This document shows, in pieces, positions 1 through 29,931 of a DNA stretch of 29,931 bases. Source of the DNA: Anaerolineae bacterium (GTDB taxonomy: Bacteria > Chloroflexota > Anaerolineae > Promineifilales > Promineifilaceae); assembly GCA_028277515.1 (NCBI GenBank), contig JANQGC010000291.1, positions 1-29,931 of the forward strand, given 5' to 3'. A program made the translations under genes and the position numbers. Every line of letters starts with the position of its first letter. The first letter of the stretch is position 1. The notes under the pieces are model-generated. The model searched no databases. It was not told the DNA's origin and worked only from the letters and a program-made list of their open reading frames with translations.

Positions 1-111
1 CAATGGCTCTTATCTCAATGGCCGGATATGCAAGAGGCGCAGGTGGAAACGGCCGTAGAGCGTATTATCGATCTGTTACAAAGATTATTAGCACCACAAA
101 TGAGAATGTGA
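1..111 (+). CDS. C-terminal end of a probable TetR-family regulator (partial)
   Basis: Frame 1 is open from the window edge to a TGA at 109-111 and gives 36 residues. The segment is amphipathic and helical (VERIIDLLQRLLAP near the end), as expected for the last helix of a TetR/AcrR ligand-binding domain. The gene starts outside the window, so no DNA-binding domain can be seen and the family call is an inference. It lies 47 bp upstream of a drug-export type ABC operon on the same strand, the usual place for a local TetR repressor. It could instead be the end of another helical protein. Confidence 0.5.
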   Translation, partial: QWLLSQWPDMQEAQVETAVERIIDLLQRLLAPQMRM

Positions 112-143
112 GAATGGTCCAATCTTAAAGATTGGACCATTCT
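111..143. promoter_or_regulatory. 16-bp perfect inverted repeat between the regulator gene and the ABC operon
   Basis: AGAATGGTCCAATCTT (111-126) is repeated in inverted form at 128-143, leaving a single base between the arms. It begins on the last base of the regulator's stop codon and ends 15 bp before the ATG of the ABC ATPase gene. There is no T-run after it, so it is not a classical terminator. It may be an operator for the upstream regulator or an mRNA hairpin that sets the ratio of regulator to transporter. No clear Shine-Dalgarno follows it. Confidence 0.6.
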
Positions 144-158
144 TGAAACTTAAATATC

Positions 159-1019
159 ATGATCACCGTAAAAAACCTGACCTTCACCTACCGCGGCGGC
201 GCACGGCCGGCCGTGCGAGATTTAAACTTCCACATCGCCGAGGGAGAAATATTCGGCTTATTAGGTCCCAGCGGCGCTGGAAAATCAACCACGCAAAAAA
301 TACTGACCGGCTTGCTCAAAGAGTACCAGGGACAGGTGTCCGTTTTCGGCCGTGACTTGTCAGACTGGGGTCCTGACTATTACGAACGCACAGGGGTATC
401 ATTTGAACTGCCCAACCATTATTTAAAACTCACCGGCATTGAAAACCTGGCCTACTTCTCCTCCCTCTACAGCGGACCGACCCAATCGCCGCAAGAGCTG
501 CTGGAGATGGTCGGATTGCAGGATGACGGCCATTTGCTGGTTTCTCAATATTCCAAGGGCATGAAAAACCGGCTTACTGTCGCCCGATCTTTACTGCACA
601 ACCCGCAGCTTCTTTTTCTGGATGAACCGACGGCGGGACTGGACCCGGTCAATGCCCGGCGCATCCGCAAACTGATTAAAGAACAACAGCATTTAGGAAA
701 AACGATTTTCCTGACCACCCATGACATGCACGTGGCTGATGTCTTATGTGACCGAGTGGCTTTTATCATTGACGGCCGTATCGCGCTCATTGATACGCCC
801 AGAGCATTAAAACTCACCCACGGCCGGCCACAGGTGCGCATTGAGTATTTACCCAATGGCGGAGACGTCCTGGCCATGCGTGAATTCCAAATGCAGGGTT
901 TGGGGGATAACGACGAATTTTGGCAGCTTCTACGCCAAAACCCGCTGCAAACCATCCACTCTCAGGAAGCCACCCTGGAAGATATTTTCATCCGGGTCAC
1001 CGGCAGGAGCTTAACATGA
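159..1019 (+). CDS. ABC transporter ATP-binding protein, fluoroquinolone-export type
   Basis: A 286-residue cytoplasmic ATPase that would power the two permeases encoded downstream. Visible motifs are Walker A GPSGAGKST (residues 36-44), signature YSKGM (131-135), Walker B LLFLDE (151-156), a D-loop just after it and the switch His188. The Q-loop position reads SFELPNHY, with Glu83 where most ABC ATPases have Gln. I recall this GVSFE form from relatives of the mycobacterial Rv2686c-Rv2688c exporter, but that is from memory. The TGA stop overlaps the ATG of the next gene (ATGA at 1016-1019), so the genes are translationally coupled. No strong ribosome site precedes the ATG. The drug-export role is inferred from family resemblance and could equally be lipid or peptide export. 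Confidence 0.9.
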   Translation: MITVKNLTFTYRGGARPAVRDLNFHIAEGEIFGLLGPSGAGKSTTQKILTGLLKEYQGQVSVFGRDLSDWGPDYYERTGVSFELPNHYLKLTGIENLAYFSSLYSGPTQSPQELLEMVGLQDDGHLLVSQYSKGMKNRLTVARSLLHNPQLLFLDEPTAGLDPVNARRIRKLIKEQQHLGKTIFLTTHDMHVADVLCDRVAFIIDGRIALIDTPRALKLTHGRPQVRIEYLPNGGDVLAMREFQMQGLGDNDEFWQLLRQNPLQTIHSQEATLEDIFIRVTGRSLT

Positions 1020-1801
1020 CCCGCCTGATTTCAACCATGAAATGGGATACGCGCCTACAGTGGCGCAACGGTTTTTACTATGCCGCCCTGGTCGTGGTCG
1101 TCATCTGGTCCTTACTGGTCAGCCAGATCCCGCAGCGCGCACTGCAAGAGTTGGGCGGGGGGCTGGCCTGGCTGCTGCCCATTGCTGTTTTGGGCAATTT
1201 ACTCATCGGTACGTTTTACTTTATCGGCGGGCTTTTGCTCCTTGAAAAAGGGGAAGGAACCCTGGAAGCGCAGATTGTCACTCCCCTGCGCACAAATGAA
1301 TATTTAATTTCCAAGCTCAGCACATTGACCCTGCTATCCCTGCTTGAAAACAGCCTGCTGGTGGGCATCATCACTATCTTTCGTTCCCCATTTGAGAGCG
1401 AAGGTGGATGGGCAATGATTGGGTCCGCGACGGCGCTAATGGTCGGCATTATCCTTTTCATCGCCGCGCTGGTCGTCGGGGCACTCATCCTCTGCCTGTT
1501 CGGATTTTTAGTCGTTATTCGCTATGATTCAATCAATGAGTATTTGCTGCCGTCCATTCTGATCACAACCTTGCTCATGCTGCCCCTGGCCACCTATCTG
1601 GCAGGCTGGTTTAACCCTCTGCTCTATCTCCATCCCGTCCAGGCGCCCTTGACCTTGTTCCAGGCGGCCTGGCAAACGCTGCCGGTCTGGGAAATTCTTT
1701 ACGGTTTGCTATATGGTCTCATTTGGGTTGGCCTGTTGTTCCATGCCGCGCGCAAGGCTTTCTACCGCTTTGTAATCGCCAAACAAGGGGCAAAAAGGTG
1801 A
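1016..1801 (+). CDS. ABC exporter permease, first subunit
   Basis: A 261-residue integral membrane protein with about six hydrophobic segments, beginning MTRLISTMKWDTRLQWRNGF. The start is the ATG at 1016, which overlaps the ATPase stop and has a GGAG-containing Shine-Dalgarno a few bases upstream. An upstream in-frame start would run deep into the ATPase gene. The soluble stretch LEKGEGTLEAQIVTPLR between the early membrane helices resembles the coupling segment of ABC-2 type permeases that contact the ATPase. The stop (TGA, 1799-1801) shares one base with the ATG of the second permease. Together the three genes encode a two-permease, one-ATPase exporter; the substrate is unknown. Confidence 0.85.
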   Translation: MTRLISTMKWDTRLQWRNGFYYAALVVVVIWSLLVSQIPQRALQELGGGLAWLLPIAVLGNLLIGTFYFIGGLLLLEKGEGTLEAQIVTPLRTNEYLISKLSTLTLLSLLENSLLVGIITIFRSPFESEGGWAMIGSATALMVGIILFIAALVVGALILCLFGFLVVIRYDSINEYLLPSILITTLLMLPLATYLAGWFNPLLYLHPVQAPLTLFQAAWQTLPVWEILYGLLYGLIWVGLLFHAARKAFYRFVIAKQGAKR

Positions 1802-2535
1802 TGAACGTGACCCAAATCTTTCGCGCGCTTGGTCCCATCGACGCCAGGAGTATCCAGCGCGATTCGCTGCTGCGCTGGATGATCTTCCTGCCCATCGTAT
1901 TAGCGGCCGTCGCTCGTTGGTTGATGCCGCTCATCCTGCAATGGATAGGCGATCTAATCAGCGTTGACATCATGGCCCATTACCCACCCATCATGGGCTA
2001 TGCCTTGCTGGTGCTGACTCCCTTTCTGGCGGCAACGGTGGTTGGTTTCCTGCTTCTTGACCAGCGAGACGACGGTACCTTAACCGCTCTGCAAGTGACG
2101 CCATTGTCAATCAATGGCTATTTGTTGTACCGATTAACAGTGCCAATGGCCGCCGGCATCCTGGCCACGTTAATCGTCATTCCATTGTCCGGAATTGTCC
2201 AATTATCATTTTTACAACTCCTGCTGATAGCCATCGGTGCTGCTCCATTAGCGCCCCTTATGGCCTTAACCCTGGCCGTCATCGCCCAGAATAAAGTGCA
2301 GGGTTTCGCAGTGATGAAAGCTTCCGGGATCGTCTTATTACCGCCGCTGGTCGCCTATTTCGTCCAGGGTCCCTGGCAACTGCTTCTGGCCCTGGTGCCC
2401 ACCTACTGGCCGGCAATGATGCTATGGACGGCCGGTGAACCGCTGTTTTGGATATTTTGGATTGTGGGTATCCTATATCAGCTTCTGCTGCTACTCATCC
2501 TTGCCCGGCGGTTCAACACCGTCATGAGCCGTTGA
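1801..2535 (+). CDS. ABC exporter permease, second subunit
   Basis: A 244-residue membrane protein with about six hydrophobic helices. The chosen ATG at 1801 overlaps the preceding stop by one base (TGATG) and has an A/G-rich ribosome site (AAAAAGG) just upstream. The segment LDQRDDGTLTALQVTPLS matches the coupling stretch of the first permease (EKGEGTLEAQIVTPLR) in position and sequence, so the two permeases are probably paralogues that form a heterodimer. It is the last gene of the operon and ends 6 bp from the convergent HigA-like gene, with no room for a terminator between them. Confidence 0.85.
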   Translation: MNVTQIFRALGPIDARSIQRDSLLRWMIFLPIVLAAVARWLMPLILQWIGDLISVDIMAHYPPIMGYALLVLTPFLAATVVGFLLLDQRDDGTLTALQVTPLSINGYLLYRLTVPMAAGILATLIVIPLSGIVQLSFLQLLLIAIGAAPLAPLMALTLAVIAQNKVQGFAVMKASGIVLLPPLVAYFVQGPWQLLLALVPTYWPAMMLWTAGEPLFWIFWIVGILYQLLLLLILARRFNTVMSR

Positions 2536-2541
2536 GAGAAA

Positions 2542-2847
2542 TTAAAGTGCTACTCGAGGTTGGATCTGCTGTAATCGATCCGCTTCCTTTTGCGCTGCGT
2601 GGTATAAATCCCACCGCAATTGCAGATTCATCCAAAAACCGGGTGACATGTTAAAATATCTCGCCAGGCGCAGGGCAGTTGATGGCGTCACACCTCGTTT
2701 TCCATTGATTAATTCATTCACTCTTTGATACGGCACGTGAATTTCTTCGGCTAACTCTTTTTGCGAAATCTGCATGGGTAAAAGAAATTCTTCAAGCAGC
2801 ATTTCTCCCGGATGGGTCGGTTGTCGATGAGTTGGAATCCTAACCAT
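2542..2847 (-). CDS. higA: HigA-family antitoxin / XRE transcriptional regulator
   Basis: A 101-residue protein from MVRIPTHRQPTHPGEMLLEE, with the PTHPGE...L signature of the HigA/VapI family and an XRE helix-turn-helix at about residues 25-70 (ISQKELAEEIHVPYQRVNELING). In HigBA modules HigA neutralises the HigB ribonuclease and represses its own operon. I chose the ATG at 2847 rather than an in-frame GTG at 2883, because family members start with this MxRIPTHR segment and GGTGA lies just upstream. No HigB-like gene is adjacent; the upstream gene on the same strand is a GNAT acetyltransferase. It is either an orphan antitoxin-like regulator or part of an unusual pair. Confidence 0.85.
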   Translation of the reverse strand: MVRIPTHRQPTHPGEMLLEEFLLPMQISQKELAEEIHVPYQRVNELINGKRGVTPSTALRLARYFNMSPGFWMNLQLRWDLYHAAQKEADRLQQIQPRVAL

Positions 2848-2913
2848 AATTTCACCAAAAATATGAGGCTCTAGTTCCTTCACTAATGATAATCGACTGC
2901 CATGTTATTTCAA

Positions 2914-3417
2914 CTATTTTTTAAGATCGAATTTTTCGATCTTAAAAACCTTCATACCTCTAGCTTTATAATTCTGCAGCGCGCTAGGATGATCGAGATT
3001 GCAGGTATGAACCCACACCCTTTTCGTGCCCTCCCAATCCCAGGCCGCTTGGATTGCTTCGGTTAGTAAAGCGCCACCTAAGCCCTGGCCAATGAATTTG
3101 GGTGTCAATCCAAAATAAGCAATTTCCACATCACCATCCGCCTGCTTTTGTAATTCATAATATCCGGCCGGCGCTCCTTTTATATAAGCAACCCAGGTAC
3201 GTAAATTTTCATTTTCCGCATATGCTTTCCATTCAGCATCAGACCATTGGAGTTTGTCCGTCCACTGCCATGCCTCTCCTACCCATTGGTACAGAAAGCG
3301 ATTAAAGGAAAATTGTTTAATCTCGCATTCCATAATCATCAGCTCTTGTAAGGCTGCTTTAGGCACCAGGTCGGATGGTGAGAGCATTTCCAGGTAAAAT
3401 GTTATCACGTCAGCCAT
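2914..3417 (-). CDS. GNAT family N-acetyltransferase
   Basis: A 167-residue GNAT-fold protein. The acetyl-CoA binding motif A is clear: VEIAYFGLTPKFIGQGLGG, with the Q/R-x-x-G-x-G/A type loop (about residues 107-125), followed by an NLDHPSALQNYKARGMK segment typical of the final strand and helix. The substrate is not predictable from sequence. It is longer than GNAT toxins such as TacT or AtaT and does not look like one. It is transcribed toward the HigA-like gene with 66 bp between them. The ATG at 3417 has no strong ribosome site; an internal Met at residue 11 is an alternative start. Confidence 0.85.
   Translation of the reverse strand: MADVITFYLEMLSPSDLVPKAALQELMIMECEIKQFSFNRFLYQWVGEAWQWTDKLQWSDAEWKAYAENENLRTWVAYIKGAPAGYYELQKQADGDVEIAYFGLTPKFIGQGLGGALLTEAIQAAWDWEGTKRVWVHTCNLDHPSALQNYKARGMKVFKIEKFDLKK
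2918..2948. repeat. 14-bp perfect inverted repeat at the 3' end of the GNAT gene
   Basis: TTTTTAAGATCGAA (2918-2931) and its inverse (2935-2948) are separated by three bases. The repeat covers the last codons of the GNAT gene, just before its stop at 2914-2916. On either strand it could fold into an A/T-ended hairpin, but it lacks a GC-rich stem followed by a T-run. It may act as a weak terminator or an mRNA 3'-end stabiliser. Confidence 0.55.
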
Positions 3418-3461
3418 AACCGAAAATTATCACATTGTTTGAAAATTTAGAAATCCTAAAC

Positions 3462-3523
3462 AGGTGACAGTCACTTGCATTATTAAGGACTAGCGAGACA
3501 AATGTTATTAGTGACTGTCACCT
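3462..3523. repeat. 62-bp inverted-repeat element with GTGAC-N-GTCAC ends
   Basis: Arms AGGTGACAGTCACT (3462-3475) and AGTGACTGTCACCT (3510-3523) are perfect inverses separated by 34 bp. Each arm is itself a near palindrome (GTGAC-A-GTCAC), so the two ends are also almost direct repeats. It sits in the noncoding gap between the GNAT gene and the next forward gene. The structure fits a REP/MITE-like mobile unit of the kind moved by REP-associated tyrosine transposases, or a double operator. No transposase is present in the window. Confidence 0.55.
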
Positions 3524-3549
3524 TATGAAATTGTGGTTTAATCTCCAGC

Positions 3550-4446
3550 ATGAATATTGTGACTAAACGGCGAATTAATAACCAGCATTACAAAATTTTT
3601 CTATTTCTCCTCTGCCTTATTGTTTTCGGCAGCATTCCTTTATTTAGTAGTCATCATCAAACAATGGGAGCGATGCAAAATGAAACGCTTGAAGATTTGT
3701 GGATCGATATGCGCATCGGCCCGCCGCTTATCGCGCTTTTTAATGAGGCGGCGCGAAATGATGACATTGCCCGTGTCGATCATCCCAGCCAGGCCGGGCA
3801 GCTCAATCAAATCAACAACGGCCGTAAACTGGTCATCTTCAAGTCCGTCGCCGAGTCGGAAGAATTTCTGCCCGAAATGGCCGGTGACATCGATATCATC
3901 GGTTACAACCTGGAGCACGGCCAGACCACACCGGAGGATGAAAAGAACGATCCCGTAGGCAGTATTCAACAAATGCGGGACATTGCCGACGAATATGGCC
4001 TGGAACTGGCCTTCGGACCCGATCATGATTTTGCCTTATCTCATGGCGTCGCTATGGCTCCCTATGCAGATGTTTTTGTCCTGCAGATTCAGCGTCAACA
4101 AACAAATCCCCAGGTAGTGAAAGAATTTGTCAACCCGATCATTCCACGGTTGCGTGAAGCAAATCCCGATCTGCAAATCAGCGTCCAGGTGCGCACCGAG
4201 GGAGATGTGCAGGCGCTGCAAGAACTGCTCCTGGAACTCTCCCCGCTGTTGGATGGCATTTCTATCCTGACCAGCCCGGACACGGTGGACACGGCCGAAG
4301 ATTTAATGATCAGCCTCCGCCCAACCACCATGCAATCCTTCCGCAGCAGGGATTCTTTTTCAAATGTTGCTCTTGTTGGGGTGATTTTGTTGGCAGTTAT
4401 TATTGGCTACTATTACTTTCGACGCAGCCAGGAAGAAAAATCATAA
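3550..4446 (+). CDS. Membrane-anchored protein of unknown function, TIM-barrel-like ectodomain
   Basis: A 298-residue protein I cannot assign to a named family. It has an N-terminal hydrophobic segment (about residues 16-33, signal or anchor) and a C-terminal transmembrane helix (about 272-289) followed by a short basic tail (RRSQEEKS). The ectodomain alternates strands and helices in the order expected of a beta/alpha barrel: KLVIFKSV, DIDIIGYNLEHG, LELAFGPDHDF, ADVFVLQIQRQ, LQISVQVRTEGD, LDGISIL. Acidic and histidine residues (E, H, D) fall at the ends of predicted strands, which suggests a glycosidase-like enzyme or binding barrel on the outer face of the membrane. No ribosome site is obvious before the ATG. 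It stands alone, with opposite-strand genes on both sides. Confidence 0.75.
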   Translation: MNIVTKRRINNQHYKIFLFLLCLIVFGSIPLFSSHHQTMGAMQNETLEDLWIDMRIGPPLIALFNEAARNDDIARVDHPSQAGQLNQINNGRKLVIFKSVAESEEFLPEMAGDIDIIGYNLEHGQTTPEDEKNDPVGSIQQMRDIADEYGLELAFGPDHDFALSHGVAMAPYADVFVLQIQRQQTNPQVVKEFVNPIIPRLREANPDLQISVQVRTEGDVQALQELLLELSPLLDGISILTSPDTVDTAEDLMISLRPTTMQSFRSRDSFSNVALVGVILLAVIIGYYYFRRSQEEKS

Positions 4447-4452
4447 CCCGTG

Positions 4453-4641
4453 TTATTTTTTATCTTTGGGATTCTTAGTCAATCGATCAAAGATTGCCTT
4501 TGTATCAATCGGCTCATTATCCGGTCCCTCCTGGCGCATTTCAGCAAGCGTCATTTCTCCCCGGGCAACGGCCGACACCTGCCTTTGTGAAAAACCATCA
4601 ATATAAAGTTCGCGAACATCAATGCCGATGGCGCTACTCAA
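4453..4641 (-). CDS. Possible small hypothetical protein
   Basis: A 62-residue reading frame with a protein-like composition (SQRQVSAVARGEMTLAEM, then an acidic-basic tail ending NPKDKK). It can start only at a TTG (4639-4641), because an in-frame stop lies a few codons upstream; an ATG eight bases further upstream (4647-4649) is in another frame. The start may therefore be frameshifted, or this may be the end of a decayed gene. I do not recognise a family. It fills part of an otherwise gene-free 286-bp gap, convergent with the preceding membrane protein. Confidence 0.35.
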   Translation of the reverse strand: MSSAIGIDVRELYIDGFSQRQVSAVARGEMTLAEMRQEGPDNEPIDTKAIFDRLTKNPKDKK

Positions 4642-4732
4642 GTCGCCATCGTGCCTCTACTCTTTTTATCTTTATTCTGTTCCTGTTTTTGCATAAAGCT
4701 ATATTAGTATGCAGAATCTAAATCGATCCTGC

Positions 4733-4915
4733 TTATTGTAAAAAATATCCGGCGAAAATGAAAATCGCATACCGGATCTGGTTAGGGATAGTTCCCTTTT
4801 CCGCCGGATCAGTTTCCACACCTTCCCTCAATTGGCGCTGAATCACCGCCTCTCGCCGTAACTGCTGCTGTTTATTTTGGGCAGCAAATTTTTGCCATCC
4901 ATAATTGCTATTCAT
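4733..4915 (-). CDS. Small conserved-type hypothetical protein
   Basis: A 60-residue protein starting MNSNYGWQKFAAQNKQQQ, with a basic, glutamine-rich helical N-terminal half (about residues 5-32) and a hydrophobic C-terminus (IRYAIFIFAGYFLQ) that could be one membrane segment. The ATG at 4915 has a strong GGAGGG five bases upstream, which decides the start over an in-frame ATG at 4927. The N-terminal pattern resembles very small Chloroflexi proteins that often follow other genes in short operons; this is from memory. It is probably cotranscribed with the 127-residue gene 21 bp upstream. Function unknown. Confidence 0.7.
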   Translation of the reverse strand: MNSNYGWQKFAAQNKQQQLRREAVIQRQLREGVETDPAEKGTIPNQIRYAIFIFAGYFLQ

Positions 4916-4936
4916 GTCACCCTCCAATTCCCACTT

Positions 4937-5320
4937 CTATACGTGAACCGTTTTTGTGTTTTTATGCCACTCTCTTTCCAGCAAGCGTAGGAATTCGGCC
5001 GCTGCCGGGCGCAGTGCTGCCACGCGCTGTTCTCTCCCTTTATCTGTACCGCCCATCTGCTTTTCCCAAATCGCGGCCAGTTCTTTTTCGCTGTCCTGAA
5101 CGCCACCCTTCAGAAACCGGGTGAGCACCGGCGCGGCTTGATGGGATAAAAACCAAATATCGAATAATGAATCCACGTATTGTGGATGGCGTTCAGTGAA
5201 ACGAGCGTGCGTTTGCTGGATAACCTCGGAAAACTGGTGACGCTGCCGGGAATCACCCAGAACCCAACCTAACATTTTTTTATAATGAACCGCCGGCTTA
5301 AAATCACTAATCGATAACAT
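4937..5320 (-). CDS. Hypothetical protein, 127 residues
   Basis: A soluble, mostly helical protein of unknown family (MLSISDFKPAVHYKKMLGW at the N-terminus; basic and glutamate-rich in the C-terminal third, REQRVAALRPAAAEFLRLLERE). The ATG is preceded by a textbook GGAGGT with good spacing. It is the first gene of a two-gene unit with the 60-residue protein downstream. It is divergent from the MocR regulator, with a 110-bp shared control region, so it is the most likely local target of that regulator. No catalytic motif is visible. Confidence 0.7.
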   Translation of the reverse strand: MLSISDFKPAVHYKKMLGWVLGDSRQRHQFSEVIQQTHARFTERHPQYVDSLFDIWFLSHQAAPVLTRFLKGGVQDSEKELAAIWEKQMGGTDKGREQRVAALRPAAAEFLRLLEREWHKNTKTVHV

Positions 5321-5350
5321 GATGGACCTCCGAGAAAATTTGATCTGCTG

Positions 5351-5379
5351 TGTTTGTTGCCAACAGGATAAGGTATAAT
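5351..5379 (+). promoter_or_regulatory. Candidate promoter of the MocR-family gene
   Basis: A perfect -10 hexamer TATAAT lies at 5374-5379, 51 bp before the ATG. The sequence 17 bp upstream (TGTTTG, 5351-5356) is a poor -35, and a better TTGCCA at 5357-5362 is too close (11 bp). If active, the promoter is probably activator-dependent, which would fit autoregulation by the MocR protein in this divergent intergenic region. Confidence 0.35.
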
Positions 5380-5430
5380 TGGTTTACTCGAAAGAGCCAT
5401 TTAACTTATAATTGAAGGGACCAATTCAGC

Positions 5431-6921
5431 ATGGTCAAAAAAGCAGGTTTTTTCTCCATCCCCATCAATCTGGACCGCGAGCGGCCGCAGCCTCTATGGC
5501 AGCAGCTTTACGATTCCTTGCGCCAACAGGTGCTCAATCGCCAACTTGTGGGCGGCACCCGCTTGCCGCCGACGCGCGCCTTAGCCAAAGAATTAGGCGT
5601 CGGCCGCAACACCATCAATAACGCCTACGACCAGCTTATTGCCGAGGGATACCTGGAAGCACGCCAGGGGTCCGGCACTTTCGTCAGCGATCAGCTCCCC
5701 GAAAACCTGCTGCGAGTACGCGCCGAAGGTCCAATGACAGCCTCCAAGACGCTTCCAAAAGAAAATAAGCCTCCCAACCTCTCACGATACGGCCATAAAA
5801 TTGCCACGTCTAATCTTCAGGAAACCATTGACCGGGGTGCGCCCATACCATTTCGCCCAGGCACTCCTGCACTAGACGCCTTTCCATTCGATTTGTGGCG
5901 CAAATTAGAGAATAAACGCTGGCGCAAGGTGTCGGCCGAACTACTGGCCTATGGTCCCACCGCCGGCTGGCCGGAATTGCGAGAAGCCCTGGCTAACTAT
6001 TTAGGCCCGGCGCGTGGTGTGCGCTGCGCTCCGGAGCAGATCATCATTACTGTGGGCACGCAGCAGGCTATCATGCTCACTATCCGTGTTCTGGTAAACC
6101 CTGGAGACACCGTATGGGTGGAAGAACCGGGTTACATCAGCGCACGCAATCTCATGGCCGCCAATGGAGCTAAGATTGCACCCATTCCCGTCGATGGGGA
6201 AGGGATCGATGTCGCCGCCGGGCAAAAAATCGCCCCCCAGGCACGGCTGGCGTATGTTACCCCCTCCCATCAATATCCGACAGGAGCACTCATGAGCCTG
6301 CGCCGCCGATTAGAATTGCTTTCCTGGGCGCGTGAAAATGATGCCTGGATTCTTGAAGACGATTATGATTCCGAATACCGCTTTGAGGGTCATCCTATGT
6401 CATCTCTGCAAGGTCTGGATGATGGTCGGCGCGTGATATATGCCGGCTCCTTCAGCAAAGTCCTCTACCCATCCTTGCGTTTGGGATATATGATCGTGCC
6501 CCCATCTCTGGTTGAAGTGCTGACGATGGCCCGTCTGGCCAATGACCATTCTTCCCCCCTCATTACCCAGGCTGTGGTCGCTGATTTCATCAACGATGGG
6601 CACTTCGCGCGTCACATTCGCCAGATGCGGACGGTATACCAGGAACGGCAAAGTGTGCTCATTGAGGCTGCGCGTTCTTTGCTGGATGGGTTTCTGACCA
6701 TTGATGCCAAACCGGCCGGATTACATGCGATGGCCTGGCTGAATGAAGGGCTTAATGCTGATAAGGTTGAAAAGCAGTTCGCCGCTGTGGGGATAGAAAC
6801 GCCTTCCATAAGCAAGTATTCTTTTGGCGAACCTTCTCGCCAGGGTCTTGTCCTGGGTTATGGCGCTTTTTCACCAGCATTAATCTGGCAAACAATCCGC
6901 AAAATGGCTACTCTTATATAA
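5431..6921 (+). CDS. MocR/PdxR-type regulator (GntR helix-turn-helix fused to an aminotransferase-fold domain)
   Basis: A 496-residue transcription factor. The N-terminal winged helix-turn-helix (about residues 13-85) contains RLPPTRALAKELGVGRNTI and LEARQGSGTFVS, the GntR signature. The rest is a fold-type I PLP domain with ILEDDYDSEYRF and the PLP lysine in SFSKVLYPSLRLGY (Lys343). Family members bind PLP as internal aldimine and control genes for vitamin B6, GABA or amino-acid metabolism, usually from a divergent promoter. Here the divergent genes are two hypotheticals, not pdxST or gabT, so the regulated pathway is unclear. The ATG at 5431 has only a weak purine stretch (GAAGGGACC) upstream. 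Length is normal for the family. Confidence 0.9.
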   Translation: MVKKAGFFSIPINLDRERPQPLWQQLYDSLRQQVLNRQLVGGTRLPPTRALAKELGVGRNTINNAYDQLIAEGYLEARQGSGTFVSDQLPENLLRVRAEGPMTASKTLPKENKPPNLSRYGHKIATSNLQETIDRGAPIPFRPGTPALDAFPFDLWRKLENKRWRKVSAELLAYGPTAGWPELREALANYLGPARGVRCAPEQIIITVGTQQAIMLTIRVLVNPGDTVWVEEPGYISARNLMAANGAKIAPIPVDGEGIDVAAGQKIAPQARLAYVTPSHQYPTGALMSLRRRLELLSWARENDAWILEDDYDSEYRFEGHPMSSLQGLDDGRRVIYAGSFSKVLYPSLRLGYMIVPPSLVEVLTMARLANDHSSPLITQAVVADFINDGHFARHIRQMRTVYQERQSVLIEAARSLLDGFLTIDAKPAGLHAMAWLNEGLNADKVEKQFAAVGIETPSISKYSFGEPSRQGLVLGYGAFSPALIWQTIRKMATLI

Positions 6922-6940
6922 AGGAATCGCTGATTTCCTT
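6921..6940. terminator. Weak hairpin between convergent MocR and MscS genes
   Basis: AAGGAATC (6921-6928) pairs with GATTTCCTT (6932-6940) with one bulged base, starting on the last base of the MocR stop codon. The stem is AT-rich and has no T-run, so it is a possible but weak bidirectional terminator in the 22-bp gap. Confidence 0.35.
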
Positions 6941-6943
6941 CGC

Positions 6944-7876
6944 TTATTGATTATCCGGGGTTTCAGGTGGATTGAACTCTCCCTTATTTGAAGGCGGGAA
7001 ATAAATTCGCTGGGTTGGATAAGCAAAAGCGATATCCTCATACTCGTCAAAAGCAGCCAGAATATCCTCCCAGATTTTATTTTCACTGCCCCTTCGCTGT
7101 TTGGGATTACATAGATAACGTAGGGTCAACAGGACACCGCTGGCTTCCACACTGATGTATACAATGGGCGTCAAGTTTTTGTAATAAATCATATAGTGGC
7201 TGGCCGCATTACGCACGCTCTCCCGTGCATCCTTCACCAGCGGCGTCGCATGTTTTTCAATGATGGCCGTCAGGGCTTCCTTCGCTTTATGTCGGTTGCT
7301 TTCAAAGGTAATCAAAACCGGAATCTCATTCCAGATATAAGTAAAACCGCGGCTGTAATTGGCCAGTGTCTCATTAAAAATCTTGCGGTTGGGGATATGC
7401 AATACCCGGCCCGTGCTCTGGTCGGCATCTACCCAGTTGCCAATTTCCATGATCGTGAACTGAAAATAGCGCACATCAACTACATCTCCCGCATTTTGGC
7501 CGATTTCAATGCGATCACCGACCTCAAATGGGTGGCGGAAGATGATAAATATCCAACCGAAGAAATTAGTGATCGGGTCCTGCAGGGCGATGGCTAAACC
7601 GGCGGACAGTAATCCCAAATAGGTAGCGAATGAACCAATGTCGTTGACCCAAATTCGGCCGATTAACAGCAAACCCACAACCAGTGTGGCATACTCAATC
7701 GTTTTGCGCCAGCGATATTTATAAGCAACATCTTCTTCCCTGCGGCGTATGACAGATAGCAGAATAAGCCTGGCGGCCCAGATGAGGATGATGACGGCCA
7801 GGGTATAGAAGATCTGCTCTTGTAATGTGGGAGCGAGACCGAGATTCTCTTCAATCCATTGTGTGATGGTGTTCAT
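6944..7876 (-). CDS. Small-conductance mechanosensitive channel (MscS family)
   Basis: A 310-residue inner-membrane channel that opens under membrane tension during osmotic downshock. Three hydrophobic helices are seen (about residues 20-41, 61-79 and 82-113). The last is the pore helix, with GLLSAGLAIALQDPITNFFGW matching the MscS TM3 pattern. It is followed by the beta domain (HPFEVGDRIEIGQNAGDVVDV) and an alpha/beta C-terminal domain. The ATG at 7876 has AGGAAA upstream. It is a single gene, convergent with the MocR gene. The acidic C-terminal tail (NPPETPDNQ) is short. Function is confident; specific ion preference cannot be read. Confidence 0.92.
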   Translation of the reverse strand: MNTITQWIEENLGLAPTLQEQIFYTLAVIILIWAARLILLSVIRRREEDVAYKYRWRKTIEYATLVVGLLLIGRIWVNDIGSFATYLGLLSAGLAIALQDPITNFFGWIFIIFRHPFEVGDRIEIGQNAGDVVDVRYFQFTIMEIGNWVDADQSTGRVLHIPNRKIFNETLANYSRGFTYIWNEIPVLITFESNRHKAKEALTAIIEKHATPLVKDARESVRNAASHYMIYYKNLTPIVYISVEASGVLLTLRYLCNPKQRRGSENKIWEDILAAFDEYEDIAFAYPTQRIYFPPSNKGEFNPPETPDNQ

Positions 7877-7987
7877 AAGTTTCCTAATAGTTTATACCGC
7901 GCTGCCCCAAAATGGCTAATATCCTAGCCAAAGGGACACGAAGTGGATGGCACGGTTACATGAGTCATAAAACCATGCGACCAATTT

Positions 7988-8017
7988 GGAACCCATTCGG
8001 GCTGAAAGGTGTATATT
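7988..8017 (+). promoter_or_regulatory. ECF-like promoter giving a possible leaderless sigma-factor mRNA
   Basis: GGAACC (7988-7993) resembles the -35 element of ECF sigma promoters (GGAAC) and lies about 35 bp before the ATG of the sigma gene at 8025. The AT-rich GTATATT around 8011-8017 could serve as -10. No Shine-Dalgarno precedes the ATG. If this promoter is used, transcription would begin at or just before the start codon, giving a leaderless message, and the gene would be autoregulated. Confidence 0.4.
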
Positions 8018-8024
8018 GTAATAG

Positions 8025-8609
8025 ATGACATTATCCGCCGACTTGCCAACGGCCGTCCCTGAGATGGGCGATGAATCAGAGCAATCGTTAATCATTCGCG
8101 CCCGCCAGGGTGACGCCGCAGCCTGGGAACGCCTCATGCGCCAATATCAGGGGCCGGCATTCCGCCTGGCCTATCTTATTTTGGGTGATCCCGCTGATGC
8201 GGAAGATGTCGCCCAGGACGCATTCATTCGCGCCTATTTGTCACTTGACGGCTTCAACGAGACACGGCCGTTGCAACCCTGGCTGCTGCAGATCGTCCGC
8301 AACCTGGCCTACAATCGCCAACGTTCGCTATCTCGTTACTGGTCCCATCTCCAAAAATGGTGGCAGGGCGATCCTGAAACGGCGATCAATCCGGGAGGCC
8401 AGGACAAGGCGGAGGCGCGCATATTGTGGCAGGCTGTGCGCCAATTAAAACCGGCCTGGCAGGAAGTGATTTATCTGCGTTATTTCCTGGAACTTTCCGA
8501 AGCGGAAACGGCCGCCACCCTGGATATCGCCCCGGGAACCGTCAAATCGCGGCTGCACCGCGCATTAAAGGCACTGAAACCGCTCATCGAGCATGAATTT
8601 ATCGAGTAA
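8025..8609 (+). CDS. ECF RNA polymerase sigma factor
   Basis: A 194-residue group IV sigma factor. Region 2 spans about residues 30-100, with the core-binding and -10 recognition segment GDPADAEDVAQDAFIRAYLSLDGF. Region 4 spans about 132-185 and ends in the -35 recognition helix ETAATLDIAPGTVKSRLHRAL. It directs polymerase to a small regulon, usually under the control of an anti-sigma factor encoded next to it. The next gene starts 2 bp after its stop and encodes a single-pass membrane protein, so they form an operon. The ATG at 8025 lacks a ribosome site; ATG 8064 (MGDESEQS) is an alternative start that matches typical ECF N-termini. Confidence 0.93.
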   Translation: MTLSADLPTAVPEMGDESEQSLIIRARQGDAAAWERLMRQYQGPAFRLAYLILGDPADAEDVAQDAFIRAYLSLDGFNETRPLQPWLLQIVRNLAYNRQRSLSRYWSHLQKWWQGDPETAINPGGQDKAEARILWQAVRQLKPAWQEVIYLRYFLELSEAETAATLDIAPGTVKSRLHRALKALKPLIEHEFIE

Positions 8610-8611
8610 CC

Positions 8612-9385
8612 ATGATGGAAAATGAAAACTACAATCAGGAAAAAATTGAATCTTTGGTCAAAGAAAAGGCACAATCTTTTCCCTATCCCGCCACACCTGA
8701 TATTGCCGGCCAGGTACGCCTTCATATATCAAAATCAGCCCGCCGGCCGCTGTCCCGCCTGGCCTGGGCAATTACTGGGCTGATCCTGGTTGCCGGGCTG
8801 ATATTAGCGGTCCCGCAGGCGCGGGCTTCTCTTGTCGAACTGATTCGTGCCGGCGCAGTGACGTTGATCGTCGACGATTCAGAAAAATCTACGACTACTC
8901 CTCCTGATACGGCTGAACTTTCCCTGTTGGAAGAGGCACTGTTTGCCAATGCCCAAAAACTCACCCTGGCCCAGACCCAAGAGCAGGCCTCTTTTGAATT
9001 AGCCGGTCTCCCCGACCTGGGTAAGCCGGACGCTGTTTACTTTCATGAAGTCTCAGGGCTATACGGCCAGGTTGTGGTCATGATTTGGCGCGACGAGGCC
9101 GCGCCAAATGGTGTGCAAACCCTTTTTTACCAGATGAATGCTCCCTACTACGGCATCAAGCAGGCGGCCAGGAACAGCATACGCAGCACGCGCATTGACG
9201 GCCGGGAGGCCTTCTGGATTGAAGGTGCGCACACATTTATCTTGAGCGGTGCGCAGGAGCAAAACCTGGTTCCCCGAGATGTGCTCATCTGGACCAGGGG
9301 CGACATCACCTACCGACTGGAAAGCGAGCTAACATACCAGCAGGCGGTGCAGTTGGCCGAATCGTTAGAATCATTAGCCGAATGA
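8612..9385 (+). CDS. Single-pass membrane protein, probable anti-sigma/sensor partner with a DUF4367-like ectodomain
   Basis: A 257-residue protein with a short cytoplasmic N-terminus (about residues 1-46), one transmembrane helix (about 47-68, LAWAITGLILVAGLILAVP) and an extracytoplasmic domain. The latter (about 105-257) resembles DUF4367-type beta domains that end in YRLESELTYQQAVQLAESLESL. Genes of this layout follow ECF sigma factors in Chloroflexi and Firmicutes. The cytoplasmic part is too short for a clear zinc anti-sigma domain, and no HxxxCxxC motif is present. If it holds the sigma factor, it does so through an unrecognised helix. It is 2 bp downstream of the sigma gene. Confidence 0.7.
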   Translation: MMENENYNQEKIESLVKEKAQSFPYPATPDIAGQVRLHISKSARRPLSRLAWAITGLILVAGLILAVPQARASLVELIRAGAVTLIVDDSEKSTTTPPDTAELSLLEEALFANAQKLTLAQTQEQASFELAGLPDLGKPDAVYFHEVSGLYGQVVVMIWRDEAAPNGVQTLFYQMNAPYYGIKQAARNSIRSTRIDGREAFWIEGAHTFILSGAQEQNLVPRDVLIWTRGDITYRLESELTYQQAVQLAESLESLAE

Positions 9386-9417
9386 GTTATGTAAAACAAA
9401 TTGCCTAATTTGTTCGG

Positions 9418-9521
9418 GCGCAAGCAAGAATGCTTACGCTACACATAGAACGAGCTTTCCAGGTCTGTCCTGAGCCTGTCGAAGGATTGTTCCCTGCGCA
9501 AGCAAGAATACCCATGCTACA
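9418..9521. repeat. Dispersed-repeat cluster in the gap before the lipoprotein gene
   Basis: Two 26-bp imperfect direct repeats (9418-9443 and 9496-9521) share GCGCAAGCAAGAAT and end in GCTACA. Between them are AGAACGAGCTTTCCAG, a relative of the hairpin at 23323-23344, and TGTCCTGAGCCTGTCGAAGG (about 9466-9485), a sequence I recall as a widespread dispersed repeat in environmental genomes. The block is noncoding and ends just before the ribosome site of the next gene. Confidence 0.6.
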
Positions 9522-9536
9522 AAAGGAGATCACCAC

Positions 9537-10808
9537 ATGAACAATAAAAATCGACTTCACATCCTATCCAATCAATATTTATTCGTCCTGCTTATCCTGG
9601 CCCTTTTCACGGTACTCAGCGCCTGTGCACCGGCGACCACTGAAGAAGCGGTTGCTCAGCCCACAGATTACACATTATTTCTGAACGACAGTTTTCTTGG
9701 CGATGAATTCTACCCATTGGATAGGGAAACATTAAATGCCATTGAAGAAACGCCTTCCCCTCGCCCAGGCTTTTATACTACGAGCGATGGTGTGTCCATT
9801 GAGTTACAATACGATAAGGGGCCGCAAGTGCGGGATGCCGGGCAAATTTGGATCGTCGTCACCAATCACCGATCTGGTGAAGAACTGGCCCGTTTTAACC
9901 CGCCCGAACCCGGTTTCATTTCCGGTTTCAGCGCTGACGGTTCAAAGCTTTTTTGGCAGCCCGATCTTCCTTATGATGCCTATCCGCCACCTATTGATTG
10001 GCTTGTCCTGGACGCTGAAGATGGACAGGTTCTCGCCCATATTGAAGATGAAACCAACGCTTGTTTCCGCCAGTGGGCCTTGTTTTCTCCGGACGGCCGT
10101 TTCGTCTATTGTGCCGTCGATCCGGCACTTGAAGATTTAAATCAACCTGCCCCATTACGCATCGCCGTCTATGACGTCGCCGGCGAATCCTTGGCGGCCG
10201 AAGTGGAAGTGCCTAATGTGCGAATCGGTGGTGAGCCGGCCACGCATGACGACGTGCAGATTTATGAATTCCTGGAACCGGCTTTGCTGCTCTCCCCCGA
10301 TAGAACATATCTGACCGTGTATGATGCTGCTGAAGAAACCATAACGCTCATCAATACGACTGATCTTGCGATTGAAGAAAGCTTTTCTCTCAACAACTCC
10401 GTTGCCTTCTTAGACTTGTTCAGCAATGTCGCCCAGGCCAAGGGTATGATGGATGGTGTGATCGGCAATGGCAAATATAGCCTCGACGGCTCCCAGCTAT
10501 ACCTTTTCAACCAGGTATTACGGCCGAACCCGGAAGACCCGCCCGGAGATCAGGGACTGCGTCTGGTCGATATTGAAAAGAAATCGGTCCTCGCTGAAGC
10601 CCTCACTGATTACCTGGTTCAATGGCTGTACCCGGCCCCGGACGGAACCCTATTCGTCTTCGGGTCGGCCGCTGAACATATGATGCCTTTTGAAATTCGT
10701 GACGATGTGCCCTCAACCCTATGGCGGCTGGACGGCCAAACCCTGGAAGTATTGGCTCAGCGGGATTTTGACGGCTATCGCGCCGGGCGTATCATTTACA
10801 CCAATTAA
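9537..10808 (+). CDS. Lipoprotein with a probable beta-propeller domain
   Basis: A 423-residue secreted lipoprotein. The signal peptide ends in the lipobox LSAC, with the lipidated Cys at residue 30. The mature part contains several repeats typical of WD40/PD40-like propeller blades that compare stored values over time (SADGSKLFWQPD, SPDGRFVYCAVD, SPDRTYLTVYDA, SLDGSQLYLFN, PAPDGTLFVFG). No catalytic residues are evident; a binding or sensing role at the outer face of the membrane is likely. AGGAG lies 8 bases before the ATG. It is downstream of the sigma/anti-sigma pair but separated by a repeat-rich gap, so cotranscription is uncertain. Confidence 0.8.
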   Translation: MNNKNRLHILSNQYLFVLLILALFTVLSACAPATTEEAVAQPTDYTLFLNDSFLGDEFYPLDRETLNAIEETPSPRPGFYTTSDGVSIELQYDKGPQVRDAGQIWIVVTNHRSGEELARFNPPEPGFISGFSADGSKLFWQPDLPYDAYPPPIDWLVLDAEDGQVLAHIEDETNACFRQWALFSPDGRFVYCAVDPALEDLNQPAPLRIAVYDVAGESLAAEVEVPNVRIGGEPATHDDVQIYEFLEPALLLSPDRTYLTVYDAAEETITLINTTDLAIEESFSLNNSVAFLDLFSNVAQAKGMMDGVIGNGKYSLDGSQLYLFNQVLRPNPEDPPGDQGLRLVDIEKKSVLAEALTDYLVQWLYPAPDGTLFVFGSAAEHMMPFEIRDDVPSTLWRLDGQTLEVLAQRDFDGYRAGRIIYTN

Positions 10809-10836
10809 CCGGAACCCTTCTCATTACAAACGAACC

Positions 10837-10880
10837 GGCCAGCATCCTGTTTAGGGATCTAAACTCTCAGGATGCCGGCC
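10837..10880. terminator. Long stem-loop after the lipoprotein gene
   Basis: GGCCAGCATCCTG (10837-10849) pairs with CAGGATGCCGGCC (10868-10880) with one wobble pair. The loop contains a second nested pair (GTTTAG with CTAAAC). There is no T-run after it, so it may be a factor-assisted terminator or an mRNA 3' stabiliser. Confidence 0.5.
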
Positions 10881-10931
10881 AATGCTCAACACATTCTGTT
10901 AACATTCTCTTATTCTCCTGTTTACTGATTA

Positions 10932-10961
10932 TTGACAAACGGTTAAAGAATCCTGGATACA
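10932..10961 (+). promoter_or_regulatory. Candidate promoter of the choice-of-anchor I gene
   Basis: A consensus -35 TTGACA (10932-10937) is followed after 18 bp by GATACA (10956-10961), a weak -10. It lies about 100 bp before the ATG at 11060, which leaves a long 5' untranslated region in which I see no known riboswitch. Confidence 0.4.
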
Positions 10962-11059
10962 CTTCCTCCTTGATGTGCTGGCGATTGCAAGCTGGCGGCC
11001 TTGTCGGGGCGGCTATCTCCGCTCTCTACACAATTCCAATTAACAACATGGAGGATTGA

Positions 11060-13903
11060 ATGAATCACAGAAAACCACTATTGTTGGCGCTGGTTAGTAT
11101 TGGACTCCCTTTACTAATTCTCGTCTTTTCCTTATCCGGCACCCAGGCAAGACCGGATGACCATCATGTCTCACTGTCCAAGGTCGGTGGATATGATTCC
11201 GGCCTTGGTGAAGGTGCGGCCGAAATCGTCACCTATGATCCGCAAACCGCCCGAATTTTCATCGTGAATGCAACGGATGCTTCCGTTGACATTGTGGACA
11301 TCAGCGATCCGACTGAACCAATGGAAGTTTCCCAAATTGATGTCACGCCATATGGGGCAGGCGCTAACGGCGCCGCTTTCGCCAATGGTGTTCTGGCCGT
11401 CGCAGTCGAAAATGAAAATGACCAGGCTGAGGGAAAAGCTGTCTTTTTTGATGCTGATGGCCAATACCTGAGTGACGTCACAGTCGGCGCAAAACCGGAT
11501 ATGATCATTTTCACGCCGGATGGAAACACGGTTCTTGTGGCTAATGAAGCAGAACCGAACGACGATTACACCGTTGATCCTGAGGGGTCGGTTTCAATTA
11601 TCGATCTATCCGGAGGAGCTTCCAGCCTGACCCAAGGAGATGTATCAACGGCCGATTTCAATGCCTTTGACGGCCGCGAAGAAGAAATGCGCGCCCGCGG
11701 TGTCCGCATCTTCCCCGGCATTCCGAGCAACACGGTTTCCAAAGATGTCGAACCGGAATATATCGCGGTCTCTAAGGACGGATCAACCGCCTTCGTCTCC
11801 TTGCAAGAGAACAATGCCTTTGCCATCGTGGACATCGCCACGGCTACTGTGGAAGATATTCTGCCACTCGGCTTGAAAGATCACAGCCAGGGTCCGGCGA
11901 CAATTACCAATTATGAATGGACCGATTTACCTGACCTGGGAACAACCGCAGGTGGCCAAACCATCAAATTAGGCGGTTTCTCCGGTTTATGGTTTGAAGG
12001 TATGACCGGGGAAGGCCTCTACATGTTTGCTACGGTACCCGATCGCGGCCCCAATGGTGCCCCCACCGATGTCAACGATGATGGGGATAATGAACGGCCG
12101 TTTGCCCTGCCCGACTACCAGGCTCGCGTCGTTCGCTTCACCCTCGATCCTGACACCAATGATTTTTCAGTTACAGAAGAAATCTTCCTTACCTTACCCG
12201 ACGGCACAACCCCCATTACCGGCTTACCCAACATTCCCGACGTGGATGAAACACCTGTTGATTTAGATGGTAATCTGCTTCCCTACGACGCCTATGGCGC
12301 CGATCTGGAAGGGCTGGTAATCACCGAAAACGGCGACTTCTGGGCTGTCGATGAATACCGTCCCGCAATTTACCACTTTAATTCTGAAGGGACGCTGATC
12401 AAGCGTTTTGTCCCCGCAGGCACAGGCGCATTGGCCGGCGAAGCGGCCGGCACATTCGGCATGGAAACTTTGCCCGCCGAGTATAGCAACCGCCGGCCGA
12501 ATCGCGGGTTTGAAGGCATGGCCCTGGATACGGACAGCGGTATCCTGTACGCCTTCATTCAAACCCCGCTGGCCAATCCCGACCGCGCCACCTCCGATAA
12601 CTCGGATGTGATCCGCATGTTGGGCATCGACCCCTCAACAGGTAATCCGGTTACTGAATACGTTTATTTGTTGGAAGGTTCCGATTATCGTGAAAGCAAA
12701 GTCGATAAGATCGGTGACGCTTTTTATGCCGGCGACGGCAAATTCTTTGTTATTGAGCGAGATTCATCAACCTCGTCGACCGGCAAGAAATTTATCTTTG
12801 AGGTTGATTTGCTAGGGGCTACCGATGTTCTTGGTTTGAGTTTCGCCGGAACATTGGAACAAGAAACGGCCGATTCCTTGGCCGCCCTGGGCATCCAAAG
12901 TGTATACAAACGAAAAGTCCTCAACCTGCCTTCGCTCGGCTACCTGGCCGGCGACAAACCGGAAGGGTTGGTCGTGTTGCCGGACGGCCGCTTAGCGGTG
13001 ATTAACGATAACGACTTCGGCCTGCTTGACGAGGAAATCCCCGGAGACGGAACCATCGCCCTCGATCCTGATCCGACACCGGTCACACTAGGCATCATTG
13101 AGTTTGTTGAGGGCAACATGATTGACGCCAGCAATGAAGACGGCGGTATTAATATTCAGAACTGGCCCGTCTTTGGCAACTTCATGCCCGACGCCACCGC
13201 CTCCTTCTCGGCAGGCGGCATGGATTATTACGTCACAGCCAATGAAGGGGACGCCCGTGATTATGATGGCTTCTCCGAAGAACTTCGTATGGGCGATGAT
13301 GAATATGTCATGGATCCCACGCGATTCCCGGAGGCAGCCACCCTGCAAATGGAAGAAAATCTCGGCCGTCTGAAGACATCAGATCAATTTGGCGATCTTG
13401 ATGGCGACGGTGATTATGATGTATTGCACGCCTATGGTGCCCGTTCCTTCACCATTTGGGACGCTTACGGCAACCATGTTTATGACAGCAGCGATGACTT
13501 TGAACATATCACCGCCGCCGAGATCGCCGAGCGTTTCAATGGCGACTTCGACACCGATGAAGGCGAGTACAATTTCGACAATCGCAGCGATGATAAGGGC
13601 GCCGAACCGGAAGCGGTGACCACCGGTGAAGTCTTCGGTAAAACCTTAGCTTTCATAGGACTTGAGCGTGTGGGGGGCATCATGGTATACGATTTTAGCT
13701 ATCCGACCGCTCCGGAATTCATCCTTTATGAACCGGCGGCTGAAGGGGATGTCTCTCCCGAAGGTTTGCAGTTCATCAGCGCTGATGACAGCCCCAACGG
13801 CAAAGCCCTGCTCGTCGTGGCCAATGAGATCAGCGGAACCACGGCTATCTATCAAGTTGATGGTCAGACGAGTGTTTATTTGCCAATCATTCGCACACCA
13901 TAA
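11060..13903 (+). CDS. Secreted choice-of-anchor I protein with inserted phytase-like (esterase-like) domain
   Basis: A 947-residue exported protein. The signal peptide covers about residues 1-30. The choice-of-anchor I propeller appears in two parts: residues about 38-278 (VGGYDSGLGEGAAEIVTYD, ..., ILPLGLKDHS) and about 684-935 (GNMIDASNEDGGINIQNW, VTANEGDARDYDGFSEEL). Between them, about 285-680, sits a domain resembling the esterase-like activity of phytase family (GLWFEGM, DLEGLVITENGDFWAVDEY, NRGFEGMALDTDSG). Acidic DxDxD-type loops (DVNDDGDNE, DLDGDGDYD) suggest calcium binding. The C-terminus is SVYLPIIRTP, a tail pattern I recall from many Chloroflexi surface proteins. GGAGG precedes the ATG. 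Likely roles are extracellular phosphoester hydrolysis or binding; the substrate is not known. Confidence 0.85.
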   Translation: MNHRKPLLLALVSIGLPLLILVFSLSGTQARPDDHHVSLSKVGGYDSGLGEGAAEIVTYDPQTARIFIVNATDASVDIVDISDPTEPMEVSQIDVTPYGAGANGAAFANGVLAVAVENENDQAEGKAVFFDADGQYLSDVTVGAKPDMIIFTPDGNTVLVANEAEPNDDYTVDPEGSVSIIDLSGGASSLTQGDVSTADFNAFDGREEEMRARGVRIFPGIPSNTVSKDVEPEYIAVSKDGSTAFVSLQENNAFAIVDIATATVEDILPLGLKDHSQGPATITNYEWTDLPDLGTTAGGQTIKLGGFSGLWFEGMTGEGLYMFATVPDRGPNGAPTDVNDDGDNERPFALPDYQARVVRFTLDPDTNDFSVTEEIFLTLPDGTTPITGLPNIPDVDETPVDLDGNLLPYDAYGADLEGLVITENGDFWAVDEYRPAIYHFNSEGTLIKRFVPAGTGALAGEAAGTFGMETLPAEYSNRRPNRGFEGMALDTDSGILYAFIQTPLANPDRATSDNSDVIRMLGIDPSTGNPVTEYVYLLEGSDYRESKVDKIGDAFYAGDGKFFVIERDSSTSSTGKKFIFEVDLLGATDVLGLSFAGTLEQETADSLAALGIQSVYKRKVLNLPSLGYLAGDKPEGLVVLPDGRLAVINDNDFGLLDEEIPGDGTIALDPDPTPVTLGIIEFVEGNMIDASNEDGGINIQNWPVFGNFMPDATASFSAGGMDYYVTANEGDARDYDGFSEELRMGDDEYVMDPTRFPEAATLQMEENLGRLKTSDQFGDLDGDGDYDVLHAYGARSFTIWDAYGNHVYDSSDDFEHITAAEIAERFNGDFDTDEGEYNFDNRSDDKGAEPEAVTTGEVFGKTLAFIGLERVGGIMVYDFSYPTAPEFILYEPAAEGDVSPEGLQFISADDSPNGKALLVVANEISGTTAIYQVDGQTSVYLPIIRTP

Positions 13904-13925
13904 AAAACCCTTTAACCCCAACATG

Positions 13926-13955
13926 AAAAAAGGAGCGCTTTGGCGCTCCTTTTTT
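13926..13955. terminator. Strong bidirectional intrinsic terminator
   Basis: A perfect 13-bp inverted repeat, AAAAAAGGAGCGC (13926-13938) and its inverse (13943-13955), has a TTTG loop. The GC-rich stem flanked by A and T runs works in both directions, serving the forward choice-of-anchor I gene and the reverse ATPase gene that converge here. Confidence 0.9.
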
Positions 13956-13996
13956 CATTCATCATTTAATTCGCGTTCCCTTAAGTATAATAACAC

Positions 13997-15478
13997 CTAG
14001 TGAACCCAACGATGCAAATCTTGATCTATCGTTGGTAGATCGAACAAGGTGATGTTCTCAGGCTGCCAATTGGCGCTGGAAGGTAGTGAAAAATTGGTGT
14101 CTTCTCCGGAAAAATCCCTGGCCGCTGAAGTCCATCCTTCGCGGGAAAAGCCAAAATAAGAAACTCGCCAATACCCTTTTTGGGGTACAACCTCCCCCGT
14201 TTTCTTGATAAGATCCTTTAAGACTTTTAAACCTGACGGCCGATTTCCCCATTTGCACTCACCCAAGATCATTGATTTTTCCATGGAATTAATGCCCACG
14301 ACATCAACCTGAGCGTTGCGGGTCCAAACACTCCCCACCTGATCAATAGGACACGCAATTTTTTCTCGCGCAGCAGCTCTTAATACCCACTCCCTGCACA
14401 GTTCCTCCCAGGTGTGTGTGCCGATGAAATCCCGAAGATGGTGTTTGATTTCGGCTAACGCCAGGTCCGGCTCATTCAAAGCTAATTGCGCCTGCCGTGT
14501 GGCCAAAAAACGATAATAAAATCTAAGATAGGGATCAACAATATGATATCTACCCAATCGGGAGCTAGTCGATGCTGTAACAGGAACTCGCCTCTCTACA
14601 AATCCAGCATCCCGCAATACACTTAGATATTTTGATACATGTCCTTGTGTAAGACCCGTCCGAGTACTGATCGCCTTTTGAGTACGATCCCCTCTGGCAA
14701 TAGCTCGCAGGATGCTCACATAATTATGCGGATCTTGAACGAAGTCCTGTAACAACAATCGAGGTTCTGCATGCATCAAGTTTTCAGCAGTTAACAACTC
14801 ATTGCGTATATTTTCTGAAATCGTTAATTGGGAGTTTATTCGCTCCCAATAAGCGGGAATACCGCCAAAAATCGCAAAAATAGCTACCCGCTCATCCGCT
14901 TCAAAACCTGGGAAAAAATCCTTTGTATAGCCAAAAGGCATAGGCTGTAGATGAAGCTGGCGTGTGGCTCGGCCGTAAAGTGGTGCCTGATAAGACAACA
15001 TATGCCGGTGCATCATCCCCAAATGTGATCCGCATATAGTTAAGAACAGATTACGTTTGGATAGCAGATGGTCCCACATATTCTGAATGGTGCCGGCAGC
15101 AGCGGGATTAATTTCCAGCACATATGTAAATTCATCAACAAAAAGCGCCAATCGTTCCTTTTCGGCCAAAACGGCCACCTGCTGCCAGGCTTGTTCCCAA
15201 CTGACATAAGTAAAATTCTGGGGAGCCGCGGCCTGCGGGTTAGCAAAATTGTAAATTGCCTGGGAAAATGAACGCAGTTGATCGGTAGTTGATGATGGCT
15301 CAGCGACCCAATAAAGGGCTCTTGAATTGTTGCTTTTTATCCAATGGGTGATTAAGCGGGTCTTTCCAACCCGGCGACGGCCGTAAAGAATAAGCAACGT
15401 AGGGTCTGCGGCGCTCCAAAGATCATCAAGTAATCTTAGTTCCTTCACTCGCCCCTTAAATTCTCGAAATAATGGCAT
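13997..15478 (-). CDS. AAA-family ATPase with C-terminal DUF234 nuclease-like domain
   Basis: A 493-residue protein of the archaeal-ATPase/DUF234 type. Walker A is GRRRVGKT (residues 33-40) and Walker B is LALFVDE (Asp115-Glu116). A winged-helix segment lies at about 255-305 (RTQKAISTRTGLTQGHVSKY). The C-terminal DUF234 region has AQVDVVGIN and, about 15 residues later, LGECKWGN; this D...ExK arrangement fits a PD-(D/E)xK nuclease fold. The biological role of the family is not established; DNA-related mobility or defence functions have been suggested. The ATG at 15478 has GAGGTG upstream. The gene is richer in AT than its neighbours, with few CGGCCG sites, so horizontal gain is plausible. Confidence 0.88.
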   Translation of the reverse strand: MPLFREFKGRVKELRLLDDLWSAADPTLLILYGRRRVGKTRLITHWIKSNNSRALYWVAEPSSTTDQLRSFSQAIYNFANPQAAAPQNFTYVSWEQAWQQVAVLAEKERLALFVDEFTYVLEINPAAAGTIQNMWDHLLSKRNLFLTICGSHLGMMHRHMLSYQAPLYGRATRQLHLQPMPFGYTKDFFPGFEADERVAIFAIFGGIPAYWERINSQLTISENIRNELLTAENLMHAEPRLLLQDFVQDPHNYVSILRAIARGDRTQKAISTRTGLTQGHVSKYLSVLRDAGFVERRVPVTASTSSRLGRYHIVDPYLRFYYRFLATRQAQLALNEPDLALAEIKHHLRDFIGTHTWEELCREWVLRAAAREKIACPIDQVGSVWTRNAQVDVVGINSMEKSMILGECKWGNRPSGLKVLKDLIKKTGEVVPQKGYWRVSYFGFSREGWTSAARDFSGEDTNFSLPSSANWQPENITLFDLPTIDQDLHRWVH

Positions 15479-15493
15479 ATATACACCTCAAGT

Positions 15494-15521
15494 ATCATAC
15501 TTTGCGTGTATAATACGCCAA
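15494..15521 (-). promoter_or_regulatory. Candidate promoter of the DUF234 ATPase gene, covered by palindromes
   Basis: On the minus strand TTGGCG (15521-15516) and TATGAT (15499-15494) are 16 bp apart. The -10 lies within the perfect palindrome AGTAT-C-ATACT (15491-15501), and a second imperfect palindrome (GCGTGTATAATACGC) covers the spacer. This suggests repression by a dimeric regulator. The gene would then be transcribed separately from the CorC-type gene 57 bp upstream. Confidence 0.4.
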
Positions 15522-15535
15522 AATTACGAATGTTG

Positions 15536-16813
15536 CTATGTTTTTTCCTCTACTAGCACCTTATCCACCCGTCGCCAATCCATATCAACCACCTCAATGG
15601 TTAAATTTCGAAAGGTAAACTTGTCCCCTGCAGTAGGAACACGGCCGATCGTGTGCATCACAAAACCACCGATGGTGTTGTAAAATTTATCGCCGCCCGC
15701 CGGCAGTTCTGCGAGATTAAAGAGCTGTTTAAATTCCTCAACGGGCAGTTTGCCATCGATCAGCCAGGAGCCATCCTCACGGCGCACGGCCGTTGGATTG
15801 GCCGGATCACCTAACTCTGGTACATCCCCCACGATTGCCTCCAGAAGATCAATAAAAGTAACCAATCCTTCCACCCCACCATGTTCATCCGTCACAAAAG
15901 CGATATGCGCATGTGCCTCCTTGAACCTTTCCAAAACCTGGTAAACCGGCAAACCAGAAGGAATGAATAAGGCTGGCTTTACCAGCAATTCCAAGTCTGG
16001 CATGTCACTGCTCCAGGTCTGCATGACCATATCTTTTACGAAGGCCAACCCGATAATATGGTCCAGATTACCACGGGCCACGGGATAGCGTGAATGCAGG
16101 CCGCTGCTGATCTTGCTGCGAATGACTTCCGGTGGATCCTCAGCATCCAGCCAAACGATGTCCCGGCGATCGACCATCAAATCGTTGACATGCAGATCAC
16201 CCACGCGAAACAATTGCCCTACAATTTCTTCCTCGATTGGCTCAACAATCCCTTCTTCCGTTCCTTGTTCGATAATCAGTTGGATTTCCCCCTCCGTAAT
16301 CGCCGGTTCGTCGTTTGGCTTGACCCGCAGCAAACGCATAACCAATCTTGTGGAGGCGTTTAAAAACAAGACCAATGGATAAGTTGCTTTAGCCAAAAGG
16401 GCCATGAAGGGTGCAATACGGCTGGAGATCGTTTCCGGAGCATTTAAGCCAATTTGCTTGGGTGCCAGTTCACCAAGGACCAGCGACAGATAAGTCACAA
16501 AAGCAATGGCCAAAAAACCGGCCACCGCGCTGCTATAATCACCAATGACAGGTAACGGAGCCAGGAGCGGCTCTAGCCAAGCCGTTACCTGCGTGCTGCC
16601 AATGGCGCCCATAAGGATAGCTACCAGCGTGATACCGATCTGGATCGTGGCCAGGAAAACATCCGGCTCTTCCGCCAAATCCAGGGCTGATTTCGCTCCT
16701 TTACTTCCCGCGTCGGCTCGCACCTTTAACCGCGCCTTTCTGGCTGAAACTACGGCAATTTCAGCCATGGAAAAGAATCCATTGATGATTGTTAAAATGA
16801 GTATCCCGAGCAT
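15536..16813 (-). CDS. CNNM/CorC-HlyC family membrane protein (hemolysin-related)
   Basis: A 425-residue protein with the standard order of this family. First is a DUF21/CNNM transmembrane domain of about four helices (residues 1-185, with LVLGELAPKQIGL near its middle). Next is a pair of CBS domains (about 205-325, VNDLMVDRRDIVWLD and HIAFVTDEHGGVEGLVTFIDL). Last is a CorC_HlyC transporter-associated domain (about 335-420, RREDGSWLIDGKLPVEEF). Members are linked to magnesium or cobalt efflux, with the CBS pair sensing nucleotides such as Mg-ATP. The older name hemolysin is not functional evidence. AGGAGA lies just upstream of the ATG. It is the first of two minus-strand genes. Confidence 0.9.
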   Translation of the reverse strand: MLGILILTIINGFFSMAEIAVVSARKARLKVRADAGSKGAKSALDLAEEPDVFLATIQIGITLVAILMGAIGSTQVTAWLEPLLAPLPVIGDYSSAVAGFLAIAFVTYLSLVLGELAPKQIGLNAPETISSRIAPFMALLAKATYPLVLFLNASTRLVMRLLRVKPNDEPAITEGEIQLIIEQGTEEGIVEPIEEEIVGQLFRVGDLHVNDLMVDRRDIVWLDAEDPPEVIRSKISSGLHSRYPVARGNLDHIIGLAFVKDMVMQTWSSDMPDLELLVKPALFIPSGLPVYQVLERFKEAHAHIAFVTDEHGGVEGLVTFIDLLEAIVGDVPELGDPANPTAVRREDGSWLIDGKLPVEEFKQLFNLAELPAGGDKFYNTIGGFVMHTIGRVPTAGDKFTFRNLTIEVVDMDWRRVDKVLVEEKT

Positions 16814-16908
16814 TAATTTCTCCTGGTAAGATGGATGTAATTATAGATTATTATTGCAGAATGCCAGAAATCGGTCGTCTGGTCTTTTTTTAGGGGTATG
16901 GGTATACA

Positions 16909-17244
16909 TTAAATCTCATCGCCGGACACACAGGCCAGAATATCATGGACCGCTTCTCCTCCACCCAGGATATCATGCCTTTTGCCGGTATTTTTTTAGC
17001 TTATCATTGGGGATCAAATCAAAAGTTTCCTGAAAATAAGATAGAAGGAAGTAACCGTCACGTTCCCCGCCCAGGACCAAGGCAGGCATACTATCATTTT
17101 TCATCACGCTATATTGAGTTTATTTTCTTTCACTGAAATCACATCAACCGTGACATAATCAAATCCTTTGATAAATGTTAACACATCATTCCAGTGCTGA
17201 CCTTGAAAAAAGCAGCTATCTCTAATTGTATTTGAGGGATGCAT
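16909..17244 (-). pseudogene. Decayed alpha/beta-hydrolase, C-terminal remnant
   Basis: This 336-bp stretch has no intact gene, but its minus strand holds protein-like fragments in different frames. The clearest, at 17104-16973, reads MPALVLGGERDGYFLLSYF and then ETFDLIPNDKLKKYR. It corresponds to the catalytic-Asp strand (GGERD) and the following segment of alpha/beta hydrolases. After a one-base shift the frame continues HDILGGGEAVHDILA to a stop at 16909, supplying the expected catalytic His. An upstream fragment from 17244 (QGQHWNDVLTFIKGFDYV) is in a third frame. The N-terminal catalytic part is gone. The remaining bases of the gap (16814-16908 and 17245-17318) show nothing else. Confidence 0.65.
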
Positions 17245-17318
17245 ACGGCCTCACTTTTCTTTTTCAATATAACGGCAACTAATTTGTGAGGACCGGCGCA
17301 CAAACTTACTGCAAATAG

Positions 17319-17348
17319 TTGCAATATGCAGTCATTTGACTGTATAAT
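17319..17348 (+). promoter_or_regulatory. Promoter of the dinJ-yafQ module with internal palindromic operator
   Basis: TTGCAA (17319-17324) and a perfect TATAAT (17343-17348) are 18 bp apart. The spacer holds the perfect palindrome CAGTCA-TT-TGACTG (17329-17342), which ends directly against the -10 hexamer. DinJ-type antitoxins are ribbon-helix-helix proteins that bind such short palindromes, alone or with the toxin, to repress their operon. This is the expected operator, 37 bp before the antitoxin ATG. Confidence 0.7.
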
Positions 17349-17384
17349 GTGTTCTCTATATCAAATCGATCGAGGAAGCATATT

Positions 17385-17645
17385 ATGCCTAATGTAACGG
17401 TTCAGGCGCGAATAAATCCAAAACTTAAAGAAGAAGCTGAAGCGGTTTTTTCTGCCATCGGTATCACCACGGCTGAAGCAATTCGTATTTTCTTACAGCA
17501 GAGCGTAAACAGCGGTGGCTTACCCTTTCAGCCATCCGCCAAATTACCCAACGAGGTGTCGTTGGCAGCCATGATTGAGCTTGAAGAACGAGGCGGTAAA
17601 GTTTTCATGACTACAGAAGACTTATTCGAAGATTGGAACCGCTGA
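17385..17645 (+). CDS. dinJ: RelB/DinJ-family antitoxin
   Basis: An 86-residue antitoxin starting MPNVTVQARINPKLKEEAEA. The N-terminal ribbon-helix-helix (about residues 1-48) contains the family signature AEAVFSAIGITTAEAIRIFL. The acidic C-terminal half (MIELEERGGKVFMTTEDLFEDW) would wrap the toxin. I placed the start at 17385, not the in-frame ATG at 17349, because GAGGAAG lies 6 bases upstream, the homologous N-terminus begins here, and 17349 directly follows the -10 element. The stop is 2 bp before the toxin start, so the two are translationally coupled. Confidence 0.9.
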   Translation: MPNVTVQARINPKLKEEAEAVFSAIGITTAEAIRIFLQQSVNSGGLPFQPSAKLPNEVSLAAMIELEERGGKVFMTTEDLFEDWNR

Positions 17646-17647
17646 GT

Positions 17648-17920
17648 ATGTCTCTCACAATCCGGCAGTCTACAAGATTTCGTCGCGATGTTAAGCATTT
17701 GAAAAGACAAGGACGTGATATAGGTTTATTGCAAGAGGTCATTGCTACCTTATTAAACCAAAACCCTTTGGCTGAAAAACACCGCGATCATGCCCTTGTT
17801 GGTAACTGGTATGGATTTCGAGAATGCCATATTCAACCTGATTGGTTATTAATTTATCGCATTGAAAATGACGAATTGCAATTAGCCCGAACCGGCAGCC
17901 ATGCCCAATTGTTCAAGTAA
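17648..17920 (+). CDS. yafQ: YafQ-family mRNA interferase toxin (RelE superfamily)
   Basis: A 90-residue ribosome-dependent ribonuclease toxin. All the catalytic positions known from E. coli YafQ are kept in the same spacing: His48, His61, Asp65, Trp66, His85 and Phe89, in KHRDHALVGNW, ECHIQPDWLLIYR and GSHAQLFK. The toxin therefore looks active and needs the upstream antitoxin. The start is ATG 17648, two bases after the antitoxin stop; an in-frame ATG at 17633 inside the antitoxin gene would add five residues. The module lies in a stretch without CGGCCG motifs next to a pseudogene, consistent with recent acquisition. Confidence 0.9.
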   Translation: MSLTIRQSTRFRRDVKHLKRQGRDIGLLQEVIATLLNQNPLAEKHRDHALVGNWYGFRECHIQPDWLLIYRIENDELQLARTGSHAQLFK

Positions 17921-17982
17921 CTGTCTCATCTCACCGTAATTATCTAACCAAAGAATATGGCTTTCCCACAACTTAGATCACA

Positions 17983-18011
17983 TTGACACCGGATCATATT
18001 TACAATATCAT
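17983..18011 (+). promoter_or_regulatory. Sigma-70 type promoter of the FtsX-like permease operon
   Basis: A consensus -35 TTGACA (17983-17988) and TATCAT (18006-18011, five of six matches) are separated by the optimal 17 bp. It is the best housekeeping-type promoter in the window and lies 46 bp before the first permease ATG. Confidence 0.7.
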
Positions 18012-18015
18012 TCCA

Positions 18016-18036
18016 TTACCGACCACCAGTCGGTAA
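18016..18036. promoter_or_regulatory. Repressor-like operator at the transcription start of the permease operon
   Basis: TTACCGAC (18016-18023) and GTCGGTAA (18029-18036) form a perfect 8-bp inverted repeat with a 5-bp centre. It begins 5 bp after the -10 element and so covers the expected start of transcription. Sequence and geometry fit a TetR-family operator. No TetR gene is adjacent; the only TetR-like gene in the window is the fragment at 1-111. Confidence 0.6.
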
Positions 18037-18056
18037 AGGGTAGGTTGCTGAGAATT

Positions 18057-19298
18057 ATGGGAAAGTTCATCAAATTAGCCTGGCGCAATATGTGGCGTAA
18101 TAAGCGTCGCACTTTGATCGCCACCATCGCCATCATCCTGAGCATGATCATCCTCATCTTCTTTCAAGCTTTCCTGGATGGCATGGATCAATCCATTTAC
18201 GGCAACACCGTCCGCCTGTATGGCGGTAATGTCCTGATTCACGCGCCCGGCTACCGGGAAAAAGCGACCCGGCTTCCCATGCTGCCAGTGGCTAATGTTG
18301 ATGAAGTTCTGGCAGCCATGCGCGATCAACCCAATGTGCTTGCTGCCTCCCGCCGCATCAACACAGGGGGTCTGGTCAGCAACCGGGATGCCTCGCAGGC
18401 GGTCAACATCACGGCCATTGAGCCACAAATCGAAGCATCGATCAGTCTCGCTGCTGAAAACTTGGTCGACGGCCGTTTTTTACAGCCCGATGATGGCGAT
18501 AATATCGTTATCGGCCGTGCCCTGGCCGAGCATCTCAATGTATCCGTAGGCGACCGCGTTTCCCTGCTCGGCCGTCGCCAGGATGAGTCGATGCGCAGCC
18601 GCTCAATGACCGTCGTCGGCATCTTCGACCTGGGCCTGGGCGACGCTGAGAAGAGCCTGATGTATATGAATTTACCCACAGCCCAGCAGCTCTATAATCT
18701 GCGCGGGCAGGTGACGGAAGTCGCCGTTGTCATGGAGAAATTAGGCCAGGAAGATAAGTTGATTGACACCGTTGCTCCCCAATTCCCCAACCATGAAGTC
18801 GACTCCATCTACACCCTCCGCCCTGAATTTGGCGAAGCGCTAGATATCGATCGCACCATAGGCATCATGATGGGCGGCATCCTGTTGCTGATGGCCGGCA
18901 TCGGTATTCTCAATCTGATGCTCATGGCCGTCTATGAGCGCACAAGAGAAATGGGAGTCCTGGCCGCGCTGGGATTAAAAGGACGGCAGATCATGAGCCT
19001 CTTTCTCATGGAAGGCGCCTTTATCGGGCTGGTGGGTGCGATCATTGGCTGCCTGATCGGCTGGGGGTTAGTCACCTGGCTGGGCAGCACAGGCATTGAT
19101 TTTTCGGCCGCCTACAGCGACCTGGGAGACGCTGGAGAATTATATGCCCTGATGGGTACGGTGCTTTACCCGGCCATTTCCGCTTCCACCGTGATCGTAT
19201 ACGGCATTGCGGCCGTGATCGTCGGCGCTTTGGCAGCCTTGATTCCTGCTTGGCAAGCCTCACGCAACGAACCGGCCGAGTCGCTGCATTACGTGTAG
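18057..19298 (+). CDS. FtsX/MacB-type ABC transporter permease, first of a pair
   Basis: A 413-residue permease of the LolC/MacB class. It has an N-terminal transmembrane helix (about residues 18-42), a large periplasmic MacB_PCD domain (about 43-260), then the FtsX domain with three helices (about 268-295, 315-345 and 375-400). The conserved YERTREMGVLAALGLKGRQI loop contacts the ATPase. I chose ATG 18057 over the upstream in-frame TTG at 18045. Such proteins use ATP hydrolysis in the cytoplasm to move lipids or lipoproteins, or to shed substrates from the membrane. The second permease starts 10 bp downstream; no ATPase gene is next to the pair. Confidence 0.9.
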   Translation: MGKFIKLAWRNMWRNKRRTLIATIAIILSMIILIFFQAFLDGMDQSIYGNTVRLYGGNVLIHAPGYREKATRLPMLPVANVDEVLAAMRDQPNVLAASRRINTGGLVSNRDASQAVNITAIEPQIEASISLAAENLVDGRFLQPDDGDNIVIGRALAEHLNVSVGDRVSLLGRRQDESMRSRSMTVVGIFDLGLGDAEKSLMYMNLPTAQQLYNLRGQVTEVAVVMEKLGQEDKLIDTVAPQFPNHEVDSIYTLRPEFGEALDIDRTIGIMMGGILLLMAGIGILNLMLMAVYERTREMGVLAALGLKGRQIMSLFLMEGAFIGLVGAIIGCLIGWGLVTWLGSTGIDFSAAYSDLGDAGELYALMGTVLYPAISASTVIVYGIAAVIVGALAALIPAWQASRNEPAESLHYV

Positions 19299-19307
19299 GA
19301 GACGATC

Positions 19308-20537
19308 ATGGTTTTTTCCAAATTCCTGACTATGGCCTTCCGCGATTTGCGGCGCAACAGCCGTCGTTCCGCCCTGACCGCCCTGGCTGTTGCCTTAGGC
19401 CTGGTCGTGACCTTCGCCTTCAGCAGCCTGCTTGAAGGCATGGTGGAGAGCATCCTATCTGACAGTATCCGCATCAGCACCGGGCATATACAAATAAGAA
19501 ATGCCGATTATGACGTGGACAAGGGCAGTTTATTGGCGCAGGATTTATTGGATGATCCCGGGGCGTGGACCAACCAGTTCCAAACCATGTCCGAGGTTCG
19601 TTCGGCCGCGCCCGTTTTGTGGAGCAGCGGCCTGGTCAGCACAGCGCAAGAATCCGTCGGCGTTCAGATTGTCGGTTTAAATCCGGAAGATGCCTATCAT
19701 GAACCCATCCGTGCAGGCATCATCGATGGCGAATATCTGCAAAGTGATGAACGGGGAACAATTTTAATCGGCCGTGTCCTGGCCCGGCAGCTTGAAGTCG
19801 GGGTTGGCGACCGGGTTAGTCTGGCTGCAAGCACCGCTGGCGGTGAAGGGCAGGAAGGGGTATTTACCATCGCCGGGCTGATCGACACTGGCTTTCCCAG
19901 CATCGATCAAAACCGGGTGATCATGCCCCTGGCCCAGGCGCAGGCCTTCAGCGATGTGGGCAACCGCTTCAGCAGTTTGATTATCATGCTGGACAACCAG
20001 AACGACGCCGAGCGCCTGGCGGCCCGCATTCAAATCCCAGGAACAGAAGTGCTCACCTGGCGAGATTTAAACACATTGATTTTAGAGAGCGTGGAAAACG
20101 GATTATTCTTCTATTACATTTTATATGGCATCGTATTCTTTGCCGTAGGTGTGCTCATCGCCAATACTCTGCTCATGTCCGTTTTCGCCCGCGCCCGGGA
20201 AATCGGCATCCTATCCTCGTTGGGCATGAACGGCCGGCAGGTCATGCTTCTATTCCTCCTGGAAGGGATACTCCTGGCGCTATTTGGGATCGCCGTCGGT
20301 TGGATGTTGGGCCTGGCGGTCGTCTTTTACATGACCTATATCGGCTTCACCATACCCGAAGAAACAGTGACCCTGGTCGAAGGTTTCGCCTTTGGCACCA
20401 CGCTCAAAGGCGGCTTCGCACCGGAACAATTTATTGTACTTTCCATCCTGCTGCTGATCGTGGTTTCTCTGGTATCCCTTTATCCGGCCTGGTTTGCGGC
20501 CCGGATGGAGCCGGTGGAAGCGCTACAATCGTTGTAA
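19308..20537 (+). CDS. FtsX/MacB-type ABC transporter permease, second of a pair
   Basis: A 409-residue paralogue of the preceding permease with the same layout: an N-terminal helix (about residues 20-42), a periplasmic MacB_PCD domain (about 43-255) and an FtsX domain with three helices (about 268-295, 312-342 and 372-402). The ATPase-contacting loop reads FARAREIGILSSLGMNGRQVM. An AGGAGA ribosome site overlaps the stop codon of the first permease, so the two are coupled. Two different permeases point to a LolCE-like heterodimer with an ATPase supplied from elsewhere. It is the last gene of the operon. Confidence 0.9.
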   Translation: MVFSKFLTMAFRDLRRNSRRSALTALAVALGLVVTFAFSSLLEGMVESILSDSIRISTGHIQIRNADYDVDKGSLLAQDLLDDPGAWTNQFQTMSEVRSAAPVLWSSGLVSTAQESVGVQIVGLNPEDAYHEPIRAGIIDGEYLQSDERGTILIGRVLARQLEVGVGDRVSLAASTAGGEGQEGVFTIAGLIDTGFPSIDQNRVIMPLAQAQAFSDVGNRFSSLIIMLDNQNDAERLAARIQIPGTEVLTWRDLNTLILESVENGLFFYYILYGIVFFAVGVLIANTLLMSVFARAREIGILSSLGMNGRQVMLLFLLEGILLALFGIAVGWMLGLAVVFYMTYIGFTIPEETVTLVEGFAFGTTLKGGFAPEQFIVLSILLLIVVSLVSLYPAWFAARMEPVEALQSL

Positions 20538-20640
20538 TTTACAGAGGCTTACTTTTTGCAATGACCCACCAGATGATTCGTTCACAGTGGGAAGACATTT
20601 TAGTGGATTGAAAATTTTATATTTGATGGGTCAGGCAAAT

Positions 20641-21576
20641 TTATTTTAATTGCTTAACCTTAACCGTCGGCAAAATGCATGCTATATCATCCGGGTTACA
20701 TTCGGCTGTTGCTTCCGTCAATACCGTGGCGGCCGAAACCGCACTTGCCTGGCGCAACGCCTCCGGCCAGCTATCACCAATCATCAACCTGTAAGCTAAC
20801 GTCCCGGAAACCGCGTCTCCCGCTCCGGCAGCATTGACAACCGCTTGAGACGCCGCCTGGACATGATAGACTGCATGGCCGATCAGCGCATATAGGCCGT
20901 CTTGCCCACAAGTAATCAGCAAATTTTGCAGCCGGTGTTCGGTCTTCAAGCGTATGCCATCTTCGATCAAGGTTTGGAAATCGTTGATTTGCAAATCAAA
21001 AGCCGCCTTAAATTCTTCCAGGTTGAACTTAAGTAGTGTTGGTCGCGCCAGTAGAACAGGATCGATAGGCACGGCCGATGTATCCACCAGAGACTTCACA
21101 CCGGCTTCATTTGCCCGCTCTACAACTTGCGCCAGAAACCCGGTGTCCATTCCTTTAGGTAAAGAGCCGCCGCAGATCAACCATTGAACCTTTTGAAGTT
21201 CGAGAGTCAATTGCCTGAGAAACGCTTCTTCGTCCTTTGCACTGATGATCATCCGGCCGGAAGTCAGGTGCGTATGCTGCTGTGGGTGTCTTTCAACAAT
21301 AACGTGCGCAAGTCGCGTCTCACCCTCAACCCAAATGGGAACCACGTGAACGCCATACCGGCTTACGCGATCCACCAATTCGCGCCCAATATCACCGGCC
21401 ACAAATGTCAAAGCCGTCGATTTTACGCCCTGGCAACCAAGTGAAACCGAGGCATCCAATCCTTTGCCACCCACAGCCGTCACCTGGCGGTCAATGCGCA
21501 TGGGCAAACCAGGCGTCCAGGTCTCTATAAAGAAAATTCGATCTAAGGCCGAATTAGGAGTGGCAGTTAAAATCAC
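20641..21576 (-). CDS. PfkB-family kinase, 1-phosphofructokinase / tagatose-6-phosphate kinase type
   Basis: A 311-residue sugar-phosphate kinase. It shows the substrate-binding GGKG (residues 36-39), KFNLEEF (183-189) and the anion-hole/catalytic NAAGAGDAVSG (248-258, Asp254 as base). The start TATPNSALDR is typical of the hexose-phosphate kinases in this family. A GTG at 21576 is chosen as the start. An in-frame ATG at 21678 would add 34 residues overlapping the upstream gene, and 311 residues is the normal length. No strong ribosome site is visible. It begins 8 bp after the stop of the ABM-fold gene, probably translationally coupled. The exact sugar phosphate cannot be told from sequence. 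Confidence 0.87.
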   Translation of the reverse strand: MILTATPNSALDRIFFIETWTPGLPMRIDRQVTAVGGKGLDASVSLGCQGVKSTALTFVAGDIGRELVDRVSRYGVHVVPIWVEGETRLAHVIVERHPQQHTHLTSGRMIISAKDEEAFLRQLTLELQKVQWLICGGSLPKGMDTGFLAQVVERANEAGVKSLVDTSAVPIDPVLLARPTLLKFNLEEFKAAFDLQINDFQTLIEDGIRLKTEHRLQNLLITCGQDGLYALIGHAVYHVQAASQAVVNAAGAGDAVSGTLAYRLMIGDSWPEALRQASAVSAATVLTEATAECNPDDIACILPTVKVKQLK

Positions 21577-21584
21577 GGTTGCTA

Positions 21585-21935
21585 TTAAAATTTTCTGCGC
21601 CGGGTCTTGGCTCGCGGCCGAACCGTGCCCTCGGCCAGCACGCGATAAACTCCCAGTTCTCGCTCCAACTCCGTCCATTCAGCGAATGTGGCATCCAACC
21701 TGTCATATTCTTCCTGGTGTTCTGCCAGGGCTTGCTCCCGTTTTTCCAAGCTGTCCCAGATGTCGATGGTTAAAAAACGGCGGGGATTATTGATGTCCCG
21801 CAGTAAGGTCGTGCCACGAAAACCTGGACTTTGGCTAAACAATCTACTCCAGGCTCCACCGGGACCGTAGGCCAACTCAAACTGGCCTTGCGCCTCTTCT
21901 TTAATCAGATATTCCCAAACGATTTCAATCATCAT
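21585..21935 (-). CDS. ABM-fold (antibiotic biosynthesis monooxygenase-like) protein
   Basis: A 116-residue dimeric alpha+beta barrel type protein. The pattern IEIVWEYLIKEEAQGQFELAY, then GGAWSRLFSQSPGFRGTTLLRD and RRFLTIDIWDSLEKREQAL is the usual strand-helix-strand order of ABM-like proteins. These serve as cofactor-free oxygenases or as small-molecule binding or isomerase partners; the actual reaction is unknown. The C-terminus is a basic tail (RPRAKTRRRKF). It is the first gene of a two-gene unit with the PfkB kinase. The start is one of two consecutive ATGs (21935 or 21932); there is no clear ribosome site. Confidence 0.75.
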   Translation of the reverse strand: MMIEIVWEYLIKEEAQGQFELAYGPGGAWSRLFSQSPGFRGTTLLRDINNPRRFLTIDIWDSLEKREQALAEHQEEYDRLDATFAEWTELERELGVYRVLAEGTVRPRAKTRRRKF

Positions 21936-22097
21936 TAACCAGGATACGGTTCAGACGTTCGTGTCAACTCGGCCGAAAAGTCCATTCTTAATTTTATCGG
22001 CACACGGCAATTATATTCAATATACAAATGATAACAATTTCGCAGGGATGTCCTGGATGCCAATAACGGCCCTCATCCCTACCCAAAAGCGGCACAT

Positions 22098-22112
22098 TTA
22101 GATATGATCTAA
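22098..22112. promoter_or_regulatory. Palindrome upstream of the amidohydrolase gene
   Basis: TTAGAT-ATG-ATCTAA is a perfect 6-3-6 palindrome ending 29 bp before the amidohydrolase ATG. A second palindrome, TATATT-C-AATATA, lies at 22012-22024. Either could be an operator. No matching regulator is adjacent and no strong -35/-10 pair is clear. Confidence 0.35.
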
Positions 22113-22141
22113 GCGAATTTCATTTTAATAAGGACAGTAAA

Positions 22142-23323
22142 ATGCTCGACAAAGCGCAAGCACTCACCCCTGAACTGACACGCATCCGCCGGGACATCCA
22201 CCAACACCCGGAACTCGGCTTTCAAGAATTTCGCACAGCCCAACTGGTGGCCGATACGCTGCAAGAAATTGGTATTGAGGCCAAAACAGGCATCGGCCGA
22301 ACCGGCGTTTTGGCCCAAATCGGCAGCGGTGACGGACCCACCATCGCCATCCGCGCCGATATGGATGCCTTACCTATAGATGAAAAGAACGACACCCCAT
22401 ACAGGTCGCAAAATCGGGGCGTTATGCACGCCTGCGGCCATGATGCCCATACAGCGATCCTCCTGGGAGCTGCCCATCTTTTGCAGCAAAATTTGATTGA
22501 GGATGGCTGGCACGGCAATGTACGCTTTTTGTTTCAGCCTTCGGAAGAAGCGTTTGATGGACAGGGAGTCAGCGGGGCTACGGCAATGATTGACGACAAC
22601 GCCTTAGAAGATGTGGACGCCGTCATTGCCCTGCACGTCTGGTCCAACATCCCCAGCGGAGAAACTTATTTTCAGGACGGTTTTTCATTGGCGGCAGTGG
22701 ACAGCTTCGATGCCAGAATCATCGGCGATGGCTGTCACGGCGCTTTTCCACAGGACGGCAGCGATCCGTTATTCATGCTTGGACCGATCCTCAACGCCCT
22801 TTACTCGATTCCATCACGCCACATCAACCCTATGCGTCCCTGCGTGGTCAGCCTGGGGCAGGTCAGTGGGGGCACGACCCACAATGTCATTCCCAAAGAG
22901 GTCATGCTCAAAGGCACCATTCGCTCATTTGAAGAGGACATACGTGAAAAATTGTGGCATGAAATTGAACGGGCTTTGAGTTTAAGTGAAAACCTGGGCG
23001 GCCGATTTGAGATCCAATTTAACAAGGGTTACCCGGCGCTTTACAATAATCCGCAAGTCAACGGCTGGCTGCGCTCAACGGCGCGAGATTTGCTGGGTGA
23101 AACGGCCGTCGGGGATGCAGAATTCGGCATGGGCGCGGAAGACTTCGCCTACATGGCCCAAAAAGCGCCGGGGGCCATGTTCATGATCGGCGCCGCCCTT
23201 CCCGGCCGTGCCCGCTTCCACCACACCGACACATTCGACATCAACGAAAAGGTGCTGCCCCTGGGCGCGGCTATCCTGGCCGAAACCGCGCGTCGTTTTG
23301 TGACCAGAGAAGTCACCCTGTAG
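22142..23323 (+). CDS. M20 family amidohydrolase (hippurate/N-acyl amino acid hydrolase type)
   Basis: A 393-residue metal-dependent hydrolase that removes acyl groups from N-acylated amino acids or related compounds in the cytoplasm. The signature MHACGHDAHTAILLGAA carries metal ligands Cys98 and His100. QPSEEAFDG gives Glu135 and Glu136, and ALHVW gives His165; the C-terminal FHHTDTFDIN supplies the last ligand region. The lid/dimerisation domain spans about residues 180-300 (GTTHNVIPKEVMLKGTIR). AAGGAC precedes the ATG. It is a monocistronic gene convergent with a PLP aminotransferase, and both could act in amino-acid salvage, though no direct link is shown. Length is normal for the family. 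Confidence 0.92.
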   Translation: MLDKAQALTPELTRIRRDIHQHPELGFQEFRTAQLVADTLQEIGIEAKTGIGRTGVLAQIGSGDGPTIAIRADMDALPIDEKNDTPYRSQNRGVMHACGHDAHTAILLGAAHLLQQNLIEDGWHGNVRFLFQPSEEAFDGQGVSGATAMIDDNALEDVDAVIALHVWSNIPSGETYFQDGFSLAAVDSFDARIIGDGCHGAFPQDGSDPLFMLGPILNALYSIPSRHINPMRPCVVSLGQVSGGTTHNVIPKEVMLKGTIRSFEEDIREKLWHEIERALSLSENLGGRFEIQFNKGYPALYNNPQVNGWLRSTARDLLGETAVGDAEFGMGAEDFAYMAQKAPGAMFMIGAALPGRARFHHTDTFDINEKVLPLGAAILAETARRFVTREVTL

Positions 23324-23344
23324 AACAAGCTTTCCAGCTTGTTC
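23323..23344 (+). terminator. Hairpin directly after the amidohydrolase gene (dispersed-repeat type)
   Basis: GAACAAGCT (23323-23331) and AGCTTGTTC (23336-23344) form a perfect 9-bp stem with a TTCC loop, beginning on the stop codon's last base. There is no T-run. The sequence GAACAAGCTTTCCAG recurs as GAACGAGCTTTCCAG near 9448-9462, so this is a member of a repeat family that may serve as a transcript end. Confidence 0.5.
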
Positions 23345-23461
23345 ATTACACCGCAAAGCAAAAAGTGAGCGGCTACATCTCCGACCATGTTAGCCATCTC
23401 ATGACATCGGAAGACCCCTCCCTGGTTTTCAGCCATAAGCGGCTCGTTTGGCGTGTGCCCA

Positions 23462-24598
23462 TCATTTTGGCGACCCCACATTGTTTGTTCTTAAATAATC
23501 CTCAAACTTCTCCAGCGCCTCGCCAAACCCGGCACGGCCGAATCCAAACCTAACCTGTTGGTCCGTCCCACCCAACGTTACGGCCGGATGAATGAGCACC
23601 CCGGCCTCCTCAGCCAGCGTCTCCGCCAATGCACTAACCGATGGTACATGCATATCCACCAGGGCCACTGATCCGGCCATTGGCCGCCGCCAGGTGAATA
23701 GATCAGGCCAACGGCCGAAAAAGGCATCAGCCAACGCTAAATTATCTTCAATCTGGGCGATGTTCTTTGCTCTTAGCTGTTCGCGCACCTTCCAGGCCGC
23801 CAGGGCCAGAAACTCCGATGGCGCCGGCGGGCAGATGCTGGTGTAAAACTTCCAATTGAGGATATTCTCACGCAGCGCTTCATCCTTAACCACCAGCCAG
23901 CCGCTGCGCAGGCCGGGTAAGCCATAGGTCTTGGACAAACCACTGAGTACCAGCGCCCTGTCTGTACAATCAACGGCTGAAGGGATTTCAGGTGTGCCGG
24001 AATGGACCAACCCAAAATACATCTCATCATAAAAGAGCCAGATGTCGCGCTCTTCGACAATGGACGCCATTTCCTGCAACTGCTCTAAACCGGGCAAATA
24101 GCCGGTGGGGTTGTGTGGAAAGTTGGCGACAATCATTTTCGTCCTTGGACTGAGCAATGCTCGCAGGTCAGCCATATCTAGCAGCCAGCTTGTTGATGTT
24201 GGCCGGAAAGCCCACCGCTTCACATTCTCCTCGCCGACCACATGGGCAAACATATTGATCAAGGCATCGTAGGCGGGAGAAAGAACGATCACTTCATCGC
24301 CCGGCTGCAAAACAGCCCGCGCGGCCAGGTAAATGCCTTCGACCGGTGTACCCAGAACGATCACGTCATCGGAGTCAGCCGTATCATAGGAGCCGGCAAT
24401 CGCTTCTCTTAAAGCGGGATGTCCTTGTGATTCCGTGTAGCCTAATGAGAGTCGGCCGAGTTCTGCCAACTCAACCCCGGCCATCTCCAGCAGTTCGCCA
24501 ATAGTCACCGTCTCGCAGTCAGAATTACACAACTGGTAAGGGGTGTTAAACTCATAGCGGGCAAAAAAATGTTCGGTCTCGAAAGGTTTAATTTTCAT
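23462..24598 (-). CDS. PLP-dependent aminotransferase, class I/II
   Basis: A 378-residue fold-type I enzyme. The internal aldimine lysine is Lys223 in LSGLSKTYGLPGLRSGW. Asn163 (NFPHNPTGY) and Asp191/Tyr194 (FYDEMYF) hold the cofactor, and Arg near the C-terminus (QVRFGFGRAGF) would bind the substrate carboxylate. The N-terminus MKIKPFETEHFFARYEF with a nearby CNSDCE motif marks a subgroup I recall as close to capreomycidine synthase-like aminotransferases; the substrate is unknown. I placed the start at 24598 rather than the upstream in-frame ATG at 24628, because GAAGGTG lies at ribosome-site distance. It is a single gene. Confidence 0.9.
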   Translation of the reverse strand: MKIKPFETEHFFARYEFNTPYQLCNSDCETVTIGELLEMAGVELAELGRLSLGYTESQGHPALREAIAGSYDTADSDDVIVLGTPVEGIYLAARAVLQPGDEVIVLSPAYDALINMFAHVVGEENVKRWAFRPTSTSWLLDMADLRALLSPRTKMIVANFPHNPTGYLPGLEQLQEMASIVEERDIWLFYDEMYFGLVHSGTPEIPSAVDCTDRALVLSGLSKTYGLPGLRSGWLVVKDEALRENILNWKFYTSICPPAPSEFLALAAWKVREQLRAKNIAQIEDNLALADAFFGRWPDLFTWRRPMAGSVALVDMHVPSVSALAETLAEEAGVLIHPAVTLGGTDQQVRFGFGRAGFGEALEKFEDYLRTNNVGSPK

Positions 24599-24627
24599 AA
24601 CATACACCTTCGATATTAATATTCTCA

Positions 24628-24689
24628 AGATTTGTCAATTTTTTCTGTGGGATTTCCAGAGACACAAGGAAATAAAAATTGACAAATCT
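24628..24689. repeat. 62-bp element with perfect 16-bp inverted ends
   Basis: AGATTTGTCAATTTTT (24628-24643) is perfectly inverted at 24674-24689, with 30 bp between. It lies in the noncoding gap upstream of the aminotransferase gene. The arms contain TTGACA on the outward strands, so they could double as -35 elements. It has the same total length as the unrelated element at 3462-3523. It may be a MITE-like unit or a paired operator. The rest of the gap to 24770 shows nothing recognisable. Confidence 0.55.
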
Positions 24690-24770
24690 AATGCAAAACT
24701 ACTTAATGTGTTTATGTCAGGGCAGAGCCGGCCCAAAACACAATTTAACGATCAAAGATAAAAAGGGAAA

Positions 24771-25295
24771 TTATGGTGATGGAAACAAAAAGGCGACTGA
24801 GCTTACCTGACATACTGGTTCACAATTAGCTCCATTTGGCCGGAATTCTTTATATTCAGGTTGGACGACACGCTCCAACGTCTGATCATTCCATTGAACA
24901 ATTATAGTCATCATCTCAGGTGTCTCTAAAAGGAAATACTCCCTGCAAGAGCTATTCCTTGATGGCCAAATGTCACCCTCACACATCTCTGATATATTAT
25001 ACGCTTCACCGTCTTTATTAAACTCAAGATCAAGCATATAGTTTGAGGGGACATTTCCCTCAAAAGCGATGAGCACACCGGAACTACAATCCATTAGGGT
25101 GCAGTAGCGAAATTCCTCGCCCTCACTTTTAAACTCTTCAGTCACGATAAGAGTTGTTTCGATCTGTGGTCCTAACTCTTTAGTCACGACGGGCGTTATT
25201 TCGATTTCTTGTTGATCTCCTTCTCTACAACCACTCAACAAGAAAGAAAAAACCATCAAACAAGGTATCATGACGCTTTTGGCCATTATTTTCAT
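24771..25295 (-). CDS. Cysteine-rich lipoprotein of unknown function
   Basis: A 174-residue lipoprotein with the lipobox LLSGC (lipidated Cys23). The mature part has six cysteines that could form three disulfides (FRYC-TLMDC, MCEGD, SSCREY, NCEPVC). A threonine/glutamate-rich linker holds a 16-residue imperfect tandem duplication (EIEITPVVTKE and QIETTLIVTEE); the DNA shows the same roughly 48-bp repeat. I do not recognise the fold. The ATG at 25295 is preferred over 25322 because an AGGGAT-type site precedes it. The gene is AT-rich and has no CGGCCG motif, unlike most neighbours, which suggests recent acquisition. Confidence 0.7.
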   Translation of the reverse strand: MKIMAKSVMIPCLMVFSFLLSGCREGDQQEIEITPVVTKELGPQIETTLIVTEEFKSEGEEFRYCTLMDCSSGVLIAFEGNVPSNYMLDLEFNKDGEAYNISEMCEGDIWPSRNSSCREYFLLETPEMMTIIVQWNDQTLERVVQPEYKEFRPNGANCEPVCQVSSVAFLFPSP

Positions 25296-25332
25296 CGCGA
25301 GATCCCTTTGAGATTTACACATCCTAAAAAAC

Positions 25333-25945
25333 TTAAGATGGAGTAAGCAGACGACGATACAACCAAATCTGGAGTATCATATAAACCAACCCTAAGATAA
25401 TTGCCACAGTCCAGTTCGCCTGGCCGATGACAAGACTGAGGAAGTAAATGCAGGCTCCAAATGAGACGCCACCCAGCAGAGCTACTTGTAGAGCTAAGAG
25501 AAAGGCGATGCTCCAAGGTTTATAGGTCGAGGGTATGCTTTTTTCGCTCCAACGCAAGGCTTCATGCAACGGCAAGGGTTGAAGCTGCTCAAGGTAAAAT
25601 TCTTTTATCTGATTCAACGCCCGCACACTCTCAGTCCAGGGCCTGGCGCAGGCGCACAAGCTGTAGTAGCGTTGACAAACCAAACAAGGTCAAGGTCAGG
25701 AAAACCACAACCAATGCGCGATGTATATTATCCAGGGCGATATTATCTACTTGCAAACTGAACAAAGCGGCGATCAGGGTTCCGAAAGTGACGATATAAA
25801 AGGTGCTGACCCGCGCCCGATCTTCATTGGCCTGGAACGCCGTTTGAGCGATGTAATCATATTCGGCCGATAAAAAATTGCCTGCTCTATCCAATTGCTT
25901 ATTATTCTTTGCGTCGAGCAGGTCCCCACCAGCCATATCACTCAT
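25333..25945 (-). pseudogene. Four-helix membrane protein interrupted by a one-base frameshift
   Basis: Two overlapping reading frames make one protein. The first (25945 to a stop at 25631) gives MSDMAGGDLLDAKNNKQLD... through two membrane helices to LVRLRQALD. The second (in frame from upstream of the shift to 25333) continues WTESVRALNQIKEFYLEQ and two more helices to RRLLTPS. Removing one G from the GGG at 25639-25641 (plus strand) joins them as LVRLRQAWTESVRAL, giving about 203 residues. The start overlaps the stop of the cyclic-nucleotide-binding gene by 8 bp, so they are coupled. The cause may be a recent mutation, a sequencing or assembly error, or less likely programmed frameshifting. 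Confidence 0.8.
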
Positions 25946-26294
25946 CCATATTCCTACGCAGCCGGTTAGCCATGATTTCTAACATATCTAGGGCGAAGAA
26001 TGGAGAATGCTGCACGTAAAAAGTGAAATCGAAACGATTGACCAGGGCAGTTTTTGTTGGTTGGGCGGCGCGGGCGGTGGCGCTGCGCGGGCTGTCATCG
26101 ATCAAGGCCATTTCACCAAAAACCTCACCCACTTGAATTTTGTTAATGATCTTATCCTGATAAACGATATCGACCTCCCCCTCCAGCACCACATACATAT
26201 AATCACCGGCCGCTCCCCTCTCGAAAATAACTTCTCCCGACTGGAAATCTTTAGTTTTCCGGGCATCCTTAAAAATTTCTAACGAAATAGGCAT
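25938..26294 (-). CDS. Standalone cyclic-nucleotide-binding domain protein
   Basis: A 118-residue protein consisting of one CNB (CAP_ED) domain. The beta barrel (SGEVIFERGAAGDYMYVVLEGEVDIVY) is followed by the phosphate-binding cassette VFGEMALIDDSPRSATARA, which has the Glu and Arg that contact cAMP or cGMP. It has no helix-turn-helix, so it is not a Crp-type regulator. It likely relays a nucleotide signal by protein contact, and the translationally coupled membrane protein downstream is the obvious partner. ATG 26294 is chosen for its GAGGAGA site six bases away. The 290-bp gap from here to 26585 contains no clear gene, promoter or repeat. Confidence 0.88.
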   Translation of the reverse strand: MPISLEIFKDARKTKDFQSGEVIFERGAAGDYMYVVLEGEVDIVYQDKIINKIQVGEVFGEMALIDDSPRSATARAAQPTKTALVNRFDFTFYVQHSPFFALDMLEIMANRLRRNMDE

Positions 26295-26584
26295 TTGATT
26301 CTCCTCATCTTCGGGCCAAGGCAAACCATAGAATGGCATTAACCTTTACAAAGATTCTTAAGTTTCAAGCTGCGACCGGTCTCCTGACCGTGTCGCCTCT
26401 CGCCTAAAGAACTTCTGTCTTGTACTTAACAAGCAGCATGACTCCTTAGCGTATGATAACATCCCTCAACTGATGGACAAATAGTCACAAGAGATTTGTA
26501 TTGCGAAAATTTAAAGTGGTTGCCTTTTTCAGGTGAGTAAGTAAAAATAGGCCCCGTTGAAAAATTTCCCAATATGGAGAATGC

Positions 26585-27043
26585 ATGTCATCTGAAGAAT
26601 ATTATCGACCGGATACACCAAAAGTCATACATGAAACCATTGATGGCGAAGCGGTCATGATTCACATGGAAAAAGGATATTATTACAGTCTGGACAAAAC
26701 CGGATCGACCGTCTGGAATATGCTGGAAAGCGGCACGGCCGTCAGCCAAATTACCGCTTACTTAAAGGAAAATTACGCTGGAGATCCGGCCGAAATAGTG
26801 CATAGCCTTCAAGATCTGCTCAATGAGTTGCAAACAGAAGAATTAATTGTGCCTGGCAAAGCAGAATCGAATCAAGCAACAACTGATCCGTCTCAATTAA
26901 TGAGCAATGGCACTCCGGCAACAAAACCAGCATTTGTTCCCCTACAATTACACAAATATACAGATATGGAGGATTTACTCCTGCTCGATCCCATCCATGA
27001 GGTAGATGATACGGGTTGGCCTGCCCTTCCTGATGAAAGCTAA
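26585..27043 (+). CDS. PqqD-domain (RiPP recognition element) protein with precursor-like C-terminal tail
   Basis: A 152-residue protein. Residues 1-92 are a PqqD/RRE winged-helix domain (GEAVMIHMEKGYYYSLDKTGSTVW, then DLLNELQTEELIV), which binds leader peptides of ribosomally made peptides. After a Ser/Thr/Gln-rich linker (93-113) comes a tail, FVPLQLHKYTDMEDLLLL then DPIHEVDDTGWPALPDES. P-x-x-L-x-x-Y-T-D-x-x-x-L resembles the P-x-L-x-x-L-G-D-x-x-x-L core of lasso-type leaders, and the protein ends in Ser. TGGAGA precedes the ATG. The stop shares one base with the start of the HPr kinase-like gene (TAATG), so both are made together. A RiPP role is inferred. Confidence 0.8.
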   Translation: MSSEEYYRPDTPKVIHETIDGEAVMIHMEKGYYYSLDKTGSTVWNMLESGTAVSQITAYLKENYAGDPAEIVHSLQDLLNELQTEELIVPGKAESNQATTDPSQLMSNGTPATKPAFVPLQLHKYTDMEDLLLLDPIHEVDDTGWPALPDES

Positions 27044-28098
27044 TGGCCTTTGAACAAACTGAACCAAATATTATTAAAATCCCAGACCCGGTTCAGTTCT
27101 TCGATACATTTTACTATTTCTTCCACAAAGCCGCCCGGCAAGCCGGTGAAACGATCGATCGCTATTTTCTCATTCATGGCCAAACGATTTGCCTGCGTTT
27201 CGCCGGTCCGGCGCTCGTATCACAACTAACCCCAGCCCTGGCTCATTTGGCAATAGCTCCCGTGCAGAACCCGGCTCTAATTATTTGTATCTGGGACTCA
27301 GCATCCACCCTCACCAGCAAACCACCCCTCCCCCCATCCGTGCCTATGCCTCGCGGCGACATTCCAGGCTATATGAACCAGCGTATCGTCACCCATGTTG
27401 GAGCCGATCTCTTTAGCACCCTGGATCGCGAACGGGGATTGGCCGTGTACTGGTGTGCCGATGCCCAGCAGCTACCCCTTTATGAACGTGGCGCACCATT
27501 GCGCTCGATATTGCACTGGTGGTTTCAAACCATCGATATTCATCTGGTGCACGCCGGGGCGATTGGCAACCAAAACGGGGCAGTTTTATTGGCTGGAAAA
27601 GGCGGATCAGGAAAATCAACGACCTGTCTCTCCTGTCTCCAATCCGATTTGCTATATATCAGCGATGATTACTCATTCATTGGACTTCAACCACAACCGT
27701 ATGTCCACACTATCTATAACACAGCCAAGCTGCGACCTGACAATTTGCAGCGCCTGCCCCATCTGCGGCAAAATATTGCTAATGCCGATAAATTAAAGAG
27801 TGAGAAAGCCCTGTTTTTTTTACAACAGCATTTTCCTGATAAATTGGCAAGGCAGTTGCCTTTAAAAGCGCTACTGCTGCCAGGCGTGAGCGGTGAAAAA
27901 GATACACGGGTAAAACCGGCCGCAGCGCGTGAAAGTTTAGGCGCTTTACTGCTGAGCACCATGCATCAACTGGCCGGAACGGATCAAAAGACCATAAGCA
28001 CCATAAAGGAACTTGTTACCCGTATTCCTTCTTATCACCTGCGTTTAGGGTCAGACTTGTCTCAGATACCAACGGTTATTTCTGACATGTTGCCATGA
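27043..28098 (+). CDS. HPr kinase-like (HprK family) protein kinase
   Basis: A 351-residue protein whose C-terminal half is an HPr-kinase type P-loop domain. It shows HAGAIG (residues 170-175), Walker A GKGGSGKST (185-193) and the acidic ISDDYSFI (206-213, Asp208/Asp209) that matches the catalytic/metal positions. The N-terminal half (about 1-150) is divergent. It lacks the canonical PTS-linked HprK context: no HPr or phosphotransferase genes are near. Instead it is coupled to a PqqD/RRE gene, the setting of kinases such as ThcoK that phosphorylate the C-terminal Ser of lasso precursors. The likely substrate is therefore a peptide or the PqqD tail. This is an inference. Confidence 0.8.
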   Translation: MAFEQTEPNIIKIPDPVQFFDTFYYFFHKAARQAGETIDRYFLIHGQTICLRFAGPALVSQLTPALAHLAIAPVQNPALIICIWDSASTLTSKPPLPPSVPMPRGDIPGYMNQRIVTHVGADLFSTLDRERGLAVYWCADAQQLPLYERGAPLRSILHWWFQTIDIHLVHAGAIGNQNGAVLLAGKGGSGKSTTCLSCLQSDLLYISDDYSFIGLQPQPYVHTIYNTAKLRPDNLQRLPHLRQNIANADKLKSEKALFFLQQHFPDKLARQLPLKALLLPGVSGEKDTRVKPAAARESLGALLLSTMHQLAGTDQKTISTIKELVTRIPSYHLRLGSDLSQIPTVISDMLP

Positions 28099-28131
28099 CC
28101 GGTAGGCTTTGAGTTTAGTAACTTGTCATCA

Positions 28132-28282
28132 AATGTCATCCCGAGAAATTCCACATCGCAGGCTCTGTTCTATCAGGAAAGAAGTATCAGTTTGTCATCC
28201 TGAATGGAGCTTGCGGAGTGAAGGATCTTTGTGTTCTCAACGTTCTGATGCATAAGATTCCTCGCTTCGCTTTGGAATGACA
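28132..28282. repeat. Dispersed repeat block, GTCATCC type, with inverted copies
   Basis: This noncoding gap holds TGTCATCCCGAGAAATTCC (28132-28150), a second start TGTCATCCTGAATGG from about 28193 followed by GGAGTGAAGGATCTTTGTG, and an inverted copy (AAGATTCCTCGCTTCGCTTT, then GGAATGACA, about 28255-28281). The latter two form an imperfect long hairpin. The motif is a well-known dispersed noncoding repeat in many environmental bacterial genomes. The remaining 28283-28328 carries the weak GGAG ribosome site of the next gene. Confidence 0.65.
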
Positions 28283-28328
28283 ATTTGAGACGGTTTGTTT
28301 CTTAGCAGCAGATGGAGTACTTAATCAC

Positions 28329-29024
28329 TTGAATAATCATTTGCCATCAATTAGCGTCATTATCCCCGTCTATAATGCTGAACAGTATTTGGCAGAAGCG
28401 CTAGAAAGCGTCCTTGAACAATCCTACCCGCCTAGTGAAATTATCATTGTTAATGATGGTTCCAGTGACCGGTCGAGAGTCGTTGCCGAAAGTTTTGTCC
28501 CACAGGTATCTGTCCTGCATCAATCCAATCAGGGAATCAGTGCAGCACGAAACCTGGGCATCAGGGAGGCTCAAGGCGACTATCTTGCTTTCATTGACGC
28601 CGACGACATCTGGCTGAAAGATAAATTACAAGATCAAATAAAAGTTTTCAAACAAGATGAGAATGTCGACGTTGTATATGGCCATGCCAGGCAATTCTAC
28701 AGCCCCGACCTACCACAAGAAATCAAAGAAAAGCTATTAATCCGACAGCAAATTTTACCCGCGCACGTTGCCTGCGCCATGCTTATCAAACGCCGGGCAT
28801 TTATGCGCGTGGGTTTGTTTTCAACGAGCCTGGTCGTAGGAGTTGATCAAGATTGGTACATACGGGCGAAGGATACCGGGTTAAACTCCGTGCTGCTACC
28901 CCAGATTCTATTTATGCGCCGCATTCATGAAGGTAATCAAGGTCGGCGAATGAAACATCTTACCAACACAAGGTTGCATATTCTAAAAGCTGCCATCGAT
29001 CGCCGGCGCAAAGAGGAATCGTAA
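28329..29024 (+). CDS. Family 2 glycosyltransferase
   Basis: A 231-residue GT-A enzyme with no membrane segment. ISVIIPVYNAEQYLAEALES is the nucleotide-sugar binding start, VNDGSSDRS the next conserved loop and FIDADDIW (residues 91-98) carries the metal-binding DxD. A conserved acid lies in VGVDQDWYIRA. It is shorter than processive family 2 enzymes, so it probably transfers a single sugar. The start is a TTG at 28329, with GGAG 11 bases upstream; no ATG is available. It follows the PqqD-HPr kinase pair across a repeat-filled gap, and closely resembles the convergent glycosyltransferase next to it. The acceptor is unknown. Confidence 0.88.
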   Translation: MNNHLPSISVIIPVYNAEQYLAEALESVLEQSYPPSEIIIVNDGSSDRSRVVAESFVPQVSVLHQSNQGISAARNLGIREAQGDYLAFIDADDIWLKDKLQDQIKVFKQDENVDVVYGHARQFYSPDLPQEIKEKLLIRQQILPAHVACAMLIKRRAFMRVGLFSTSLVVGVDQDWYIRAKDTGLNSVLLPQILFMRRIHEGNQGRRMKHLTNTRLHILKAAIDRRRKEES

Positions 29025-29050
29025 ATCGGCCCGCCTTCAAAATAATCAAT

Positions 29051-29773
29051 TTATAGCTCTTTACCAGGCAGCTTAGGTAATGGACCCAAATTGCCCGATG
29101 CGCTTCGTCGCTGTAAGGATCGTCTCACCAGCATGGGGATTTGGTAATCTTTCGTAGGTTGGGAGTGCATCAAGCTATTGGGATGCATGCGATGATGTAG
29201 GCAAACATCGTTCATTGCTCCTTGATTTAGACCCATCTCAGTAGCTCTAAGCAGCCAGTCGTTATCCTCCCCTGTTATAAAGGTTTCATCAAAAACACCG
29301 ACTTTATCAAACGCCTCTCGTCTAAATAAGGCAGACCCTAATTGGTAAGCGATTCTCGTTTGGTTTTCATCTAATGGGATTTTTTTATCCCTCTCGCTAA
29401 ATTCTCCAAAATACTTAGACCGGCCCCATACTACAACCATTTGAGGATGATCCAGTAAGTAAGCCAATTGACGCCTTAACTTGTTTTCTGGCCAGATATC
29501 ATCGGCATCAAGAAAAGTAATAAAATCCCCCTTGGCCAGGCCTAATCCTTTATTTCGGGCGGCCGCCGGTCCGGCATTTTCCTGGTTGATAAGGGTCATT
29601 TTCATTTCCAGGCTTCTTACAATTTTCAGCGAATCATCGGTTGAACCATCGTTGATCACAATCAATTCCAATGGTTCGTAATTTTGTTGTTGTATGCTCC
29701 GTAAGGCTTCGATCACAAAGTTTCTGGCATTATAAACGGGGACAATTACAGTAATTAAGGGGGGTTTCATCAT
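29051..29773 (-). CDS. Family 2 glycosyltransferase, paralogue of its neighbour
   Basis: A 240-residue GT-A enzyme built like the preceding one. It shows ITVIVPVYNARNFVIEALRS, INDGSTDDS, GPAAARNKGLGLAKGD and FLDADDIWPENKL with the DxD metal site, then the conserved acidic TGEDNDWLLRA. The C-terminal tail (RRSASGNLGPLPKLPGKEL) is basic and proline-rich. It is convergent with the other glycosyltransferase, 26 bp apart. The two share the same order of motifs across their length, which points to duplication. The gene starts at one of two consecutive ATGs (29773 or 29770), with GGAAATG just upstream. Its promoter region lies in the repeat-containing end of the window. Confidence 0.88.
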   Translation of the reverse strand: MMKPPLITVIVPVYNARNFVIEALRSIQQQNYEPLELIVINDGSTDDSLKIVRSLEMKMTLINQENAGPAAARNKGLGLAKGDFITFLDADDIWPENKLRRQLAYLLDHPQMVVVWGRSKYFGEFSERDKKIPLDENQTRIAYQLGSALFRREAFDKVGVFDETFITGEDNDWLLRATEMGLNQGAMNDVCLHHRMHPNSLMHSQPTKDYQIPMLVRRSLQRRSASGNLGPLPKLPGKEL

Positions 29774-29860
29774 TTCCTGCCATTATACAAGCAGACGAAA
29801 TTTTCATCGAGGCATCCTATCCGGCAATCAGGGCGATTCCAAAGTCGCCAATTATCGTAC

Positions 29861-29928
29861 CGTAACCGCGACATCATTTTCGCGCTCTGGCGTATGCACA
29901 AGAACGCGATTGTGAAATCGCGGTTACG
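29861..29928. repeat. Inverted repeat with CGTAACCGCGA ends
   Basis: CGTAACCGCGA (29861-29871) is perfectly inverted at 29918-29928, 46 bp apart. A small hairpin (GGCGA with TCGCC, about 29832-29848) lies just before it. The whole 29774-29931 end is noncoding and looks like a dispersed repeat or small nonautonomous element; it may extend past the window. Confidence 0.5.
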
Positions 29929-29931
29929 AAT

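Follow-up and report, generated by a model that had tools for sequence, protein, structure and literature searches.

RREs are a common entry point of many RiPP pathways, in which the precursor is normally a separate polypeptide. Among described systems, the nearest to the locus treated here are the linear polyphosphorylated peptides (LPP) of Bacillota, RiPPs reported by Popov et al. in May 2026, whose loci, in the sections of that paper on which we draw throughout (PMC13381572), are rich in glycosyltransferases and share a core set without macrolactam cyclase: a discrete lasso-type RRE, an HprK-like kinase, an uncharacterised NTP transferase and an MsbA-like exporter. LPP precursors are separate ORFs that carry the motif YxxPxVLxHQxIxFETxxS and have variable C termini, and the single precursor put to the test receives its phosphate at core S3 and is cleaved by an SpI-like peptidase (PMC13381572). 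The same sections give the RRE-binding motif of lasso and LPP leaders as [Y/W]xxPx[L/V/I/F/A] and define the leader-groove residues of PbaB1. A second likeness is to the paeninodin, ThcoK and pseudomycoidin lasso peptides, which, in the relevant part of PMC9266682, also combine a kinase bearing His-Lys-Asp-Asp residues with a nucleotidyltransferase; in those systems the modification falls on the Ser that ends a separate precursor, and lasso formation is completed by B2 and C proteins. The portions of PMC13381572 and PMC7470986 used here describe discrete RREs as binding leaders that are separate from them, and the lasso B1 protein TbiB1 is a 91-residue chain without a tail such as the one considered below. 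In a 2025 survey (PMC12710340, the part concerned), 21% of PF05402 proteins exceed the size of a discrete RRE without any other Pfam annotation. A prior description of the family presented here was not found in the open-access PMC literature.

The window, by which we mean the whole stretch of 29,931 nucleotides from an Anaerolineae bacterium, is apparently the whole of its contig and ends at position 29931, so that genes can be seen only up to that point. On the forward strand it encodes a 152-residue RRE-tail protein (26585..27043), an ORF with homologues of the same architecture, whose layout is the one that an earlier note had read from this DNA: a PqqD/RRE domain (residues 22-88; 26648..26848), a linker (residues 89-116; 26849..26932) and a tail. 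Within the tail we distinguish a leader-like strand, F117-Y125 (FxxPxLxKY in the family; 26933..26959), a distal part, D127-P146 (DMxDLLLLDPIHEVDxTGWP; 26963..27022), which is the most conserved element, and a variable C-terminus that includes Ser152 (27023..27040), all on the same strand. The one-base overlap with an HprK-like kinase ORF (27043..28098), noted at the same time, is also confirmed. The RRE scores 54.4 bits against PF05402 (PqqD; gathering score 23.4), 14.9 bits against the PQQ PqqD equivalog TIGR03859 of NCBIfam (cut-off 46) and 52.1 bits against the NCBIfam lasso B1 model NF033536 (cut-off 80), thus lying above the first threshold and under the other two. In its AlphaFold model, strands 14-19, 22-27 and 33-37 precede helices 38-48, 53-63 and 68-84. 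A stand-alone cyclic-nucleotide-binding domain protein (PF00027) is encoded upstream on the reverse strand (25938-26339).

The homologue search returned 890 proteins at E <= 1e-3; the alignment was made of the best 120, which include the protein of the window itself. Mean pairwise identity over these 120 reaches 79% in tail residues 117-146, against 44% in the RRE, 56% in residues 1-21, 17% in the linker and 20% in the last six residues; the outcome that the earlier note had named as fatal to its proposal, an unconserved tail beside a conserved RRE, did not arise. Since the best 120 homologues had been chosen partly by the tail itself, conservation was approached from the genome side too: a tail-profile scan of a genome collection, many of whose members are MAGs, gave 203 relatives, the best 80 of which were kept as loci, with Chloroflexota, Cyanobacteria, Acidobacteria, Desulfuromonadales, Nitrospirota, Planctomycetes and Bacteroidetes included in this best 80. 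Eleven residues (D127, L131, L132, L134, D135, P136, H138, V140, G144, W145 and P146) are identical in 121 of 121 proteins, and six of these (D135, P136, H138, V140, G144 and W145) are also unchanged in all 24 divergent tails; outside those 24, V140 is replaced by Thr in L034 and by Ile in L165. Over the codons of residues 117-140 (81 sequences), first and second positions are 73% and 86% identical and third positions 40%, a figure on which we reject chance or recent transfer as the sole cause of tail conservation. A tblastn search gave no viral relative.

Several variants of the tail were seen. Four loci from cyanobacterial-phylum genomes of 1.7-2.1 Mb (L165-L168) and one of planctomycetal phylum (L179) share a divergent form, EY(N/S)DAQE(L/M)LL(A/T)DPIHE(V/I)K...GW(T/K)P, and have a longer extension behind it at the C-terminus. 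Three loci of Thermodesulfovibrionia or Nitrospiraceae (L047, L051, L055) repeat an extra (G/D)WP segment beyond the canonical GWP of the ORF, and one further locus (L170, 9589-10224), which may be a decaying copy, has Arg at the position of W145 and a kinase ORF that stops early.

The view of the tail as a leader-like, RRE-bound element, put forward in the earlier note, draws support from its motif, from the conserved groove and from the modelled strand. The proximal FxxPxLxKY fits the published [Y/W]xxPx[L/V/I/F/A], but with Phe in the place of Tyr or Trp; position 120 is Pro in 119 of 121 proteins, and the window protein has Leu120. When the PbaB1 groove residues were mapped onto the family by alignment, with an offset of five, the 12 sites putatively assigned in this way had a mean majority frequency of 0.73, compared with 0.52 in the rest of the RRE. 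Nine of the 12, but not the other three, hold a hydrophobic residue (a class taken here to include Ala, Cys and Thr) in 115 or more of the 120 proteins. The AlphaFold model, one per protein here as elsewhere in this work, puts residues 122-125 in a strand and 128-131 in a short helix, with a block pLDDT of 80-82; this block is flanked by a linker close to 50 (46-55 in the blocks covering residues 91-110) and a distal tail of 57-63. Its top structural matches are TbiB1-leader complexes, and the secondary structure together with this likeness is consistent with contact between strand 122-125 and the RRE groove in cis.

The modelled strand is also what one would expect if the tail belonged to the RRE fold in a purely structural way and played no role in interaction. 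We consider this very improbable, since the distal half, at pLDDT 57-63, shows no confident packing on the RRE and yet is highly conserved, and since a weak second RRE elsewhere carries a leader-like strand with no DPIH. The latter occurs among the four small cyanobacterial genomes: three of them have a kinase ORF with a weak RRE match (14-22 bits) at its C-terminus, beyond which, by eye, the strand is present and the DPIH is not; these three C-termini look as if the strand belonged to the RRE and DPIHEV..GW were a separate functional part.

The earlier note had further suggested Ser152 as a residue to be tested for phosphorylation by the adjacent kinase. We reject this site, since of 121 proteins two end in Ser, one of them being the window's. 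Nor was an invariant Ser, Thr or Tyr found anywhere in the tail, whether in the 121 proteins, the 24 divergent tails or further loci. At position 126, Thr or Ser is present in 115 of the 121; the residue is Ala, Asp or Val in L023, L053, L054 and L074, Glu or Asp in L157, L158, L171 and L175, and, in the small cyanobacterial genomes, Asn in three and Ser in one, while position 125 may be Tyr, Phe or His. Because these two positions vary, the tail has no universal Ser/Thr/Tyr phospho-acceptor, and to judge from its frequency Thr/Ser126 could be a common one.

The kinase itself (351 residues, forward strand) is modelled with a pLDDT of 94.8 and matches PEPCK and HprK folds. Its P-loop, GKGGSGKST (residues 185-193; 27595..27621), has G188, G190 and K191 invariant among 46 kinases (A4), as are His170 (27550..27552) and the first residue of the pair Asp208-Asp209 (27664..27669), D209 being kept in at least 90%. 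We assign H170, K191, D208 and D209 as the putative equivalents of the His-Lys-Asp-Asp set named for lasso-tailoring HprK-like kinases in the part of PMC9266682 cited above, and on these residues and the fold the protein is predicted to be an active kinase. It shares fold, P-loop and Asp-Asp with the HPr kinase/PEPCK superfamily, but its N-terminal part aligns with PEPCK only and it lies far under the NCBIfam kinase cut-offs (29.2 bits against 200 for TIGR04352, HprK_rel_A; 12.6 against 240 for TIGR00679, HPr(Ser) kinase). A PDB sequence search gave no match at E <= 1, where Foldseek and VIA did match. Against an HMM built by us from the kinases of related loci, it scores 460.7 bits.

The coupling of RRE-tail protein and kinase that the overlapping genes had suggested proved strong at the loci, in phylum surveys and in the cyanobacterial overlap. 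The surveys were led by the kinase (E <= 1e-20) and blind to the tail, and covered 793 genomes of four phyla, the latter judged from the centre loci; each sample contains its centre genome, known beforehand to carry the system. Kinase-positive genomes numbered 9 of 194 in cyanobacteria, 11 of 199 in Acidobacteriota, 6 of 201 in Chloroflexota and 6 of 199 in Planctomycetota, and tails were present in nine, nine, two and four of these, respectively, that is, in 24 of 32, four of them survey centres. A tail search blind to the kinase recovered the same nine of the 194 cyanobacterial genomes, an overlap with a chance probability of about 1e-15, or 2e-14 without the centre genome. Every one of the 20 genomes whose best kinase reaches at least 113 bits carries a tail (four of the 20 being survey centres), so the kinase is not always found without PqqD, the second outcome that would have told against the earlier proposal. 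The eight kinase-positive genomes without a tail (G238, G309, G425, G526, G547, G574, G698 and G716) have best kinases of at most 105.7 bits; because the four small cyanobacterial genomes, which do have the tail, score 77-101 bits, the kinase score alone cannot sort the two kinds. A tree does separate them. It has 69 kinases, with a tail-less one as its root, and covers six of the eight tail-less genomes plus a second kinase of L036; the 60 kinases that had been chosen because they lie at tail loci fall into a single clade (support 0.946, one parsimony change) and the nine tail-less ones stand apart.

Exceptions exist on the other side. The kinase is absent at 11 of the 80 loci, four of which (L035, L052, L055, L070) stop within 2.6 kb downstream. 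For the other seven the genomes were searched: four (G003, G004, G012, G013) have a kinase elsewhere, namely those of L015, L027, L067 and L074, with the L027 kinase some 11 kb off on the same contig and that of the L067 genome split, one of its two pieces being on the same contig. Weak matches are all that G006 and G011 hold, and G005, the genome of L045, has none. The tail can thus persist without the kinase. The RRE-tail gene of L045 (1786-2256) has no nearby kinase, GT2 or ABC match and adjoins genes of the D-Ala-D-Ala carboxypeptidase and L,D-transpeptidase families.

Beyond the kinase, the window encodes two GT2 glycosyltransferases, one of the cluster family on the forward strand (28329..29024; PF00535, E 5.9e-40; 287.5 bits with a self-made family HMM) and a second on the reverse strand (29051..29773; E 5.9e-34; 246.1 bits). 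As detected with our own HMMs, neighbours in the 80 loci are the kinase in 69, GT2 in 70, a nucleotidyltransferase in 59, an MsbA-like ABC protein in 32 and GT4 in 20; in the 57 that extend 5 kb or more downstream, the corresponding counts are 53, 52, 47, 25 and 11. No nucleotidyltransferase or ABC gene is visible in the window; in relatives, three representatives of the former belong to PF14907, and two of the latter are ABC_membrane/ABC_tran proteins that resemble MsbA at 274 and 279 bits, under the MsbA cut-off of 602. Kinase and GT2 probably cooperate, since in nine of the 80 loci (L032, L033, L037, L039, L047, L051, L059, L062 and L079) the kinase is joined to one or two GT2 domains in a single polypeptide. 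A different fusion was seen at L175 (8220-10157), where an ORF of 645 residues comprises an RRE, an internal tail, a very weak RRE-like stretch (4 bits) and a kinase.

A further 116 same-strand neighbours fall into 92 families, the commonest being radical SAM (8), sulfotransferase (7) and short-chain dehydrogenase (6), followed by methyltransferases. Among the 25 commonest of these families there is no peptidase, no SpI-like leader peptidase, and neither lasso cyclase nor B2; lasso cyclase and B2 peptidase are equally missing from the seven ORFs scanned in the window up to the contig end at 29931. On these 25 families, the neighbourhood looks more like one of glycan decoration than of peptide release. 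One locus, L036, holds a few kb upstream of its RRE-tail cluster (4547-7601) a tail-less RRE, an HprK-like kinase and a nucleotidyltransferase-HMM match. A frame in the same interval resembles, by eye, what we take to be a lasso B2 peptidase, and a lasso-type cluster may thus adjoin the RRE-tail cluster.

The question of where a substrate peptide would come from was addressed through 1309 small intergenic ORFs, which contain no recurrent separate precursor, the widest group occurring in 3 of 80 loci; a scan of small ORFs for [YW]..P.[LVI], with Phe excluded, gave scattered matches and no family. This bears on two readings. In one, the adaptor would be autoinhibited: the tail would be a pseudo-leader that closes the groove until displaced by a true substrate peptide encoded elsewhere, an idea in keeping with the conserved groove, with the binding motif carried by the protein's own tail and with the binding of separate leaders by discrete RREs (PMC13381572; PMC7470986, in the portions cited). 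We regard it as improbable, in that no small ORF recurs by the clusters and the top conservation of the distal DPIHEV..GW would go unexplained.

In the other reading, the precursor would be fused: the tail would combine a leader with the conserved core of a product resembling a RiPP, presented in cis by the RRE, modified by the kinase, the GT2s and the nucleotidyltransferase, freed by a general protease and exported by the ABC protein. The FxxPxL leader motif, the predominance of Thr or Ser at position 126, the lack of a recurrent separate precursor and the possible free tails discussed below (L074) speak for it, as does the gene set of RRE, HprK, NTP transferase and MsbA-like protein held in common with LPP RiPPs in the sections of PMC13381572 used here. 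What it meets with is a tail that has no invariant hydroxyl and no variable core such as LPP precursors have, that is internal in L175, that is followed beyond GWP by a short, variable stretch, and that has no peptidase among its commonest neighbour families; we therefore hold it possible but rather doubtful.

The comparison with LPP can now be drawn more closely. The window family has a kinase with the fold and catalytic residues of the HprK-like type and, in relatives, the NTP transferase and, less often, an ABC protein resembling MsbA, at the frequencies given above; its tails lack the motif YxxPxVLxHQxIxFETxxS and a conserved Ser in the manner of the S3 acceptor. Its RRE-binding motif is fused to the RRE and ends in DPIHEVDETGWP, and the family spans many phyla, whereas LPP are of Bacillota, according to the same sections of PMC13381572. 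With no separate precursor seen, no FETxxS and no conserved Ser, the family is read as related to LPP, not as a member, and in this related system a precursor-like element may be read, from sequence, as having become a fixed part of the adaptor.

Fused and free-standing tails were compared as the earlier note had called for: tail and RRE lie in a single open frame at 79 of the 80 loci, and a widespread free-standing form is rejected, with few possible cases among short proteins. A single-sequence search gave one candidate, P0121, and an alignment search gave 530 short proteins; in the 120 of these 530 that were listed (P0121-P0240), an RRE remnant above 5 bits is present in 64, and many others lie on contigs under 2 kb or look, by eye, like internal starts. 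P0140, P0121 and P0170 are possible free tails by sequence. The first of these is the L074 ORF (1589-1840), a tail of 83 residues with no RRE upstream, in a genome that has two more RRE-tail genes beside kinase genes. Two other loci, L145 and L146, were seen to carry the tail on longer stretches.

Taken as an argument about function, these observations lead us to prefer, tentatively and at somewhat less than an even chance, a self-loaded RRE adaptor whose tail would dock kinase and glycosyltransferases for a product of phospho-glycan type, with a precursor modified in place as a close second. In this preferred mechanism, FxxPxLxKY would lie as a beta strand in the leader groove of its own RRE, or of a neighbour's, and would thereby hold the distal tail (DMxDLLLLDPIHEVDETGWP) at the groove exit, where it would dock or activate the kinase of HprK/PEPCK fold together with its partners, the GT2 and PF14907 enzymes. 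These enzymes would jointly build the product, to be moved by the MsbA-like exporter where one is present, and the tail would work while still attached, with neither release by a dedicated peptidase nor phosphorylation of a terminal Ser. The analysis itself establishes the architecture, its conservation, the co-occurrence of genes, the predicted folds and the neighbourhood; the filling of the groove in cis, docking, the activity of the kinase and the kind of product are inferred.

A further reading, to which we give rather little weight, is that the tail would act as a peptide carrier built into the protein: the RRE would hold it as a conserved primer, and on this primer the kinase and the row of GT2s would assemble an oligosaccharide, attached via an invariant Asp or His or via the usual Thr/Ser126, the protein being recycled after transfer and export. 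Were this the case, the family would represent ribosomal carrier proteins that serve glycan assembly, with a logic like that of carrier-peptide systems, and of such proteins the open-access PMC searches gave no description.

The significance of the family lies in a recognition motif and a near-invariant effector peptide fused to an RRE across many phyla, tracking one clade of kinases down to four cyanobacterial genomes of 1.7-2.1 Mb. The tail gives one group among the oversized PF05402 proteins of the 2025 survey (PMC12710340, the part cited) a motif, partners and testable residues. In sequence terms, the whole points to an uncharacterised peptide-guided sugar-modification system, the product of which, once found, would reveal either a new class of glyco-phospho RiPP or a peptide-scaffolded glycan pathway.
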